Positions 1-64,000 of a DNA stretch of 64,000 nt are shown piece by piece. The translations under genes and the position numbers were made by a program. The notes under the pieces are model-generated. The model did no database searches and was not told the origin of the DNA. It saw nothing but the letters and a program-made list of their open reading frames with translations. The DNA lies in assembly GCA_900318115.1 (NCBI GenBank), contig ONJJ01000015.1, positions 1 through 64,000 of the forward strand, written 5' to 3'. Position 1 is the stretch's first letter. Every line of letters begins with the position of its first letter. The stretch comes from an uncultured Prevotellaceae bacterium (GTDB lineage: Bacteria; Bacteroidota; Bacteroidia; Bacteroidales; Bacteroidaceae).

Positions 1-1006
1 GCTCTACAGCGACAGCCGCCTGCTGCGCGACCGTCTCAACGCTTGCCCTCATATCAAATCGTATGTCACCGACCCTTACATCATGACGGGAGGTATGCCC
101 ATCAAGGCCAATGACCACAACATCACCTACATGCTGTGGAACCCGAAGCTGCAAGCGCTCTTCGGCCTACAGATGGTGGAGGGACGTGCCTTCAACGACA
201 CCATCGACCAAGATGAACAATACCGCTGCATCGTCAACGAGACGGCAGCACGCCTACTGGGCATACGCGATATTCGTCGAGACAAGGTGGACTTCGACCA
301 GCGCCTCTGGCAGTTGCACGATGAGAAATGGCACACATTGAGCGAGCAACCGTTAGTTCCCTACGAGGTGGTGGGCATCATGCGCGACTTCCATCCCGGT
401 CGCATGTCCGAACCCCAGCCTGCCATTGTCTTTGTCTATCAGCGGGAAGACCAAAGCAAGCATCTGGCCAACACCCATTTGCTCCTCGACGTGTTAACCG
501 GTCATGAGCAGGAAGCCATCGACTACATGAAGGCTACCGTCAGCGACCTGTTCCAATCGAAGGAGTTGCCCTGCAAATGGTTGACGGAGATGAAGGCCGA
601 CCTCTACCGCGAGGACCAGCGCACGGCGCGTATCTTCATCACCTTCTCGCTGCTGGCCATCGCCGTGACGTGCCTGGGTGTCCTCGGGCTGATGATGTTC
701 GACGTGCGCCGCCGCTACCGCGAGATAGCGCTCCGCAAGGTGCATGGTGCCACGTTCCTTGACATCGCCATGTTGCTCTCTCGCCGCTACCTCATCGTCT
801 TCGCCGTGGCCGCCGTCGCCTCCCTTCCCGTCAGCCTCCTCGTCATCCACCGCCTCATGGCCTCCTACACCATCCACACCTCCTTCGCCTGGTGGATTCC
901 GCTGATGAGCATCACCCTCATCCTTGGGCTGTGCGCATTGACGCTGTGGCAGCAGGTTTGGAGGGCAACGAGGATTAAACCGTATCAAATACTCAAAGAA
1001 CAATAA
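1..1006 (+). CDS. ABC transporter permease, MacB/FtsX type (5' end outside window)
   Basis: The frame is open from the first bases of the window, so the gene begins upstream and only the C-terminal part, about 335 residues, is seen. The first half is an extracytoplasmic stretch resembling the MacB periplasmic core (MPKLQALFGLQMVEGRAF-like text followed by a VVGIMRDFH segment). The last ~120 residues hold three hydrophobic segments and the FtsX signature: a YREIALRKVHGAT motif between the first and second helices, and RIKPYQILKEQ at the end. MacB/LolCDE-type permeases use ATP hydrolysis in the cytoplasm to drive periplasmic movements for export of peptides, lipoproteins or drugs; the substrate cannot be told here. 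The ATPase gene follows 6 bases downstream, so the two are one operon. Family call is firm, substrate unknown. Confidence 0.88.
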   Translation, partial: LYSDSRLLRDRLNACPHIKSYVTDPYIMTGGMPIKANDHNITYMLWNPKLQALFGLQMVEGRAFNDTIDQDEQYRCIVNETAARLLGIRDIRRDKVDFDQRLWQLHDEKWHTLSEQPLVPYEVVGIMRDFHPGRMSEPQPAIVFVYQREDQSKHLANTHLLLDVLTGHEQEAIDYMKATVSDLFQSKELPCKWLTEMKADLYREDQRTARIFITFSLLAIAVTCLGVLGLMMFDVRRRYREIALRKVHGATFLDIAMLLSRRYLIVFAVAAVASLPVSLLVIHRLMASYTIHTSFAWWIPLMSITLILGLCALTLWQQVWRATRIKPYQILKEQ

Positions 1007-1012
1007 AGAATT

Positions 1013-1687
<675 letters not shown>

Positions 1688-1701
1688 CCAGGAGGTGCGG
1701 T

Positions 1702-1724
1702 TTGCCCGTACGAACAACGGGCAA
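1702..1724 (+). terminator. Inverted repeat after the ABC operon
   Basis: TTGCCCGT and ACGGGCAA form perfect 8-base arms around a 7-base loop, 15 bases after the stop codon of the ATPase gene. There is no strong T run (CTCTTATTT follows), so termination is a guess from position and symmetry. Confidence 0.4.
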
Positions 1725-1735
1725 CTCTTATTTCA

Positions 1736-1857
1736 TGCTGCATCGCCGCATCCAGCGTGCTGCATCGTCGCATCCAGCGTGTTGCATCGCCGCATCCAGC
1801 GTGTTGCATGGCCGCATCCAACGTGTTGCATCGCCGCCTTCAGCCTGCTGCATTCCC
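1736..1857. repeat. 22-bp tandem repeat array, about 5.5 copies
   Basis: Units start at 1736, 1758, 1780, 1802 and 1824, followed by a partial copy. Each unit reads approximately TGCTGCATC, a variable GCCG, then CATCCAGCG. Because 22 is not a multiple of 3, the array cannot keep one reading frame. It lies just after the ABC ATPase and runs into the last codons of the convergent S4-domain gene (stop at 1840-1842), whose final residues NAAG are encoded by repeat DNA. A second array with the same period and core is at 19091-19182. Each junction carries an imperfect palindrome around GCAGCGTGCTGC. Confidence 0.85.
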
Positions 1858-2298
1858 GTCTTCATCCTCGTCCTCATCACCGAGGTCGAAGTCGAAGTCG
1901 CCGAAAAAGATGGGGACGTCGGCAGCCTGTGCACCGAAGTCATCGAGGGCACGGCGTTCCTTCTTGGTAGGACGTCCCGTGCCGCGTGCACGATCTACAA
2001 AACCGCTGATGCGGTTCATCTCTAAGAGTTCGTACTGCTCCGGAGCCGTGACATTCTCAAGAATCTGCGGTATCAGTTTGGCTCCCACGCGGTGCTCAAT
2101 GGCCTGAAGGATGCGGAAGCTGTAGGTAATAGGTGGCTTGCGCACGTCGATGACGTCGCCGACCTTGACCATGCGCGATGGTTTCATCTGCGCCCCGCCT
2201 ATGCTTACCTGCCCTCGCTTGCAGGCGGCAGCAGCAAGGGTGCGCGTCTTGAAGATGCGGGCTGCCCAGAGCCATTTGTCAATGCGAGCCTGTTCCAT
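1840..2298 (-). CDS. RNA-binding S4 domain protein, Hsp15-like
   Basis: A 152-residue protein. The N-terminus [19 protein letters not shown] is the hallmark start of the Hsp15 (HslR) family, whose S4 domain (about residues 3-65) binds free 50S subunits carrying nascent chains and helps recycle stalled ribosomes. The lysine- and arginine-rich [14 protein letters not shown] stretch near residue 110 is also typical. After residue 125 comes an acidic tail ([13 protein letters not shown]) and then NAAG, which is encoded by the adjoining 22-bp repeat, so the last residues may be recent. It overlaps the end of the peptidyl-tRNA hydrolase gene by 20 bases; both act on stalled translation products, which fits an operon. 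Confidence 0.88.
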
Positions 2299-2968
2299 GC
2301 TTCCTATTCAACTGATTCATTGCCATCTGAATGCCAGCCAGACAGAAGGTCTTGATGGCGGCTGAGGTCTCCTTGGTGCGTTCGGGGATGACCGCTTCCT
2401 GCTCGGGCGGGAACTGGCCGAGGACGTAATCGACTTGCTGGCCGGAATAGAAGTCATTGCCGAGGCCGAAGCGGAGGCGAGCATACTGCTGGGTGCCCAG
2501 GACCTGTGCGATGTGCTTCAGGCCGTTGTGGCCGCCGTCGCTGCCGCCGGGTTTCATGCGGAGCTGTCCGAAGGGCAAGCCGATGTCATCGACGCAGACG
2601 AGCAGGTGCGGCAGTTCGATCTTCTCCTGCTGCATCCAGTAGCGCACGGCGTTGCCGCTGAGGTTCATGAAGGTACTGGGTTTCAGGAGGATGAGCTGAC
2701 GTCCCTTGACGCTGATGCGGGTGACGAAGCCGTAGCGGCGGTCCTCCCATTCGGTCTGCCGCCCCTTGTCCTCGTTGACGGATGCCGCCAGGGCGTCGAC
2801 CATTCGGAAGCCGATGTTATGACGTGTGCCGACATACTCGGGTCCGATGTTTCCGAGGCCGACGATAAGGAATTTTTCCATAGGTTGAAGCCCCCCTTCC
2901 CGTTCCCCCTTTTGAGGTTGACCGGTCGCTTTTGTGAATAGCTTTTTTATGGAATCAAAGATGTTCAT
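2279..2968 (-). CDS. pth: Peptidyl-tRNA hydrolase
   Basis: Cleaves peptidyl-tRNA released by abortive translation. The conserved core begins [16 protein letters not shown]; the catalytic His is in TRHNIGF, the Asp in VCVDDIGLP and the substrate-binding Asn in GGHNGL. The core from the Met at 2881 is 200 residues, the normal family length. An in-frame Met at 2968 adds 29 residues ([11 protein letters not shown]...) and lies close to a plausible upstream promoter area after the rplY terminator, so the longer start is given; the true start could be 2881. The extension ends in codons from a G-rich stretch (2890-2918) that resembles the GC-rich elements elsewhere in the window. Enzyme identity is firm, start uncertain. 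Confidence 0.93.
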
Positions 2969-3006
2969 GGGGGAATATAACATTTACTATTTATGTCTCA
3001 TGAAAA

Positions 3007-3042
3007 AAAGACGCAAAGCCCACTGCTGTTCCTTGCGTCTTT
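3007..3042 (-). terminator. Rho-independent terminator of rplY
   Basis: AAAGACGCAA and TTGCGTCTTT form perfect 10-base arms around a 16-base loop. On the minus strand the hairpin is followed by a run of seven T, about 65 bases past the rplY stop codon. Confidence 0.8.
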
Positions 3043-3105
3043 CTATTCTTGAATGTAACCGCCTCGTCCCTATGAGCAGGGTCTGCGGCAATGGTCCGGA
3101 ATGCT

Positions 3106-3708
3106 TTATTCCTGAGCTTCCTCAGCGCTGGCAGCGCTACGTGCGTTACGGGTCATCTTGACCTGGCAAACGACGACGCTGGGGCTGGTGACGAGCTCGA
3201 GTCCCTCGAAGTGGAGGTCGGCAACCTTGATGGTCTTGCCGAGCTGCAGGCTGGTGACATCGATATCCAGACGCTCGGGAATGGCCGTGTGGACAGCCTT
3301 GACCTTGAGCTTGCGCACGCTGGCAGAGAGCTTACCACCAGCCTTGACACCTTCTGCGAGGCCGTTGAGCTTGATGGGCACTTCCATGACGATGGGCTTC
3401 TCGTCGGTAATCTGGTAGAAATCAACGTGCAGGACATTGTCCTTGACGGGGTGGAACTGAGCCTCCTTGAGGATGGCGATGCACTGCTGACCATCGACGT
3501 CGAGCTTGACGGTGTAGATGTCGGGAGTGTAGATGAGCTTGCGGAGCTCGGCCTCGCTGACGCTGAAAGCGATAGCCTTGGGCAGACCCTTCTCGTCCTT
3601 GAGTTCGCCATAGAGGTTGCAGGGAACGAGCCCCTGCTTGCGGAGCAGTTTGGCAGCCTTCTTGCCGCCGACTTCACGGGCAGTGCCCTTGATTTCAATT
3701 GTCTTCAT
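3106..3708 (-). CDS. rplY: 50S ribosomal protein L25 (general stress protein Ctc form)
   Basis: A 200-residue L25 of the long Ctc/TL5 type. The N-terminal half (MKTIEIKGTAREVGGKKAAK..., then VPCNLYG) is the 5S rRNA-binding L25 domain, and the second half (LHVDFYQI, PIKLNGLAEGVKAGG, IPERLDIDVTSLQLG) is the beta-rich C-terminal domain. The tail after VCQVKMTRNARSAAS is the usual variable end. It is transcribed alone: a Bacteroidetes -7 box lies upstream at 3806-3813 and a strong terminator downstream at 3007-3042. Confidence 0.96.
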   Translation of the reverse strand: MKTIEIKGTAREVGGKKAAKLLRKQGLVPCNLYGELKDEKGLPKAIAFSVSEAELRKLIYTPDIYTVKLDVDGQQCIAILKEAQFHPVKDNVLHVDFYQITDEKPIVMEVPIKLNGLAEGVKAGGKLSASVRKLKVKAVHTAIPERLDIDVTSLQLGKTIKVADLHFEGLELVTSPSVVVCQVKMTRNARSAASAEEAQE

Positions 3709-3805
3709 TTCTTTTCGTTTTTTGTGTTACTCTAAATTAAGTTGTTTTGCTTAATTCGCCATCACACGAGCCGCCCGTGGGCGGGGATGTGCTCAAAAGC
3801 GGGTG

Positions 3806-3813
3806 CAAAGGTA
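3806..3813 (-). promoter_or_regulatory. Bacteroidetes -7 box for rplY
   Basis: On the minus strand the sequence reads TACCTTTG, matching TAnnTTTG. It lies about 98 bases upstream of the rplY start. The surrounding 3709-3949 region is AT-rich, holds a GAAAAATGA-type repeat at 3827-3850, and has no gene that I can support. Confidence 0.6.
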
Positions 3814-3918
3814 CAAAGAAAAATAAAAAATGAAAAATGAAAGATGAAAAGATTTGCGTTTTGGCCTCATTTTTGTGCTTTTTCCTCTCTTTCCACGCGT
3901 AATTTCAGAATAAAGCTG

Positions 3919-3926
3919 TATCTTTG
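3919..3926 (+). promoter_or_regulatory. Bacteroidetes -7 box for the 1350-residue gene
   Basis: TATCTTTG matches TAnnTTTG and lies 31-40 bases before the candidate start codons at 3950 and 3959. I see no good TTTG at the -33 position. Confidence 0.5.
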
Positions 3927-3949
3927 AGGCCGAAAAAGCGAATAACGTT

Positions 3950-6900
3950 ATGGCTGAAATGAAACACTTCCGACCTCTCCTGCTGGCAGCCTCCCTGCTG
4001 ACCATGCCCCTACCAATCATCGCCCAGACAGACATCACGGCCCAATACCTCACCAACCCCTCGTTCGAGGCAGATGCCGCTGCCTGCACAGACGGCGTGA
4101 AGAAGAGCGAGAGCGCCGACGGCCTGCGCGGATGGGACGTCAGCACCATCACGGGCTGGAGCACCACGCGGCCCGACAAGCAACTGCTCATCACCGCCGA
4201 CTGCTTCACGGACAACAACTTCGGCAAGACGCCGATGGCCGACGGCAGTTATGCCCTCTTCCAGCGTATGGGCTGGACGGGCGGCAGCAGCACCATCCGC
4301 CAGACACTGACCACGGCGCTGCCCGCCGGCACATACCTGCTGAAGCTGAAGACCAAGGCCTACTACGCCAACTCCGCCACCAGCTCCGCCACGCTGCAAG
4401 TGAGCGCCGCCGGCAAGTCGCTGGGCAGCACAGGCTTCGCCTTCGACCAGGGCTCGGCAGGCTGCATGGCCTCGGGCGAGTGGACAGAGCAGAGCCTGCG
4501 CTTCAAGACAGAAGCGAGCACGAAGGCAGAAATCCTGCTCAGCATCACATGGGTCAGCGGCGGTAGCCAGATTGCCGTGGACGACGTGCGCCTCTTCAGC
4601 GTGCCGGACGGCTACGTGGAACCCGCCATCGTCGGGGGCCGCGAGACCGATGTGGCCTCGCCCACCGAGGGTGTCATCACCCACAAGTTCGTGGCCGAAG
4701 CCGAGATGATGCAGGACCTGCTGCAGATGCTGACCAACCACCTCACCTACATGAAGGGCCTCTACACTCCCTGCACCTCGCCGACCTCCAAGGGCGAGGC
4801 CTGCGGTTACTTCAAGGACACCGAGGGCTCGAACAACGACGAGAAGGTGGTGCGCCCGAACGCCGACTTCTCCATGGTGTGCGCCTTCCTCTACAAATAT
4901 GCACAGGGCAAGACAACACTGCCAGCAGGCATCACCTGGGACGAAGTGAAGGAGATGGCACTGAAGAGCCTCATCTGGGGCTACAGCAGCCACAAGGCCA
5001 ATAAGTTCAAGGTGACGTCGAGGAACGCCTATTGGGGCTCGGTCAGCACCTCGGACAACACCTGGGAGAGCTCGCTCTGGGCCATGTCACTCTGCTACGC
5101 AGCCCACTTCCTGAAGGACGAACTGACGGACAACCAACGCGCGTACATATATAATATGGTGAAGGCCGAGTGCAACTACGAGCTCGGACGCGGCATCCCC
5201 ACGGGCTACGCCGGCGACACAAAGGCCGAAGAGAACGGCTGGGAGGCAGACATCCTTGCCTGCGCACTCGGACTCTATCCCGACGATCCGCTGGCCGCGC
5301 GCTGGTTCGACCGCCTGCGCGACTTCGCCATCAATAGCTACTCGCAGGCCGACGACGCCACGGACCAGACCGTCATCGACCCCGAATACGACCAGAAGAC
5401 CGTGGCCAGCTACTTCCGCGGAGCAAACCTCTACGACGACTTCACGCTGCAGAACCACAACCTCTTCCACACCTCGTACCAGAACGTGGTGCAGCAGGAG
5501 CTGGGCGAGGCCCATCTGGCCATGCTCCTCTTCCAGGGCGACAAGCTGAAATGGAAGACCAACGCGCTGATGCACAACCAGCAGAAGGTGATGGACGAGG
5601 TGCTGAACCGTTTGGCGCTGGCCGACGGCGAACTGGCGATGCCCAACGGCAACGACTGGAGCCTGTTCCTCTTCGACCAGATCACCTCCTACTCCACCAT
5701 GGCCTGCTTCCTGCGCGACCGGAATGCCCTGCTGCTGGAGAACATGGCCTACAAGTTCATCAAGGCCCGCCAGCAGACGACCTCCGACGGCTCATGGCTG
5801 CTGCGCTCCGACGTAGGCTCGCGCCGAATGGGTGTAGAGGCACACCGCGTGATGATGACCTACCTCATGCACGCCGCCGCCTCCACCGCCAACCTGCAGC
5901 CCTCTACCTGGAAGGAGTTCAGCGAGGAGTACGAGTACGCTCACCTCTTCCGCTCCCAGAACATCGTGCGAGCCTCCAGCAAGGACCGCTTCGTCACCTT
6001 CTCCTGGAGCGAGGGGCTGAAGAGCTACACGGGCTACTTCACTGACACAACCCCCGACCGCAACAAGATCATCTGCCCCTTCCGCGCCAACAACACGGGC
6101 AACATCCTCGGTTGGTACAACATCAGCGGCAAGGGAACAAATGCAACGCCGGTGGTCAATGGCATCTATCACCTCGAAGGCAATGCCTTCACGATGAACG
6201 GACGCATCAACACCAACGACGCCACCCTGGAGAACAGCTTCGTGCTGGCCGCCACGCGCGGCAACGCCATCGTATATATGAATCACGTCCGCGGCCTGCA
6301 GAACGGCACTATTACAGGTCGGCGCGGCGGACTGCTGGCCATCACCACGGACGAGTTCACTCGCCCGCAGCGCACCCTCTACCACGCCGGCGGCCGCACG
6401 CAGACCGACGGCAAGAAGATGACTCAATTCGAGGCTGCCTGGGCAAACATCGACAATAGCATCGGCATCGCCACTGTGGGCGGCACGGGGCAGATGGCCT
6501 TCGGCGAGCAGGCCAACAACAACAGCATCCTCTGCTCGAAATTCTATCCTCTGTACTCCGCTCAGAGCGAGTCGTTCACGAAAGACAAGGTGGTGGACCG
6601 CTCCGCCGTGGTCTATTTCAGCCAGGTGGACAGCGCACAGACCGCTGCACTCGCCGCACAAATCATCCCCCTGGCCGAGCAACTGCCCGCAGGCTGGAAC
6701 GGCCTCATCGTCAGCGATTCCGACGGTGAGCGCAACCTCATCGTGACCAACCTGGCGGGAGGCAGCAAGAACAAGGCCGAGCTGAAGGACCTCACCTTCG
6801 AGGGACTGGGAGCTCCCGTGCTGCGCAGCGAGACCTTCGTCACCGACAGCAAGGGCACCGCCACCATCGCCCTCGATGAGAACCACAGTCTGATGCAGCC

Positions 6901-8002
6901 CCTGACGATGTTCGTCCGGGGAACGGGCATCGCCGCCAAGGCCTTCAACGACAACGACGACGCACAGATCTACGTCCGGAATATCGGCCAAGGCAAGCAG
7001 AAAGTCACTGTCAGCTACCTCTGCGAAGGAAAGACTTACTCCAACGACATTGAGTTGGAAAGCCTCGGGACCGCCATCGTCCGCTTCGACGACGGACGGA
7101 TCTACGCCTATCAGGAAGAATTAGAGCCTGCCGAATGGGTGGACGTTACAGCCCAGTACATCGCAAACCCTAATTTCGAGGAGGACAAGACCTGGGGCAC
7201 CACAGGCAGCATCACCCTGAACGGCACGACCTACAACCCCTGCTACACGCAGACGGTGAAGGCCGCCGACAGCCAGTTCCCGCAGGTGCTGCCCGTGGAA
7301 GGCTGGACGGCAGAGAGCACGCTCTCGCCCGCCAGCAAGTTTGCCCTCCTCTATTCCATGCCCTATAGCTTCACGCAGTACTGCGTCTCGCCCTCCTCGG
7401 TGGGCAACAGCGCCAGCATCATGGCCGTGCCTGCTGCTTTCGAAGATTCCGTAGGCACCCGTTGCCTCAGCATACTGAACTCCTGGACCGTGGGCACTAA
7501 TGCCATCAGCCAGCAGATTCAGTTGCCACAGGGCGGACACTATTTGCTCACCTTCGACCTCCGCTACGACTGCCCGGCAGAGAGCCGCCGAACGGCACCT
7601 AACGTCATCACCACCACGGGCGGAAACCAGAACACCCTGCTCTGCGGAGTGGAGACAGGAGGACAGCAAGTCTATGCGCCCTACCCCGACGCAGCCGGAA
7701 CTTGGCAGCAGATGGCTGTACCCTTTGAACTGGCCGAGACGGAAGACGTCAAGACCGTAACCATACGTCTGGGACTCAGCACCACGGCCAACACGGGCGC
7801 CGCGAACCAGACTCGACTGTACATCGACAATGTACGGCTTCTGCAGCTGAAGGAGTTATATGACAGCGTCAGCCTGCTGCCCGCCGGGGAGACATCAGCG
7901 AAGGCCTCCGCCGCAGGCAGCTATGACCTCAACGGCCGACCTCTGAAACGCCTGCCCGCCAGCGGATTCTTCATCCAAGACGGCCACAAAGTCGTACGCT
8001 GA
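3950..8002 (+). CDS. Large secreted protein, putative alpha/alpha-toroid polysaccharide-active enzyme
   Basis: A 1350-residue exported protein that I cannot place in a named family. A signal peptide (MKHFRPLLLAASLL..., ending IIAQ) is followed by a beta-sandwich-like module, residues ~27-215, typical of carbohydrate-binding modules (ITAQYLTNPSFEAD, GTYLLKLKTKA, IAVDDVRLF). Residues ~240-650 are rich in Trp, Tyr and His and read like an alpha/alpha barrel (WESSLWAMSLCYAAHFL, NHNLFHTSYQNVVQQELGE). A beta-rich part follows (~680-1050). A second copy of the sandwich begins near 1063 (VTAQYIANPNFEED). The end YDLNGRPLKRL...GFFIQDGHKVVR is a Bacteroidetes C-terminal sorting-like tail. Layout suggests a polysaccharide lyase or hydrolase acting outside the cytoplasm; function is inference. 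Met 4 (3959) is an equally good start. Confidence 0.8.
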   Translation: MAEMKHFRPLLLAASLLTMPLPIIAQTDITAQYLTNPSFEADAAACTDGVKKSESADGLRGWDVSTITGWSTTRPDKQLLITADCFTDNNFGKTPMADGSYALFQRMGWTGGSSTIRQTLTTALPAGTYLLKLKTKAYYANSATSSATLQVSAAGKSLGSTGFAFDQGSAGCMASGEWTEQSLRFKTEASTKAEILLSITWVSGGSQIAVDDVRLFSVPDGYVEPAIVGGRETDVASPTEGVITHKFVAEAEMMQDLLQMLTNHLTYMKGLYTPCTSPTSKGEACGYFKDTEGSNNDEKVVRPNADFSMVCAFLYKYAQGKTTLPAGITWDEVKEMALKSLIWGYSSHKANKFKVTSRNAYWGSVSTSDNTWESSLWAMSLCYAAHFLKDELTDNQRAYIYNMVKAECNYELGRGIPTGYAGDTKAEENGWEADILACALGLYPDDPLAARWFDRLRDFAINSYSQADDATDQTVIDPEYDQKTVASYFRGANLYDDFTLQNHNLFHTSYQNVVQQELGEAHLAMLLFQGDKLKWKTNALMHNQQKVMDEVLNRLALADGELAMPNGNDWSLFLFDQITSYSTMACFLRDRNALLLENMAYKFIKARQQTTSDGSWLLRSDVGSRRMGVEAHRVMMTYLMHAAASTANLQPSTWKEFSEEYEYAHLFRSQNIVRASSKDRFVTFSWSEGLKSYTGYFTDTTPDRNKIICPFRANNTGNILGWYNISGKGTNATPVVNGIYHLEGNAFTMNGRINTNDATLENSFVLAATRGNAIVYMNHVRGLQNGTITGRRGGLLAITTDEFTRPQRTLYHAGGRTQTDGKKMTQFEAAWANIDNSIGIATVGGTGQMAFGEQANNNSILCSKFYPLYSAQSESFTKDKVVDRSAVVYFSQVDSAQTAALAAQIIPLAEQLPAGWNGLIVSDSDGERNLIVTNLAGGSKNKAELKDLTFEGLGAPVLRSETFVTDSKGTATIALDENHSLMQPLTMFVRGTGIAAKAFNDNDDAQIYVRNIGQGKQKVTVSYLCEGKTYSNDIELESLGTAIVRFDDGRIYAYQEELEPAEWVDVTAQYIANPNFEEDKTWGTTGSITLNGTTYNPCYTQTVKAADSQFPQVLPVEGWTAESTLSPASKFALLYSMPYSFTQYCVSPSSVGNSASIMAVPAAFEDSVGTRCLSILNSWTVGTNAISQQIQLPQGGHYLLTFDLRYDCPAESRRTAPNVITTTGGNQNTLLCGVETGGQQVYAPYPDAAGTWQQMAVPFELAETEDVKTVTIRLGLSTTANTGAANQTRLYIDNVRLLQLKELYDSVSLLPAGETSAKASAAGSYDLNGRPLKRLPASGFFIQDGHKVVR

Positions 8003-8030
8003 ATCGTAAATCCGTAAATCGTCAGATCTC

Positions 8031-9074
8031 ATGTTGTCTCGCACAGGTCGCGTACTACTTATCTACACCGGAGGCACCATCGGCATGGGTCTGAATCCGA
8101 CGACGGGAGCCCTGGAACCTCTGGACTTCAATCACCTCATCGCCAGGATGCCGGAATTTGCCCAACTGACGACGGGCGTAGATGTCCATCAATTCTCCGA
8201 GCCCATCGACAGCAGCGATATGAATCCGCAGTTGTGGGCCCGCATCGTGGAAATCATCGTGGGGCACTACGACCGCTACGACGGCTTTGTTATCCTCCAC
8301 GGCACGGACACGATGGCCTTCACCGCCTCGGCCCTGAGTTTCATGCTCCAGAACCTGACGAAGCCTGTTATCCTGACGGGCTCGCAGTTGCCTGTAAACC
8401 AGCTGCGTACCGACGGCAAGGAGAACCTCATCACGAGTATCGAAATAGCAGCGGCGCGCCGTCCCGACGGCACCCCTCGCGTGCCCGAAGTGTGCATCTA
8501 TTTCAGCGGCAAGCTGCTGCGCGGCAACCGTGCCACCAAGATCAACAGCGAGGGTTTCAACGCCTTCGACAGCTTCAATATGCCCCACTTGGCCGATGCG
8601 GGCGTGAATATCATTTATCACGATGACATCATCCTCCAGCCCGACTTCAGCAGCCCGATGACCCCTCACTTCGCTATGGATTCCAGCGTGGTCGTCTTCA
8701 CCCTCTTCCCTGGAATCCAGGAAGAAACGGTGCGCTACCTGCTCGCCTCGCCCCACCTGCGCGGCATCGTGATGCGCACCTACGGCAGCGGCAACGCTCC
8801 CCAGCTGCCGTGGTTGATGAAGGTGCTGACGGAAGCCAGCCGACGCGGCATCATCATCATCAACATCACACAATGCGCAGCCGGTCCCGTGGAGATGGCA
8901 CGCTACAGCGGAGGCTTCCTGCTGCAGAATGCCGGCGTCATTTCCGGCTACGACTCCACGGTCGAGTGCGCCATCGCCAAATTGATGCATCTGCTGGCCC
9001 ACAGCAGCGACACAGACTTCATTCGCAGGCAGATGAATCGTCCTCTGTGCGGCGAAATCACCCTCAATGCGTGA
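8031..9074 (+). CDS. ansA: Type I (cytoplasmic) L-asparaginase
   Basis: Converts L-asparagine to aspartate and ammonia. The first threonine motif TGGTIGM is at residues 13-19 and the second, HGTDTM, at 90-95; TGSQLP and RTDGKENL follow near residue 116. The length of 347 matches type I enzymes and there is no signal peptide, so a cytoplasmic site is expected. The gene begins 28 bases after the large secreted protein on the same strand, with no clear promoter between them, although the functions are not obviously linked. Confidence 0.93.
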   Translation: MLSRTGRVLLIYTGGTIGMGLNPTTGALEPLDFNHLIARMPEFAQLTTGVDVHQFSEPIDSSDMNPQLWARIVEIIVGHYDRYDGFVILHGTDTMAFTASALSFMLQNLTKPVILTGSQLPVNQLRTDGKENLITSIEIAAARRPDGTPRVPEVCIYFSGKLLRGNRATKINSEGFNAFDSFNMPHLADAGVNIIYHDDIILQPDFSSPMTPHFAMDSSVVVFTLFPGIQEETVRYLLASPHLRGIVMRTYGSGNAPQLPWLMKVLTEASRRGIIIINITQCAAGPVEMARYSGGFLLQNAGVISGYDSTVECAIAKLMHLLAHSSDTDFIRRQMNRPLCGEITLNA

Positions 9075-9123
9075 AAAGAAGAAAAATCTTGCGTTTTTCC
9101 GAGGTGCATTCAAAAGAAATGAC

Positions 9124-9131
9124 TATATTTG
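9124..9131 (+). promoter_or_regulatory. Bacteroidetes -7 box for the lipoate ligase/gcv cluster
   Basis: TATATTTG matches TAnnTTTG, 28 bases before the lipoate ligase start at 9160. It would give a leader of about 20 bases, too short for a riboswitch; no glycine riboswitch is seen upstream of the cluster. Confidence 0.6.
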
Positions 9132-9159
9132 CACCCGATAAACCACTTTACCGCCCCAA

Positions 9160-9885
9160 ATGACCCATCTGACACTGCCTACTGACGAGGTCCGTCGCCT
9201 AAGTTTCTACTTGGCGATGGAGGAGTTCGCAGCGCGCAGCCTCCGGCTGGAGGACGATGTGTTCTTCCTCTGGCAGGTGGAGCCCACGGTCATCTTCGGC
9301 CGCAATCAAGTGATCGAGAACGAGGTGAACCTCGACTACTGCCGACGGCACGGCATACAGTTCTATCGCCGCAAGAGCGGTGGCGGCTGTGTCTTCGCCG
9401 ACCAGTCGAACGTCATGATGAGCTACATCACCCGCTCGGACGAAGTGGTGAAGACCTTTGACCGCTACATGCAGATGGTCGTTTCGATGCTCACCGCCCT
9501 GGGCCTAACAGCCACCTCCACGCAGAACAACGATGTGCTCATCGGCGGGCGCAAGGTGTCGGGCAACGCCTTCTACCACCTCCCCGGCTACAGCATCGTC
9601 CATGGCACGATGCTCTTCGACACGGACATGCAGCACATGCTCAGTGCCATCACCCCTCCGCAAGCGAAGCTGGACAAGCACGGCGTGCAGAGCGTGCGCC
9701 AACGCATCACCCTGCTGAAGGAACACACCGACCTGACCATCGGAGAGTTCAAGCGGTTCGCCGTCGCTCAGCTCTGCGACCACGAATACCGCCTGAGTCC
9801 GGAAGAAATCAACGCCATTACTATAAACGAACAAGAATATCTCAATCCAAACTTCATTTATGGAAAAGAAAACTTGCCTCTATGA
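9160..9885 (+). CDS. lplA: Lipoate-protein ligase A family protein
   Basis: A 241-residue member of the BPL/LplA fold that attaches lipoate to acceptor proteins. The lipoate-binding loop is YRRKSGGGCVFAD near residues 68-80, close to the canonical RRxSGGGAVYHD, and the invariant lysine is in IGGRKVSGNAFY near residue 132. The small C-terminal domain of E. coli LplA seems reduced. It overlaps gcvT by 26 bases and heads the glycine-cleavage cluster, so its likely target is the H protein encoded at 11182. Whether it activates free lipoate or transfers from a carrier cannot be told from sequence. Confidence 0.9.
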   Translation: MTHLTLPTDEVRRLSFYLAMEEFAARSLRLEDDVFFLWQVEPTVIFGRNQVIENEVNLDYCRRHGIQFYRRKSGGGCVFADQSNVMMSYITRSDEVVKTFDRYMQMVVSMLTALGLTATSTQNNDVLIGGRKVSGNAFYHLPGYSIVHGTMLFDTDMQHMLSAITPPQAKLDKHGVQSVRQRITLLKEHTDLTIGEFKRFAVAQLCDHEYRLSPEEINAITINEQEYLNPNFIYGKENLPL

Positions 9886-10999
9886 CCGCCATGTGGCACT
9901 CGGCGCACTGATGTCGCCCTTCGGCGGATTCATCATGCCCATTCAGTACTCCAACATCACCGACGAGCATAACGCCGTGCGCCAGCACTGCGGCGTCTTT
10001 GATGTCAGCCACATGGGCGAAGTGCGCATAACGGGCCCCGACGCCGAGCGCTACGTGCAGCACATCTTCACCAACGACGTCGCCGACGCTCCCCTCGGAC
10101 AGATCTACTACGGAATGATGCTCTACCCCAATGGCGGCACGGTGGACGACCTGCTGGTCTATAAGATGGGCGAAAACGATTTCTTCCTCGTCATCAACGC
10201 CGCCAACATCGACAAGGACGTGGCCTGGATGCAGCAGCAGACAGAAGGATTCGACATCACCCTCGACCACCAGAGCGACTACTACGGCCAGCTCGCCGTG
10301 CAGGGTCCCGAGGCAGAGGCCGTCGTCGAAGAAGTGCTCGGCCTGCCCTGCAAGGAACTGAAGTTCTATACGGCAGCCTCCCTCCAACTCCCCCCATGTG
10401 GGGAAAGCAACCCCGCAGAGCCCCTCCCCCTTGGGGGAGAGGGGGATTCCATCATCATCTCCCGCACGGGCTACACCGGTGAGGACGGTTTCGAGATTTA
10501 CGGCTCCCACGAGTTCATCCAGCAGTCCTGGGACAAGCTCATGGAGAGCGGGCGCTGCAAGCCCTGCGGCCTCGGCTGTCGCGACACCCTGCGCTTCGAA
10601 GTAGGTCTGCCGCTGTACGGCGACGAGCTCAGCGCCGACATCTCGCCCATCATGGCCGGCCTCTCGATGTTCTGCAAGCTGGACAAGGCCGAGTTCATCG
10701 GCAAGGAAGCCCTCGTGCAGCAGAAAGCCAACGGCGTGCCGGCGCGTATCATCGGCATCGAGTTGGCCGACAAAGCCATACCACGCCACGGCTATCCCGT
10801 CCTGAACGAGGCCGGCGAACAGGTGGGCGAAGTCACCACCGGCTACCACTGCCTCAGCGTGGACAAGAGCGTCTGCATGGCCCTGGTCAAGACGGAATTT
10901 GCCAAACTCGGTACACCCCTGCAGGTGCAGATCCGCAAGAAGGTCTTCCCGGGCGTGGTGGTTAAGAAGCAGTTCTATAGTAAGAGTTACAAGAAATAG
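9860..10999 (+). CDS. gcvT: Glycine cleavage system T protein (aminomethyltransferase)
   Basis: Transfers the aminomethyl carbon from lipoylated H protein to tetrahydrofolate, releasing ammonia. Recognised by the start (KTCLYDRHVALGA...PIQYSNI), FDVSHMGEV near residue 50, RTGYTGEDGFEIY near 204-216, CRDTLRFE near 240, and a GEVTTGYHCLS C-terminal motif. The length, 379, exceeds the usual ~360 because of a loop at residues ~173-194 (LQLPPCGESN...PLGGEGD) encoded by a GC-rich palindromic stretch at 10389-10445, just before the conserved ISRTGYTGEDG. It overlaps lplA by 26 bases. Gap to gcvH is 182 bases and carries two related palindromes. Confidence 0.96.
   Translation: MEKKTCLYDRHVALGALMSPFGGFIMPIQYSNITDEHNAVRQHCGVFDVSHMGEVRITGPDAERYVQHIFTNDVADAPLGQIYYGMMLYPNGGTVDDLLVYKMGENDFFLVINAANIDKDVAWMQQQTEGFDITLDHQSDYYGQLAVQGPEAEAVVEEVLGLPCKELKFYTAASLQLPPCGESNPAEPLPLGGEGDSIIISRTGYTGEDGFEIYGSHEFIQQSWDKLMESGRCKPCGLGCRDTLRFEVGLPLYGDELSADISPIMAGLSMFCKLDKAEFIGKEALVQQKANGVPARIIGIELADKAIPRHGYPVLNEAGEQVGEVTTGYHCLSVDKSVCMALVKTEFAKLGTPLQVQIRKKVFPGVVVKKQFYSKSYKK
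10389..10446. repeat. GC-rich palindromic element inside gcvT, in frame
   Basis: Two adjacent inverted repeats: TCCCC...GGGGA at 10389-10404 and CTCCCCCTTGGGGGAG at about 10424-10439, the latter bordered by C-rich and G-rich runs. Reading frame is kept and adds roughly 20 residues to gcvT. Similar sequences lie in other genes and intergenic spaces of this window (13930-14015, 18144-18183, 34614-34636, 51715-51803). Confidence 0.75.
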
Positions 11000-11012
11000 G
11001 ACCCATCACCCG

Positions 11013-11153
11013 CCCTCCCTATGAGGGAGGGAGCGATTACCTTACAAGAATCGTAAGCAAATAATTTCAGACAAATAATCAAATATTAACTAAAAAATGG
11101 GCCTGAACATCCCCCAAGAGTCAAATACATTCCACTCCCTCCCTTAGGGAGGG
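11013..11153. repeat. Paired palindromes in the gcvT-gcvH gap
   Basis: The 182-base gap between gcvT and gcvH holds CCCTCCCT-ATG-AGGGAGGG at 11013-11031 and CCCTCCC-TTA-GGGAGGG at 11137-11153, the second followed by G-rich sequence to 11165. An AT-rich stretch separates them. They could act as partial terminators within the cluster, or be a mobile palindromic element; no gene lies here. Confidence 0.7.
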
Positions 11154-11181
11154 CGGGGGGGAGGGTCCGCTCCTTTATTTT

Positions 11182-11562
11182 ATGGCTACATTTGAATCAG
11201 GACTCTATTACAGCGAGTCACACGAGTACGTTCGCGTAGAAGGCGAATTTGGTTACATTGGTATCAGCGACTACGCTCAGCACGCTCTGGGCAACGTGGT
11301 CTATGTGGACATGCCCGAAGTGGACGATGAAGTCACCGCAGGCGAGGAATTCGGCGCCGTGGAAAGCGTCAAGGCCGCCAGCGACCTCATCGCGCCCGTC
11401 AGCGGCACCGTCGTGGAGGTCAACGAAGCTCTCAACGATGAGCCCGAACTGCTCAACAAGGACGCTTTCGCCAACTGGATTATCAAGGTCCAGCTCAGCG
11501 ACAAGAGCGAACTTGACAATCTCATGGATGTTGAGGCGTACAAGAAACATTGTGAGGCGTGA
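11182..11562 (+). CDS. gcvH: Glycine cleavage system H protein
   Basis: The lipoyl carrier that shuttles the aminomethyl group between P, T and L proteins. The lipoyl lysine is Lys64 in VESVKAASDL; HEYVRVEGE near residue 14 and GNVVYVDMPEVDDEV near 37-51 are standard, as is the length of 126. It follows the GC-rich palindromic gap after gcvT and precedes gcvPA by 94 bases. The gap to gcvPA contains an AT-rich inverted repeat (AGAAAATAAG near 11577 pairing with CTTATTTTCT near 11620). Confidence 0.97.
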   Translation: MATFESGLYYSESHEYVRVEGEFGYIGISDYAQHALGNVVYVDMPEVDDEVTAGEEFGAVESVKAASDLIAPVSGTVVEVNEALNDEPELLNKDAFANWIIKVQLSDKSELDNLMDVEAYKKHCEA

Positions 11563-11656
11563 GAGATAAGAGATTAAGAAAATAAGATAATAAGAAAGGA
11601 AGAGGCTGCCTCCGCCGTTCTTATTTTCTAAATTTTACATTGTCTATTTTTCAGCT

Positions 11657-13003
11657 ATGCAATTCAAGTATTTTCCACATACAGAAGAAGACCTGAAGGA
11701 GATGCTGAAGGCGTGCGGTGTCAGTTCCGTCCACGACCTCTTCGCCGACGTGCCCGAGTCAGCGCGGTTCCGGGGCGACTACAACCTGCCGCAGGCTCTC
11801 TCCGAGACCGACCTTCGCCTCTTCTTCGAGCAGCTGACGCACCCGCTGAACACCCAGCAGCTCATCTGCTTCGCCGGTGCCGGTTGCTACGACCACTACG
11901 CTCCCTCCGTGGTGCAGAACCTCATCCAGCGCAGCGAGTTCCTGACCAGCTACACGCCGTACCAGGCAGAAATCTCGCAGGGCACGCTGCACTATATCTT
12001 TGAATACCAGTCCATGATTGCCGAACTGACGGGAATGGAGATTTCCAACGCTTCGATGTACGACGGCGCCACCGCCACGGCCGAGGCAGCCATGATGGCC
12101 TGGTCCAACGCAAAGAAAGCCACCCGCGTGCTCGTCAGCGAGACCGTGGACCCGAAGGTGCGCCGCGTTGTGGAGACCTACGCTCACTTCCATGGTTTCC
12201 CCATCCAGCTCGTTCCTGCTGACGGCGGCGTCACCTCGCGCGCGGCTCTCGACAAGGAACTCACCGAGGGCGGCGTGGCAGGCGTCATCCTCCAGCAGCC
12301 CAACTATTTCGGCATCGTGGAGGACTTCACGGGCGTGGCAGACGCTGTGCACGAGCAGAAGGGCATCCTCGTCATCAACGCCAACCCCAGCGACCTCGCC
12401 GTCCTGAAGACTCCCGGCGAGTGGGGCGCTGACGTGGCCGTGGGCGAGGGCCAGAGCTTAGGTATTCCCATGACCTTCGGCGGTCCTGGCGTAGGCTATA
12501 TGGCCTGCACCGAGAAGCTCATCCGCAAGATGCCCGGCCGCATCGTGGGCCAGACCCTCGACAGCCGCGGCCAGCGCTGTTTTGTCCTCACGCTGCAGGC
12601 TCGCGAGCAGCACATCCGCCGCCAGAAAGCCACCTCCAATATCTGTTCCAACCAGAGCCTCATGGCCCTCTACGTGACCATCTACCTCGCCGTCATGGGC
12701 AAGGAAGGCCTGCGCGAAGCGGCCGAGATGAGCTACGCCGGAGCACACAGCCTCTGTGACAAGCTCCTCGCCACCGGCCTGTTCCGCCTCACCTATCCCG
12801 GCAAGCCCTTCTTCAACGAGTTCTGCGTTGACTACGACGGCGACCTCGACGCCCTGCTGGCCGAAGCCACCGACTGCGGCTACCTCGCAGGAGTGAAGGT
12901 GGGCGAAAAGACACTAATGCTCGCCGTCACCGAGCAGCGCACACCCGAGGAGATTGAAGAATTAGTGGAAATCTTAAAAGAACATAAGGAGGCACGAGCA
13001 TGA
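11657..13003 (+). CDS. gcvPA: Glycine dehydrogenase (decarboxylating) subunit 1
   Basis: N-terminal half of the split P protein, 448 residues, the normal length for GcvPA. Recognised by YFPHTEEDLKEML at the start, the FAGAGCYDHY motif near residue 73, YTPYQAEISQGTL near 97, the NASMYDGATA region near 131, and TFGGPGVGYMA near 273. With GcvPB it forms the PLP-dependent alpha2beta2 decarboxylase. It shares a 4-base ATGA overlap with gcvPB at 13000-13003, which suggests translational coupling of the two subunits. Confidence 0.97.
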   Translation: MQFKYFPHTEEDLKEMLKACGVSSVHDLFADVPESARFRGDYNLPQALSETDLRLFFEQLTHPLNTQQLICFAGAGCYDHYAPSVVQNLIQRSEFLTSYTPYQAEISQGTLHYIFEYQSMIAELTGMEISNASMYDGATATAEAAMMAWSNAKKATRVLVSETVDPKVRRVVETYAHFHGFPIQLVPADGGVTSRAALDKELTEGGVAGVILQQPNYFGIVEDFTGVADAVHEQKGILVINANPSDLAVLKTPGEWGADVAVGEGQSLGIPMTFGGPGVGYMACTEKLIRKMPGRIVGQTLDSRGQRCFVLTLQAREQHIRRQKATSNICSNQSLMALYVTIYLAVMGKEGLREAAEMSYAGAHSLCDKLLATGLFRLTYPGKPFFNEFCVDYDGDLDALLAEATDCGYLAGVKVGEKTLMLAVTEQRTPEEIEELVEILKEHKEARA

Positions 13004-14538
13004 ACAGAACATTATACGGAAACCTGATCTTTGAACTCTCGAAGAAAGGACGCAAGGGCTACAGCCTGCCTCAGGACTACGACCGCACCCACACGACCGC
13101 CGAGCTGCCCGAGGCACTGCGCCGCAGCGAGGCTGCCCGCCTGCCCGAGTGCGACGAGTTGACCGTGGTGCGCCACTATACCAACCTCAGCCACAACAAC
13201 TTTGGCGTGAACGACGGCTTCTATCCCCTCGGCTCCTGCACGATGAAGTACAACCCCGTCATCAACGAGGAGATTGCCGCCATGAAGGCCTTCGCCGGCC
13301 TGCATCCCCTGCAGCCCGCCGAGACGTGCCAGGGCGCCCTCGAAGTTTATTACAACCTCCAGCAGTCCCTGGCCGAGCTGGCCGGCCTCAGCGAATTTAC
13401 CCTGAATCCCTGCGCCGGAGCCCACGGCGAACTGACAGGACTGATGGTCATCAGGGCGTACCACGAGGCGAAAGCCCACCCCTCTCGAACCAAGGTCCTC
13501 ATCCCCGACTCTGCCCACGGCACCAACCCCGCCTCGGCAGCCGTCTGCGGCCTCGAAGTCGTGGAAGTGAAGAGTCTGCCGGACGGCACGGTCGATGTCG
13601 CCCACCTGCGCCAGCTCCTTGATGAGATGGGCGATCAGGTGGCAGCCATGATGATGACGAACCCCAACACCCTCGGCATATTCGAGCCCCGCGTGCTGGG
13701 AATCACCAAGATGGTGCACGAAGCCGGCGGCCTGATGTACTACGACGGCGCTAACCTCAACGCCCTGCTCGGCGAATGCCGCCCCGGCGACATGGGCTTC
13801 GACGTCATGCACATCAACCTCCACAAGACCTTCTCCACTCCTCACGGCGGCGGCGGTCCCGGCAGCGGACCCGTAGGCGTACGCAAGGGGCTGGAGCAGT
13901 TCCTGCCCTATCCGAGAGTTAAAATGGAAGCTCCCCCTACGGCCACCGAAGGGGGGACGGCACCCCTATTCACAGTGGACTTCGGTAAGGTGTCCCCCTC
14001 GGGGGATGACGGGAGGGCCGGTACTTCACTCGGCAGTGTCGGCAGCTTCTTCGGCAACTACGGAGTGATGCTGAAGGCCTACGCCTATATCCTCTCGCTC
14101 GGCCGCGAGCATGTGAAGCAGGTGGGGCCGCTGGCAACCCTCAACGCCAATTACATCAAGGAGCGCCTGCGCGACGACTATCTGCTGCCCATCCAAGGGT
14201 TGTGCAAGCACGAGGTGGTCTTCGACGGCCTCGTGGACAAGTCCACCGGCGTGACTACCATGGACGTGGCCAAGCGCCTGCTCGACTACGGCTACCATGC
14301 ACCCACCATCTACTTCCCCCTCCTCTTCCATGAGTCCCTCATGATCGAGCCCACGGAGAACGAATCGAAGGAGACCATCGACGCCTTCATCAACGTGATG
14401 CACACCATCGCCGCCGAGGCTAAGTCGGACCCCGAGCTCGTCAAAACCGCTCCCCACAACACCCCCATCGGTCGCGTGGACGACGTGCTGGCAGCCAAGC
14501 ACCCGATTACTACGTACTGGAAGAGTTTGGAAAATTAA
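13000..14538 (+). CDS. gcvPB: Glycine dehydrogenase (decarboxylating) subunit 2
   Basis: C-terminal half of the split P protein; carries the PLP cofactor. The Schiff-base lysine is Lys276 in INLHKTFSTPHGGGGPGSG. FYPLGSCTMKYNP near residue 75 and DSAHGTNPASAA near 171 are diagnostic. At 512 residues it is longer than the usual ~480-490: residues ~308-343 (EAPPTATEGG...SPSGDDGRAG) are encoded by a region with C- and G-rich palindromic sequence at 13930-14015 and look like an insertion between the glycine-rich PLP site and FFGNYGVMLKAYAY. ATG at 13000 overlaps the gcvPA stop. Confidence 0.97.
   Translation: MNRTLYGNLIFELSKKGRKGYSLPQDYDRTHTTAELPEALRRSEAARLPECDELTVVRHYTNLSHNNFGVNDGFYPLGSCTMKYNPVINEEIAAMKAFAGLHPLQPAETCQGALEVYYNLQQSLAELAGLSEFTLNPCAGAHGELTGLMVIRAYHEAKAHPSRTKVLIPDSAHGTNPASAAVCGLEVVEVKSLPDGTVDVAHLRQLLDEMGDQVAAMMMTNPNTLGIFEPRVLGITKMVHEAGGLMYYDGANLNALLGECRPGDMGFDVMHINLHKTFSTPHGGGGPGSGPVGVRKGLEQFLPYPRVKMEAPPTATEGGTAPLFTVDFGKVSPSGDDGRAGTSLGSVGSFFGNYGVMLKAYAYILSLGREHVKQVGPLATLNANYIKERLRDDYLLPIQGLCKHEVVFDGLVDKSTGVTTMDVAKRLLDYGYHAPTIYFPLLFHESLMIEPTENESKETIDAFINVMHTIAAEAKSDPELVKTAPHNTPIGRVDDVLAAKHPITTYWKSLEN
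13930..14015. repeat. GC-rich palindromic sequence inside gcvPB, in frame
   Basis: Two imperfect palindromes: CTCCCCCTACGG with CCGAAGGGGGGA at 13931-13959, and TCCCCCTCGGGGGA near 13992-14007. The reading frame stays open through both. They fall in a surface-loop region of the protein not conserved in the family. Confidence 0.6.
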
Positions 14539-14569
14539 AAAATATAAATTAGATAGTTAGACAATTAGA

Positions 14570-14620
14570 AATGTGGAAAAGGCTGGCTTGGAAACGTTTC
14601 AGGTGCAGCCTTTTCACATT
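14570..14620. repeat. Inverted repeat between gcvPB and lpd
   Basis: AATGTGGAAAAGGCTG at 14570-14585 pairs with CAGCCTTTTCACATT at 14606-14620, with a single bulged G. The loop contains the perfect palindrome GAAACGTTTC at 14591-14600. A T-rich stretch follows (14622-14685). It may terminate the gcvPB transcript or act as a regulator of lpd; the 148-base gap contains no gene. Confidence 0.6.
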
Positions 14621-14686
14621 CTCTTATTTTCTTATTCTCTTTAAATCTTTTCTCTTCTTCTCTTATTCTTTTTTCTCTTATCTATC

Positions 14687-15970
14687 ATGTCTTCCCTCAT
14701 CATCATCGGCGGCGGCCCCGGAGGCTACAAGACCGCCCTCCACGCCGCCAATAACGGGCTGAAAGTCATCATCTTCGAGCAGCAGCACGTTGGTGGCACC
14801 TGCCTGAATGTGGGATGTATTCCCACGAAGACCTACGTCCACTCCGCCACCTTCGAGGAGGCCATCGAGCGCCAGCCGCAGGTGGTGGAGCAACTGCGCG
14901 CGGGTGTAGAAACATTGCTGTCTCATCCCAACATCACCCTCATCCGCGAGCGGGCCTCCTTCGTCGATGACCACACCGTGGAGACACCCAGTGGTCAGCG
15001 CTACACGGCCGACAACATCATCATCGCCACCGGTTCCTCGACGAAGTACATCCCCGTCGAGGGCCTGGACTATCCCTGCGTCGTGGACTCCACAGGGCTG
15101 CTCGCGCTGAAGGAGCTGCCCCATCGGCTGTGTATCATCGGTGCCGGCGTCATCGGTATGGAGTTCGCTAGCGTGTTCCGCCGCTTCGGCTCAGAGGTGA
15201 CCGTGGTGGAGTTCCTCAAGGAATGTCTGCCGGCCATCGACAGCGACATCGCCAAGCGCCTGCGCAAGGTGATGGAGAAGCAAGGCGTAAAGTTCCACAT
15301 GCAGTGCGCCGTCCGCCGCATCGAGGACGGCAAGATCTTCTTCGCCAACAAAAAAGGGCAGGAAGAATGTGTGGAGGCTGACGTCGTCCTGATGGCCACG
15401 GGGCGCAAGCCCAACACCGAGGGGCTGAACATCGAAGCACTCGGCATCACTCTCGAGCGCAACGGAGCCATACCCGTCGATGACAACTTTGAAGTGGCAG
15501 CCCAAGGGTGGGCTTCGCACATCTACGCCATCGGCGATGTCAACGGCCGCCAGATGCTGGCTCACGCCGCCGAGTACCAGGGTCATCATGTCGTCAACCA
15601 TATTCTCGGGCGCGAGGACCACATCCGCTTCGAGGTCATGCCCGCCGCCATCTTCACCACGCCGGAGGCCGCCTCTGTGGGGCCCAGCGAGGATCAGCTG
15701 AAGGAAGCCTCCGTACCCTTCGAGTGCCACAAATCCTTCTACCGCGCCAATGGAAAGGCATTGGCGATGAACGCCACGGAGGGTATGGTGAAACTCTGCT
15801 GCGAGCCCGACGAGGGCCGCCTGATCAGCTGCCACGCCTATGGCGCCCACGCAGCAGACCTCGTGCAGGAAGCCACGGCCTACATCACCCTCGGCGCCTC
15901 CCTGAGCCAGCTGCGCGAGACGGTGCACATCCACCCCACCCTCTCCGAAATCCTCATCGAGGCCAACTGA
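14687..15970 (+). CDS. lpd: Dihydrolipoyl dehydrogenase (L protein)
   Basis: FAD-dependent enzyme that reoxidises dihydrolipoyl groups with NAD+. The FAD-binding GGGPGG is at residues 8-13, the redox disulfide in CLNVGCIPTK at about 40-49, the NAD-binding GAGVIG near 152, an FAD motif IYAIGDVNGR near 282, and the catalytic His-Glu pair in HIHPTLSE close to the end. The length of 427 is some 30-40 below typical; most of the shortening is just after the CxxxxC motif, where the helical segment is brief. Its place after gcvPB suggests it serves as the glycine-cleavage L protein. Confidence 0.95.
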   Translation: MSSLIIIGGGPGGYKTALHAANNGLKVIIFEQQHVGGTCLNVGCIPTKTYVHSATFEEAIERQPQVVEQLRAGVETLLSHPNITLIRERASFVDDHTVETPSGQRYTADNIIIATGSSTKYIPVEGLDYPCVVDSTGLLALKELPHRLCIIGAGVIGMEFASVFRRFGSEVTVVEFLKECLPAIDSDIAKRLRKVMEKQGVKFHMQCAVRRIEDGKIFFANKKGQEECVEADVVLMATGRKPNTEGLNIEALGITLERNGAIPVDDNFEVAAQGWASHIYAIGDVNGRQMLAHAAEYQGHHVVNHILGREDHIRFEVMPAAIFTTPEAASVGPSEDQLKEASVPFECHKSFYRANGKALAMNATEGMVKLCCEPDEGRLISCHAYGAHAADLVQEATAYITLGASLSQLRETVHIHPTLSEILIEAN

Positions 15971-15972
15971 CC

Positions 15973-16131
15973 TCAGTGCCCCTGTCGGCAAAGAATCAGC
16001 CCCGCTGCATCGTTATGATGCAGCGGGGCTGTCGTTTCCGTACTTCCGGATTCCGTGAATTTCACATGAAGGACTCCACGATTATTTCCGAAGCAGACGG
16101 CAAATAATGCCAAAATGAATTTTCTTTTCAT
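15973..16131 (-). other. Possible short transcript or 52-residue open frame opposite the lpd 3' flank
   Basis: A minus-strand -7 box (TACCTTTG on that strand) lies at 16163-16170 facing left, although no gene is known on that strand here. About 30 bases downstream, an ATG at 16131 opens a 52-residue frame beginning MKRKFILALFAVCFG, which looks like a signal peptide, and stops at 15973. The frame runs through the strong hairpin at 15999-16029, so it may instead be a small RNA ended by that hairpin, or a decayed gene. Confidence 0.3.
15999..16029. terminator. Bidirectional hairpin after lpd
   Basis: AGCCCCGCTGCATC and GATGCAGCGGGGCT are perfect 14-base arms around GTTAT, about 28 bases after the lpd stop codon. 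No long T run follows, but strength and place suit a terminator. Confidence 0.7.
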
Positions 16132-16209
16132 CGGTTATCGCTTTTGTTTTCTTCAGAGGCCGCAAAGGTACGCTTTTTTCTCCATAATGAGGCAAAAAGT
16201 CCGCAAAAA

Positions 16210-16242
16210 TTTGCAAGATTGGAAGTAGAATGACTACCTTTG
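16210..16242 (+). promoter_or_regulatory. Bacteroidetes promoter for the UvrA-like gene
   Basis: TTTG at 16210-16213 and TACCTTTG at 16235-16242 are spaced 21 bases apart, close to the sigma-ABfr consensus. The start codon is 26 bases further on. Confidence 0.7.
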
Positions 16243-16267
16243 CAGTCTGAAAAGCAGAAAACGGCTC

Positions 16268-18634
16268 ATGACCTCTGACCATATCATCATACGCGGTGCG
16301 CGGGAGAACAATCTGAAGGATGTCTCCCTGGAGATTCCCAAGCACCAGATCACTGTCTTCACCGGCGTCAGCGGCTCCGGCAAGAGCTCGCTGGTACTGG
16401 ACACCATCGCCGCCAAGTCGCGCCGCGAGCTGAACGACACCTTCCCCGCCTTCGTCCAACAGTACCTGCCGAAGTACGGGCGCCCTCACGTCGATGCCAT
16501 CGAGAACCTGCCCATCGCCATCGTCATCGACCAGAAGAAGCCCGCGCAGAACTCCCGCTCCACCGTGGCCACTTATACGGATATCGCCGCGCTGCTGCGC
16601 CTGCTGTTCTCCCGTGTGGGGAAGCCCTTCGTGGGCTATGCCGAGTCCTTCAGCTTCAACCACCCCGAGGGCAGCTGTCCGCGCTGCAACGGGCTGGGCG
16701 AGATCCGCGAACTGGATATCCACAAGCTGGTGGACTTCGACAAGAGCCTGAACGACGAGGACTGCATCCACTACATCGCCTTCGGCAAGGGCGGCTGGCG
16801 ATGGATTCGCTACGCCCACAGCGGCCTCTTCGACCTCGACAAGAAGATCCGGGACTACTCGCCCCAAGAGCTGGACCTCTTTCTCAACAGCCCCCAAATA
16901 CGCCTGAAGAACCCGCCCGCCAACTGGCCCAAGACGGCGAAGTACGAAGGGCTCATCCCCCGTATGTACCGCAGCATCATCAACTCCGAGGAGGGGTTGT
17001 TACACGCCGCCGTGCTCAATCCTATGCTGCGCATGGGCACCTGTCCTGACTGCAGCGGCTCGCGCGTCTGCGAGCGCGTGCGCTCCTGTCGGATAGAGGG
17101 AGTGAACATCGCCGAGGCCTCCGCCATGAGCATCACCCGCCTGAACCGATGGATACAGAGCATCGACTCGCCCCTGGCCGTGGACCTGAAGGCAGCCATC
17201 GGTGCCCGCCTCACCGCACTGGAAGAGATCGGGTTGGGCTACCTGAGCCTGGACCGCGCCGTGGGTACCCTCAGCGGAGGCGAGGCGCAGCGCTGCAAGA
17301 TTGCCAAGTACATCAACTCATCGCTCTCCGATGTGCTCTACATCCTCGACGAACCCAGCACGGGACTCCACAACCGGGACATCGAACTGATGAAGCATAG
17401 CGTGCGGCGCCTGCGCGACGCGGGCAACACCGTGCTGCTCGTGGAGCACCACCGCGAGATGATACGCATCGCAGACCACATCGTGGACATTGGACCCGGA
17501 CCTGGCGCCGAAGGCGGACGCATCGTCTTCCAAGGCACCTACGACCAACTGCTCAAGAGCGGAACCAAGACGGGGGAGGCGTTAAGAGTGAAAAATGAAA
17601 AAATGAAAAATGAAAAATATAAGTTACCTTCCGACTTGGAGAATAATCCTGATTTTTCATTTGGAGGCGAAGCCGACCGTTCTCTCGGAGGTGAAGCCGA
17701 CCGTTTTTCATTTTTCACTATAAATTCTGCCACCCTCCACAACCTCCATGACCTCTCCCTCACCCTTCCCTTCCACCGCCTCACGGTGCTCTGCGGCGTG
17801 GCCGGCTCGGGCAAGAGCTCGCTGATGGAATGTTTCCGGCGGGCATACCCCTCGCCCGAGGACATCGTGTACATCAGCCAGAAGAACATAGGCGTCAGCC
17901 TCCGCTCCACGCCCGCCACCTACATGGACGTGGCCCCCGACATCCGCAAGGTCTTCGCCCGCCAGCACCACCTGAAGGAAGCCTACTTCACCTTCAACGG
18001 CAAGGGCGCCTGCCCCGTCTGCGGCGGCAAGGGCGTCATCGTCAGCGAGATGGCCTTCATGGACAATATCGAGACCGTCTGCGAAGCCTGCGGCGGACTG
18101 CGATTCAGCAAGGAGGCACTGCAGTATAAGATAAAACCCAGTAGACCCACCCCCGCCCTTCAGGGAGGGGTCGGGGGTGGGTCTTCCATCGCCGAAGTCT
18201 TCGACCTCTCCGTTCGCCAGGCCTGCGACTTCTTCTGCGGCACGGCCATCCAGCAGAAGCTGCAACCCCTGCTGGACGTAGGCCTGGGCTACCTCCACCT
18301 CAACCAGGCCCTCTCCACGCTCTCCGGCGGCGAGCTCCAGCGCATGAAGCTCGCCTCCTACCTCACCGAGCAGAAGAAGATATTCATCATCGACGAACCC
18401 ACCGACGGACTGCACCCCACCGACATCGACCGCCTCATCCATCTCTTCCGCCAGATGGTGCGCCAGGGCAACACCGTCTTCGTCATCGAACACAACACCG
18501 ACGTCATCCGCGCCGCCGACCACATCATTGAGCTCGGACCCGGTGCCGGCGAGGCCGGAGGACACATCCTCTTCCAAGGCACCCCGCAGCAAATGCTCTC
18601 TTGCCCCGACAGCGTCACGGCGCCCTATATGTAA
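16268..18634 (+). CDS. Compact UvrA-like ABC ATPase (excinuclease subunit A family)
   Basis: A tandem ABC ATPase of the UvrA family, 788 residues against about 940 for housekeeping UvrA. The first Walker A, GVSGSGKSS, is at 33-41, the first signature LSGGEAQR near 335 and Walker B YILDEPSTGLH near 357; the second set is GVAGSGKSS near 510, LSGGELQR near 684 and FIIDEPTDGLHP near 707. Zinc-site cysteines are visible: CPRC near 138, CPDC near 259, and CPVC/CEAC near 582 and 608. Shortness points to the UvrA2-like branch, linked in some bacteria to DNA damage or drug tolerance. Two in-frame insertions interrupt it: an AT-rich inverted repeat (17587-17731) and a GC-rich palindrome (18144-18183). 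Confidence 0.88.
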   Translation: MTSDHIIIRGARENNLKDVSLEIPKHQITVFTGVSGSGKSSLVLDTIAAKSRRELNDTFPAFVQQYLPKYGRPHVDAIENLPIAIVIDQKKPAQNSRSTVATYTDIAALLRLLFSRVGKPFVGYAESFSFNHPEGSCPRCNGLGEIRELDIHKLVDFDKSLNDEDCIHYIAFGKGGWRWIRYAHSGLFDLDKKIRDYSPQELDLFLNSPQIRLKNPPANWPKTAKYEGLIPRMYRSIINSEEGLLHAAVLNPMLRMGTCPDCSGSRVCERVRSCRIEGVNIAEASAMSITRLNRWIQSIDSPLAVDLKAAIGARLTALEEIGLGYLSLDRAVGTLSGGEAQRCKIAKYINSSLSDVLYILDEPSTGLHNRDIELMKHSVRRLRDAGNTVLLVEHHREMIRIADHIVDIGPGPGAEGGRIVFQGTYDQLLKSGTKTGEALRVKNEKMKNEKYKLPSDLENNPDFSFGGEADRSLGGEADRFSFFTINSATLHNLHDLSLTLPFHRLTVLCGVAGSGKSSLMECFRRAYPSPEDIVYISQKNIGVSLRSTPATYMDVAPDIRKVFARQHHLKEAYFTFNGKGACPVCGGKGVIVSEMAFMDNIETVCEACGGLRFSKEALQYKIKPSRPTPALQGGVGGGSSIAEVFDLSVRQACDFFCGTAIQQKLQPLLDVGLGYLHLNQALSTLSGGELQRMKLASYLTEQKKIFIIDEPTDGLHPTDIDRLIHLFRQMVRQGNTVFVIEHNTDVIRAADHIIELGPGAGEAGGHILFQGTPQQMLSCPDSVTAPYM
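17587..17731. repeat. AT-rich inverted-repeat insertion in the UvrA-like gene, in frame
   Basis: AGTGAAAAATGAAAAA at about 17587-17602 pairs with TTTTTCATTTTTCACT near the right end (17705-17720). Between them are two copies of a GGAGGYGAAGCCGACCGTT motif about 27 bases apart. The stretch encodes a low-complexity, Lys/Asp-rich linker just before the second ATPase half. A GAAAAATGA repeat of the same kind occurs between genes at 3827-3850. Confidence 0.7.
18144..18183. repeat. GC-rich palindrome inside the UvrA-like gene, in frame
   Basis: GACCCACCCCCG at 18144-18155 pairs perfectly with CGGGGGTGGGTC at 18172-18183, with a smaller CCCTTCAGGG palindrome in the loop. It encodes a RPTPALQGGVGGGS loop between the last zinc cysteines and the second signature motif. 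Confidence 0.8.
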
Positions 18635-18672
18635 ATTCGTAAATTCATAAATCCGTTAATCTGTTAATCACA

Positions 18673-19071
18673 ATGAAAAAAATCATCCTCACGATGGCCA
18701 TCGCCATCACCTCCCTCACCGCCAACGCGCAGAGCGTGCTCGGCAAATGGATCACCGAAGAAGGCGACGCTAACGTCGAAATCTACGAAGCCGGAGGCAC
18801 CGTCTGCGGCAAGGTCATCTGGCTCAAGGCCGGACCCGACACCAAGGACACCAAGAACCCCGACCAAAAGCTCCGCGACCGCAAGCTCATGGGCGTAAAC
18901 CTCCTCACCGGACTCACCAAGAAAGGCGATCGCTACGAGGGCGGCAAGGTCTATGACCCACACACCGGCAAGAGCTACAAGTGCGCCATCTGGGTGGACG
19001 GCAAGGACCTCAAGGTCCGCGGCTACCTCGGCCCCTTCCGCCAGACACAGACCTGGAAGCGCAAGCAGTAA
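18673..19071 (+). CDS. DUF2147 family secreted protein
   Basis: A 132-residue protein with a signal peptide (MKKIILTMAIAITSL, cleavage after NAQS) and a DUF2147 domain: VLGKWITEEGDANVEIYE at the start of the mature chain, then GKVIWLK, MGVNLLTGL, YDPHTGKSYKC and VRGYLGPFRQTQTWKR at the end. The family is a small periplasmic beta-barrel-like fold of unknown function, common in Bacteroidetes and Proteobacteria. It starts 38 bases after the UvrA-like gene. A 22-bp repeat array begins 20 bases after its stop codon. Confidence 0.9.
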   Translation: MKKIILTMAIAITSLTANAQSVLGKWITEEGDANVEIYEAGGTVCGKVIWLKAGPDTKDTKNPDQKLRDRKLMGVNLLTGLTKKGDRYEGGKVYDPHTGKSYKCAIWVDGKDLKVRGYLGPFRQTQTWKRKQ

Positions 19072-19090
19072 GCCCCGCCCCAGGCCTCCC

Positions 19091-19182
19091 TTCCGCCCAT
19101 CCAGCGCGCTGCATCCCGTCCTGCAGCGTGCTGCATCCCGTCCTGCAGCGTGCTGCATCGCCTCATCCAGCACGCTGCATCC
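19091..19182. repeat. Second 22-bp tandem repeat array, about 4 copies
   Basis: Full units start at 19107, 19129 and 19151, with a partial unit at each end. The core GCTGCATC...CAGCG and the 22-base period match the array at 1736-1857. Here each junction forms a perfect TGCAGC-GT-GCTGCA palindrome. As at the first site, the array sits immediately downstream of a stop codon. Confidence 0.85.
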
Positions 19183-19223
19183 TAGTAAACAATAAGGCTT
19201 TCGCAAGTACTCAACTTGTTTAA

Positions 19224-19284
19224 ACACAGAGGCACAGAGGGACAGAGAAAAAATAATCGACTCTGTGTCTCTGTGCCTCTGTGT
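19224..19284. repeat. Long CACAGAGG-type inverted repeat
   Basis: Left arm 19224-19247 and right arm 19261-19284 pair at 22 of 24 positions; the arms are made of iterated CACAGAGG. The loop is AT-rich, 13 bases. The 361-base gap between the DUF2147 gene and the DMT transporter contains this hairpin, the 22-bp array and a promoter, but no gene that I can support. Confidence 0.8.
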
Positions 19285-19400
19285 CTAAAATGTAAACTGA
19301 CTATGCGCATCAACTTACAAAATCAGAGAATTGTAGCTACCGAAACTCAGATGATCATTAGATTTGTGCATGAAAAAGGATGATTCTCGATAAAAAGTTG

Positions 19401-19408
19401 TATCTTTG
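19401..19408 (+). promoter_or_regulatory. Bacteroidetes -7 box for the DMT transporter
   Basis: TATCTTTG matches TAnnTTTG, 25 bases before the start codon at 19433. No clear TTTG at -33. Confidence 0.55.
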
Positions 19409-19432
19409 CACCGCAACAGAAAGATTTGAGAC

Positions 19433-20344
19433 ATGTACTACGGCGAGATACTTTCCATCATCGTTGCGATGACGTGGACCATCACAGCATTATGTGCGGA
19501 GGTGGCGAGCCGTCGCATGGGCCAGTTGCAGATGAACGTGCTGCGCATGGGCGCTTCGCTGGTGATCCTGGCGTTGCTGCTGTGGGCTCTGACGGGCACT
19601 CCCCTGCCCCGCGGAATGAACGGCGAGGCGGTGGCATGGCTGCTGGCCTCGGGTGCTGTGGGCTACGTCTTCGGCGACTGGTGCCTGTTCTCGAGCTACG
19701 TGCTGATGGGCAGCCGCTTCGGACAGCTGTTCATGACGCTGGCGCCTCTGTTCTCGGCCCTGACGGCCTGGCTGCTGCTGGGCGAGACATTAGGGCTACA
19801 GGCCATAGCCGGAATGGTTGTGACTATCAGCGGAATAGGCTTGGCCGTGCTCTCCCGCAACGAGCAAGGAGAGCACAAGCATAAGATTCATGTGGACATC
19901 CCCCTGAAAGGGGTGCTCTTCGGTCTGGGGGCCGGTATGGGACAGGGAGTGGGCATCGTGCTCTCGAAGGTAGGCATGGGGCTGTGTGAGCAGACACCGC
20001 TGCTACCGATGGCGGCGACGATGGTGCGCGCGGTGGCAGGGCTGGCAGGCTTCGGCATCGCCTTTTATCTTAAAGGTTCGCGCGAGCGCCTGCGCGAGGG
20101 GTTGCACGACCGCACGACGATGGCAGCTGCCACGGGAGCCATCATCACGGGACCCGTCATCGGAGTCTCGCTGTCGCTGCTGGCGGTGCAACTGGCACCG
20201 GCCGGCATCGCCTCGACGCTGATGGCGCTGACGCCGATTTTCATCCTTTTGCCCTCGCGCTGGCTCTTCGGACAGCGCATCACGCCGCGCGACGTCATCG
20301 GCTCTTGCATCGCCGTGGCCGGCGTGGCGTTGTTTTTTCTATAG
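19433..20344 (+). CDS. EamA/DMT-family membrane transporter
   Basis: A 303-residue inner-membrane protein with about ten hydrophobic helices in two EamA repeats. The first repeat ends with the MGSRFGQLFMTLAPLFSALTAWLLLGE helix pattern (near residues 95-122), and the second with a parallel VQLAPAGIASTLMALTPIFILLPS pattern (near 250), both standard for the drug/metabolite transporter superfamily. A hydrophilic break lies around residues 140-155. Substrate unknown; relatives move amino acids, nucleosides or metabolites. Confidence 0.88.
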   Translation: MYYGEILSIIVAMTWTITALCAEVASRRMGQLQMNVLRMGASLVILALLLWALTGTPLPRGMNGEAVAWLLASGAVGYVFGDWCLFSSYVLMGSRFGQLFMTLAPLFSALTAWLLLGETLGLQAIAGMVVTISGIGLAVLSRNEQGEHKHKIHVDIPLKGVLFGLGAGMGQGVGIVLSKVGMGLCEQTPLLPMAATMVRAVAGLAGFGIAFYLKGSRERLREGLHDRTTMAAATGAIITGPVIGVSLSLLAVQLAPAGIASTLMALTPIFILLPSRWLFGQRITPRDVIGSCIAVAGVALFFL

Positions 20345-20362
20345 GCCCCCAACTAAAAAAAT

Positions 20363-20370
20363 TATATTTG
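20363..20370 (+). promoter_or_regulatory. -7 box very close to the symporter start codon
   Basis: TATATTTG ends only 4 bases before the ATG at 20375. If active, transcription would begin at or within a few bases of the start codon, giving a leaderless or nearly leaderless mRNA. Confidence 0.5.
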
Positions 20371-20374
20371 CCTT

Positions 20375-21544
20375 ATGAAACTGAAACGGTTACCTTTGTT
20401 GGCGCGCATCCTTATCGCCATCTTCCTCGGCATCATACTGGGAAGGATCATGCCCCTGTGGCTGCTGAGTGTGTTCACTACGTTCAACGCCCTGTTCTCT
20501 TCGCTGCTGAAGTTCCTGATTCCGCTGATCATCGTGGGCTTGGTGATGCCGGCAATCGCAGACATCGGTCGCTCGGCAGGCCGGCTGCTGGTGGTGACGG
20601 TCTGCATCGCCTACGGCTCCACGGTACTCTCGGGCCTGTTCTCCTACGGGGTGTCGTCCACCGTGTTCCCCCATCTAATCACGGCTTCCACGGTGGCCAC
20701 GGTAGAGGGAGCCACGGAATCTGTGGCGCCGCCGTACTTCACGCTGGCCATACCGCCGCTAATGGATGTGATGAGCGCCTTGGTGCTGGCCTTCGTGGCC
20801 GGACTGGGCATGGCCTACATGGGGTTGCCACGCATGAAGGGTGTGGCAGACGACCTGCGAATGCTAGTGGAACGGACCATCGGCGTGGCAGTGATCCCGC
20901 TGCTGCCGCTGTATATCTTCGGCATCTTTGCGGAGATGACGCGCTCGGGCCAGGCCTGGCATATCGTGATGACCTTTGCCGCCATCATCGGCATTATCTT
21001 CGCCATGCACATCGCGCTGCTGCTGCTACAGTACTGCATCGCGGGAGGTATCGTCCGGCGCAACCCTCTGAAGCTGCTGGGCACGATGCTGCCGGCGTAC
21101 TTCACCGCCCTGGGCACCTCCTCCAGTGCCGCCACGATTCCGGTGACGATGCGGCAGGCGGTGAAGATGGGCGTGGACGAGGACGTAGCAGGGTTTGCCG
21201 TGCCGCTGTGCGCCACGATTCACATGAGCGGTTCGTGCATGAAAATTACCGCTTGCGCCGTAGCCCTGATGTTGATGCAGGGGCTTCCGTTCACAAGCGG
21301 TATGTTCGTAGGTTTCGTGATGATGCTGGGTGTGATGATGGTGGCCTCGCCGGGCGTTCCGGGTGGTGCCATCATGGCCTCGCTGGGTGTGCTGTCGTCG
21401 ATGCTCGGCTTCGGCGAGCAGGATCAGGCACTGATGATAGCGCTGTACATCGCCATGGACAGCTTCGGCACGGCATGCAACGTCACGGGTGATGGTGCCA
21501 TCGCCCTGGTGGTGAACAAGTTGTTTAAGGTGAGTTCTGAATAG
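20375..21544 (+). CDS. Dicarboxylate/amino acid:cation symporter (DAACS family)
   Basis: A 389-residue sodium- or proton-coupled carrier of the GltP/SstT/DctA family. Visible features are the N-terminal helices with a FLGIILGRIMPLWLL pattern, the serine-rich re-entrant loop as LGTSSSAATIPVT near residues 247-259, and the transport motif with the MDSFGTACNVTGD sequence near 370 (the usual MxxTxxNVxGD). Likely substrates are glutamate, aspartate, serine or C4-dicarboxylates. The stop codon is 8 bases from the end of the convergent gene at 21553, leaving no room for a separate terminator. Confidence 0.92.
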   Translation: MKLKRLPLLARILIAIFLGIILGRIMPLWLLSVFTTFNALFSSLLKFLIPLIIVGLVMPAIADIGRSAGRLLVVTVCIAYGSTVLSGLFSYGVSSTVFPHLITASTVATVEGATESVAPPYFTLAIPPLMDVMSALVLAFVAGLGMAYMGLPRMKGVADDLRMLVERTIGVAVIPLLPLYIFGIFAEMTRSGQAWHIVMTFAAIIGIIFAMHIALLLLQYCIAGGIVRRNPLKLLGTMLPAYFTALGTSSSAATIPVTMRQAVKMGVDEDVAGFAVPLCATIHMSGSCMKITACAVALMLMQGLPFTSGMFVGFVMMLGVMMVASPGVPGGAIMASLGVLSSMLGFGEQDQALMIALYIAMDSFGTACNVTGDGAIALVVNKLFKVSSE

Positions 21545-21552
21545 GACTCGCC

Positions 21553-22371
21553 TTACTTCACGAGCACCTTCTCGCCACCAATGACGTAGATGCCGGCGGG
21601 CAGTCCGCTGAGGGCAGTGCTCATGCGCACCTGCTGGCGGACGAGGGTTCCGGCGACGTCATAGACGTCAACGATGGCATCCTGAGCCTTGAGCTGCTGG
21701 ACGTCGGTCTGGATATCGCGGAGGTTAGCCACATGCTTGATGCGCAGTTCCGTAGCTGTCGTTGCCTGCTGCTCCCAGACGAATCCGCAGCGGGTGGGGA
21801 GGAAGCGCTGGTTCGGTTGGGTGCGGTTCAGCACACTCTGCAGTACCTCGGTGTCCTGCTTGGCGGGGATGCCATAGCGGCCGTCGCCCGAGAGTTCTTC
21901 CCAGCTGCTTGTGAAGGTGACGCGGTTGCCCTGCTGGTCGGCAACGGTGACGGGCGAGATCTGCCTGGTCACCTCCAGCGACTCGGCGGTGCGGGCGCGC
22001 AGATACTGCAGCGAGGGTGAGTAGATGAGGTAGGGCACACCGGCTTCCATGCCCTCGGCGGTGCAGTCGAGGAAGTAGAGGTTAACGACGTTGCCTTCCT
22101 GACGGATGGCAGCCAGGCGCTCGACCTGAAGGTCACGACCGGCCTGCTGCAGCTGCTCGGCACTGAGCGAGAGAGGGAGACAGATGGTGTTGTAGCCGGC
22201 AAAGAGGATGCGGTTGAGCTGCACGGGGCTCTCGGCCTGCTGCAGGAGTTCCATATTCAGTTTGGAGGAACTGGCGTAGATGTTTCTCAGTGGTTTCAGG
22301 GCTTTCGGCTGTGCAAAAGCGGCAGAACACATGGTGGCAAGTGCCACGAGAGCAAGGGTAAAATGCTTCAT
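21553..22371 (-). CDS. Secreted protein with C-terminal sorting-like tail, function unknown
   Basis: A 272-residue exported protein. The signal peptide is MKHFTLALVALATMCSAAFAQ. The body is beta-rich without a recognisable catalytic motif; TICLPLSLSAEQL near residue 60 and the PYLIYSPSL segment resemble the leader parts of Bacteroidetes cell-surface proteins that carry repeats ending in a sorting tail. The end (IVDVYDVAGTLVRQQ... GLPAGIYVIGGEKVLVK) is a Bacteroidetes C-terminal tail of the kind found on secreted or surface-anchored proteins. Single-gene unit. I do not recognise the family. Confidence 0.8.
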   Translation of the reverse strand: MKHFTLALVALATMCSAAFAQPKALKPLRNIYASSSKLNMELLQQAESPVQLNRILFAGYNTICLPLSLSAEQLQQAGRDLQVERLAAIRQEGNVVNLYFLDCTAEGMEAGVPYLIYSPSLQYLRARTAESLEVTRQISPVTVADQQGNRVTFTSSWEELSGDGRYGIPAKQDTEVLQSVLNRTQPNQRFLPTRCGFVWEQQATTATELRIKHVANLRDIQTDVQQLKAQDAIVDVYDVAGTLVRQQVRMSTALSGLPAGIYVIGGEKVLVK

Positions 22372-22551
22372 ATTTCTTAGGTTTTAAGTGTTGTTTCAGA
22401 GGCTTGAAGGCCATTTTCTGCTGCAAGTTTACAAATAATATTCCAATCCGCGCGCAAAAGAGTCAAATACTTAACTTTTTTTAAATAAAGAGGGGCATAA
22501 TATGCCCATAAGCCCAAAATGATGCATCCTCCGCATTTTCTTCAGAAAATA

Positions 22552-22583
22552 TTTGGTTGATAAGGTTTTGGCACTTATATTTG
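22552..22583 (+). promoter_or_regulatory. Strong-looking Bacteroidetes promoter
   Basis: TTTG at 22552-22555 and TATATTTG at 22576-22583 with a 20-base spacer, a full consensus match. Expected start near 22590, giving a leader of about 40 bases to the lipoprotein gene at 22629. Confidence 0.8.
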
Positions 22584-22628
22584 CAGCGAAATATATAGTT
22601 GAATCCCCTTTAGACCTAAACTTCTGTT

Positions 22629-24572
22629 ATGAGACGTATAGCCTATCGACTCACCCTCCTTGCCACTGCATTGGCTTTCGCAGCCTGTGGCGGTGACGAC
22701 GAATCCGCTCCAGCCCCCAATCCGGATAGCGACAATCCTGGCAACAACGGCAGCCCAACCGAAACACCCCTGCCCGAGGGCAGCGTCCGGATGGAGGTGT
22801 CTGTGCTCACCAATTCCGACGAGCTGGCCTACCCCACCCCCCGCATGGTCATCACCCGTGAGGGGATGATGACCGCAGAAATCAACGACCCGAAGCAACC
22901 CGAGAAACTGATGCTGCAAATAATCAGCAAGGACGCTGATGCAGACGCGCTTGTGATGGTCTCGCGCCACAACATCATCCTCGCCCACTACAACCCCTTG
23001 ACAGACAAAGCCCTGCCGCAGGAAGTCTTGCTTGCGGGGGACTTCGACGGATTCAGCACGCTGTCGCTGTGCGACATGAACTGGGACACGGGTGACGTGC
23101 AGTTCCGCGAAACGCTGCAACTCAGCGGCGAGGGCAAGCCCTTGATGGCTCCCGCCACACGCGGCGAGAACGATGCCATCAAGAAGCCCTTCTTCGATAT
23201 GGTGGACTACATAGGCGAGGAAATAGGGAAAATTTCTGAAAAGATGGATAAGTTCGGCAGCGCGGGAAAAGCTGGGAAGGCCGTCTGTACGGCCTGGGGC
23301 GAGGTGGTGCTTCCGCTGATGCGCTACAACCTGTATGCCGACGACGAGATTGCACAGAAGAAGTATGTGGAAGAGTACCTCGAGGGCAAATCGAAGAAGC
23401 TGTTCTGCAAGGTCACGGGAATAAACGAGGACGCGCTCAACTTCGCCCTTTGGGCGTACAACAATGCACACCGCCTGAAAATCGGCAGCGGGGAGTTTGA
23501 CCCTGCGGTACACACCGAGAAGTACAGCGCGCAGGGCAAGCAGCAAGCACAGCAGATGGCGCAGGTGGCGAACCAGTCCTCCGCCGTGCTGAATGCCACG
23601 ATCCGCAGAAACCAGGGAGTGGAGGTGGAGGTGGAGGTGACGGACATCAGCGAGAACAGCGTCAGCCTTCGTGGTGCAGTGAAATTCGACGACACGTCCT
23701 ACGCCAGCTACATTTCTGCCGGCTACTGCTACTACAGCGGCTCGCAGGAGGTCCGGCTGACCACCTCCGTGACCAAGGACTTCCAGATCACCCCGGGCAC
23801 GATCCAGAAGCTGGAGCCTGCCACGAAATATGCCGTGGCGGCATACTACGAGCCGATGGTCTCGTCCCAGACGTTCTACAGCCCCTTTGTGGATGTCGTC
23901 ACCCGCGGAATCCTCTTCTCGCCCGCCCGGGAATCCATAGCATTTGAGAGCGATGGCGGCACCGCAGAGATTCCCATCAAGACGGGTTACAAGACGACGT
24001 GGAAGGTGGCGCAAGCCCCAAGCTGGTGCGCATGCTCACAACTGGAAGGCAAACTCGTGGTGAAGGCTCAGCAGAACGAGAGCGCCGAAGCCCGTTCGAT
24101 GCCCATTCTACTGGAGGCCACAGGCTACTACGGCGACAAGACGGCAGCACAAATCCTGATAACACAACAGGGAAAGAGCGGCGACGACCCCGGCGACGAC
24201 GGCGGCGAGCTCGGCAGCTGGGCTGAGACGCGCTGGCTGATGAACGGCTACCTCATCCTCGCGGGTGAACAAGAAGGCGACAGCTTCATCGCCGACTTCA
24301 CGGATGGCAAGGTACGCTTCATCGGGCAAGGAGAACTGGCTGAATTTTACGCCAACAGCAAGCTGACAGCAGAAACCTCCGGCAAGGATCTCATCGTGCA
24401 TCTGCATTTTGTGGTCTACGACAACCACGGTGGTTCCATCGTCGATGACCTGGACTACCGCTTCTCCCGCGACGGCAGCGCGGCCACCTGTTCCGTGGAA
24501 GGCACCCAAACCGTTTCCGGAAAAGAATCCGCCACCTTCACCGGCAGCTACTCCGGCACAAGGATTCAATAA
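22629..24572 (+). CDS. BACON-domain lipoprotein
   Basis: A 647-residue lipoprotein. The lipobox is LAFAACGG with the acceptor Cys near residue 20, followed by an Asp/Pro/Asn-rich linker (DDESAPAPNPDSDNPGNNG). The N-terminal 400 residues have no family that I recognise but include a helical stretch (residues ~190-320). A BACON domain (residues ~433-520) is shown by the pattern PARESIAFESDGGTAEIPIK, TTWKVAQAPSWCACSQLEG and ILITQQGK. A Gly/Asp linker (GDDPGDDGGELG) leads to a C-terminal beta-rich module. BACON proteins are commonly surface-exposed and bind glycan or mucin. Probably outer-membrane anchored. Confidence 0.88.
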   Translation: MRRIAYRLTLLATALAFAACGGDDESAPAPNPDSDNPGNNGSPTETPLPEGSVRMEVSVLTNSDELAYPTPRMVITREGMMTAEINDPKQPEKLMLQIISKDADADALVMVSRHNIILAHYNPLTDKALPQEVLLAGDFDGFSTLSLCDMNWDTGDVQFRETLQLSGEGKPLMAPATRGENDAIKKPFFDMVDYIGEEIGKISEKMDKFGSAGKAGKAVCTAWGEVVLPLMRYNLYADDEIAQKKYVEEYLEGKSKKLFCKVTGINEDALNFALWAYNNAHRLKIGSGEFDPAVHTEKYSAQGKQQAQQMAQVANQSSAVLNATIRRNQGVEVEVEVTDISENSVSLRGAVKFDDTSYASYISAGYCYYSGSQEVRLTTSVTKDFQITPGTIQKLEPATKYAVAAYYEPMVSSQTFYSPFVDVVTRGILFSPARESIAFESDGGTAEIPIKTGYKTTWKVAQAPSWCACSQLEGKLVVKAQQNESAEARSMPILLEATGYYGDKTAAQILITQQGKSGDDPGDDGGELGSWAETRWLMNGYLILAGEQEGDSFIADFTDGKVRFIGQGELAEFYANSKLTAETSGKDLIVHLHFVVYDNHGGSIVDDLDYRFSRDGSAATCSVEGTQTVSGKESATFTGSYSGTRIQ

Positions 24573-24583
24573 CTTTTAGAGAT

Positions 24584-24712
24584 TTACACCCAATCCTCTA
24601 TCGTAAGGCCCTCGATGTGTTCGAAGTGCTTCACGTTGTGCGTGACCATCGTCAGACCTCTTGCCTTTGCCGCACAACCGATAAGGAGGTCGAAATCCTC
24701 TATTTTCTGCCC
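24584..24712 (-). pseudogene. VapC-like PIN toxin remnant (C-terminus only)
   Basis: The last ~42 residues of a PIN-domain RNase remain: GQKIEDFDLLIGCAAKARG, then LTMVTHNVKHFEHIEGLTIEDWV, matching the C-terminal third of VapC toxins including the Asp of FDLLIG. The N-terminal two thirds, with the catalytic DTN motif, are missing. The remnant starts within the last codons of the antitoxin gene in another frame, so a deletion seems to have fused the pair and removed the toxin start. It should be inactive. Confidence 0.75.
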
Positions 24713-24945
24713 TGCATTCCACGGATGTCCTCCATGATTTCCTCTGCCGAGCGATGATCTTCCCAAGCCCCGCAGAAGCGGTCGGCCCACCCTTCTGAGG
24801 ACTTAGACTTTGCCGCATCCGGAGAAACCAGCGAGCCACTGAGCAGCATGATGAGCTCCAACTGAACGTTATCGCTCAATCCTTCTAATTCAACCCAATA
24901 CGGGGCTGCAGCAGGAGATGCCGTGGTGGGAACTGGTGTATTCAT
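24700..24945 (-). CDS. Antitoxin of a PIN-domain toxin-antitoxin pair (toxin broken)
   Basis: An 81-residue protein (MNTPVPTTASPAAAPYW..., then ELEGLSDNVQLELIMLLSGSL, WADRFCGAWEDHRSAEEI, MEDIRGMQGRK) that resembles the small antitoxins paired with VapC-type toxins in Bacteroidetes, where a short N-terminal fold is followed by a W/F-rich toxin-binding segment. The Met at 24945 is chosen because a -7 box at 24973-24980 overlaps the earlier ATG at 24975. The last residues come from sequence belonging to the toxin frame. The reading frame is open, but its toxin is a remnant. Confidence 0.75.
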   Translation of the reverse strand: MNTPVPTTASPAAAPYWVELEGLSDNVQLELIMLLSGSLVSPDAAKSKSSEGWADRFCGAWEDHRSAEEIMEDIRGMQGRK

Positions 24946-24972
24946 ATCTGTTAATTCTTTGGTTTCCAACCG

Positions 24973-24980
24973 CAAAGGTA
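24973..24980 (-). promoter_or_regulatory. Bacteroidetes -7 box for the antitoxin gene
   Basis: TACCTTTG on the minus strand, 28 bases upstream of the chosen start. It decides against the ATG at 24975. Confidence 0.6.
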
Positions 24981-25072
24981 CAGAAAAAAAAGAGAAAAAG
25001 CGGAAAGAAACAATGAAAAAAATGGAGTCAGAGAACTGAAAACAATGTATTTTCCCAAAAACGAAACAAATA

Positions 25073-26335
25073 CTATGTACGAATCAGCAACTTTTCCGGC
25101 AAAAAAGTCTCGCCATCGTGGAGGCAAACGACAGGCCACTCGCTGCCGAAAAGGCGTTCAAAGGCTGCGGGGTGGTCGGTGTGAATGGGGATGATGGCAG
25201 ACGGACGTAGAATGGCGAACACTTTTGGGAGCTCCTGCATATCGCAGTGACCGCTGGTGTGCAGGTACTCGTAATCCTCCTCCAGCGCCCTGGCGAGATT
25301 TTCGTTGTAGGCTTCCGAGTCCTCTCTCAGATAACCCCGCCACATGGAAAGAACCTTCTTATCTACCGGTATCTGTGCCAGCAGATCATCGAATCGCTCA
25401 CCGGGGCGGGCTATGAGCACGTAGCCATATTTGGCAAGAGCGTACTTGAACCTGTCGGCTACAAAGAATCGATTCTTTTTATATTTGTGATAACAGAGCA
25501 CCTCCGGCTTGAAGCCGTCGTACTGATATAGCGGCGAACGGGTCCAGATGGAACGACTATTAACAACGGCATCCATGACGTACTTCTGATATTCGTCTAC
25601 ATAGAATCGTCGTCCAGCCCTCAAGGCAGCGTGGTACAGCGAGAACAACCGGTCGATATTCGTGGAAGAGAGGTAGACGACACAGCCCTTGTTCTCCCGG
25701 AACAGCGTTTCGAAGTCCTGCTGGAGCGCGCGCTCCGTTTTGCTGGAGGCGTCCGGTCGCGAGACATTCGTGCCTTCGCAAACCACATAATCCACCTTCC
25801 CCACAAACGTCTGAAGCATCTTTTCATACTTACCACTCCTGAAGCCGTGCAGGCGGAAATCGCCGGTGTGAAAGACAGACATTCCGCCTGCAGAAATCTT
25901 GAAGGCGTAGGCGTCGAAGGCGGAATGATCCATGGTCAAAGGAAGGATTTGGAATGGACCGAACGAGAGCCTTTCCGTCTCCTTGAATGTCCTGACGTGC
26001 TCCAGTCGCTCAAGCATCGCTTGATGAACGGGGCTCTTGGATTTCATGTAGTTCGAGACAACCCGCTGGATTTGGCATCCCACCTCACCCATATAAATAG
26101 GCAGTTCCGCAGGCAGCTGAGTGATGCAGCCTATGTGGTCGCCGTGGTAGTGAGTAATGAATAACGCGCTCTTCGAGAGGTCGCCGTGCGTCAGACCAGC
26201 CACCTTCAGCACACCAGACTTAGGGCCACCAGCCAGCTCTTCGCCGTAGTCGACGAAGAGCCGCCAGCCGTCCTGCTTATATTCCGTCACACACCCACCA
26301 ATCTGATGGGTGCCGCGATGGATGGTGATGGTCAT
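25073..26335 (-). CDS. Beta-CASP metallo-beta-lactamase-fold nuclease, RNase J-like
   Basis: A 420-residue protein. The metal-binding signature HYHGDH is at residues 62-67, a further Asp in HTGDFR near 155, and the beta-CASP motifs HTSGH (near 366) and IPIHTDH (near 388) sit at the C-terminal end. RNase J and related enzymes with this arrangement cut or trim RNA, and sometimes DNA. It is shorter than housekeeping RNase J (about 550). It follows the PD-(D/E)XK-like gene at 26339 with 3 bases between them, so they form one operon under the promoter at 27055-27086. The pairing suggests a nucleic-acid defence or repair role, which is inference. Confidence 0.85.
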   Translation of the reverse strand: MTITIHRGTHQIGGCVTEYKQDGWRLFVDYGEELAGGPKSGVLKVAGLTHGDLSKSALFITHYHGDHIGCITQLPAELPIYMGEVGCQIQRVVSNYMKSKSPVHQAMLERLEHVRTFKETERLSFGPFQILPLTMDHSAFDAYAFKISAGGMSVFHTGDFRLHGFRSGKYEKMLQTFVGKVDYVVCEGTNVSRPDASSKTERALQQDFETLFRENKGCVVYLSSTNIDRLFSLYHAALRAGRRFYVDEYQKYVMDAVVNSRSIWTRSPLYQYDGFKPEVLCYHKYKKNRFFVADRFKYALAKYGYVLIARPGERFDDLLAQIPVDKKVLSMWRGYLREDSEAYNENLARALEEDYEYLHTSGHCDMQELPKVFAILRPSAIIPIHTDHPAAFERLFGSEWPVVCLHDGETFLPEKLLIRT

Positions 26336-26338
26336 GGA

Positions 26339-27025
26339 TTATTTATTGATTTTATCGCTAATATTTTCACCTTGGACATCCCCTTTACTCCTACGATCAC
26401 TTTTTCCTTCTAATGCATAGCAGTAAAAGATTGCACCATTATTAATCTCAAGTTTTTTCTTTAAAGAACCAACTGTTCTTTTTGTTGAATCGCCTTCTGT
26501 ATATGATTTGATGACCTCTATAAAATAGCGAAGTACATCATCACCACCTTCTTCAGAATTATTAAGCTTCACAAAATCTTTTAGATGCTCATGTTCATCA
26601 GCGTTATTTGCTTTAAATTCAATGAGACATTTACGCTTAAGGTTCTCATCGAATATGACTAAATCAAACTCCGCTGACCTTCCACCATCAGAATTTGGTT
26701 TAGGATTACATCCCTCTTTCTTAGTAAAACCAGAGTATTTATCTATTGTCGGTGTCTCTATAGAATAGAACAAATTCAACCCTTTAGTATCACAATAATC
26801 GTTGAGAGCTTCTACAAAGCAAAAACGAAGTTCTTGCTCACTAATTCTTGTTCCATTCTTTTCCTTGTCTTTATAATATGCAGGAAACACTAATCTGCAT
26901 TCTTTTTTGGGGCAAGTGATGGGCGTCTTTGTATAACCTTCTTTATGTTGGTAAGCGTTACTTAAGCGAAAAAAAGTTTTCTCGATTATTGCATCTACAT
27001 GCTTTTTTAAATCTTGTTTATCCAT
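26339..27025 (-). CDS. PD-(D/E)XK nuclease-like protein, AT-rich
   Basis: A 228-residue protein. The only motif I can point to is Asp121 in GGRSAEFDLVIFDE followed by CLIEFKAN, so Asp121, Glu136 and Lys138 give the D-x(n)-ExK active-site pattern of restriction-endonuclease-like enzymes. Many lysines and asparagines, and an AT content clearly above its neighbours, suggest recent acquisition. It is the first gene of a two-gene unit with the beta-CASP nuclease. No methyltransferase or specificity protein lies nearby, so this is not an ordinary restriction-modification pair. Fold assignment is inference from the motif. Confidence 0.65.
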   Translation of the reverse strand: MDKQDLKKHVDAIIEKTFFRLSNAYQHKEGYTKTPITCPKKECRLVFPAYYKDKEKNGTRISEQELRFCFVEALNDYCDTKGLNLFYSIETPTIDKYSGFTKKEGCNPKPNSDGGRSAEFDLVIFDENLKRKCLIEFKANNADEHEHLKDFVKLNNSEEGGDDVLRYFIEVIKSYTEGDSTKRTVGSLKKKLEINNGAIFYCYALEGKSDRRSKGDVQGENISDKINK

Positions 27026-27054
27026 AATTGTAATTATTTATAGGTTTAACGCCA

Positions 27055-27086
27055 CAAAAATATTAAAGTTTATTTGTTCCTCCAAA
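27055..27086 (-). promoter_or_regulatory. Bacteroidetes promoter for the nuclease pair
   Basis: On the minus strand, TTTG at 27083-27086 and TATTTTTG at 27055-27062 are separated by 20 bases. Expected start about 27048, some 23 bases before the start codon at 27025. Confidence 0.75.
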
Positions 27087-27099
27087 CAATTAACATTCT

Positions 27100-27174
27100 T
27101 TATGCCTCTTCATCCAGATTTACTTCCGCAAATCCCAAATCTGAGGTGTGGAATGCCTTATATTTCAGTTTCAT
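27100..27174 (-). CDS. Possible 24-residue frame overlapping the end of the DnaE-like gene
   Basis: A small open frame, MKLKYKAFHTSDLGFAEVN ending in DEEA, overlaps the last 17 bases of the 282-residue gene in another frame. It could be a coupled small protein or the true tail of the larger protein after a frameshift. Support is only position and an acidic, protein-like composition. Confidence 0.3.
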   Translation of the reverse strand: MKLKYKAFHTSDLGFAEVNLDEEA

Positions 27175-28006
27175 AATGATATCGCGAAACGACTCGGCTG
27201 ACTGCGTGAGCTTTCAGGAAAGCCCGCGGGTTGCTGGTGAGACGCTGCCAGGCAGTTTCTGCTTCTCGCAGCGTGATGCCTTTGAGGTTGCCGAAGATTT
27301 CTTTCCTGAAGGCCTCCACTTGCTCCGCCTCGCCTCGCTGGATGGCGAGGCGTATTCGGTTGGCTTTGAGACTTCCTACGTGAAAGGTCTGCCGAAGAAT
27401 ATCCATCATTTGCTCCTGATATATCACGATGTCACTGCCAAGAGTGCCATTGATGTAAGCCTCATACAAATCCATGGTCTGAGGGAAAGAGAGGGCATAG
27501 CGAGCCATCTCGTCTTCGAGACTCTCCGTCAGAGGGCGCTCCCGCTTGTGGCTCAGATATTCCATCGCTGTCAAGTCTTGCAACAGCGTTTTGCGGATGG
27601 CTGGGATGTCGAAATCTCCTGCATTAGATTGCAGCATATCCTCAGCTCCCTTCATAAACTCCCCGAACCGATTCGCCTCTATATCGAACTGGAATTTGGG
27701 CGGTGCTTCGTTGACGAAGCGGGCTGAGTGAAGAGCATATCTGACGGGATCTATCTCCGTGAGTCCCAGGCAGTAGCAGACGATGGACGACGGCATGCCA
27801 CCGCGCGCCCAACATTCAATCTGCGCCGAGGCAGCGAAGTGCCTGAAAATCCAGAATGCCAGGATGTAGTAGTCCACGAAGCCGGCATCAATGATATGCT
27901 TCTTCTCCCAGAGGAATCGCAGGAGGGCTTGCTGGCCGGGCTTGCTGCCGTAGCGCATTTTCATGCCTGCGGCAACAAGTCCGTGAAAGAGTTCCAAGTG
28001 TGTCAT
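27158..28006 (-). CDS. Small protein resembling DNA polymerase III alpha (DnaE) palm and thumb, probably inactive
   Basis: A 282-residue protein that reads like excised pieces of a C-family polymerase. Residues ~35-110 follow the DnaE palm pattern: a GFVDYYILAFWIF helix, then ARGGMPSSIVCYCLGLTEID (DnaE GRGSAAGSLVAYxLGIT), then RYALHSARFVNE and FQFDIEANR where DnaE has PDFDIDF. Residues ~192-280 follow the later DnaE segment: DIVIYQEQMMDIL (GVIVYQEQVMQI), then NPRAFLKAHAVSRVVSRY (GYGFNKSHAAAYALIAY). The second catalytic Asp is Glu, and the PHP, most of the fingers and the tau-binding parts are absent, so polymerase activity is unlikely. It is the last gene of a three-gene operon. Confidence 0.7.
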   Translation of the reverse strand: MTHLELFHGLVAAGMKMRYGSKPGQQALLRFLWEKKHIIDAGFVDYYILAFWIFRHFAASAQIECWARGGMPSSIVCYCLGLTEIDPVRYALHSARFVNEAPPKFQFDIEANRFGEFMKGAEDMLQSNAGDFDIPAIRKTLLQDLTAMEYLSHKRERPLTESLEDEMARYALSFPQTMDLYEAYINGTLGSDIVIYQEQMMDILRQTFHVGSLKANRIRLAIQRGEAEQVEAFRKEIFGNLKGITLREAETAWQRLTSNPRAFLKAHAVSRVVSRYHYETEI

Positions 28007-28014
28007 TTTCAGCC

Positions 28015-28515
28015 CTATCCTTTGAGCACCCTCTTGAATTCGACCACCATATTCTGCCGCTTCAGTATAGGCTGCCCCAGTCGCGTGGTGACGCCCTCGC
28101 AGTGCGCCTTCACCCAGTCCACTACCCGGTTGCGAATCTCGTTATCGTAGGCGATGGTCACTTGCAGGGGCTTCTGGGCGGCGAAGAGGCCGGGAAGATA
28201 GCTGGCGCTGTCGGGGCAGAACGACGTGATGTCGAGGATGAAAGGCACGAGTGTGCCGTTCAGGGAGCACTTGTCCGCTTCCGGCTCGAAGCCGAGCTCG
28301 CGGCGCACACCACTCACGATTTCGGCGAGGGCGAAAAGGTCGTCCGTCAGGCCGTTCTGGCAGATGGCATCCAGTTCTGCCTCGAGTTCCTGCTCCAGCC
28401 CTGCGAGGTCAAGACCCTTCTGCTTGATGTTGTATTTCACCTGGAAGCGGAACGATTCGCCTTTGGCACGGGCGGCCAGCTGGGCCTTGCGCTTTTGGTT
28501 TTGGTTTTTGCTCAT
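28015..28515 (-). CDS. Second small DnaE-palm-like protein
   Basis: A 166-residue protein with a basic N-terminus (SKNQNQKRKAQ). Residues ~38-145 can be laid over the same DnaE palm segment: EAELDAICQNGLTDDLFALAEIV (ELxxIxxMGFxDYFLIV), CSLNGTLVPFILDITSFCPD (GSAAGSLVAYxLGIT), and LQVTIAYDNEIRNRVVDWVK where DnaE has MPDIDIDFxxxxRDxVIxYV. Only one of the catalytic acids could be present. It overlaps the upstream sigma-like gene by 4 bases (ATGA) and is 8 bases before the 282-residue gene, so three products are probably made together. The relation to DnaE is my reading, weaker than for the next gene. Confidence 0.6.
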   Translation of the reverse strand: MSKNQNQKRKAQLAARAKGESFRFQVKYNIKQKGLDLAGLEQELEAELDAICQNGLTDDLFALAEIVSGVRRELGFEPEADKCSLNGTLVPFILDITSFCPDSASYLPGLFAAQKPLQVTIAYDNEIRNRVVDWVKAHCEGVTTRLGQPILKRQNMVVEFKRVLKG

Positions 28516-28910
28516 TGTTTTTGGATTTTTTTGTTAATATTGTCGATGATTTCTCTCAGTCTCTTCTCCGTCAGCCCGCGTTGCTCGGCTATCAGCCGCA
28601 GGCTCTTACCTTCTCCGAGACTTTGCATGATTTCTCGTTCGCGAGCCGTCAGGGCGTTCTCCCCGGGAATCGGTTTGCCAGCCTGGACAGCAGCTATCGC
28701 AACCGATATGCTCTTGCGCATAAATTTGAGGGCGTAGACTGCGAATTGCTTGTGTTCGTCCCAGGTTTCGGCAGCCCTCTCCAGTCCTTTGCCGGCCTGT
28801 TCGAGGAGCTGTTCCCACGTGAGTCCTTGGTCCAGATACTGCCTTGCTACCGCTTCCAGGTTGCGGCGGCTCTCTTCGAGCAATGTTTCGGTTTTTAGGT
28901 TTATGACCAT
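28512..28910 (-). CDS. 132-residue sigma-70-like protein with region 2 and an HTH
   Basis: Residues ~17-73 follow the sigma-70 region 2 pattern: NLEAVARQYLDQGLTWEQLL, then AGKGLERAAETWDEHKQFA and VYALKFMRKSIS, compared with NLRLV...GLxxxDLIQEGxxGLxxAxxxFD...FxxYAxxxIRxxI. Residues ~86-128 are a LuxR/region 4-like helix-turn-helix (LTAREREIMQSLGEGKSL, IAEQRGLTEKRLREI). The -10-contacting aromatic cluster of region 2.3-2.4 is reduced, so it may be a specialised or degraded sigma factor or a DNA-binding regulator. First gene of the operon with two DnaE-like proteins; overlap of 4 bases with the next. Confidence 0.72.
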   Translation of the reverse strand: MVINLKTETLLEESRRNLEAVARQYLDQGLTWEQLLEQAGKGLERAAETWDEHKQFAVYALKFMRKSISVAIAAVQAGKPIPGENALTAREREIMQSLGEGKSLRLIAEQRGLTEKRLREIIDNINKKIQKQ

Positions 28911-29087
28911 CTTTGACTTTTTTTGTGCGTTAGGAGGAATAGCCCTCCATTATATATATACGAAGAGGAAATGTAAAAAAACACAAAAAAAGGGCGTTTT
29001 TGCAATTTGATGTGCAAAAACTCCGCAGAAAGAAGCAGAAAAATGTGTTTTTTTTGCTAATCTAGCGTTCATCAACGCTATCAACAG

Positions 29088-30005
29088 TCAGTTGTCATAT
29101 CTCCCAAAGAGCTTCCTTGCCTCCTCCTTCATCCTTTCTCTCAACCCCTCGGGTTCGAGCACCTCAACTCTATCACCCATCGCCAGCAACTGACTAATCA
29201 GATCCGGCGTCAGGCACAGGCGATAGGTGAACTCTGCATACTCCCCACGAGAGTACTTCTTCAAACTTTGAGTTCTGTGGAGCGGCGTGGAGAGGAGGTA
29301 TTCAGCCTGAATGCCATAGGCACGAATCTTCACATTCTCGATGGGCAATTCAGGGTCCACATAAATACCAACCACGTTCTCATAATATTTTTTCGCATCG
29401 AAGTCTTTTGGCATGTCGAATTTGGTCTTCAGGATTTCGACATCAAGCATACGATCCAGCGACAAGTGGCGAAGTCCCTGCTGCTCCTTCAAGTATCCCA
29501 ACAGATACCAGCGATGAGCGTAGACTTTCAGTGCATAGGGCTGGACATGAAATTGCTGCCGGTGCTCCTCGCCTTGTTCGCCTTCAAACTTCTGATAGTC
29601 AATTACCAATTCGGTGTTCGTCCGCAGTGCCTCGAGGATTGGTTTAAGATATCTGGTTCCACAAGGAATCTCTTCCAGAAGGATTCTGTCCTGCAAGCTG
29701 TTGTAAGTCGCGAAACCCTCCGGGATGCTATAATTATCCAACGCCCATTTGGCTAATTTGTTCTGTTCCAGGACTTCCGGGTTCTTGACATAATACACGT
29801 TTCCCTTGGATCTGTCACATTCTATCACCACTCCGAACATCTCCTGAATGCCCTCTCGGTGCTCGTGAAAAGTACGTTTCGACAACATACCATCGAACGC
29901 AGGATTATCTACCCACAACCTGCAAATCTCATCAAACGTGAGAGGACTGCTTTGGAGGAGCGTGTCCAGTAGCCAGAAATACCGGTTATAAGTCTTGCTA
30001 ATCAT
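29088..30005 (-). CDS. WYL-domain transcriptional regulator
   Basis: A 305-residue regulator. The N-terminal ~90 residues form a winged helix-turn-helix (YNRYFWLLDTLLQSSPLTFDEICRLW, then LSKRTFHEHREGIQEMFG). The WYL domain spans ~130-215 with HVQPYALKVYAHRWYLLGY as its signature, followed by the WCX-type C-terminal extension (~225-300). WYL proteins respond to ligands, often nucleotides or nucleic acids, and regulate phage-defence and DNA-repair loci. Position, directly upstream of the sigma/DnaE-like operon and transcribed the same way, makes it a plausible controller of the island; that is inference. The 177-base gap downstream (28911-29087) is AT-rich with no gene. Confidence 0.9.
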   Translation of the reverse strand: MISKTYNRYFWLLDTLLQSSPLTFDEICRLWVDNPAFDGMLSKRTFHEHREGIQEMFGVVIECDRSKGNVYYVKNPEVLEQNKLAKWALDNYSIPEGFATYNSLQDRILLEEIPCGTRYLKPILEALRTNTELVIDYQKFEGEQGEEHRQQFHVQPYALKVYAHRWYLLGYLKEQQGLRHLSLDRMLDVEILKTKFDMPKDFDAKKYYENVVGIYVDPELPIENVKIRAYGIQAEYLLSTPLHRTQSLKKYSRGEYAEFTYRLCLTPDLISQLLAMGDRVEVLEPEGLRERMKEEARKLFGRYDN

Positions 30006-30030
30006 GGCTCTCTGCAGTAAAAATATTTAC

Positions 30031-30399
30031 TCACCGCTCGACATCGAGAGCGACACCGGCGCCGGCGCAGTCGGCACCCATCGGGGGATTTTCCTTGAGA
30101 AGTTCGAGGTGGATGGCCGCGGCCTCGGGGAAGCGGTCGAAGAGGGCTTGGCAGATGCGGCCTGCGACGTGCTCCAGCAGCTGGGAGGGGACGGCCATCT
30201 CGGCCTTCACGACTTCAAAGGCATCGGCATAAGAAATGGTGCCGGCGAGGTCGTCGGTGGCCTGGGCGCGGCTGAAGTCCGTCTGGATGCGGAGGTTCAG
30301 CGTAAAATATGCCCCCACGGCACGCTCCTGGGGGAGCACGCCGTGGTGGGCAAAGATGCGAATGTCTTTCAGAATAATCTTTGAAGAAAGAGCTGTCAT
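30031..30399 (-). CDS. folB: Dihydroneopterin aldolase
   Basis: A 122-residue folate-pathway enzyme converting 7,8-dihydroneopterin to 6-hydroxymethyl-dihydropterin. Diagnostic parts are KIILKDIRIFAHHGVLPQER (FolB GIxxxGxHGxxPxE), TISYADAFEVVKAEM near 73, LLEHVAGRICQALFD near 92, and LKENPPMGADCAGAGVAL at the end with the KxxPP motif. Downstream of nrdJ on the same strand, across 136 bases of nested palindromes. Conserved and firm. Confidence 0.95.
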   Translation of the reverse strand: MTALSSKIILKDIRIFAHHGVLPQERAVGAYFTLNLRIQTDFSRAQATDDLAGTISYADAFEVVKAEMAVPSQLLEHVAGRICQALFDRFPEAAAIHLELLKENPPMGADCAGAGVALDVER

Positions 30400-30438
30400 T
30401 TAACCGTAGTCTTTTTCATAACGTTACCGGCGTAATTC

Positions 30439-30539
30439 ACAGCGTTCCGCTGTCCTCCGACGGAAAAGTCTCGGTTTGAAGACTTTTCCTCTAATCGCTA
30501 CGGCGTGGCATTCAGTCACCCCGCTTGACGAGCGATTAG
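30439..30539. repeat. Nested palindromes between nrdJ and folB
   Basis: Three perfect inverted repeats lie within 100 bases: ACAGCG-TTC-CGCTGT (30439-30453), GGAAAAGTCT...AGACTTTTCC (30462-30471 with 30480-30489), and CTAATCGCT...AGCGATTAG (30491-30499 with 30531-30539). The last arm overlaps the nrdJ stop codon at 30536-30538. The whole looks like a compact inserted element more than a single terminator. Confidence 0.65.
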
Positions 30540-33127
30540 CCACACCGGCTGGCACCGCAGTTGGTGCAGATGAGGCATCCTTCTTGATAGACAAGGGTTT
30601 CCTGTCCGCAGTTGGGGCACACCTGTCCGCGCGCGGCGGTGCCGTCGGTGATGTACTTCTTCAGGGCGCGCTCGACGCCGTTCTTCCAGGTATTGATGCT
30701 CTCGCTGTTTAGCGACAGCTGTCCCACGAGTCGTACGACGTGATCCAGCGGCATGCGGTAGCGGAGCACGCTGGAGAGGAGCTTGGCATAGTTCCAGTAC
30801 TCGGGATTGAACTTCTCGGAGAGGCCTTCGACGGTGGTCTTGTAGCCTCGTTTGTTTTCGAACTGGAAGTCATAGCGCTTGGTGCCGTCGGGGTTCATCT
30901 GCTTGATGATGCGTCCCTTGGTGACGCTCTTGGGGAGCATGATGCCCTCCTCATCGTCCTGCAATCCTGTGAAGATCTCGTAGGGATAACCGTTGAGGAG
31001 TCCCACGAAGGCCACCCACTTCTCCTTGTTGTTCTGGAAGCGGACGACGTCGCACTCGAGGACGTCGGGTCGTTTCTCCACGACCTCTGGCGGACGGCAC
31101 TCGGGTACGGGGTGCTCGTGGCCGGTGGCCAGTTCGGGTGCGTTCTGCTGCTCGCCCTCGGCGGTCTTCTCCTCCTTCTTCTTGCTGACGCTGATCATGA
31201 CGCCGCTGCGCGAGCCGTCGCGGTAGATGGTACAGCCCTTGCATCCGCTGCGCCAGGCCTCCATATAGAGGTCGTTGACGAGCTGTTCGTCGACATTATT
31301 CGGCAGGTTGACGGTGACGCTGATGCTGTGGTCCACCCATTTCTGAATGGCACCCTGCATTCTGACTTTCATCAGCCAATCGACATCGTTGGCGGTGGCC
31401 TTGTAATACGGCGACTGCTCCACGAGCTCGTCGATTTCCTCCTGGGTGTAGCGGCGCTCGGTGTCGAGTCCGCAGACCTTCATCCAGGTGAGGAACTTAT
31501 GGTGATAGACGATGTATTCCTCGAAGGCGTCGCCCGTCTCGTCCATGAAGTCCACGTGCACTTCAGGATCATTGGGGTTCACCTTGCGGCGACGTTTGTA
31601 GACAGGCAGGAACACGGGCTCGATGCCGCTGGTGGTCTGCGTCATGAGCGATGTGGTGCCGGTGGGTGCGATAGTGAGGCAGGCGACGTTGCGGCGGCCG
31701 TACTTGACCATGTCTTCATAGAGCTTGGGGTCTGCAGCCTTGATGCGCTGGATGAAGGGGTTGTTCTGCTCGCGCTTGGCATCGAACATCTCGAAGGCAC
31801 CGCGCTCGCGCGCCATCTGCACGCTGCTGGCGTAGGCGTTCAGGCAGACGTTCTTCTGCACCTCCACGGCGAAGTCCGTGGCTTCCTGTGTGCCGTAGCG
31901 CAGTCCCAGGGCTGCCAGCATGTCGCCTTCGGCGGTGATGCCTACTCCTGTGCGGCGGCCCATGGAGCTCTTGCGGAGGATCTTCTCCCAGAGGTGGCGT
32001 TCGGTGCCCTTGACCTCCTCACTCTGCGGGTCGGAATCTATCTTCTGAAGGATGAGATGTATCTTCTCGAGTTCCAGGTCTATGATGTCATCCATGATAC
32101 GCTGTGCCTTCTGCACATGGTCGCGGAAGAGTTCGAAGTTGAAGCGCGCGTTCTTCGTAAAAGGCTCATCAACATAGGAATAGAGGTTGATAGCGAGCAG
32201 GCGGCAACTGTCGTAAGGGCAGAGGGGAATCTCGCCGCAAGGGTTGGTGCTGACGGTGCGGAAGCCGAGGTCGGCGTAGCAGTCGGGCACGCTCTCTCGC
32301 AGGATGGTATCCCAGAAGAGCACTCCTGGCTCGGCGCTCTGCCAGGCGTTGTGGACGATTTTCCTCCAGAGGGCGCCGGCATCGATTTCCTGCTTCACCA
32401 TCGGATTGGGGCTGTCGATGGGGAATTGCTGGGTGTAGGGGCGGCCTTCGGCAGCAGCCTGCATGAAGGCATCGTCAATCTTCACGCTGACGTTGGCTCC
32501 GGTGACCTTGCCCTCCACCATCTTGGCGTCGATGAACCGTTCGGCGTCAGGGTGCTTGATGGACACGGAAAGCATCAGTGCTCCGCGGCGCCCGTCCTGA
32601 GCCACCTCGCGCGTACTATTGCTATATCGCTCCATGAAGGGCACCAGTCCTGTGCTGGTCAGGGCAGAGTTCTTCACAGGTGATCCCGTGGGGCGCAGGT
32701 GCGAGAGGTCGTGTCCCACACCGCCGCGGCGCTTCATCAACTGCACCTGTTCCTCGTCGATGCGGATGATGGCTCCGTAGGAGTCTGCATCGCCGTCGAG
32801 TCCTATCACGAAGCAGTTGGAGAGGGATGCAACCTGAAAGTGATTCCCGATACCCGTCATCGGCGAACCGGCCGGAATGATGTAGCGGAAATGATCCAGG
32901 AGGTCGAACACCTGCTGCGCAGAGAGGGGGTTGGGGTACTTCTGTTCGATGCGTGCCACCTCGTTGGCAATGCGCCAATGCATGTCGCGGGGACTCTTCT
33001 CATAGATGTTGCCATAGGAATCCTTCATGGCATACTTGTTCACCCAGACGCGGGCCGCCAGTTCGTCGCCGGCAAAATACTCAAGGGAAGCCTCGAAGGC
33101 TTCGTCATACGTGTAAGTCTGTTCCAC
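30536..33127 (-). CDS. nrdJ: Adenosylcobalamin-dependent (class II) ribonucleotide reductase
   Basis: Reduces ribonucleotides to deoxyribonucleotides using a B12-derived radical, needing neither oxygen nor an R2 subunit. 863 residues. Visible are the N-terminal SLSNCFVIG with a redox Cys (near 104), the thiyl-radical cysteine in TNPCGEIPLCPY (near 295), the nucleotide-binding APTGTTSLMTQTTSGIEP (near 492), and a C-terminal zinc-ribbon CPNCG...CTNCG with a final CG tail. The allosteric cone domain of some classes is not evident. No cobalamin riboswitch is present in the 40 bases upstream. Confidence 0.94.
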   Translation of the reverse strand: MEQTYTYDEAFEASLEYFAGDELAARVWVNKYAMKDSYGNIYEKSPRDMHWRIANEVARIEQKYPNPLSAQQVFDLLDHFRYIIPAGSPMTGIGNHFQVASLSNCFVIGLDGDADSYGAIIRIDEEQVQLMKRRGGVGHDLSHLRPTGSPVKNSALTSTGLVPFMERYSNSTREVAQDGRRGALMLSVSIKHPDAERFIDAKMVEGKVTGANVSVKIDDAFMQAAAEGRPYTQQFPIDSPNPMVKQEIDAGALWRKIVHNAWQSAEPGVLFWDTILRESVPDCYADLGFRTVSTNPCGEIPLCPYDSCRLLAINLYSYVDEPFTKNARFNFELFRDHVQKAQRIMDDIIDLELEKIHLILQKIDSDPQSEEVKGTERHLWEKILRKSSMGRRTGVGITAEGDMLAALGLRYGTQEATDFAVEVQKNVCLNAYASSVQMARERGAFEMFDAKREQNNPFIQRIKAADPKLYEDMVKYGRRNVACLTIAPTGTTSLMTQTTSGIEPVFLPVYKRRRKVNPNDPEVHVDFMDETGDAFEEYIVYHHKFLTWMKVCGLDTERRYTQEEIDELVEQSPYYKATANDVDWLMKVRMQGAIQKWVDHSISVTVNLPNNVDEQLVNDLYMEAWRSGCKGCTIYRDGSRSGVMISVSKKKEEKTAEGEQQNAPELATGHEHPVPECRPPEVVEKRPDVLECDVVRFQNNKEKWVAFVGLLNGYPYEIFTGLQDDEEGIMLPKSVTKGRIIKQMNPDGTKRYDFQFENKRGYKTTVEGLSEKFNPEYWNYAKLLSSVLRYRMPLDHVVRLVGQLSLNSESINTWKNGVERALKKYITDGTAARGQVCPNCGQETLVYQEGCLICTNCGASRCG

Positions 33128-33167
33128 AATAAGTTATGGTAAAGTGTAATAGTAAAAACGATAATAC

Positions 33168-33647
33168 TCAATTACGATTGTCCTCATCCTTGAAGGCAGC
33201 CACACCGGCCGCATCCATGAAGACGAGGTTCGGGTCGTAGCCCTCGTGAGCCTCAAGGAGAATGAATCCCACGGGAAGCTGCCACTTGAAGGAAGTAGAG
33301 ATAGCCTCATAGGGCTCGCCATAGCGCGCCGTCAGGCTGTCCACGAGTTCATCCAGGGGGACGTTGTGGGGCTGGGCCATAATGCGCCACACGGTCTTTG
33401 TCTTCTTGGAGAAGTTGACGCGGAACAGCTCAGGATGTCCCAAGAGGTTGCCCTTGAAGACAAAGAAGAGCTGGTTGAGGTCGCGCTGTTTCTGCTTGTA
33501 ACCCTGCTTCTGCAGCACCTTGGAGAAATCATAGATGTCGCCCTTCATTTCCACACCCTCGAAGAGGAGGTGCTGGGCGGGTGCGTCCTGAGCCTTAACT
33601 GCCTGACAGGCGAGGACTAACGTAAGGACAAGAAGTAGCTTTTTCAT
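33168..33647 (-). CDS. Periplasmic protein of unknown function
   Basis: A 159-residue exported protein with signal peptide MKKLLLVLTLVLACQAVKAQ. The mature part has LLFEGVEMKGDIYDFSKVLQ, a VFKGNLLGHPELFRVNF segment and RYGEPYEA, a mixed alpha/beta composition like small Bacteroidetes periplasmic proteins often annotated as hypothetical. No catalytic motif is seen. It lies upstream of nrdJ on the same strand with 40 bases between, and has its own consensus promoter at 33682-33713. Confidence 0.82.
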   Translation of the reverse strand: MKKLLLVLTLVLACQAVKAQDAPAQHLLFEGVEMKGDIYDFSKVLQKQGYKQKQRDLNQLFFVFKGNLLGHPELFRVNFSKKTKTVWRIMAQPHNVPLDELVDSLTARYGEPYEAISTSFKWQLPVGFILLEAHEGYDPNLVFMDAAGVAAFKDEDNRN

Positions 33648-33681
33648 TGCTTTAAGGATAAAGAATTTGAATATTTCGGCA

Positions 33682-33713
33682 CAAAATTAGCTTTTCTATT
33701 TGAAGCTACCAAA
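33682..33713 (-). promoter_or_regulatory. Bacteroidetes promoter, minus strand
   Basis: On the minus strand, TTTG at 33710-33713 and TAATTTTG at 33682-33689 are 20 bases apart. It drives the gene at 33168-33647 and possibly nrdJ. Confidence 0.75.
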
Positions 33714-33731
33714 TATTTCACGTTTTTTTTG

Positions 33732-33739
33732 TACCTTTG
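33732..33739 (+). promoter_or_regulatory. Bacteroidetes -7 box for the nitroreductase
   Basis: TACCTTTG, 31 bases before the start codon at 33771; divergent to the minus-strand promoter at 33682-33713. Confidence 0.6.
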
Positions 33740-33770
33740 CCCTCGAAAAGAATGTTAACATCTACATTTT

Positions 33771-34511
33771 ATGAAAACAATCACAACCCGACGGACCGTT
33801 CGACAATACAGCGGACGCGATATTGAACCCGAAATGCTGCAGAAACTGCTCGCCGAAGCAGCACGCACACAGACCATGGGCAACCTGCAACTCTACAGCG
33901 TGGTCGTCACCCGATCGGCCAAGGGCAAAGCAGCCTTGGCTCCAGCACATTTCAACCAACCCATGGTGGAGTCAGCACCTTTGGTGCTGACTGTCTGCGC
34001 CGATTTCCGCCGCACGACGACCTGGGCCCAGTGCCGCAAGGGCACTCCGGGGTACGACAACCTGCTGAGTTTCCTGAACGCCGCCACGGACGCGCTGCTC
34101 TTCACGCAGACGTTCTGCAACCTGGCCGAAGAGGCGGGATTAGGTCTCTGCTTCCTCGGCACCACAATCTATCAGCCGATGGCCATCATCGAAGCGTTGC
34201 AGCTGCCGCAACTGGTGTTCCCCGTGGCCACGCTGACCGTGGGATGGCCCGCCGAGGAGCCTCCCCTCTCGGACCGACTGCCACTGGAGAGCTTCGTCCA
34301 CGTAGAGTGCTACCACGACCCGACGCCGGAGGACATTGACCGTTTCTACAAGGAAAAGGAGGAACTGCCCGTGAACCGCGAGTTCGTGCGCATCAACAAC
34401 AAAGAGACGCTGGCCCAGATTTTCACGGATATCCGCTACACGAAAAGCGATAATGAGGCCCTGAGCAAAACGCTGCTACAAGCCCTGAGAAAGCAAGGGT
34501 TTTGGAAATGA
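33771..34511 (+). CDS. NfsA-type nitroreductase family protein
   Basis: A 246-residue FMN oxidoreductase. TRRTVRQYSGRDIEPEML at the start is the standard FMN-binding segment of the family (residues ~5-23), AARTQTMGNLQLYSVVV follows near 31-47, ADFRR and the central TDALLFTQTFCNLAEEAGLGLCFLG are typical, and the C-terminal extension after VGWPAEEPP carries the NfsA-like flap. Such enzymes reduce nitro compounds and flavins with NAD(P)H. The physiological substrate is unknown. Single gene. Confidence 0.9.
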   Translation: MKTITTRRTVRQYSGRDIEPEMLQKLLAEAARTQTMGNLQLYSVVVTRSAKGKAALAPAHFNQPMVESAPLVLTVCADFRRTTTWAQCRKGTPGYDNLLSFLNAATDALLFTQTFCNLAEEAGLGLCFLGTTIYQPMAIIEALQLPQLVFPVATLTVGWPAEEPPLSDRLPLESFVHVECYHDPTPEDIDRFYKEKEELPVNREFVRINNKETLAQIFTDIRYTKSDNEALSKTLLQALRKQGFWK

Positions 34512-34613
34512 GAAAATGAGATAATAATTGCAGCGGACGGGGTCGGCTCATGCAGCAGGCTTCAAGTATGGCGGCACGATGAGCTAAGAAAAAAGGGGAA
34601 GTGCGGAAACGAG

Positions 34614-34647
34614 CCCTCCCCCCCTTGGGGGGGGAGATGGAGAGGGG
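34614..34647. repeat. GC-rich palindrome between nitroreductase and dnaA
   Basis: CCCTCCCCCCC-TT-GGGGGGGGAG near 34614-34636, enclosed by GAGCCC and GGGGCT. It resembles the elements inside gcvT and the helicase gene and sits between convergent genes, where it may also act as a terminator. The rest of the 142-base gap is AT-rich with no gene. Confidence 0.7.
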
Positions 34648-34653
34648 CTTTAT

Positions 34654-36057
34654 TTATTGCAACAGCTGTGCTTCTATCTCTTCTATTCGTGAGCTGAAGG
34701 CACTGTCGGAGCCCATTCGCTCCTCAATGCACTGACAGGAATGAAGCACGGTGGCGTGGTTGCGGCCGCCGATGGCGAGACCAATCTTGGTAGTGCTCAG
34801 CCGCGTGTGCTTCTGCACCAGATACATAGTGACCTGACGCGCCGTGACCACATTCGCCTTGCGACTCTTGGACAGGACATCGCTGGGATCGATTTCGAAG
34901 TAGGAGCACGTGCACTCAAGGATCTGTTTCGGAGTGAGTTCCTGGGGGCGGTTCTGCACCTCGCCAATGGTGTGGGCGATGACTCTTTCTGCCAACTGGA
35001 CATCAATGTCGCTGTTCCATACCACGGAATAAGCCATCAGCGAATGCACCACTCCCTCGAGGTCACGCACACTGCAGTTGACGGTACGTGCGATGTAGTC
35101 CACCACGGACTCGGGGATGCGCAGTCCGTTCTGCCGTATCTTACTACGAAGGATGTTGCGGCGCAAGTCGGCATCAGGACTTTCCAGTTCTGCCAGCAGG
35201 CCCCACTTGAAGCGTGTGAGTAGGCGTTCCTCCAGTCCCTGCAGCGCCATAGGCGGGCGGTCGCAGGTGAGGATGAGCTGGCGGCCGTTCTGGTGGAGGT
35301 GGTTGAAGATGTGGAAGAAAGTCTGCTGGGTGGCCTTGGTCACGAACTCTTGTACATCATCGATGATGAGCACGTCGATACTCTGGTAGAAGGAGATGAA
35401 ATCGTTGGTGGTGTTCTGACGCACACTGTCGGTGTACTGCACCTGGAAGAGGTGCGCCGAGACGTAGAGCACCCGTTTCTCGGGGTGCAGTTCCTTCAGG
35501 CGAGTTCCGATGGCATGCACCAGATGCGTCTTGCCGACGCCCGATGGGCCATAGATGAACAGCGGGTTGAAGGTCGTCTGCCGCGGGTTCTGCGCAATGG
35601 CCAAGCCCACCGTGCGAGGGAGCTTGTTGGAATTGCCCTCAACAAAGTTATCGAACGTGTAGTTAGGGTTCAGGTGCGAATCCAGTTCCTGCAGCAAGCG
35701 GGGGCTCTTGTTGGCAGGGGCTGCCACGGCGGATTGTCCCACGGCCGTGGTGCGCTGTGTGCCCTCGACCACCATATCTTCGCCGTTGGTGGAATCCGCG
35801 TGTACATTATAATATAATGAGATTCCGCTGCCATAAACCCGATGGAGCACCTTGCGCAGCAGGTCGAGGTAATGTTCCTCCAGGTGCTCGCGGAAATAGT
35901 GCGTTGGCACCCCCATATAGACCTTGCGCTCGGCCTCGTCGAAGGTGACAGGGCTGATGTGCGCGAACCAGGTATCATAGGCTTGCGGCTGCACGTTATG
36001 TCGTATCAGCTGCAGACACTGGTTCCAACGGGGATCTATATTTTGCAGGGTTTCCAT
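34654..36057 (-). CDS. dnaA: Chromosomal replication initiator DnaA
   Basis: A 467-residue DnaA. Domain I is at the N-terminus (WNQCLQLIRHNV), the linker spans ~90-130, the AAA+ core carries Walker A GPSGVGKTH near 170 and Walker B IDVLIIDDVQEF near 230, and domain IV ends with the signature GGRNHATVLHSC, where the DnaA-box-binding helix lies. It opens oriC and may regulate transcription. Its own promoter matches consensus at 36101-36132. I found no cluster of DnaA boxes in the 342 bases upstream, so the origin is probably elsewhere. Confidence 0.97.
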   Translation of the reverse strand: METLQNIDPRWNQCLQLIRHNVQPQAYDTWFAHISPVTFDEAERKVYMGVPTHYFREHLEEHYLDLLRKVLHRVYGSGISLYYNVHADSTNGEDMVVEGTQRTTAVGQSAVAAPANKSPRLLQELDSHLNPNYTFDNFVEGNSNKLPRTVGLAIAQNPRQTTFNPLFIYGPSGVGKTHLVHAIGTRLKELHPEKRVLYVSAHLFQVQYTDSVRQNTTNDFISFYQSIDVLIIDDVQEFVTKATQQTFFHIFNHLHQNGRQLILTCDRPPMALQGLEERLLTRFKWGLLAELESPDADLRRNILRSKIRQNGLRIPESVVDYIARTVNCSVRDLEGVVHSLMAYSVVWNSDIDVQLAERVIAHTIGEVQNRPQELTPKQILECTCSYFEIDPSDVLSKSRKANVVTARQVTMYLVQKHTRLSTTKIGLAIGGRNHATVLHSCQCIEERMGSDSAFSSRIEEIEAQLLQ

Positions 36058-36100
36058 TCTTTTTGGTTATGGCATGCGGCGAATAGGCCGAATTGCGGTG

Positions 36101-36132
36101 CAAAGGTAGGGCTTTTTTTTCGAACCGCCAAA
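36101..36132 (-). promoter_or_regulatory. Consensus promoter for dnaA
   Basis: On the minus strand, TTTG at 36129-36132 and TACCTTTG at 36101-36108 with a 20-base spacer. Expected start about 36094, leader of about 37 bases. Confidence 0.8.
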
Positions 36133-36260
36133 TGACCCTCAAAAAAAAGCATTTTACGAAGCGGCCCTAAACGACACGTTTTCAAGTCCCTGAAGGAAGC
36201 CTCCCCAAAAAATGATTATAGAGCACCTTGCAAAATAATAAATTTCTGAAAGACAAAAAG

Positions 36261-36300
36261 TTGGAAGAGAACAAGCGTCCTGCTTCCAACTTTTTTTTCG
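36261..36300. terminator. Terminator between the MlaD-type gene and dnaA
   Basis: AAAGTTGGAAG pairs with CTTCCAACTTT around a loop of about 15 bases, followed by a run of T on both strands. It lies about 100 bases past the stop of the MlaD-type gene. The rest of 36058-36400 holds only the dnaA promoter; no gene is seen. Confidence 0.8.
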
Positions 36301-36400
36301 TTTTCCTAAGCCACACTATCTAAAACGTTTACCGATTTCCGTTGTCAAGGTTTCAGAAAGGGCCTTCTATTTGGAAAATTTCTTTTTAAGACAAGAATCA

Positions 36401-37300
36401 TCATTCTTTTTTATCCTTCTTGCCGAATACCGAGAAGTGGACATAGCGTTTCGGATTGGCTTTCAGGTCTTCAAGCAGATTTGCGGCCCCCTGGGTGGTG
36501 CGGTTGAGGTTACCATAGAGGGTTGTGTCGTTCAGTAGGAGCCCGATATTGTTGTCCTTGGAGTTCAGCTGGGTGGTCATCTGCCTGACGTCATCCATCA
36601 CTCCGTCCACCTTGGCCATTGTGGCACTGAGGTTGAGTTGCTTGAGGCTGTCAGTGAGCGCCACCACATTTTCTCCGGCGCGATTGAAGGTCCGGGTCAT
36701 CGTGGGCACTTCATTCTCCAGCAGGTGGTTCAGGTCGCGCGAGCTCTGACCGAGGGAGGCCGTCAGCTGCCGTGCATTGACAAGGATAGCCTGGATATTA
36801 CTGTCGCCGACGACCGTATTCAGGGTGGTAAGCAGCGTGTCCACCTTGGCCATGGTCTGTTCCAGTTTAGGCATCAGTTCCGCAGCGCGCGCCATCAGTC
36901 CGTTGTTAGCCTGCGAGGGAATGGTATCGCCAGGCGAGAAGCGCTCCACGGGGCTGTTGCCCATCATCAGGTTCAGCGTACAACCGCCGAGCATGGCTTC
37001 GTCCAGGACGGCCACCGTGCCAGCCGGCACACGCATTCCGTGTTCTACGGAAATCTCGACGATGACGCCCGAGCCCGGACGATCATAGTCGTAACGGATA
37101 TTCGAGACAATGCCCACATTATAGCCGTCGGCATAGACAGGGCTGGACTTGGCCAGCGCCTTGGCGTTGCGGAAATTGATGTAATAGGTGTCCTGCGTGC
37201 TGAACAGGTTGGCACCCTGGAGGAATGTGATAATCAGATAGAGGACAACCAGCGCGATGATACCGGTGAGTCCTATTTTTACTTCGCGGGAGATGCTCAT
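36401..37300 (-). CDS. MlaD/MCE-type lipid-transport protein
   Basis: A 299-residue protein with one N-terminal membrane helix (REVKIGLTGIIALVVLYLII) followed by an MCE domain (residues ~40-120; NAKALAKSSPVYADGYNVGIV, ISVEHGMRVPAGTVAVL, EAMLGGCTLNLMMGN) and a long helical tail with a T/L-rich heptad pattern. MlaD-type proteins form hexameric rings that carry phospholipids across the periplasm with an MlaEF ABC transporter, which is not seen here. The start at 37300 is chosen because upstream codons lie inside the amidase gene; it begins 4 bases after that gene's stop. Confidence 0.88.
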   Translation of the reverse strand: MSISREVKIGLTGIIALVVLYLIITFLQGANLFSTQDTYYINFRNAKALAKSSPVYADGYNVGIVSNIRYDYDRPGSGVIVEISVEHGMRVPAGTVAVLDEAMLGGCTLNLMMGNSPVERFSPGDTIPSQANNGLMARAAELMPKLEQTMAKVDTLLTTLNTVVGDSNIQAILVNARQLTASLGQSSRDLNHLLENEVPTMTRTFNRAGENVVALTDSLKQLNLSATMAKVDGVMDDVRQMTTQLNSKDNNIGLLLNDTTLYGNLNRTTQGAANLLEDLKANPKRYVHFSVFGKKDKKE

Positions 37301-37304
37301 GAGG

Positions 37305-38120
37305 TTATTTTTGTGTTTCTTTGTACTTCTTGATTGCTTGATAGATGCTCTGTGCGAGCTCGCTGACGCCACGTTCGCTAGTCAGATAGGCTTCCTCGGA
37401 GGCTGTGGTGATGTAGCCCAGCTCGATGAGACAAGAGGGCATAGACGTAGCGCGCAACACCAGGAATCCGGCCTGATGCACGCCCTTGTCCGGTCGGCCG
37501 GCAGCGCGGAACTGTTTCTGCACCAGTGTGGCCAGCCGTACACTCTTCTCCATATTCTGATCCTGCATAAACTCAAAGATGATGTAGGATTCGGAGCTCT
37601 TTGGGTCGAACCCCTCGTAGCGGTTCTCGTAGTCTTTCTCCAGGCTGATGACGGAGTTCTCGCGCTTGGCCACGGCCAGGTTGTCGGCCGCGCGATGCAT
37701 TCCCAAGGTGTAGGTTTCCGAGCCTCTGCCCTGTGCCTTGCCGGGCAGGGCATTTGTGTGAATACTGACGAAGAGGTCTGCCTTGGCCTTGTTGGCAATC
37801 TTGGCGCGCTCGTCCAGCTCCACGAAGACGTCTGTCTTGCGCGTATAGACGACCTTGACGTCCTTCAAGTTCTGCTCCACAAGCTTCCCCACGGCGAGGG
37901 TCACGGCGAGGTTGATATTCTTCTCCTTGCCCTTGACCTTGCCTTTGCCCAGTGCCCCCGGATCTTTGCCTCCGTGGCCGGCGTCGAGCACGAGGGTAAA
38001 GGAACTCTTCGTGCCGGACGGAGCATCGTCGGCAAGTGCGCGAACGGGAAGTGGCGGGAAACAGAAGGTCAGCGTCAACAACGCGACCGCAAAAAACATT
38101 CTATGGAAGCTTGCTCTCAT
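37305..38120 (-). CDS. N-acetylmuramoyl-L-alanine amidase (Amidase_3)
   Basis: A 271-residue cell-wall amidase that cuts the bond between MurNAc and the stem peptide. The signal segment is FFAVALLTLTFCFPPLPVRA. The zinc-binding motif begins VLDAGHGGKDPGALG near residue 46, the second His is in FVSIHTNALP near 121, and the third metal ligand is in SCLIELGYIT near 230. Met 8 (38099) is an alternative start. A -7 box is at 38132-38139. Followed by the MlaD-type gene. Confidence 0.93.
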   Translation of the reverse strand: MRASFHRMFFAVALLTLTFCFPPLPVRALADDAPSGTKSSFTLVLDAGHGGKDPGALGKGKVKGKEKNINLAVTLAVGKLVEQNLKDVKVVYTRKTDVFVELDERAKIANKAKADLFVSIHTNALPGKAQGRGSETYTLGMHRAADNLAVAKRENSVISLEKDYENRYEGFDPKSSESYIIFEFMQDQNMEKSVRLATLVQKQFRAAGRPDKGVHQAGFLVLRATSMPSCLIELGYITTASEEAYLTSERGVSELAQSIYQAIKKYKETQK

Positions 38121-38131
38121 AAATTTGGGCG

Positions 38132-38139
38132 CAAATATA
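38132..38139 (-). promoter_or_regulatory. -7 box for the amidase gene
   Basis: TATATTTG on the minus strand, 12 bases before the ATG at 38120, so the mRNA leader would be very short unless translation begins at 38099. Confidence 0.55.
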
Positions 38140-38179
38140 CATCAAAACTGCCGCAAAGACAAAAAAAGCTGCTTCTTTT

Positions 38180-38211
38180 TTTGGGCAAGCAGTCATTTTA
38201 TGCTATCTTTG
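38180..38211 (+). promoter_or_regulatory. Consensus promoter for the ATPase/TOPRIM pair
   Basis: TTTG at 38180-38183 and TATCTTTG at 38204-38211 with a 20-base spacer; start codon at 38242. Confidence 0.8.
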
Positions 38212-38241
38212 CCCCTGAAAAGACCAAATTCACATCTGATT

Positions 38242-39066
38242 ATGATCGGACTTTACATCAAACGCATAGAAATAGAATCACTCTGGCGCGGCACACGACA
38301 TATCGTGTGGAACCTCCGGCCGGGGGTGAACATACTCAGCGGTATCAATGGCGTAGGCAAAAGCACCATACTCCGGCGAACCATACGCCAGCTACTGCTG
38401 AATCGCGAGAGCTTAGAGCGCAACGGTTCACTGGGGGGCGTGCGGCTGACCTTCGAACCCGAGGAGGCCGACACCGTACGCTACGATGTCATCCGCAGCA
38501 CCGACCGCCCGCTGGTCAGTGCAGACATCGTGGGCAAGGTGGCCGACGCGCACCTCACAACGGAGCTCGACTGGGAACTCTACCAGCTGCAGCGTCGGTT
38601 CCTGGACTATCAGGTGAGCCAGTCGAACCGCATCGTGGAACTGTTCACCCAGGGCGACCCCGATGCGCAGCAGAAGGCGGCCGACATCGCCCGCGAGAAA
38701 GCGCACTTCCAGGACCTCATCGACGAACTGTTCCGCCCCACGGGCAAGACCATCGACCGAACGGCCAACGAGCTCTTCTTCAACCACATGGGCGAGCGCA
38801 TCACGCCCTACTTGCTTTCCAGCGGCGAGAAGCAGATTCTCATCATCCTGCTGACCGTGCTCGTGCAAAACCGGGAGCCATACGTACTGCTCATGGACGA
38901 ACCGGAAATCAGTCTTCACATCGAATGGCAACAACGACTGCTGGATCTGGTGGTGGATCTGAATCCGAATGCACAAGTCATCATCACCACACACTCGCCT
39001 GCCGTCATCATGAACGGGTGGATGGATCGGGTTACAGATGTGGAGGATATCATCGTTGAAAACTGA
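38242..39066 (+). CDS. ABC-type/AAA ATPase (RecF/OLD-like), PARIS AriA-like partner
   Basis: A 274-residue soluble ATPase with Walker A GINGVGKST at residues 34-42, an ABC-type signature LSSGEKQ near 192, Walker B VLLMDEPEISLH near 215 and an H-loop ITTHSPAV near 248. The short insertion between the Walker motifs and the lack of transmembrane segments place it with the SMC/RecF/OLD family of DNA-linked ATPases. The next gene, 5 bases downstream, is a DUF4435/TOPRIM protein; this pair is the composition of PARIS (AriA plus AriB), a defence system triggered by phage anti-restriction proteins. AriA is larger than this protein, so it may be a relative. Start at 38242 fits the promoter. Confidence 0.85.
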   Translation: MIGLYIKRIEIESLWRGTRHIVWNLRPGVNILSGINGVGKSTILRRTIRQLLLNRESLERNGSLGGVRLTFEPEEADTVRYDVIRSTDRPLVSADIVGKVADAHLTTELDWELYQLQRRFLDYQVSQSNRIVELFTQGDPDAQQKAADIAREKAHFQDLIDELFRPTGKTIDRTANELFFNHMGERITPYLLSSGEKQILIILLTVLVQNREPYVLLMDEPEISLHIEWQQRLLDLVVDLNPNAQVIITTHSPAVIMNGWMDRVTDVEDIIVEN

Positions 39067-39071
39067 AAACG

Positions 39072-40127
39072 ATGCCCAAGCGCCTGACACAGAACGTTAA
39101 TTCGGCTTATATCGAAGCTGCCAATCGCCTGCGCCCCTCCAGTGCCCGCAGGCGCATCGTGGCGTATGTGGAAAGTTATGACGACGTGGCGTTCTGGCGA
39201 GGAATCCTCGATGACTTTGAGACTCCGGACTTATACTTCGAGGTGAAATTACCCGGGCGCGACTCGCTGCAGAAAGGCAAGCGACAGGCGCTGACCAACG
39301 TCCTCACAGCCGACCAACTGGGCAATGCCATGATTGCCTGCGTAGATGCAGATTACGACTATCTGCTGCAAGATACCAACGAGAGCACCCGCACCTTCAA
39401 CTCCTCACCCTATGTCATCCACACGGTGGTCTATGCCATCGAGAACTACCAGTGCTACGCCCCATCGCTGCATCAGGCGGTGGTCACGGCGACGCTGAAC
39501 GACCGACCCACCCTGGACTTCGAAGCCTTTCTGCGAGAGTACAGCCAGATCATATGGCCACTGTTCATCTGGAATATCTGGGGATACCTCCGCGAGGACT
39601 ACAAAGGATTCACCATGATGGACTTCTGCGGTTGCGTCTCCTTCCGCGACGTCAATCCCTATCACCCAGAACTGGCCTTGGCGATGGTGCGCCGGCGAGT
39701 GAACCAGAAGATTGCCGGGATGCAACAAAAGCACCCCGACGCCAAGAAGTCCTACGCCCGCGCGAAACAGAAAATGCGAGACCTCGGGCTGACACCCGAA
39801 ACCACCTATTTATATATACAAGGCCACACACTGTTTGAGAATGTCGTGATGCCGCTGCTGGAACCCGTATGCAGCATGCTACGCAAGGAGCGCGAGCGAG
39901 AAATCAAGCAACTGGCCGTGCACAACCAACAGCGGCAGTGCGAGCTCTCGTCCTACCAGCATTCTGTGATGCCCATAGACATCGTCCTGAAAAAAAACAC
40001 CGACTTCAAAGATGCCCCGCCCTTCCAGCGGGTTCAGGAGGCCATACTGCGAGTCGTGGAAATGAACTCTCCAAAAACAACACCGACCAATGAAATATCA
40101 TCACCGACCCAGACTGACAATCCATAG
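39072..40127 (+). CDS. DUF4435 (TOPRIM-type) protein, PARIS AriB-like
   Basis: A 351-residue protein. The TOPRIM-like core is visible as the acidic motif VAYVESYDDVAFW with Glu34, followed by ACVDADYDYL with Asp92 and Asp94. Such acids bind the metal in OLD-type and AriB nucleases. The middle (IENYQCYAPSLHQ) is typical of DUF4435. Downstream residues ~220-350 are helical. In PARIS systems AriB is released by AriA and cuts tRNA. The pairing with an ATPase fits that reading, though conservation of such a pair outside defence cannot be excluded. The gene overlaps the following PL11 gene by 38 bases. Confidence 0.82.
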   Translation: MPKRLTQNVNSAYIEAANRLRPSSARRRIVAYVESYDDVAFWRGILDDFETPDLYFEVKLPGRDSLQKGKRQALTNVLTADQLGNAMIACVDADYDYLLQDTNESTRTFNSSPYVIHTVVYAIENYQCYAPSLHQAVVTATLNDRPTLDFEAFLREYSQIIWPLFIWNIWGYLREDYKGFTMMDFCGCVSFRDVNPYHPELALAMVRRRVNQKIAGMQQKHPDAKKSYARAKQKMRDLGLTPETTYLYIQGHTLFENVVMPLLEPVCSMLRKEREREIKQLAVHNQQRQCELSSYQHSVMPIDIVLKKNTDFKDAPPFQRVQEAILRVVEMNSPKTTPTNEISSPTQTDNP

Positions 40128-42408
40128 TCTGCAAGCTGTGCTGGCAGTCATACTACTGCCCCTGAGCACAATGGCTCAGACCGCCTATGACTACTCCCGC
40201 CTGCAGCGCGAGCGCCTGAACCGAGGCACCGTGGCCGTGCGCACCTCGCCCGACTCGGTGCTCGTCTCTTGGCGATACCTCGAGTGTGACCCCATCGACG
40301 TAACCTTCGAAATCCTGCGCAACGGCAAGCTCATCGGCCGTCGCCATCAGGCGGAATCCACCACGTTCACTGACTACTACCCCGCCAGCGAAGAAGCTAC
40401 CTACACCGTGCGACCCGTCTATGCCAACGGCAACCTGCCCGCGGAACTCCGCACCACGGATCTGCCGCTGCTGACCTCTTCCTGGACCCTGCCCGCCCAT
40501 GCGCCCTTCGGCTATCTGGATATTCCGCTCAATCCCCCCTCACTCCCCTCCTCCCCCACTCCTCCCTCATCCACTCCTTCCTCCCCTGCTGCGCCTCCCT
40601 CCTCCACTGTTCCCTCCCCCTCCTCCAGTGTGTCCGCCGGTTTTCCCGGCGGATCAGTCACCTACCACGCCAACGACGCCACCATGGCCGACCTCGACGG
40701 CGACGGCCAGCTGGAAATCATCCTCAAGTGGGATCCCTCCAACTCGCGCGACAACAGCCAGAGCGGCATCACCTCCCCCACCATCCTCGAGGCCTTGCGA
40801 CTCGACGGCACCTCGCTCTGGCGCGTAAACCTCGGACCGAATATCCGCAGCGGAGCTCACTACACACCCTTCATCGTCGCCGACCTCAATGGCGACGGCT
40901 GTGCTGAACTCCTCGTGCGAACCTCCGATGGCACCATCGACGGACTGGGCAACATCCTCGGCGACCCGAAAGCAGACCACGTCCGTCGGCCTGACCATGA
41001 GGTTTATCAGGCCAACAACAACCCCAACGAGCAGTTCCGCGGTCCTGGTTGGCCCAATCACATGGATCCAAAGGCGCGCCGAGGCGGTTTCATCTACAAA
41101 GGACCCGAATGGGTCACCTGCTTCGATGGCCGCACGGGACGTGCCCTGTCCACCGTGGATTACATTCCTGAGAGAGGCGAGATTCGCGCCTGGGGTGATA
41201 ACTACGCCAACCGCAGCGACCGCTTCCTGGCCGCCTGCGGCTACCTCGACGGTCAGCACCTGAGCGCCATCTTCTGCCGAGGCTACTACACACGCACCGT
41301 GCTCGCCGCCTACGATTTCGACGGCAAGCAGCTCAGCCTCCGCTGGGTCTTCGACACCAACGACCCCGACAAGCGACGCTATGCCGGACAGGGGAACCAC
41401 AACTTGCGAGTGGCAGATGTCGATGGCGACGGATGCGACGAGATCACCTATGGCTCCATGGCTGTGGACCACGATGGAACGCCCCTTTACAATACCGGCT
41501 TCGGCCACGGAGACGCCATACACCTGACCGCCTTCTTCCCCCCGACAGCGAGCAGCGCGGCCGACGCTTATCCCGCCGACAACGCCCTTCAGGTATGGGA
41601 CTGCCACGAGAACAAACGCGACGGCAGCGACTTCCGCGACGCCCGCACCGGCAAGGTCCTCTTTCAGCTCCTCTCCCCTAAAGACGTCGGACGATGCATG
41701 GCCGCCGACATAGACCCCACGAACCCAGGACTGGAAATGTGGTCGTCGGCCTCTGGAGGTATCTGCAATGTCCGGGGCGAAGTCATCGACAGCACCGCGC
41801 GAATACCCATCAACTTCGGAATCTGGTGGGACGGCGACCTGCTGCGCGAACTCCTGGACCACGAAGCAGTCAGCAAGTATCGCCACCCGACCTCCGAACC
41901 CTCCCGAACGGGAGGGCCACTAATTCCATCCCCTGCTTCGCCGTCCTCCGCTTCCTCCTCCCCTGCTTCGTCCGCCGCCTCTGTCCAGTCTCTTACGTCG
42001 CCATTGAATGGCGACAAAGCCCGTCAAGGCTACAACGGCGACAGCCAGGAAGGCGAAGCCGGCAAGGGGCACTATGACTTCAGCGGAAGCAGTTCCTGCC
42101 CCCCAATCTTCAAGTTCGACGACTGCGCCTTCAACAACGGCACAAAGTCCAACCCCGCCCTCTGCGCGGACGTCATCGGCGACTGGCGGGAGGAAGTGCT
42201 CACCCGAACGAAGGACAATCGCCACCTCCGACTATATATCAGCCCCCTGCCAACCCCCTACCGCTTCCACACGTTCCTCGCCGAACCCGTTTACCGCCAC
42301 TCCGTGACGATGCAAAACGTAGGCTACAACCAGCCCACTAACGTCGGATTCTACTTCGGTGCCGAGCTCCAGGGTAGCGGCCGTTTGCTGCGCGGATGGC
42401 AGTTCTGA
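40090..42408 (+). CDS. Rhamnogalacturonan lyase (PL11-like)
   Basis: A 772-residue exported enzyme. Signal peptide: LQAVLAVILLPLSTMAQ. The mature protein resembles PL11 rhamnogalacturonan lyases: QRERLNRGTVAVRTSPDSVLVSWRYL, the fibronectin-like FEILRNGKLIG, then many DxDGDG beta-propeller blades (MADLDGDGQLEI, VADVDGDGCDEI) where calcium binds, and GDWREEVLTRTKDN near the end. Two low-complexity insertions interrupt it: PSLPSSPTPPSSTPSS near 155-180 and PSPASPSSASSSPASS near 620-645, encoded by C-rich DNA bordered by palindromes. It acts on pectin rhamnogalacturonan I outside the cytoplasm. The start overlaps the DUF4435 gene. Confidence 0.85.
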   Translation: MKYHHRPRLTIHSLQAVLAVILLPLSTMAQTAYDYSRLQRERLNRGTVAVRTSPDSVLVSWRYLECDPIDVTFEILRNGKLIGRRHQAESTTFTDYYPASEEATYTVRPVYANGNLPAELRTTDLPLLTSSWTLPAHAPFGYLDIPLNPPSLPSSPTPPSSTPSSPAAPPSSTVPSPSSSVSAGFPGGSVTYHANDATMADLDGDGQLEIILKWDPSNSRDNSQSGITSPTILEALRLDGTSLWRVNLGPNIRSGAHYTPFIVADLNGDGCAELLVRTSDGTIDGLGNILGDPKADHVRRPDHEVYQANNNPNEQFRGPGWPNHMDPKARRGGFIYKGPEWVTCFDGRTGRALSTVDYIPERGEIRAWGDNYANRSDRFLAACGYLDGQHLSAIFCRGYYTRTVLAAYDFDGKQLSLRWVFDTNDPDKRRYAGQGNHNLRVADVDGDGCDEITYGSMAVDHDGTPLYNTGFGHGDAIHLTAFFPPTASSAADAYPADNALQVWDCHENKRDGSDFRDARTGKVLFQLLSPKDVGRCMAADIDPTNPGLEMWSSASGGICNVRGEVIDSTARIPINFGIWWDGDLLRELLDHEAVSKYRHPTSEPSRTGGPLIPSPASPSSASSSPASSAASVQSLTSPLNGDKARQGYNGDSQEGEAGKGHYDFSGSSSCPPIFKFDDCAFNNGTKSNPALCADVIGDWREEVLTRTKDNRHLRLYISPLPTPYRFHTFLAEPVYRHSVTMQNVGYNQPTNVGFYFGAELQGSGRLLRGWQF
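40530..40653. repeat. C-rich low-complexity insertion with palindrome in PL11 gene
   Basis: A run of TCC/CCT-type codons encodes a Pro/Ser-rich stretch; it ends in TCCGCCGG-TTTTC-CCGGCGGA, a perfect 8-base palindrome at 40633-40653. The reading frame is kept between two conserved segments. Confidence 0.65.
41899..42015. repeat. Second C-rich insertion in PL11 gene, flanked by palindromes
   Basis: CCCTCCCG-AA-CGGGAGGG at 41899-41916 and GTCGCCATT-G-AATGGCGAC at 41997-42015 are perfect palindromes on either side of an in-frame Pro/Ser/Ala-rich stretch. Confidence 0.7.
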
Positions 42409-42448
42409 TCACTTCCCGACAACCTAGAGCCAACTATAAATCAAGCTT

Positions 42449-44149
42449 ATGAAAAAAATCTTTTGTCTCCTATTCGCATTTGCCGCATGGTCCGTCAATG
42501 CACAAGTGAACAACACGGAGCTTGCGGACCCCAAACCGGGGCCGCAGGAAGCCTGGCAACAAGTGGCACAGCCCACCCTCGGTTGGGGCAGCATCGATGT
42601 TCGATACTCCCGCTCACAGGTGCCCCAGACGACCATGAAATCCCCTCTGCTGCGCGCCTGGCGCGGCGAACGTGTGTCTGCACAAGCCGTACTGGCCACA
42701 CCTAAGGTCCTGGAAAAAGTAACCTTCTCCGTCAGCGACCTCAAGAGCGGACGGAACGTCATCCCCGCCTCAGCCATACGCAAATACTTCGTCCGCTACG
42801 TCATCGCCGACAGCTACAAACAGCGGGAAGACACCTGCCTCGTCGCAGACCGCCTGGACCCCGTCGAAGAACTGACGGTGGAAGCCAACACGGCGCGCCC
42901 CCTGTGGCTGGATATCCGAGTGCCGGCCGACGCTGCAGCGGGAACCTACAAGGGAACGGTCACCGTCAACTGCGACGGAACCCGCCTCACCCTGCCCCTG
43001 CAGCTGCAAGTCGCCACTCACACCTTGCCCGCACCTAAGGAGTGGTCCTTCCACCTCGACCTCTGGCAGAACCCATACGCCGTGGCACGCTACTTCCAAG
43101 TACCACTCTGGAGCCAGCAGCACTTCGACCTGATGCGGCCGTCCATGGAACTCCTGGCTGCCGCCGGACAGAAGGTCATCACCTGCTCCGTCATCAACCG
43201 CCCGTGGAACGGACAGACCTACGACCCCTTCGAGAGCATGATTGGCAAGATGAAGCAGCTCGACGGCACCTGGCGCTACGACTACAGCGTCTTCGACCGC
43301 TGGGTGGAATTCATGATGTCGTGCGGCATCACGGAGCAAATCGACTGCTATACCCTAGTGCCCTGGCACTACCGCTTCGACTACTACGACTGCGCCTCCA
43401 ACAACGTGCAGTTCCTCGAAAGCAAACCGGGGGAACAGGCCTATCATGATTTCATAGCCCCCTTCCTGCGCGACCTGAGCAAACACCTGCGCGAGAAAGG
43501 CTGGTTCGAACGCACTTATATCGCTATGGACGAACGACCAGCAGCAATGATGGACGCCGTCTGGCGCATCATTCAGGAAGTTGACCCGGAGTTCAAAATC
43601 GAAGGCGCTGCCAACTACAATATCGAGAGCGAGTCCGCCGACCGTATCGACGACCTCAGCGTAGGGGTTCACTACAATCTGATCAAAGGCGAAGCCCTGG
43701 CGCGCCGCAAGGCCAAGGGACAGAAAATCACCTTCTACACCTGTTGCAGCAGCGAGCGCCCCAATACCTTCACGTTCTCGCCCCCAGCCGAGGCTACTTA
43801 CCTCTGCCTTCACGCCTTGGCTTGCGGCTACGACGGCTACCTGCGCTGGGCCTACAACAGCTGGCCTGCGAAGCCCAACCAGACCAGCCGCTTCCGCAGT
43901 AAGGACTGGGCTTCCGGCGACGCCTTCCTCACTTATCCCGAGGGCAGCAGTATCCGCATGGAGCGCCTCACCGAGGGTATTCAGCTGTTCGAGAAGATAC
44001 GCCTGCTCCGTCCACAGCTGAATGCAAAGCAGCAGAAGCAACTCAACGACGCAATGCAACTATTCAACGACGGCAAATTCAAGACCGACAGAGACGCTGC
44101 CGCACCGATCCACCAACTGAACGACTTGCTCTGGAAGTTGGGTAAATGA
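42449..44149 (+). CDS. Secreted glycoside hydrolase-like protein (DUF4091/GH123-like)
   Basis: A 566-residue exported protein. The signal peptide is MKKIFCLLFAFAAWSVNAQ. An N-terminal beta-sandwich-like part (residues ~20-190) precedes a TIM-barrel-like region with WSFHLDLWQNPYAVARYF, then AMDERPAAMMDAV near 360-372, where the conserved Asp-Glu pair of DUF4091/GH123-like domains is expected, and YLCLHALACGYDGYLRWAYNSW near 450. The family is poorly studied; members are proposed to be glycosidases acting on acetylated or plant-derived sugars. Located between PL11 and GH97 genes, all on the plus strand, which favours a carbohydrate role. Substrate not known. Confidence 0.82.
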   Translation: MKKIFCLLFAFAAWSVNAQVNNTELADPKPGPQEAWQQVAQPTLGWGSIDVRYSRSQVPQTTMKSPLLRAWRGERVSAQAVLATPKVLEKVTFSVSDLKSGRNVIPASAIRKYFVRYVIADSYKQREDTCLVADRLDPVEELTVEANTARPLWLDIRVPADAAAGTYKGTVTVNCDGTRLTLPLQLQVATHTLPAPKEWSFHLDLWQNPYAVARYFQVPLWSQQHFDLMRPSMELLAAAGQKVITCSVINRPWNGQTYDPFESMIGKMKQLDGTWRYDYSVFDRWVEFMMSCGITEQIDCYTLVPWHYRFDYYDCASNNVQFLESKPGEQAYHDFIAPFLRDLSKHLREKGWFERTYIAMDERPAAMMDAVWRIIQEVDPEFKIEGAANYNIESESADRIDDLSVGVHYNLIKGEALARRKAKGQKITFYTCCSSERPNTFTFSPPAEATYLCLHALACGYDGYLRWAYNSWPAKPNQTSRFRSKDWASGDAFLTYPEGSSIRMERLTEGIQLFEKIRLLRPQLNAKQQKQLNDAMQLFNDGKFKTDRDAAAPIHQLNDLLWKLGK

Positions 44150-44182
44150 TACATCATACAAATAACATAAAAAAACATTCCG

Positions 44183-46240
44183 ATGAAACATCACTCCCTA
44201 CTACTCGCTGCGCTGGCTCTTGCAGCTGCCGCTTCTCTGCCAGTCATGGCGCAGACCACTCGAGTTCTGTCTCCTGATGGTTTAACCTATCTTGATGTGA
44301 AATTTGCCGATGGTCAGTTGTCTTATTCTGCAGGCTACCGCACCATTGCGAAAGCCAAGAAGAAAGGGGCGAAAGCCGACACGCTCGATGTGCCTATGGT
44401 GCTTGATTCGCCCCTTGGTGTCTATACCAATGTGGCCGATTTTTCGAAGGACCTCACCCTCAAGGAAACCATTCGCCACGAAGGTACCATCAAGCACAGC
44501 TACCACCTCCGTCAAGGCAAACAAAGCGAGATCAACAGCGAGGAGAACGGTCTGGGGCTGGTTCTCACTACCCCCCAGCGCAGAAATGGCGGGGTAATCA
44601 TGACCGTGCAGTTTGCCGTCTTCAACAACAATATTGCTTATCGTTACCGCTTCCTACAAGGTGGTGAGACAGGTGCCATCGTCATCACTGGCGAAGCTTC
44701 CGGCTTCCGGCTCCCCACCGATGCCACCGCTTTCATCTGCCAACAAAGCGACCCGATGGTCGGGTGGAAGCGCACCAAGCCCAGCTATGAAGAAGGCTAC
44801 ATCTGGGACGAGCCTGTCACAAAACGTAGTCAATCCGGCCAGGGTTGGACTTTCCCCTGTCTGTTCCACGAGGGCGACAAGGGGTGGCTCTTGATTTCCG
44901 AGACAGGTGTCAGCAGCAACTATTGCGCCAGCCACCTCTCCGACGCCACTCCCGACGGCCTCTTCACCATCGCTTTCCCCATGGAGGGCGAGAACAACGG
45001 ATTCGGCAGCACAGGCGCGCAAATCGGACTCGGCAACAGCAATACCAACGCCAATGACGATATGACGGGCTACACTCCTTGGCGCACCATCACTTTGGGC
45101 CCAACGTTGAAGCCCATCGTCGAGACCACCATTGTATGGGATGTCGTCGAACCGCTCTACGAACCCTCCATCGACTATCAAGGTTCGCGCAACACCTGGT
45201 CGTGGATTCTTTGGCAGGACCCCAGCATTAACTACGAAGACCAAATAAAGTACATCGACCTCGCCGCAGCACTCGGCTGGGAAGGCTGCCTCATCGACGG
45301 CGGATGGTACGAGCATATCGGGCGCGAAGGAATGGAGAAGCTCTTCGCCTACTGCAAGCAGAAAGGTGTCCGTCCCTGGGTATGGTACAACAGCAACGGT
45401 GCCTGGAACGACGCTCCCCAGTGCGCCCGCCAGGCCATGCACAACTCCATCGTCCGCAAGAAGGAGATGAAGTGGCTGCGCGACGGTGGTGTGGCTGGCA
45501 TCAAGGTGGATTTCTTTGCTGGCGACAAGCAGGAGACGATGCGTGTCTACGAAGGCATCCTCAGCGATGCCAACGACTATGGCATCCAATGCATTTTCCA
45601 CGGTTGCACCTTGCCCCGCGGCTGGGAACGTATGTATCCCAACTACTGCAGTTCAGAGGCCGTATTGGCCAGCGAGAACCTCTATTTCAGTCAGGGCTTC
45701 TGCGAGCAGGAAGCGCGCCACGCCTGCTTGCATCCGTTCGTGCGCAACACTGTGGCCTCGATGGAATACGGTGGCACAGTGCTGCAGAAGCGCCTGCACA
45801 AGGAACCCGGCAAGGGCAACACACGCCGCACCAGCGACGTCTTTGAACTCGCCACCGCCATCGCCTTCCAGTCCAGCGGTCAGAACTTCGCCCTCACACC
45901 GCGCAACCTGACGGAGCAGCCGCAGTTCGAAATCGACTTCATGAAGCAGGTGCCCACCACCTGGGACGAGACCCGCTTCATCGACGGCTATCCCGGAAAG
46001 TATATCGTCCTCGCACGTCGCCACGGCACCCGGTGGTACGTCGCTGCCATGAACGCAGAGCCCGCCGCCAAGCAGCTCTCCCTCGACCTCAGAGTGCTCG
46101 ATGGTTTCCACATCGAGAGCGCCACTCTCCTCACCGACGGCCCCGACGGACAGACACCCCAGCAGACCACTGCCAAACCCGACAAGAAGGGCCTCATCCA
46201 GCTGACCCTGCAGCCCCAGTGCGCAGCCGTGCTCTTCTGA
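44183..46240 (+). CDS. Glycoside hydrolase family 97 (retaining, alpha-galactosidase/glucosidase-like)
   Basis: A 685-residue secreted enzyme. The signal peptide runs MKHHSLLLAALALAAAAS to VMAQ. The N-terminal beta-sandwich (~25-290) is followed by the (beta/alpha)8 barrel (WSWILWQDPSINYEDQIKYIDLAAALGWEG region) and a C-terminal beta module. The catalytic region GIKVDFFAGDKQE has an aspartate where retaining GH97 enzymes place the nucleophile, unlike inverting SusB, so alpha-galactosidase-type retaining activity is favoured; calcium-binding residues are likely in EATSEAV-type loops (NYCSSEAVLASENLYF). In the SusB relatives it acts on alpha-glucosides. Follows DUF4091 by 33 bases. Confidence 0.9.
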   Translation: MKHHSLLLAALALAAAASLPVMAQTTRVLSPDGLTYLDVKFADGQLSYSAGYRTIAKAKKKGAKADTLDVPMVLDSPLGVYTNVADFSKDLTLKETIRHEGTIKHSYHLRQGKQSEINSEENGLGLVLTTPQRRNGGVIMTVQFAVFNNNIAYRYRFLQGGETGAIVITGEASGFRLPTDATAFICQQSDPMVGWKRTKPSYEEGYIWDEPVTKRSQSGQGWTFPCLFHEGDKGWLLISETGVSSNYCASHLSDATPDGLFTIAFPMEGENNGFGSTGAQIGLGNSNTNANDDMTGYTPWRTITLGPTLKPIVETTIVWDVVEPLYEPSIDYQGSRNTWSWILWQDPSINYEDQIKYIDLAAALGWEGCLIDGGWYEHIGREGMEKLFAYCKQKGVRPWVWYNSNGAWNDAPQCARQAMHNSIVRKKEMKWLRDGGVAGIKVDFFAGDKQETMRVYEGILSDANDYGIQCIFHGCTLPRGWERMYPNYCSSEAVLASENLYFSQGFCEQEARHACLHPFVRNTVASMEYGGTVLQKRLHKEPGKGNTRRTSDVFELATAIAFQSSGQNFALTPRNLTEQPQFEIDFMKQVPTTWDETRFIDGYPGKYIVLARRHGTRWYVAAMNAEPAAKQLSLDLRVLDGFHIESATLLTDGPDGQTPQQTTAKPDKKGLIQLTLQPQCAAVLF

Positions 46241-46295
46241 ACAGACTCGCCTCCGGCGGCTCCACGCGAACACACGGAATTTGCCGGTTCAGGAA

Positions 46296-46330
46296 TAAAG
46301 AATCCCGCCGCGTCAGAACGATGCAGCGGG
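46296..46330. terminator. Bidirectional terminator after the GH97 gene
   Basis: AAAGAATCCCGC at the left pairs with GCGGGATTCTCTTT at the right. It lies between convergent genes (GH97 and purF-like), so it can serve both. Confidence 0.7.
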
Positions 46331-46393
46331 ATTCTCTTTATCTTGCTTTCACCCGGCAGAAACCTTACCAGGGAAGGAATAAGGTGCGCTTTC

Positions 46394-47842
46394 TCAAAAG
46401 TGGCTGCTGCCGTCGAAGCAGTGGGTACAAACCTTGCACTTGGGCAGGCCGATGGCCTTGATGAGAATCTCCAGCGTGTTGAACTTCAGGGAGGAGAGGC
46501 CCAGCCGGCGCCCCATTTCCTCCACCATGGCGCGGTACTTCAGCGAATCGGTCTGTGCATACTCCTGAAGGATCTCGTGCGGAGTGGAAGCTTCGCCCCC
46601 GATACCGCCGGGAGTATTGTCGCGGTCGCCTTCGAGGTCATGAATCACCTGGCGCGTGAGCAGTTCCATATCAGACTTGGAGGCCGAGAAGTTGATGAAG
46701 GGGCAACCGTAGATCAGCGGCGGACAGGCTATGCGCATATGAACTTCCTTGGCACCGAGATCAAAAAGTCCACGAACGTTATCGTGCAACTGGGTGCCGC
46801 GAACGATACTGTCGTCGCAGAAGAGGCAGCGCTTGCCGTTCAGGGCATAGCGGTTGGGGATTAGCTTCATCTTTGCCACGAGGTCACGGGTGAGCTGGTT
46901 GCCGGGCATAAACGAACGAGGCCACGTAGGAGTGTATTTAGAGACTGCACGACGATAGGGGACGTGCAGGCCTTCGGCGTAGCCTGTGGCCATTCCTACG
47001 CCACTGTCGGGAATACCACTGACGCTGTCCACTTCGATATCGTCCTGCTGACCCATCAACAGTCCACAGGTATGACGCATTTCCTCTACGTTGCGTCCTT
47101 CGTAGGTGCTGGTGGGGAATCCGTAGTACACCCAGAGGAAAGAACATACCTGCATCTCTTCATTGGGCTTGCGCAGCTGCTTCATCCCGTCGGCCGTCAG
47201 CAGGACAATCTCTCCGGGTCCCACGAAATGCTCCACCTCAAAACCCAAGTTGGGGAATGCTGTAGTCTCCGACGTGGCAGCCCAGGCACCTTCCTTCCGC
47301 CCGATAACTATCGGGGTGCGGCCTAGGCGGTCGCGGGCGGCGATGATGCCATTTTCGGTGAGAATGAGCATAGAGCAGGAGCCCTTCACTTTGTTGTAGA
47401 CATTTTCAATTCCGTCGACGAAGGACTTACCGCGGGCGATAAGCAGGGTGACCAGTTCCGTGGGATTCGTCTTTCCGCTGGACATCTCGCTGAAATGATC
47501 GCCTTCGTCCAGCATTTCGCGCGTGAGTTCATCCAGGTTGTTGATCTTCGCCACGGTGACCACAGCCATCTTTCCCAGATGGGAATTGATGACGATGGGT
47601 TGCGGGTCGGTGTCAGAGATGACTCCGATACCGCTCTCGCCGGGGAACTTCTGCAGCTCCGTCTCGAAACGGGTGCGGAAGTACTGGTTCTCAAGATTGT
47701 GGATGCTGCGATAGAAACCCTTCTCCGCAGAGAAAGTGGCCAAGCCGCCGCGCTTGGTGCCTAAGTGGCTGTTGTAGTCGGTGCCGTAGAAGAGGTCCGT
47801 GATACAACGCTGAGTAGAAATAGTTCCAAAAAAGCCGCCCAT
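46394..47842 (-). CDS. PurF-family amidophosphoribosyltransferase homologue without N-terminal Cys
   Basis: A 482-residue protein of the PurF type: an N-terminal glutamine-amidotransferase fold (SHLGTKRGGLATFS, ISDTDPQPIVINSHLGKMAVV, SGKTNPTELVTLL, KVKGSCSMLILTENGIIAARDRLGRTPIVIG), then a phosphoribosyltransferase domain with the PRPP loop LFCDDSIVRGTQLHD near 363. PurF normally starts with a cysteine nucleophile after the initiator Met; here the start is MGGFFGTIS, so glutamine hydrolysis by that Cys is not possible. The C-terminus ends CKVCTHCFDGSSHF, an extra Cys pair. Role may be ammonia-dependent or regulatory. -7 box at 47880-47887. Confidence 0.88.
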   Translation of the reverse strand: MGGFFGTISTQRCITDLFYGTDYNSHLGTKRGGLATFSAEKGFYRSIHNLENQYFRTRFETELQKFPGESGIGVISDTDPQPIVINSHLGKMAVVTVAKINNLDELTREMLDEGDHFSEMSSGKTNPTELVTLLIARGKSFVDGIENVYNKVKGSCSMLILTENGIIAARDRLGRTPIVIGRKEGAWAATSETTAFPNLGFEVEHFVGPGEIVLLTADGMKQLRKPNEEMQVCSFLWVYYGFPTSTYEGRNVEEMRHTCGLLMGQQDDIEVDSVSGIPDSGVGMATGYAEGLHVPYRRAVSKYTPTWPRSFMPGNQLTRDLVAKMKLIPNRYALNGKRCLFCDDSIVRGTQLHDNVRGLFDLGAKEVHMRIACPPLIYGCPFINFSASKSDMELLTRQVIHDLEGDRDNTPGGIGGEASTPHEILQEYAQTDSLKYRAMVEEMGRRLGLSSLKFNTLEILIKAIGLPKCKVCTHCFDGSSHF

Positions 47843-47879
47843 AGAGGTTGGTTCTTGTAAAGTGAAAAATATTACGCCG

Positions 47880-47887
47880 CAAAGGTA
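47880..47887 (-). promoter_or_regulatory. -7 box for the PurF homologue
   Basis: TACCTTTG on the minus strand, 38 bases before the start codon at 47842. Confidence 0.55.
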
Positions 47888-48003
47888 CTGCTTTTCAGTG
47901 AAAAAACCGCCGTCTGCAGGAGAAAGTTGCTGCTTCGGGACTTATTTTTTTGCGATATGTCAAGTCTGCTAAACATTTCCTAACCGGAAAAGGCTTTTTG
48001 TGC

Positions 48004-50031
48004 TTATCTGAGCAGCAGCCTCAGAAGCAGTTGCACATCAGCCTTCCAGCGAGATGCGATGCGCAGCAGCCCGGACGAAATCTCGTCGCGGTCGCTGTAG
48101 TGCGTCACGCCCGCCTTCAGCTGTGCCGTCCAGCGGCTGTCCCGCGTCCGCAGTTTCAGGGTCGTGCCCAGTCGCTGGCCGCGGCCGTAGAGCTGCTGCA
48201 TGCCGAAGGTCTGCAGCAGCGAGGGCTCATAGACATAGAGACGGCTGTCGAAGTCGCTGGTGCGGAAGAGGGCGGCGAAGAGGGAAAGACGCAGTTGCTG
48301 GGAGCGCGAGGTGAAGTCCACACGCGGCATCACTGCATAACCCGTGGAGGACCCTTCTTCGTGATAGCGATGCAGGAATCCCGCGAGCTGCCCTGTCCAG
48401 CGCTGCGAGAAGGTATGAGTGTAGGTGGCGCGCAGGCGATGGCTGTAGTGGCGCAAGTCGCTTTGTTCCTTACTCTTTACGCTGTAGCGGAGCGTCAGGC
48501 TGCGGCCCCGGTGTATCGAATAGGTGGCCTGCACCATCCCTTCCCATCCGTCGGACGAACGGCTCATGGTGTAGCGCGGCCAGGGCGAATAGAAATAGTC
48601 CACGTAGGCCGTGAGATCCAAGCCTGCAGCGTGACGCGCGTCCAACTGCAAGGTGACGCCGCTCTCGTTTTGCGCACGGCTGTTCTCGCCATAAGCCATG
48701 GCGTAGGGCGAGAAGTAGTTCTGGGAATAGAATCGCTGGATGACTGCCAGCTGCACATTTGTCGAGAATCGCCACGCCGCCTTGTTCAGAGTTGCCCACC
48801 CACCGCTGTCGCCACGGGCGTTGCGGGAGAAGCTGCGGGCAGTCTCGCCACCGACAAACAGGCGCGACGACTGCAGCCCATAGTCCACGCCGGCGACTCC
48901 GAACTGATAGCTATCAGGCAACAGCTGACGATAGATTTGGTCGCCCTGACGGAATTGGTGGTCGTAGTACTGGTACAGGGCGGTGGCTCCCAGCCGCAGT
49001 GCCGAGGGCCTGATGCCCCGAGTATCCTGTGCGAAGCGGAAGGTCTTGGCTGCATGCAAGGCGGTGAGCTGGCTTCCCAGGCTGCCTCGACGATTGAGTT
49101 CTCCCTCCGTGCGGTGCAGGCCCGTGGTGTTGATGGACTGAACAGTATTGTCCGCACTGACGGTGGCATCGAGTTTGCGGTAGGAATAGAGTGCCGTCAG
49201 CTGCCACTCACGTCCCAGATCCACCGTGGCAGCAACACCGCGCAGGTAGTTCACCTCGTCGGCCGAACGATGGGGACGCAACCCGGAAGCTGTACGCCAC
49301 AGACCCATAGACAGCTTGCCCAGCCGAAGGCCGTTGTTCAGCACCAGTCCTTCGCCGAAACCTACTTTGTAGTCACCCAGGACGACGGCCTTCAGGGGAC
49401 CGGCGTCCTTCAGCATGACGTGTCCGCCATAGCTGTCCCAGAGCGGCGTCCTGCTGTTCATCATTGCCTCGCCAGCATCAGTCTCTGCGCGCAGCCCTGC
49501 ATCGAGGTGACGTCCCTGTTGCCAAGTGTAGCGCCACCGGTTGGCCAGTCCCCGTCTCCAGGGCCAGCCGGCACGATTATATAAAGGAACGTCTACGCGC
49601 GCGTGAGCCTCGTGTCTCCCTTGTCCCCACCAGGATGTTTTCCCGCCACTGCCTCGAGCCTCCTCATCCGCCACGACGACGAACAGGCGCAACCACTGCC
49701 GCTCGCGGGCGGTCAGTTCGCCCACCAGCAATAGTTCGCCCAGGGTTCGCATCCCTCCGTTCATGGCCCGATAGTTCAGGATTCCATCCACTGCCCTCTC
49801 ACTCAGGAAAGGCAGTGCCAGCAGCTGCTCGCGGGTGGCGCTGTTGATGTCCAGGGGGTTCTCGTGAAGTTCTGTCAGCAGTTCCTGCTGTGCTTCCCAT
49901 TGCTGCTCTTCGTCCGCTTCCACAAGTTCATCGGACAGTTGCTGCATCAGTTCGTCCCAGCCGTCCGTCGGTGTCTGGGCTACTGCTGCCACAGGCAGCC
50001 ACAGGAGGAATATGATGCTAATACGTCTCAT
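48004..50031 (-). CDS. Exported helix-hairpin-helix protein, large beta-rich C-terminal part
   Basis: A 675-residue protein. Signal peptide: MRRISIIFLLWLPVAAVAQ. Residues ~45-110 hold a helix-hairpin-helix (ComEA-type) domain: NPLDINSATREQLLALPFL and AVDGILNYRAMNG, repeated as TLGELLLVGELTARERQW. The remaining ~500 residues have alternating polar/aromatic pattern with GSG and Y/W ends such as YTHTFSQRWTGQLAGFLHRY, suggesting an outer-membrane beta-barrel. HhH in exported proteins often bind DNA during uptake. The start at 50031 is chosen for the signal peptide; the helicase gene ends at 50018, so they overlap by 14 bases. Confidence 0.8.
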   Translation of the reverse strand: MRRISIIFLLWLPVAAVAQTPTDGWDELMQQLSDELVEADEEQQWEAQQELLTELHENPLDINSATREQLLALPFLSERAVDGILNYRAMNGGMRTLGELLLVGELTARERQWLRLFVVVADEEARGSGGKTSWWGQGRHEAHARVDVPLYNRAGWPWRRGLANRWRYTWQQGRHLDAGLRAETDAGEAMMNSRTPLWDSYGGHVMLKDAGPLKAVVLGDYKVGFGEGLVLNNGLRLGKLSMGLWRTASGLRPHRSADEVNYLRGVAATVDLGREWQLTALYSYRKLDATVSADNTVQSINTTGLHRTEGELNRRGSLGSQLTALHAAKTFRFAQDTRGIRPSALRLGATALYQYYDHQFRQGDQIYRQLLPDSYQFGVAGVDYGLQSSRLFVGGETARSFSRNARGDSGGWATLNKAAWRFSTNVQLAVIQRFYSQNYFSPYAMAYGENSRAQNESGVTLQLDARHAAGLDLTAYVDYFYSPWPRYTMSRSSDGWEGMVQATYSIHRGRSLTLRYSVKSKEQSDLRHYSHRLRATYTHTFSQRWTGQLAGFLHRYHEEGSSTGYAVMPRVDFTSRSQQLRLSLFAALFRTSDFDSRLYVYEPSLLQTFGMQQLYGRGQRLGTTLKLRTRDSRWTAQLKAGVTHYSDRDEISSGLLRIASRWKADVQLLLRLLLR

Positions 50032-52015
50032 CGATATACTCCCCCAGGCGGCGATAGAACGGCATACGGCAAATGGTGCTCTTGTCACCGAGAATGATGA
50101 GTTTCATCCGGGCGCGGGTGATGGCCACATTCATGCGGCGCAGGTCACGCAGGAAACCGATGTCACCCTGGTCGTTGCTGCGCACGAGGCTGATGACAAT
50201 GACGTCGCGCTCCTGGCCTTGGAAACCGTCCACGGTGTTCACGGTGATGAGCGAGCGGAAGGGTTTCCAGTAGCGATCCTGCCGCAGCAGTCGGCGCAGC
50301 AGCCCCACCTGTCCCTTGTAGGGCGAGATGATACCTACGTCCACGCGTTCCTCCAGCAACCGTTCCTTGCCAATCTTCTCGAAGTAGCGCTGCAGGGTGT
50401 CCAGCGTCAGCTGCGCCTCTGAGACATTCACCCGGGAGAGGCCTGAAGCGGACTCTCCGGAGGGAGAGTCTGTGGGGAGAGCGTCTGCGGGAAGAGCGTC
50501 CGCCGAGTCTATCCACTCTATCGCCGTGTCCCAGTCCAGGATTCCCCGGTACTTCACTTCCGGCGCGCTCTGCAGCAGTCCGCCGTAGAACTCGCGGTTG
50601 GGGAACTGCATGATGGCATCGCACATACGATACTGAACACGCAGCAGCGACACCGCCTGCGGCTTCTGTTCCACGATATATTGCATCAGCGTCTTGTCCA
50701 GTCCGCCGTGCATCGCTTCCGGCGATTTGATGGTCGGCGGCAGCTGCCGGTGGTCACCGGCGAAGATCACGCGGTGCGCCTTGCGGATGGCAATCCAGCA
50801 GGCGGCCTCCAGCGCCTGAGCGGCCTCGTCGATGAACAGGGTGCCGAACTTCATCCCCGTGAGCAGACGGTTGGCGCTTCCTGCCAGGGTACAGGCGATG
50901 ACCTTGGCATCAGCGAACAGCGCCTGATTGATGGTGTACTCTATCTCCATAGCGCGGTCCTTCAGCCGGGCTATCTTCTGATGGCGGTTCTCGCGGCTGC
51001 CGCTCTTGGTGTCGTAGATCTGACGGATGGTCCGGCGGACGGCCCACAGTTCCTGATAGGCCGGGTGGTCTTCGAAGCGGCGCTCGTAGGTGAACGAGAG
51101 CATTTTGTCCGTCACTCGCGTGGGATTGCCTATACGCAGCACACTGACTCCGCGGTCCACCAGTTTCTCCGCAATCCAGTCCACCGCCATATTCGACTGC
51201 GCACACACCATCACCTGATTCTCGCGCCGCAAGGTCTCGTAGATAGCCTCCACAAGCGTGGTTGTCTTTCCCGTTCCCGGCGGTCCGTGGACCACTGCCA
51301 CGTCCTTGGCCCACAGCACCTCGTTCACCGCCTCCTGCTGACTCGTGTTCAACCAGGGGAACCGTACGGGGGCAAAGGTGAATTTGCCGCAGGGCTGGGT
51401 GGAGTGGAAAATCTCGCGCAGCTCTGCCAGACGACCCGTCTTGGCCTGGATGACATCGTCCAGCGCCTCGAACATCAGTCGGTAGGTCTGCTCGTCCAAA
51501 TAGAGCTGCACACCCAGTCGGTAGGCATCGCGCAGCTGCTCCAGCGCTTCCGCCGAGGGCAGGACGATGACCATCCGGTCCTCCTCCACGTAGCTCACTT
51601 GCCCCACAAACTTATAGTAATGCAGCATACCGCCCGTGCCATGGAGGTCGCCCGATGCATCTTCCGAGAAGAAGCAGACGGGTTTGCCGGGTTCAAAGAG
51701 AGAAGGCTCGGCCCCTCTCCCCACTCCCCCCGTGGGGGGGAGAGCCTCTTTTCTGCCGGCCACGTTTTGAGAAGAAACGGAGTCCTCCCCCCCACGGGGG
51801 GAGATAGTGAGGGTCTTCACCTCCACCACCAGCTGGTCCAGCGAGTTGTGGTAGCTGCGACCCATAGTCAGCGGGAACCAGGCCATGCCGCGCTCCACCT
51901 TTCGCTGCACGCCAGTGGCTTCCGTCAGGCGCTGGAACTCTTCCTTCTCATAGGCGTACTCTGTTTGCAGCAGAGCACGCTGACGCTGCAGTATGGTAAT
52001 CGGACTTTCTGTCAT
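50018..52015 (-). CDS. Superfamily 1 helicase, UPF1/IGHMBP2-like
   Basis: A 665-residue SF1B helicase. Walker A is VHGPPGTGKTTTLVEAIYE near residue 248; motif II is TLFIDEAAQALEAA near 400; motif III GDHRQLPPT near 430; motif V SPYKGQVGLLRRLL near 575 and TVDGFQGQERDVIVIS near 607; motif VI NVAITRARMKLII near 637. Such proteins unwind DNA or RNA duplexes. Residues ~84-120 form an insertion (LTISPRGGEDSVSS...TGGVGRGAEPSLFEP) made from GC-rich palindromic DNA at 51715-51803. The start at 52015 fits the -7 box at 52035-52042. Confidence 0.9.
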   Translation of the reverse strand: MTESPITILQRQRALLQTEYAYEKEEFQRLTEATGVQRKVERGMAWFPLTMGRSYHNSLDQLVVEVKTLTISPRGGEDSVSSQNVAGRKEALPPTGGVGRGAEPSLFEPGKPVCFFSEDASGDLHGTGGMLHYYKFVGQVSYVEEDRMVIVLPSAEALEQLRDAYRLGVQLYLDEQTYRLMFEALDDVIQAKTGRLAELREIFHSTQPCGKFTFAPVRFPWLNTSQQEAVNEVLWAKDVAVVHGPPGTGKTTTLVEAIYETLRRENQVMVCAQSNMAVDWIAEKLVDRGVSVLRIGNPTRVTDKMLSFTYERRFEDHPAYQELWAVRRTIRQIYDTKSGSRENRHQKIARLKDRAMEIEYTINQALFADAKVIACTLAGSANRLLTGMKFGTLFIDEAAQALEAACWIAIRKAHRVIFAGDHRQLPPTIKSPEAMHGGLDKTLMQYIVEQKPQAVSLLRVQYRMCDAIMQFPNREFYGGLLQSAPEVKYRGILDWDTAIEWIDSADALPADALPTDSPSGESASGLSRVNVSEAQLTLDTLQRYFEKIGKERLLEERVDVGIISPYKGQVGLLRRLLRQDRYWKPFRSLITVNTVDGFQGQERDVIVISLVRSNDQGDIGFLRDLRRMNVAITRARMKLIILGDKSTICRMPFYRRLGEYIDETY
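51715..51803. repeat. GC-rich double palindrome inside the helicase gene, in frame
   Basis: CTCTCCCC...CCCCGTGGGG...GGAGAG at 51715-51744 and CTCCCCCCC-AC-GGGGGGAG near 51784-51803, about 40 bases apart. The frame remains open through both and adds about 30 residues between two conserved parts of the helicase. Confidence 0.75.
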
Positions 52016-52034
52016 AATCGTACATATTCCGGCG

Positions 52035-52042
52035 CAAAGGTA
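52035..52042 (-). promoter_or_regulatory. -7 box for the helicase gene
   Basis: TACCTTTG on the minus strand, 19 bases before the chosen start at 52015. It rules out the earlier ATG at 52069. Confidence 0.6.
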
Positions 52043-52116
52043 GTGAAAAGTTAAAAGTTTTACGCTCAAAGTGAATAGTTTTTATCTCCAAGAGCCGAAA
52101 AGTTAGGAGATTTATG

Positions 52117-52124
52117 TATCTTTG
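52117..52124 (+). promoter_or_regulatory. -7 box for the RND pump gene
   Basis: TATCTTTG, 76 bases before the start codon at 52201. Confidence 0.5.
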
Positions 52125-52200
52125 TGCCGGAAACATTAAACTTTAGACCCTGCTCAGTGTCCAAAACGCATAGCGTTTTTCCCTCACATCCATCTATTGT

Positions 52201-55200
52201 ATGCTCAGCGTCAAGACCTTCATAGACCGCCCTATCCTTGCAGGAGTCATCTCCGTGATGATTGTCATCGTGGGTGCCATCGGACTCACACAGCTCCCCA
52301 TCGAGCAGTTCCCGGATATTGCACCGCCCACGGTCAGTGTAGGTGCAAACTACACGGGTGCTAACGCCGAGACCCTGCAGAAGTCGGTCGTGGTGCCGCT
52401 GGAGGAAGCCATCAACGGTGTGGAGAATATGCTCTATATGACCTCCAACGCCTCGAACAACGGTTCGGCACGAATCAACGTGTTCTTCAAGCAGGGGACT
52501 GACCCCGATATGGCTACGGTCAATGTCCAGAACCGAGTGGCGCAAGCCCAGGGACTGCTGCCTGCCGAAGTCACACGCACCGGTGTCACCGTCATGCGAC
52601 GTCAGACCTCCACACTGAAGTCTTTAGGACTCTACAGCCCGAACGGCACCTACGACCTCGCCTTCCTCAACAACTACTTCAAAATCAACATTGAACCGCG
52701 TCTGAGCCGAGTGCCGGGCGTAGGTGAGGTTGACGTGTGGGGCTCCAACTACTCCATGCGCATCTGGCTTGACCCCGCCAAAATGGCACAGCACCACCTG
52801 ATGCCATCGGACATCACTGCCGTGCTGGCCGAGCAGAATATCGAGAGCCCTGCCGGGACTCTCGGAGAGGAGAGCGACAATACCTTCCAGTACGTCCTGA
52901 AGTACCGCGGACGATATGAGGAAGAAGCGGACTACGAGAACCTGGTCATCCGCGCCGAAGCAGACGGCAGCGTGCTACGGCTGAAGGACGTGGCACGTAT
53001 TGAAATGGGATTGCAAGGCTATGCCATCGAGGGCTACATCAACGGGCGACCCGGAGCTACCTGCATGATTTCCCAGACACCAGGCTCAAATGCCAACGAA
53101 ATCATTATCGCCATAGACCGACTCGTGGAAGAAATACGCCATGACCTGCCTGCCGACCTGGAACTCATTGACCTCATGTCCACCAAGGACTTCCTGGATG
53201 CAAGCATCCACAGTGTAGAGCGTACACTCTTCGAAGCCATGGCGCTTGTGGTGCTCGTGGTGCTCCTGTTCCTGCGCTCGTGGCGCGCCACCCTTGTCCC
53301 GCTCGTGGCCATTGTTGTATCCCTCGTAGGCACTTTTGCTTTCCTCTACATCGCCGGTTTCTCGCTCAACACACTGACACTGTTTGCCCTGGTCCTGGTT
53401 ATCGGCACGGTGGTGGACGATGCCATCGTTGTGGCCGAGGCGGTGCAGGCGAAGCTGGACTCGCCAAATCCTCCACAGTCGGGAGCCACCCTCTCTGCCA
53501 TGCACGAAATCACCACGGCACTCATCACCTCCACTCTGGTCTTCATGGCCGTCTTCATTCCCGTCTGCTTCATGGGCGGCACCAGCGGAATCTTCTACAC
53601 CCAGTTCGGACTGACGATGGCGGTGGCGGTGCTCATCTCGCTCATCAATGCGCTCACTCTCAGCCCCGCGCTCTGCGAACGACTGCTGAAAAAAAGAAAT
53701 ACCCAAGAAGCCCTAAATGCCCATGAACCCCACGAAGCCCATGAAGCCCAAGAAGCCCATAAACCCCATGAACCCCATGAACCCCAAGAAGCCCATAAAT
53801 TCCTTTCCGCCTACGAGCGCATCGTCAGTTTCTTCCTGCAGCGCAAGTGGCTGGTATTCCTCCTCGTGGCCGCCGCCCTCGTCACCTTCGCCTACCTGCT
53901 GCGCACCACCAAGACCGCCCTCGTACCCGACGAGGATATGGGAGTAATCTACGTCACCGTGCAGACACAGCCCGGCAGCACCAAGGCCGAGACTCACACC
54001 ATGATGGACCGCGTGGAGAAACTCATCGTGGATCTCCCACAGATTAAGGCATACTCCAAGAGCGTTGGTGTCAGTCGTATGGCAGGCCAGAGCTCCAACA
54101 ACGGTATGTTCCTCCTCCGACTGAAGAATTGGGACCAGCGGCGCGACAAGGGCGATGACCTCAAAAGCGTCATGGCAGAAGTCAACCGCCGCGTGCGCGA
54201 CATCAGCGGAGCCAAGATCATGGCCTTCACGCAACCTATGATCAGTGGCTACGGCGCCACCAACGGCTTCGAACTCCAAGTGCAGGATCATCAGGACCGC
54301 AGCATCGATTCCCTGATGGCCGTCACCAACCGCCTCATCGCTGCCCTGCAGTCACGCCCCGAGATCTCGCGCGCCCAGACCTCCTTCAACAACCGCTATC
54401 CCCAGTACCGCCTCACCGTGGACGCTGCCCGCTGCAAGCTCGCCGGCGTCTCGCCCTCAGATGTCCTGTCCTGCCTCTCGGGCTACATCGGCGGCAGCTA
54501 CTCCAGCAACATGAACAAGTTCTCAAAGCTCTACCGAGTGATGGTACAGGCCGAAGTGGACAAGCGGATGGACGTGCAGGCACTGGATAATATGTTCGTG
54601 CGCGCCAGCGATGGTTCCATGGCGCCCCTCTCTGCTTTCATTACCCTGACCCCCGTCTTGGGCACCGCCAACCTGACGCGCTTCAACCTTTTCCCCGCCA
54701 TTCAGGTCAGCGGAATGCCGGAGCAGGGCTACAGCTCAGGACAGGCGCTGCAGGCCGTTCGCGAGGAGGCTGCCCGCACCCTGCCGCAGGGCTACGGCTA
54801 CGAGTTCGCAGGCATGAGCCGCGAGGAGGCCTCCGCGGGTCAGAACACCATCTACGTCTTCGCGGCATGCATCATCTTCATCTACCTCATCCTCTGTGCT
54901 CTCTACGAGAGCCTGTTCATCCCCCTGGCCATCCTATTCAGCGTGCCCTTCGGCCTGCTGGGTTCCTTCCTTTTCGCCCAGTGGTTCGGACTGGAGAACA
55001 ACATATACATGCAGACGGGTGTCATTATGCTCATCGGTCTCCTGTCGAAAACGGCAATCCTGCTGACAGAATACGCCAGCGAGCGCCGGCGCGCCGGAAT
55101 GACAATCGTCCAGGCTGCGCTCTCTGCCGCCCGGGTGCGTCTGCGCCCTATCCTGATGACCTCGTTGACGATGATTTTCGGCCTGCTGCCCATGATGTTC

Positions 55201-55368
55201 GCCAGCGGCGCAGGCGCCAACGGCAATATCTCCCTGGGCGTGGGCACTGTGGGCGGAATGTTCATCGGCACCATCGCCCTCCTCCTCTTCGTGCCCTCCC
55301 TCTTCGTCGTCTTCCAGACCATCGAGGAACGCGTGGGCGGAAAGCCCAGAGAAATACCACCACCGTAG
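52201..55368 (+). CDS. RND efflux pump, AcrB/HAE1 type
   Basis: A 1055-residue inner-membrane pump. The N-terminal transmembrane start and porter sequence SVKTFIDRPILAGVISVMIV, then IEQFPDIAPPTVSVGANYTGA, are typical, as are the TM4 charge motif VLVIGTVVDDAIVVAEAV and the repeat of the same fold in the second half. A cytoplasmic loop after TM6 (residues ~500-534) is replaced by AHE/PHE repeats encoded by an 11-copy 9-bp repeat at 53702-53800. The last codons REIPPP and the stop codon come from an inverted-repeat element. No AcrA-type adaptor or outer-membrane channel is encoded beside it. Confidence 0.93.
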   Translation: MLSVKTFIDRPILAGVISVMIVIVGAIGLTQLPIEQFPDIAPPTVSVGANYTGANAETLQKSVVVPLEEAINGVENMLYMTSNASNNGSARINVFFKQGTDPDMATVNVQNRVAQAQGLLPAEVTRTGVTVMRRQTSTLKSLGLYSPNGTYDLAFLNNYFKINIEPRLSRVPGVGEVDVWGSNYSMRIWLDPAKMAQHHLMPSDITAVLAEQNIESPAGTLGEESDNTFQYVLKYRGRYEEEADYENLVIRAEADGSVLRLKDVARIEMGLQGYAIEGYINGRPGATCMISQTPGSNANEIIIAIDRLVEEIRHDLPADLELIDLMSTKDFLDASIHSVERTLFEAMALVVLVVLLFLRSWRATLVPLVAIVVSLVGTFAFLYIAGFSLNTLTLFALVLVIGTVVDDAIVVAEAVQAKLDSPNPPQSGATLSAMHEITTALITSTLVFMAVFIPVCFMGGTSGIFYTQFGLTMAVAVLISLINALTLSPALCERLLKKRNTQEALNAHEPHEAHEAQEAHKPHEPHEPQEAHKFLSAYERIVSFFLQRKWLVFLLVAAALVTFAYLLRTTKTALVPDEDMGVIYVTVQTQPGSTKAETHTMMDRVEKLIVDLPQIKAYSKSVGVSRMAGQSSNNGMFLLRLKNWDQRRDKGDDLKSVMAEVNRRVRDISGAKIMAFTQPMISGYGATNGFELQVQDHQDRSIDSLMAVTNRLIAALQSRPEISRAQTSFNNRYPQYRLTVDAARCKLAGVSPSDVLSCLSGYIGGSYSSNMNKFSKLYRVMVQAEVDKRMDVQALDNMFVRASDGSMAPLSAFITLTPVLGTANLTRFNLFPAIQVSGMPEQGYSSGQALQAVREEAARTLPQGYGYEFAGMSREEASAGQNTIYVFAACIIFIYLILCALYESLFIPLAILFSVPFGLLGSFLFAQWFGLENNIYMQTGVIMLIGLLSKTAILLTEYASERRRAGMTIVQAALSAARVRLRPILMTSLTMIFGLLPMMFASGAGANGNISLGVGTVGGMFIGTIALLLFVPSLFVVFQTIEERVGGKPREIPPP
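53702..53800. repeat. 9-bp tandem repeat inside the RND pump gene
   Basis: Eleven CCC-N-N-N-A-A-N type 9-base units (mainly CCCATGAAC, CCCATGAAG, CCCAAGAAG, CCCATAAAC) from 53702 to 53800. The frame is kept and the product is a string of His/Glu/Ala/Pro triads. The site is the cytoplasmic loop between TM6 and TM7. Confidence 0.85.
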
Positions 55369-55461
55369 GGACATACCCCCGTGTATGTCCGAAATACCAA
55401 CACCGACACCTGGGACCGAGGATATATTCGTTTTCGGACATACACGGGGGTATGTCCCTAC
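55365..55461. mobile_element. 97-bp MITE-like element with perfect 30-bp inverted repeats
   Basis: Left arm 55365-55394 (GTAGGGACATACCCCCG...TCCGAAA) and right arm 55432-55461 (TTTCGGACATACACGGGGG...) are perfect 30-base reverse complements around a 37-base loop. The left arm supplies the stop codon of the RND gene at 55366-55368. No internal gene; length and symmetry fit a miniature inverted-repeat element or a strong bidirectional hairpin. No target-site duplication is obvious. Confidence 0.8.
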
Positions 55462-55490
55462 AACACCTATTAACGTCTATTTATTGAACT

Positions 55491-56510
55491 ATGAAGAAAA
55501 AAATCTTAACTGTGCTACTCGCACTCTGCGCCACCTCCCTGGCTCTGGCGCAAACCGACAAGACCCAAGGTCCCTCGCAGCAGGGAGCTCCAACACCTGA
55601 GAACCGCCTAATCCAACTGCGCCACCAGCTGGAGCAGCCCCTGGATGCAAAAGCACAACGTCAGCTCATCGCAGACATCACAGAGACGGGCACCTTCGTG
55701 GCCATGATGACCCTGGGGCAACAATTAGACAACGCAGCTGTGCAGAAGCAAGCCGCCCGCGGCATCGCCGCCATCGCCCTCGCTCACCCCGAATACGACG
55801 GCCATAACACCCGTCAGCTCCTGGCTCGCGCCATCCCCTTCGTCGGAGGCAAGCAGCGCCGAGCCATCATCCAGCGTCTCGGCCAGACACCCGTGGAAGG
55901 CTACGTCAGCCACTTCAACGGGCGCGACCTCACCGGCTGGAAAGGACTTGTGGAGAACCCCATCGCACGCAGCCGGATGACACCACAGCAGCTCGCCGAG
56001 AAACAGGTGGAAGCCGACCAGCGGATGCGCGATGACTGGAAGGTGGAGGACGGACTGCTGGCCTATGTGGGCACGGGCTACGACAATATCTGCACGCAGG
56101 AACAGTACGGCAACTTCGAGATGCTCGTGGACTGGCGCCTGGATCCCACGGGCAAGGAACCTGATGCCGGCATCTACCTCCGTGGCACGCCGCAGGTGCA
56201 GATTTGGGACATCCGCCGCACAAATGTAGGCGCACAAGTGGGGTCCGGCGGACTCTACAACAACCAGCAGAACCGCGCCATCCCCCTCTGCGTGGCCGAC
56301 AACGCGCTGGGCGAGTGGAACTCCTTCTTCATCCGCATGGAAGGTGAGCGCGTCACCGTCCGCCTCAACGGCATTCTCGTCGTGGACCGCGTGCCCCTGG
56401 AGAACTACTGGGACCGCAGTCTCCCAATCTTCCCCGTGGAGCAAATCGAGCTTCAGGCCCACGGAAGCAAGGTCTATTACCGCGACATCTACATCAAGCG
56501 GCTCCCCTAA
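55491..56510 (+). CDS. DUF1080 (3-keto-disaccharide hydrolase domain) secreted protein
   Basis: A 339-residue exported protein. Signal peptide: KKILTVLLALCATSLALAQ. Residues ~25-125 are helical and repeat-like (RQLIADITETGTFVAMM). From ~135 comes the DUF1080 concanavalin-like fold: YVSHFNGRDLTGWKGL, DDWKVEDGLLAYVGTGYDNICT, FEMLVDWRLDPTGKEPDAGIYLRG and GLYNNQQNRA, ending with QAHGSKVYYRDIYIK. Such domains bind or act on sugar ketones in Bacteroidetes. The mature protein should be periplasmic or surface. Confidence 0.9.
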   Translation: MKKKILTVLLALCATSLALAQTDKTQGPSQQGAPTPENRLIQLRHQLEQPLDAKAQRQLIADITETGTFVAMMTLGQQLDNAAVQKQAARGIAAIALAHPEYDGHNTRQLLARAIPFVGGKQRRAIIQRLGQTPVEGYVSHFNGRDLTGWKGLVENPIARSRMTPQQLAEKQVEADQRMRDDWKVEDGLLAYVGTGYDNICTQEQYGNFEMLVDWRLDPTGKEPDAGIYLRGTPQVQIWDIRRTNVGAQVGSGGLYNNQQNRAIPLCVADNALGEWNSFFIRMEGERVTVRLNGILVVDRVPLENYWDRSLPIFPVEQIELQAHGSKVYYRDIYIKRLP

Positions 56511-56537
56511 ACGCCCTTGAACCTATATTGCAGGATA

Positions 56538-56577
56538 CAGAAATCCCCATCGTACAACCAATCATAGTGCGGTGGGG
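56538..56577. terminator. Bidirectional terminator
   Basis: AATCCCCA at the left pairs with TGGGGATT at the right, around a loop with a weak inner pairing (GTAC and GTGC region). It lies between convergent genes after the DUF1080 gene. Confidence 0.6.
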
Positions 56578-56604
56578 ATTATTATGGAAGGTGGATGTGA
56601 TGCG

Positions 56605-56787
56605 CTACTCGTTCCAATCAACAGGATTGGCTTTCACATTATTACCTGATGAAGGGGGCGCATCGCCTCCGAGTTCTTCTGTTTCGGTTCGGCTGAAACC
56701 ATTGACTTTGTATCCGCTGTTGGCCAGCGGTAGCTGGCATTGGGTGGAGATGATGATGCAGGCTGGATGCTGATAGGTTGTTTTCAT
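56605..56787 (-). CDS. 60-residue peptide of a Bacteroidales surface-operon family
   Basis: MKTTYQHPACIIISTQCQLP at the start, then SGYKVNGFSRTETEELGG and a C-terminal WNE. Very short proteins of this plan (MKKxYxxPxxxVI..., a Ser/Gly centre, and a final W with acidic residues) are frequent in Prevotella and Bacteroides next to fimbrillin genes. It follows the fimbrillin gene by 10 bases. No function is known to me. It could alternatively be a chance frame, but the start pattern and operon position support it. Confidence 0.65.
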   Translation of the reverse strand: MKTTYQHPACIIISTQCQLPLANSGYKVNGFSRTETEELGGDAPPSSGNNVKANPVDWNE

Positions 56788-56797
56788 TGCTGCTGCT

Positions 56798-57667
56798 TTA
56801 TTGAGGGATGACGGCTGTTCCCATATTGATATTTACGAAATACTCTACGCCTGCTTCCCAGGAGCCAGCGAGGTTGAAGTCGTGGGACTGCTCAGTACCA
56901 TTGTTGACAGTGTATGTGACGGTGAGCTTCAGACCCTCCTTCGGCTGGGGAATCAGGAAGAGGTAGCCACAGGGAAGGGGCTGTTTTTCGGTGGTGAGAG
57001 TGATGTCGCCTGTGGTTAGGGTGTAGCTGGCAGAACCTTTTACCCCTTGCCACTTCGTATCCACATTGTAGTAATAGCCACCTTGATTCTTAACTCCAGA
57101 CAGCACCACGCTCTTGACAATGACGCTCTTCTCGCGCACCCCAGCTGTCTTGGAAATGTTGAACTTCACGGCAGCACAGGCGTGATCGAAGTCGAGGCTC
57201 ACCTTGCCCCCGGCATCGTTGAAGGAGATGGCTTTGTGAGTGGCCACGAGGAGATCGGTCTGGTTGAAGGCACTCGCATCCATTGTGAAGCTGAGGTAGG
57301 GGTTACCGGAGGGGTTACTGGGGTCCCATTGGAAGGTGCCGGCATTGTAGGCGTAGAAGTCAATCTTAGAGTTGTCTTGCACAGGCCAGGTGTATGGGTT
57401 TGTGTTCCATGAGCCGTCTGTTTTCGTAAAATCATACTTGTAGCCGGCTGTGTAGTTCATGGAGAAGGCCGAAAGCGACTCGGATGTGGTGGCAGCCGCG
57501 GTGCGCGTGGGCAGCTGCTTAGGTTCCCCGTTGGCATCGAGCAGCGGATTTTCGGTCACTTCCACCGTGATCAGTCGCGGTTCCGGCTTAGGCTCGTCCT
57601 GGTCATCGGAGGAGCAGGCGGCGAGGAAGGCCGCTGTAAGAAAAGTAAAGAAAAAAATCTTTTTCAT
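56798..57667 (-). CDS. Fimbrillin (Mfa/FimA-like) family lipoprotein
   Basis: A 289-residue lipoprotein. The lipobox is TAAFLAACSS with the Cys near residue 18 and an acidic linker follows. The N-terminal domain includes RTAAATTSESLSAFSMNYT and YTWPVQDNSKIDFYAYN, the aromatic/Trp-Pro pattern of fimbrillin N-domains. The second domain carries VSLDFDHACAAVKFNISKT and ends EAGVEYFVNINMGTAVIPQ, the typical FimA/Mfa terminus. In the Porphyromonas system, fimbrillins are lipid-anchored precursors cut before assembly into a fimbrial shaft. No usher or anchor genes are visible. Part of the minus-strand operon with the LamG protein. Confidence 0.85.
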   Translation of the reverse strand: MKKIFFFTFLTAAFLAACSSDDQDEPKPEPRLITVEVTENPLLDANGEPKQLPTRTAAATTSESLSAFSMNYTAGYKYDFTKTDGSWNTNPYTWPVQDNSKIDFYAYNAGTFQWDPSNPSGNPYLSFTMDASAFNQTDLLVATHKAISFNDAGGKVSLDFDHACAAVKFNISKTAGVREKSVIVKSVVLSGVKNQGGYYYNVDTKWQGVKGSASYTLTTGDITLTTEKQPLPCGYLFLIPQPKEGLKLTVTYTVNNGTEQSHDFNLAGSWEAGVEYFVNINMGTAVIPQ

Positions 57668-57740
57668 GCTGAATGGTTTATTTAAGTGTTACTTGGTGTA
57701 CGCCGCAGGGACGAGGGAGCGGGTCTTCGCAGGCCGAGGT

Positions 57741-58520
57741 TCAGAATTTTGCTTCTAACATGATGACCTCATCGCCCAGGACGATTCCCTGTGCGACGGT
57801 GTAAACGCCGCCCTTCTCGGCACTGTAGAACCGCAGTTCTGCCTTATCTTCGCCTTCGCGATAAACGATGAAGCCTCTCCATCCGGGATAAAGGTCCTCG
57901 CACTCCGTGAGTACTCCGCGGCACTCGCCATCGATGAATACTGCCATCTCATCCCCGTCGGCACGGTTGAAAGGCAGCTGCTCAGGCAGGGTGACGGAAA
58001 GCGGCACGAACAGGGGGTACTTCAGGCTGTTGCCCGTCGGATCAAACACCAGCTGGAACGCTTCGTCCATCAAGTTGTTAGGCGTGAAGAGTGGCATGTA
58101 TGGATCTTTGAACAACGCCTTGGCTCCTCCACTGTAGTATTGCAGCTCCATCGGCTGCCCCGTTTCCTGACTGGAGCCCTTGATGTGAATCAGGAACACC
58201 ACGGAGCCGTCGGGATAGACATTGGGCTTGCTGACGCCCCTGCAGGTACCGTTGATGAAGATAGCCATCTGGTCTTGCGACGAAGACACCTTCTGCAACT
58301 CTTCGTCCAGCGTCACCAGCAAGTTCATACTGCACTCATAGAGTGTGGCCGCTGGCTCCTGCCAGTCAGGTGCCGGGTCGTTCGAGGACCAGTCCACCGC
58401 CCAATGCGGTGCCTGCACCGCCGTGAATGGCGCAGTGCTGATTGTCTCGTCGTCCGATGAGCAGGCGCAGGCCACAGCGAGCACTGCTGCGTAAAGGATA
58501 AGTTTTATCGATGTTTTCAT
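57741..58520 (-). CDS. Lipoprotein with two DxMAxFIxGxCRG repeats
   Basis: A 259-residue lipoprotein. The lipobox is VLAVACACSS with the Cys near residue 20. Two internal repeats carry the same text: DQMAIFINGTCRGVSKP near 84-100 and DEMAVFIDGECRGVLTE near 190-206, each followed by an FxVxxxG-type strand region. A similar stretch, DIVGVFDATGRCMGCSN, occurs in the neighbouring giant protein (58517-64000), so they share a module. ATGA overlap of 4 bases with the giant gene indicates translation coupling. Probably anchored to the outer membrane and acting with the giant protein. Function not known. Confidence 0.8.
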   Translation of the reverse strand: MKTSIKLILYAAVLAVACACSSDDETISTAPFTAVQAPHWAVDWSSNDPAPDWQEPAATLYECSMNLLVTLDEELQKVSSSQDQMAIFINGTCRGVSKPNVYPDGSVVFLIHIKGSSQETGQPMELQYYSGGAKALFKDPYMPLFTPNNLMDEAFQLVFDPTGNSLKYPLFVPLSVTLPEQLPFNRADGDEMAVFIDGECRGVLTECEDLYPGWRGFIVYREGEDKAELRFYSAEKGGVYTVAQGIVLGDEVIMLEAKF

Positions 58521-61500
58521 TTTACCACTTGTTTCTTACCATTATGAATATATATACCTTTTCGCATGTTGCGTTTGTCGGCTTCCGTCTTGGCTACGCG
58601 TCGTCCGCTGAGGTCATACCAGTTGCCGCCCGAGCTCTTCTCCTGCAGGAAGGTGATCTTCGTGGGCTGCTTAGGCGAACCGCTGATGGCGTCCGGGAGA
58701 TAGTTGAGTACGGGTCCGGTGGTGGCGATTCTCTCGCCGTCGCGCTCTACGGCGAAGGAGAGCGTTTGCTGCTTGTCGCCAGCTATGGAGAGGAAGATGA
58801 GCGGTGATGTTTCCTCACCGGTGTTCTCCACCTCAGCCTCGCCGACTACTTCTCCGTCGGTGAGCGCGATGAGCTTGTCGCCAGGCTGGAGTTCCACCCC
58901 GTCGGCGACGGCCGTCAGCGACATGGTGCGTGCGTGGGCCAAGGCTTTGGGTGCGCGCTGTGTGCTCTGTGTGCCCGTCTCCTCGAAGAAGGCGGCAGAG
59001 GGTTCGAAGTACGCGTAGGTAAACGTAGCGTCGCCCTTGCGTTGGCGGTAGAGCATATATCCCTCGCCGGGTTTCATGTACTTGAGGTTACCCTTCCACT
59101 GGCGCGAGCCGTCTGCCGTCTCGGTGAACATGGCGAATTCGGTCTTGCTCTTGATCAGGTCGCCGTCCTCTGCGTCGTCGAGATAGTCGGCGAGTGCCGT
59201 GCTTACGGGCAGATTCACCATGGGCGTGAATCCTATGGAGTTCCATCCGTTCTTGACGGGGATGGTTCTTTCGCCGGGTGTGGTGATGGCATTTCCGGTG
59301 ATTTCCACGACGGTGTACTTCGATACCTTGACGCGATAGCTCTTCTGCACGTTGATGGTGAGTTCAGCCTTCGGATCTGTTCCCCTGTTGGAAATCCACA
59401 TGCCGTTGTTATAGAGCTTCGAGAGGTTCTCGTTCTCGTCGGTTATCATGTCTCCGTCCTGCCAGGGAAACTGTTTCAGGAAGGTGGCGGAGTCGCGATA
59501 GTCGTTGCTGTTGACATTGAGCGACACCCAGTTCCACCCAGGCATGAGTTCTATGGTCTGGATATACTGCGAACCAGCCTTCAGTACGACGGGTTCCTTG
59601 GTGGTGCCCTTGACGGTCTCCGGCTTGAATTTGATGGTCTTGGAGGGGGTAAGCAGCATCACCTTGCCCGTGTCGTAGTGCCAGAGCTTGAAGTTGAGGG
59701 TGCGCTCCACGGTCATGCTGTCATAGACACTGAGATAGACGAAGCTCTCGGCGGACGCGGTCTCGTAGTTGACATTGCTGCATCCCATGCATCGTCCGGT
59801 GGCATCGAACACGCCCACGATGTCGCGGGAGTCGGTGACGATGTCCTCACCTATCTGCACGCGTCCGACAATACTCATGGAGAACTGCTTTATGTCTGGA
59901 TCGACGTACCACGTTGGCAAGTCGCCCTCCACGGTGATGTTGAGCATCAGCGGCTCCGACAGTCCGTCCTCGTCGGTGAGATAGATGATGTCGTCGTAGG
60001 TTCCCACGTTCGTGTCCTTGTTGATGGTGAAGGTCAGCGTCTGCAGGCTCTTGGCATCGACGACATCCTTCAGGGTGTTGACAGTGAGCCACTTCGGCAT
60101 ATTCTCGATGGTGAAGGTGTGCGGTGCACCGCTGTCGTTGTAAATGTTGATGTCGAAGCTCATGTCGCTGTAGGACAATGAGCCGATGGTGTTCTTGTAG
60201 GTCTTCTGCTCCCACCGCAGCGGGCTGCGGTCCACGAACGCCTCGGTGGTGGCCGGCGATGCCATATAGTTGCCGTTGAGGTCCGGGATGTCATAGATGG
60301 TGACGAAGACCTGCCGCTTGTTGATTCGTGCATCGCGCTCGTCGATGTTCACCAGCAGCTGGTTGTCACGTCCGACGAAGCTGAAGTTCAGGTTGCGGAG
60401 TTCCTGATAAGCTTGCATCGGCGCACCCTGGTTCTTGTCTATGTGATTGATGACGTAGGGCAGCGGATCGGCGAACACCGTGTCGCGCCGCTCCAGCTCC
60501 TTGCCGTCGTCGTAATAGACTTTCTGGCTGAGTGCGTAGGGCTGCAGGGTGTATTCGTTGTTCAGCTGACGCTCCTGGCGGTTGAATCCGAGGAAGGTGA
60601 CCAGTCCTTTCTCACTGCCACCGACGGACTTCTCGCTGTAGCGGCGGATGAGCGACGGCGGCAGGGCCTGCTCGAAGAGACAGATGCCGTCGAGCCATCC
60701 CGTGAGGGCATAGTTCTGATGGCGCACGTCGTCGTGCTGTCCGGCTTCGTACCACACCATGTTTCCGAGGTAGAAGTTGTCGCCCTTCATGCCACCCAGG
60801 GTGTCGGTGGAGAACTGTGCCTTGAGCGCGCGGTCAACGTAGATGCTGGCGACCTGATGTGCCCGGTTGACGGTCATGGCGTAGTGATGCCATTCGTCGT
60901 TGCTGAAGTCGTCGCCCAAGGGGTATTCCCTTCCGTTGGTCCGGTATTTCAGGGTCTTACCCTCGAATCCGATGAAGAACTTGTGGCGTGCATCCGTGTC
61001 TGTGGCCTTGCCGGCGCCATTGCTGATGAGCGCGCCGCGCCCGTTCTCGTCGGTCTTGAACCAGAACATGAGCGTGTAGTCCTGTTCCTCAGTGCGGCTG
61101 AATCGCTCGGCGCGCACCTTCATTCCCTTGACTTCCCGGCCTGTTTCGCTGCGGTCCAGACGGAGTGCCATTCCTCGCGGCAGTGCCCACGTGGCCCCGT
61201 TGAGTTTGAGGTGTGCGCCCTGTGCGAGGTCTGTGGCGTAGTCGCCGGAGCCTTGGTTCATCGGGTAGTAGTCGGTGAGTCCCACTTCGTAGCCCGTGAG
61301 CAGTTTCTTGGCGTAGAGGGTGAGGCTTGCTGCATTCATGGCTCTGTTCCAGACACGCCCCTGCAGCATTCTTCCTTTGTAGAATTGCCGTTTGCTGACG
61401 TCCGTCTGGTTGGTGGAGCCGAAGATGACAGGTCCGTATCCGCTGTATTTCACGCTGTCGAGTGAGCACTGGCACTCCTCAGCGATGATGGTCATGCGCT

Positions 61501-64000
61501 GTTTGTCGCGGTCCAGCACGAGTGCCACCTGCCGGTAGCCGTCGGTGTTGATGGTGGTGTCCGTCTCGAGGACTTTTCCGTCCACCACGGCGCGCAGCCG
61601 CTTTTCCTTGGTGAGCCAGAGCTGCAGCTGCTTGCCGTCGGTGCCATGCGAGAAGATAGGCATGTCCTGACCCGTGTTATCGGGCTTGATGAGCACTTCG
61701 ATGGTGACGTTCTTGTCGGCAAAGTTGCGCCGCGCCTCGCTCTGGGCATATCCTTTTCCGCTGAACAGCAGCGCAGGTTCCTCCTGCACGGCGGTCTCGT
61801 TGGTCTCGCCCATCACCTCGAAGTTATCGGCCTGGAGGTAGTTGTGCTCGATGTTCTCCGAGAAGTTGAAGATGATGTTGTCGCCGGAACCCAGAATGCC
61901 GTCCTTGGGTTCCACGGTGCCGAAGAGCTGCGGCCGCCGTGTGTCCTTGACGCCCGTGAGCACCTTGGAGTCGCTGGTGATGAAGCTGTTGCCGTTGCGG
62001 CAGAAGAGACGGGCGCGCAGGTCGTAGGCTTTCTCCATGACCTGTCCTTCGCCAAAGAAGTTGGTCACGATGTTGCCGTTCTCGGGAATCATCGCCTTCG
62101 TGCCGCTGGCGGCGCGATAGGCCGTGGAGTCGGCGTAGAAGCCGCAGAGGTTGGTCCAGTAGTCATCGCCGCGCGTGCTCTCCTTATATTGGAACTCGAT
62201 GTGGTCGAAGTTCTTCTGGTTCTTGTTGAATCCGCTGATGACCACCGGCAGATACCACCCTCGTTCAGCGTCGAAGGGCGCGTCGGTGTTCATGATCCAC
62301 TTGTCGCCGGGTGTGGCGATATCCACCGCTCCTGCCTGCAGCAGGTAGTGCACGGAGAAGGCCACTTCCTGGAAGCACTGCACATCGCCCTGCGAGATGA
62401 TTCCGATCTTGAGGTTCTCGTAGTCGAAGTCCTCTCCGGCCCACACCTCCAGCGTCTTCTCGGTCACCTCGCCGGGCACCGCCTTGATGGTCATTCCGGC
62501 GCGCGAGAGCGGCATACCGTCGACCAGGAGCCGTGCGCCCTTGGGGTTCGACGTGTCATCGAGGTAGAGCGTGAAGAACTGCAGCGCGCCACCGACGGCC
62601 TCGGCCTGTTCGCTCTCGTTGGTCATGTAGAGCTTGAAGCGTGCAGGCTGGTCGTAGGGCACACCGCTGACGCTCTGCTTGTCCATTCGGATGATGGGAT
62701 TCTCGATCTTCTTCGTGCGCTCGTCCAGCAGGGTGCCGGCGCGGTAGAACAGCGTCTTGCGCTCGTTCTCCCAGGTGCGTACGGTGGCGCCTCCGCGGGT
62801 ACGATAGATGAATCCCCGGGGCTTCACCATGTCATGCACGATGTCGCGCGCCCCCACGTCGCGGTCGAGGAAGTATTCCATATAGTCCACGTTGTTCAGG
62901 AAGTTCTCTTCCACGAAGATGTCCGTGCGGCTGTCCACGGTGGTGGCCTGCCGCGAATCCATCATGCTGGAGTAATAGACGTCGAAGTCCAGATGCGACT
63001 TCTTGTCCATCTTGATAGTGAAGGTTTCCTTGCGGTTGTATTTCGTCGTCTCGTTGTTCTTGGGCGTGACGCCGAAGGCCACGGTGGGCGTGAGGCTGAA
63101 CTTCCACACCGTTCCCGTGAACTTGAATTCCTTTACTGCCAGCGGGCTTTCGTTGTTGGAGACCTTGGACAACTCTGCCGAACCTTTCTTCATGGCCTTG
63201 GAGCTGTTGAGCAGCGAGAAGAGGAGTTTGGCGGCCGCGGGGCCGAGTATTCCGGCCATGGACGAGAAGGCTGCTGCCGTGCGTTCTTTGTCGCCGTAGC
63301 TGTCCTTGTCCGGGTCGGGGTTGGCAAAGAAGTTGTGGGTGTAGTCGGAGAAGATCCAGTTGTAGGACGTGGTGTTGGAGTACTCGGTGGCGAAATCCTC
63401 GCTGTAGGTCACCGAGCCGCCTCCATCGACGTCGAAGTTCTTCATCTTGTTGGTGGCTTCGAGTTTCTGCTTCTCGTTGGTAGCCACCATGTTGGCCCAG
63501 GTGTACATGGCCTCGCAGAAGTCCTTCACCTTGTCCTCCTCGGCTCCGCTGTAGCCGTTGGGCAGGACGATCTGGTAGTTGATACCCTCCTCTGCAGTAC
63601 TGATGGTGGTGTTGTAAACGTATTCCCATTCGGCATCGCCTAACTTCACAGCCTTCTTTGTGTTGAGAACGCCGAAGTTCGGGTCATCCGGGGTGCGCAG
63701 CGAGCGATAGACAGGTTGTCCGGTGGCGTTGGCCTGCGCCTTGGCTTCGGCCTCGGTGCCGGTGAACATCAGCGACTGGCACTGCTGCGCCAGGTTGGGG
63801 ATGAGCTGTTTGACGATGTACTGCTGCGAGTGAACGAAAGTGGACTTGACGGTCTGGCCCAGTCCGACGACTTCATCGCGCACGAGGTGGAAGATGCTGT
63901 CCTTCTCGTCGCGTCCGGAAGCGATTTCCACCATGTAGCCAGCCTTGCGCGCACCGGCGCTGGCCCGGAAGGTAGAGTCGTTGATGGCTCGGATAGCCAC
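58517..64000 (-). CDS. Giant LamG-domain surface protein (5' end outside window)
   Basis: At least 1827 residues; the frame is open to the window edge, so the N-terminus is missing. The first ~600 residues have no recognisable family. Two concanavalin A-like (LamG) domains follow, near 740-890 (VTIEVLIKPDN, then LQLWLTKEKRLRAVVDGK) and near 970-1110 (YTLMFWFKTDENGRGALISN, HHYAMTVNRAHQVASIYVD). The C-terminal third has repeated beta modules, including LMPGWNWVSLNVNSND and VKNGWNSIGFTPMV, and the terminal tail WYDLSGRRVAK...GIYIHNGKKQVVK is a Bacteroidetes surface-sorting tail. It begins the operon with the 259-residue lipoprotein, the fimbrillin and the 60-residue peptide. Probably binds glycan or host protein. 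Confidence 0.85.
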   Translation of the reverse strand: MAIRAINDSTFRASAGARKAGYMVEIASGRDEKDSIFHLVRDEVVGLGQTVKSTFVHSQQYIVKQLIPNLAQQCQSLMFTGTEAEAKAQANATGQPVYRSLRTPDDPNFGVLNTKKAVKLGDAEWEYVYNTTISTAEEGINYQIVLPNGYSGAEEDKVKDFCEAMYTWANMVATNEKQKLEATNKMKNFDVDGGGSVTYSEDFATEYSNTTSYNWIFSDYTHNFFANPDPDKDSYGDKERTAAAFSSMAGILGPAAAKLLFSLLNSSKAMKKGSAELSKVSNNESPLAVKEFKFTGTVWKFSLTPTVAFGVTPKNNETTKYNRKETFTIKMDKKSHLDFDVYYSSMMDSRQATTVDSRTDIFVEENFLNNVDYMEYFLDRDVGARDIVHDMVKPRGFIYRTRGGATVRTWENERKTLFYRAGTLLDERTKKIENPIIRMDKQSVSGVPYDQPARFKLYMTNESEQAEAVGGALQFFTLYLDDTSNPKGARLLVDGMPLSRAGMTIKAVPGEVTEKTLEVWAGEDFDYENLKIGIISQGDVQCFQEVAFSVHYLLQAGAVDIATPGDKWIMNTDAPFDAERGWYLPVVISGFNKNQKNFDHIEFQYKESTRGDDYWTNLCGFYADSTAYRAASGTKAMIPENGNIVTNFFGEGQVMEKAYDLRARLFCRNGNSFITSDSKVLTGVKDTRRPQLFGTVEPKDGILGSGDNIIFNFSENIEHNYLQADNFEVMGETNETAVQEEPALLFSGKGYAQSEARRNFADKNVTIEVLIKPDNTGQDMPIFSHGTDGKQLQLWLTKEKRLRAVVDGKVLETDTTINTDGYRQVALVLDRDKQRMTIIAEECQCSLDSVKYSGYGPVIFGSTNQTDVSKRQFYKGRMLQGRVWNRAMNAASLTLYAKKLLTGYEVGLTDYYPMNQGSGDYATDLAQGAHLKLNGATWALPRGMALRLDRSETGREVKGMKVRAERFSRTEEQDYTLMFWFKTDENGRGALISNGAGKATDTDARHKFFIGFEGKTLKYRTNGREYPLGDDFSNDEWHHYAMTVNRAHQVASIYVDRALKAQFSTDTLGGMKGDNFYLGNMVWYEAGQHDDVRHQNYALTGWLDGICLFEQALPPSLIRRYSEKSVGGSEKGLVTFLGFNRQERQLNNEYTLQPYALSQKVYYDDGKELERRDTVFADPLPYVINHIDKNQGAPMQAYQELRNLNFSFVGRDNQLLVNIDERDARINKRQVFVTIYDIPDLNGNYMASPATTEAFVDRSPLRWEQKTYKNTIGSLSYSDMSFDINIYNDSGAPHTFTIENMPKWLTVNTLKDVVDAKSLQTLTFTINKDTNVGTYDDIIYLTDEDGLSEPLMLNITVEGDLPTWYVDPDIKQFSMSIVGRVQIGEDIVTDSRDIVGVFDATGRCMGCSNVNYETASAESFVYLSVYDSMTVERTLNFKLWHYDTGKVMLLTPSKTIKFKPETVKGTTKEPVVLKAGSQYIQTIELMPGWNWVSLNVNSNDYRDSATFLKQFPWQDGDMITDENENLSKLYNNGMWISNRGTDPKAELTINVQKSYRVKVSKYTVVEITGNAITTPGERTIPVKNGWNSIGFTPMVNLPVSTALADYLDDAEDGDLIKSKTEFAMFTETADGSRQWKGNLKYMKPGEGYMLYRQRKGDATFTYAYFEPSAAFFEETGTQSTQRAPKALAHARTMSLTAVADGVELQPGDKLIALTDGEVVGEAEVENTGEETSPLIFLSIAGDKQQTLSFAVERDGERIATTGPVLNYLPDAISGSPKQPTKITFLQEKSSGGNWYDLSGRRVAKTEADKRNMRKGIYIHNGKKQVVK

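What the first reader, a model, noticed from the sequence alone, without database searches (positions are those of the whole stretch)
27158..28910. Three-gene operon: mini sigma factor plus two DnaE-like fragments
A 132-residue protein with a sigma-70 region 2-like and HTH pattern overlaps by 4 bases a 166-residue protein, which is 8 bases from a 282-residue protein. The latter two appear to be excised pieces of the DnaE palm, and the second also of the later thumb/beta-binding segment (IVIYQEQMMDIL, NPRAFLKAHAVSRVVSRY). The catalytic Asp pattern is altered (FDIEANR in place of FDIDF), and the PHP and OB parts are absent. I know of no described system with this composition. Possible roles: a replication or transcription decoy, a sensor of DnaE, a phage-defence factor or a regulated repair complex. 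All functional statements are inference.
Basis: partly seen in the sequence, partly recalled or inferred. Interest (0 to 1): 0.85.

Follow-up and report, generated by a model that had tools for sequence, protein, structure and literature searches.

The report
Dead copies of host replication proteins
A Prevotella-like bacterium keeps shrunken copies of its own essential replication and transcription proteins beside predicted nucleases and a regulator gene, possibly as bait for viruses that attack those proteins; no function has been tested.

Summary
Three coupled minus-strand genes encode a mini sigma-70 and two DnaE fragments that have lost catalytic aspartates. Family profiles link both fragments to solved DnaE (E 6e-8 and 1e-28). 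The larger one is palm plus fingers, not the beta-binding part.

The surroundings make it larger. I examined 57 related loci. The genes recur beside a WYL regulator, one of 11 unlike protein families with a PD-(D/E)XK-type motif, and often an RNase J-like protein. Other loci add cut-down FtsZ, GyrA and DnaB, another DnaE piece, and RpoD in states from full length to region 2 alone. One ORF fuses a DnaE fragment to an FtsZ domain. A palindrome found once in the window's genome precedes the copies in 12 of 57 loci, whether sigma or DnaE comes first.

Best explanation: a bait array, dead copies of machines that phages attack, wired to nucleases. Main rival: dominant-negative poisons. Homology and linkage are shown; bait, trigger, nuclease activity and defence are inferred. 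Against it: 12 of 19 loci chosen by the RNase J-like gene carry no copy. Nine literature searches showed no description. Rated categorically new.

The parts
28512..28910 (-). P0003, 132 aa mini sigma-70: region 2 and a C-terminal helix-turn-helix read as region 4
   Evidence: RpoD profile E 4.3e-10; Pfam Sigma70_r2 E 0.0023, GerE E 1.4e-5, Sigma70_r4 E 0.039, some below Pfam's cut-off; own-genome match to RpoD residues 56-124
28015..28515 (-). P0002, 166 aa, DnaE palm-like fragment with both catalytic Asp positions of the loop changed
   Evidence: family profile A1 (11 sequences) against PDB DnaE E 5.7e-8; hhalign E 5e-15, score 112 against 21 in shuffles
27158..28006 (-). P0001, 282 aa, DnaE palm (first half) plus fingers; first catalytic Asp is Gln106, the second (Asp108) kept
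   Evidence: Pfam; family profile A2 against PDB E 1.4e-28 in two stretches; printed alignment
28997..29020 (.). palindrome TTTTTGCAcatcaaatTGCAAAAA, 67 bases past the WYL gene and 86 before P0003; operator or terminator
   Evidence: single match in the window's genome; also scored as terminator-like
28949..28977 (-). promoter-like TTTACA-17-TATAAT (11 of 12); consensus match only
   Evidence: 4 promoter-like sites found, 1.3 expected
29088..30005 (-). WYL/WCX transcription regulator, 305 aa
   Evidence: Pfam WYL E 1.7e-14, WCX E 7e-10; PADLOC WYL E 9e-31
26339..27025 (-). 228 aa protein with a PD-(D/E)XK-type motif (FDLVI...IEFK), predicted nuclease
   Evidence: no family hit; motif conserved in 6 relatives
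25073..26335 (-). 420 aa metallo-beta-lactamase-fold protein, RNase J-like
   Evidence: NCBIfam RNase J1 E 1.9e-18, far below the curated cut-off; Pfam Lactamase_B_2 E 2e-7, RMMBL E 2e-5

Best explanation
The locus is one variant of a modular WYL/nuclease locus that stocks degenerate copies of essential host proteins: DnaE and RpoD here, FtsZ, GyrA and DnaB in sister loci. I think the copies are bait. A phage (or plasmid) protein that disables or hijacks one of these machines binds the copy; this is read out, through WYL or by direct contact, and frees the PD-(D/E)XK-type and RNase J-like enzymes to destroy nucleic acid and stop the infection. Shown: homology and loss of catalytic residues of the DnaE copies, linkage, recurrence of pieces of five host machines, a shared upstream element in part of the loci, and full-length to shrunken RpoD copies. 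Inferred: binding partners, trigger, WYL control, enzyme activity and phage defence.
For: Both DnaE families confirmed by profile. Pieces of DnaB (E 2.9e-73), DnaE fingers (E 1.6e-16), GyrA (E 3e-8) and FtsZ (E 0.001 and 0.0017) in sister loci; FtsZ-like family E 4e-13; DnaE-FtsZ fusion L061. Of 18 P0001-type loci, 16 hold copies of at least two host proteins and 7 of at least three. All 28 sigma hits lie on the same strand within 190 nt of a WYL, nuclease-motif, RNase J-like or copy gene. G452, G596 and G443 hold a full-length RpoD in the locus and another elsewhere; G613 and G682 hold one with the middle deleted. P0001-type and P0002-type genes co-occur in 8 genomes, 1.2 expected. Palindrome: 19 hits in 658,638 bases of loci, 0.55 expected, maximum 4 in 20 simulations.
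Against: No experiment, no structure. 12 of 19 loci chosen by the RNase J-like gene have no copy, 13 of 19 no WYL, so parts of the module work without copies. The strict palindrome is in 15 of 57 loci, in three of them (L098, L221, L233) away from any copy gene, and may be a terminator. The nuclease families were recognised by eye from their motif; two clusters have Pfam support, and others tested had none. GyrA and DnaB pieces rest on 4 and 2 loci, the two DnaB ones nearly identical. That phages attack these machines is recalled, not tested; no phage inhibitor of DnaE is known to me. PADLOC names only WYL, and MzaA weakly.
Confidence: 0.4

Rival explanations
1. Dominant-negative poisons: on infection the fragments are made in bulk and jam the cell's own RNA polymerase, replisome, gyrase and division ring, an abortive infection without bait function.
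For: Copies keep host-like folds but lose catalysis; sigma copies keep region 2, the core-binding part (recalled); a regulator lies beside them.
Against: Full-length RpoD copies in three genomes should not be poisons; the nucleases would be redundant; DnaE palm/fingers pieces lack the parts that hold DnaE in the replisome (recalled).
Confidence: 0.2
2. Targeting subunits: the copies dock the nucleases onto phage or host replication and transcription complexes.
For: Copies and nuclease-motif genes are neighbours in most P0001-type and P0002-type loci.
Against: FtsZ copies do not fit; no fused copy-nuclease protein was seen.
Confidence: 0.1
3. A regulated repair or mutagenesis complex, with the DnaE-like proteins as an inactive polymerase partner.
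For: Mutasomes with DnaE2 and an inactive Y-family homologue exist (passages of PMC12926913).
Against: Catalytic Asp changed in both DnaE proteins; FtsZ and sigma copies unexplained; no ImuA/ImuB gene noticed by eye among the neighbours, but none was searched for by profile.
Confidence: 0.04
4. Decaying duplicates that happen to lie in a defence island.
For: P0003 dN/dS 0.94; RpoD copies in many stages of reduction.
Against: Intact coupled ORFs, P0001 dN/dS 0.21, same neighbours across genera, non-random co-occurrence without correction for shared ancestry.
Confidence: 0.06

Closest known systems
Effector-triggered bacterial immunity: PARIS, retrons Ec48/Se72, Ronin, Panoptes (passages of review PMC12409349)
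   Same: Senses a phage counter-attack instead of phage parts; Panoptes uses decoy molecules
   Different: Those decoys are nucleotides or sense anti-restriction or RecBCD inhibitors; here several essential proteins are copied. That this locus senses anything is inferred
DnaE / Pol III alpha
   Same: Sequence homology of P0001 and P0002
   Different: PHP, thumb, OB and catalytic residues missing
Sigma-70 RpoD
   Same: Homology of P0003
   Different: 132 aa, middle part missing, WW pair of the -10 segment replaced (by eye, recalled motif)
MZA system (MzaA)
   Same: Weak match of P0003 (E 8.8e-5)
   Different: MzaA is a 683-position model and P0003 fits RpoD better; the other MZA genes were not looked for

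Membership tests
DnaE / C-family DNA polymerase (P0001, P0002) | palm homology | tested here: met
DnaE / C-family DNA polymerase (P0001, P0002) | catalytic aspartates (E. coli D401, D403, D555; numbers recalled) | tested here: not met
   Gln106/Asp108 in P0001 and Thr/Ala in P0002 at the first two; the stretch between DnaE 434 and 645 has no counterpart in P0001
DnaE / C-family DNA polymerase (P0001, P0002) | PHP domain and C-terminal parts | tested here: not met
   matches begin near DnaE residue 312 and end near 790; 166 and 282 aa
Sigma-70 factor (P0003) | region 2 | tested here: met
Sigma-70 factor (P0003) | region 3 and full length | tested here: inconclusive
   132 aa; HTH fits region 4 (TIGR02937 117-164 of 165), but the RpoD profile alignment runs on as 9-124 to 4-126 of 238; region 3 clearly missing in G613 and G682 copies
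PD-(D/E)XK nuclease (26339-27025) | D...(D/E)-x-K motif | tested here: met
   conserved in 6 relatives
PD-(D/E)XK nuclease (26339-27025) | profile match or fold | tested here: inconclusive
   no Pfam or NCBIfam hit; fold not predicted
RNase J (25073-26335) | curated score cut-off | tested here: not met
   66.5 bits against 820
Known anti-phage system in PADLOC-DB 2.0 | any component match besides WYL | tested here: not met
   6 proteins scanned: WYL, and MzaA E 8.8e-5 for P0003
Effector-triggered defence | a phage protein triggers the output | not testable with these tools
   needs experiment

The most novel reading that the evidence does not exclude
Bacteria keep an interchangeable array of protein decoys cut from their own replisome, RNA polymerase, gyrase, helicase and division ring, which detects phages that disable those machines and fires interchangeable nucleases: an integrated-decoy immune system in prokaryotes, refreshed by repeated capture of host genes.
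Probability: 0.38. Interest if true: 0.95.

Novelty: categorically new. Interest (0 to 1): 0.86.

Why it matters
If the bait reading is right, a bacterium senses phage takeover by watching the targets instead of the phage. The list of copied proteins would then predict which host machines the phages of these bacteria attack, and each copy could be used as a hook to fish for unknown phage inhibitors of DnaE, sigma, FtsZ, gyrase or DnaB. Even under the poison reading, a locus type that collects dead pieces of five essential machines beside exchangeable nucleases is one I have not seen described.

Tried and rejected
Phage or plasmid origin: no close relative of P0001 in the plasmid (241 records) or phage (51 records) collections, all matches under 60% identity; the plasmid rows shown are mostly annotated as error-prone DNA polymerase. 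Viral contigs: one weak hit for P0001, none for the P0002 family, 42 for the P0001 family profile at up to 42% identity over short stretches, not examined one by one. Spread outside the family: in the order search (295 genomes) the listed matches other than G000 lie in frames of 834 aa or more; in the phylum search (296 genomes) the listed P0002-profile matches other than G000 lie in frames of 1083-1595 aa.

Pieces seen by eye and not borne out: c4 as FtsZ; L033_7, L222_2, L222_5, L218_14 and c6 (L222_2 only, with a faulty FtsZ alignment, and without a hit). L218_14 was nevertheless one of the six rows of alignment A3. L114_6 gave E 2.9e-5 to FtsZ and is not counted.

Own errors: the first FtsZ alignment held antisense frames, replaced. 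The palindrome pattern was wrong, replaced. The table double-counted cross-hits, replaced. In one search the nuclease models were built from these same neighbours, and five nucleases were added by eye (L053_5, L058_5, L061_9, L065_17, L034_5), so that column describes and does not test; WIN and L052 are close relatives and count as two. Of 20 MBL regions asked for, L076 (3363 bases) was left out of the counts.

Literature: nine searches answered. I saw listings, and passages of two papers (PMC12926913; PMC12409349). The library lacks most subscription papers.

Full report
What is there. Three genes on the minus strand, 28512-28910, 28015-28515 and 27158-28006, overlap by 4 bases and lie 8 bases apart. 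They encode a 132-residue sigma-like protein (P0003; RpoD profile E 4.3e-10), a 166-residue protein (P0002) and a 282-residue protein (P0001; Pfam DNA_pol3_alpha E 2.2e-15, fingers E 1.6e-5). Upstream is a WYL/WCX regulator (29088-30005); downstream a 228-aa protein with a PD-(D/E)XK-type motif (26339-27025) and an RNase J-like metallo-beta-lactamase-fold protein (25073-26335, 'MBL' below).

Both DnaE claims hold. The family profile of P0001 (A2, 13 sequences) matches M. tuberculosis DnaE1 in two stretches, 312-433 and 646-790, E 1.4e-28. The family profile of P0002 (A1, 11 sequences) matches DnaE 336-436 at E 5.7e-8; the best unrelated PDB hit is at E 0.044. Profile-profile scores against a DnaE alignment built here are 256 and 112, against maxima of 31 and 21 in 20 column shuffles each. 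By the printed alignments, P0001 has Gln106 and Asp108 at the first two catalytic aspartates, and the stretch between its two parts has no counterpart; P0002 has Thr and Ala there (E. coli numbers D401, D403, D555 are recalled). I expect neither to polymerise DNA. The C-terminal part of P0001 is fingers, not beta-binding.

The sigma gene. P0003 keeps region 2; its helix-turn-helix fits region 4, although the RpoD profile alignment runs on without a large gap. The WW pair of the -10 segment is replaced (by eye). Sister loci suggest a path of reduction: in G452, G596 and G443 the locus holds a full-length RpoD beside another elsewhere in the genome; in G613 and G682 the locus copy lacks the middle; others keep little more than region 2. 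In a tree of 40 sequences the 10 locus copies fall in several places, but long branches and low support leave the number of captures open.

Neighbourhoods. I examined 57 loci: 18 with P0001-type genes, 19 chosen by MBL in genomes without a close P0001-type gene, 20 chosen by P0002-type genes (20 of the 38 genomes). 54 are from the window's GTDB family, 3 are Prevotella-labelled contigs. Counts, within 8 kb: WYL 14 of 18, 6 of 19, 15 of 20; nuclease-motif families 15, 18, 17; MBL 11, 19 (by choice), 8; sigma 15, 3, 8. All 28 sigma hits lie within 190 nt, same strand, of another member gene. Several loci end at contig ends, so absences are uncertain. Eleven unlike clusters, which I had picked by eye as nucleases, share D...E-x-K (three clusters have only 2 members); two clusters hit Pfam REase-ARP/PDDEXK_13.

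More pieces of host machines. Single proteins from sister loci match DnaB (E 2.9e-73, positions 174-365 of 435), the DnaE finger region (E 1.6e-16), GyrA (E 3e-8, positions 368-454) and FtsZ (E 0.001 and 0.0017, C-terminal domain). As a family the FtsZ-like proteins match FtsZ at hhalign E 4e-13, score 91 against a maximum of 18 in 20 shuffles; against the PDB 8 of 11 hits are FtsZ, best E 0.0013. L061 carries a DnaE-like part and an FtsZ domain in one 432-residue ORF. In one search FtsZ-like pieces are in 7 loci, GyrA-like in 4, DnaB-like in 2 (near-identical), DnaE finger pieces in 3. Of 18 P0001-type loci 16 hold copies of at least two host proteins and 7 of at least three; of 19 MBL loci 7 hold any copy and 4 at least two; of 20 P0002-type loci 12 hold at least two.

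Distribution. In the same 399 genomes, P0001-type genes are in 13, P0002-type in 38, MBL in 41. P0001-type with P0002-type: 8 genomes (1.2 expected, p 3e-6); P0002-type with MBL: 16 (3.9 expected, p 4e-8); P0001-type with MBL: 6 (1.3 expected, p 8e-4). Shared ancestry is not corrected for, and many genomes are incomplete. Outside the family the listed matches were all in long DnaE-size frames. The genome collection gave four contigs, three of them labelled Prevotella or Prevotellaceae.

Regulation. The palindrome TTTTTGCAcatcaaatTGCAAAAA lies 67 bases past the WYL gene and 86 before P0003. Its pattern gives 19 hits in 658,638 bases of the loci, 0.55 expected (maximum 4 in 20 first-order simulations). 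It stands 68-99 nt before sigma-first (L055, L065) and P0002-first genes (L099, L100, L216, L217, L218), and also near the copies in WIN, L034, L052, L057 and L058: 12 of 57 loci. L098, L221 and L233 have it away from a copy gene, and L052 and L055 have one extra copy each that is not before a copy gene. L061 and L064 have a different palindrome, as have L227 and L231. The exact pattern occurs once in the window's genome, which is 87% complete. It is often followed by T-runs and scores as a terminator: operator, terminator or both are open. A CGTATA-A/T element follows in many of these regions: 55 matches in the loci, 33 within 140 nt before a gene, of the genes so hit 12 sigma and 8 P0002-type.

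How it most likely works. A cell has little reason to keep dead pieces of DnaE, RpoD, FtsZ, GyrA and DnaB beside exchangeable nucleases unless the pieces matter as surfaces. Phages are known to attack sigma, FtsZ, DnaB and gyrase (recalled). I therefore favour bait: a phage protein that binds the copy betrays the infection, and the nucleases act. The copies could instead poison the cell's own machines when induced, or guide nucleases. The data cannot decide; the full-length RpoD copies and the DnaE-FtsZ fusion sit better with bait than with poison.

Comparison. A 2025 review describes systems in which phage counter-attack is sensed (PARIS, retrons, Ronin, Panoptes with decoy nucleotides) (passages). 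In the passages, in PADLOC and in the nine search listings I saw no system that stocks copies of several essential proteins. A 2026 survey of bacterial polymerases treats inactive homologues; the 12 of 13 passages shown name no such fragments.

Limits. No structure could be predicted. GyrA and DnaB pieces rest on few loci. Selection estimates rest on few changes.

Noticed in passing
G000:C42:148537-148902 (locus L239): A second shortened sigma-like gene (220-residue frame, 39% identical to RpoD over 120 residues) in the window's genome, beside an ORF with a D...E-x-K-like motif by eye and a reverse-transcriptase-like ORF.
   Followed up: partly
L237 (G000:C38), L266, L267, L268, L269: Five of the 31 genomes, four of them with a P0001-type locus, have a second full-length FtsZ; where I looked (L237, L267, L268, L269) no cell-division neighbour such as FtsA was evident, and L268 has a DnaB-like ORF beside it.
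   Followed up: partly
L099:7322-8992, L217:4323-5996: An AAA+ ATPase-like protein of about 556 aa next to the P0002-type gene in two loci.
   Followed up: no
L056 (511 aa ORF), L065 (501 aa ORF): The DnaE-like part is fused to a C-terminal run of WG-type repeats (motif recalled).
   Followed up: no
L222:1097-2095: 332-aa ORF that clusters with the metallophosphoesterases; its first part resembled FtsZ by eye, not borne out by profile.
   Followed up: partly
L114, L115, L218 (ORFs L114_4, L114_7, L115_11, L115_12, L218_16): A family of 200-350 aa proteins recurring near the MBL and nuclease genes; no family known to me.
   Followed up: no
L314 (G443:C46): WYL, nuclease, shortened sigma and c4 in a row at a contig end; G443 contigs C1 and C11 begin with c4-type remains and P0001-type genes, so the assembly may have broken inside repeated loci.
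   Followed up: partly
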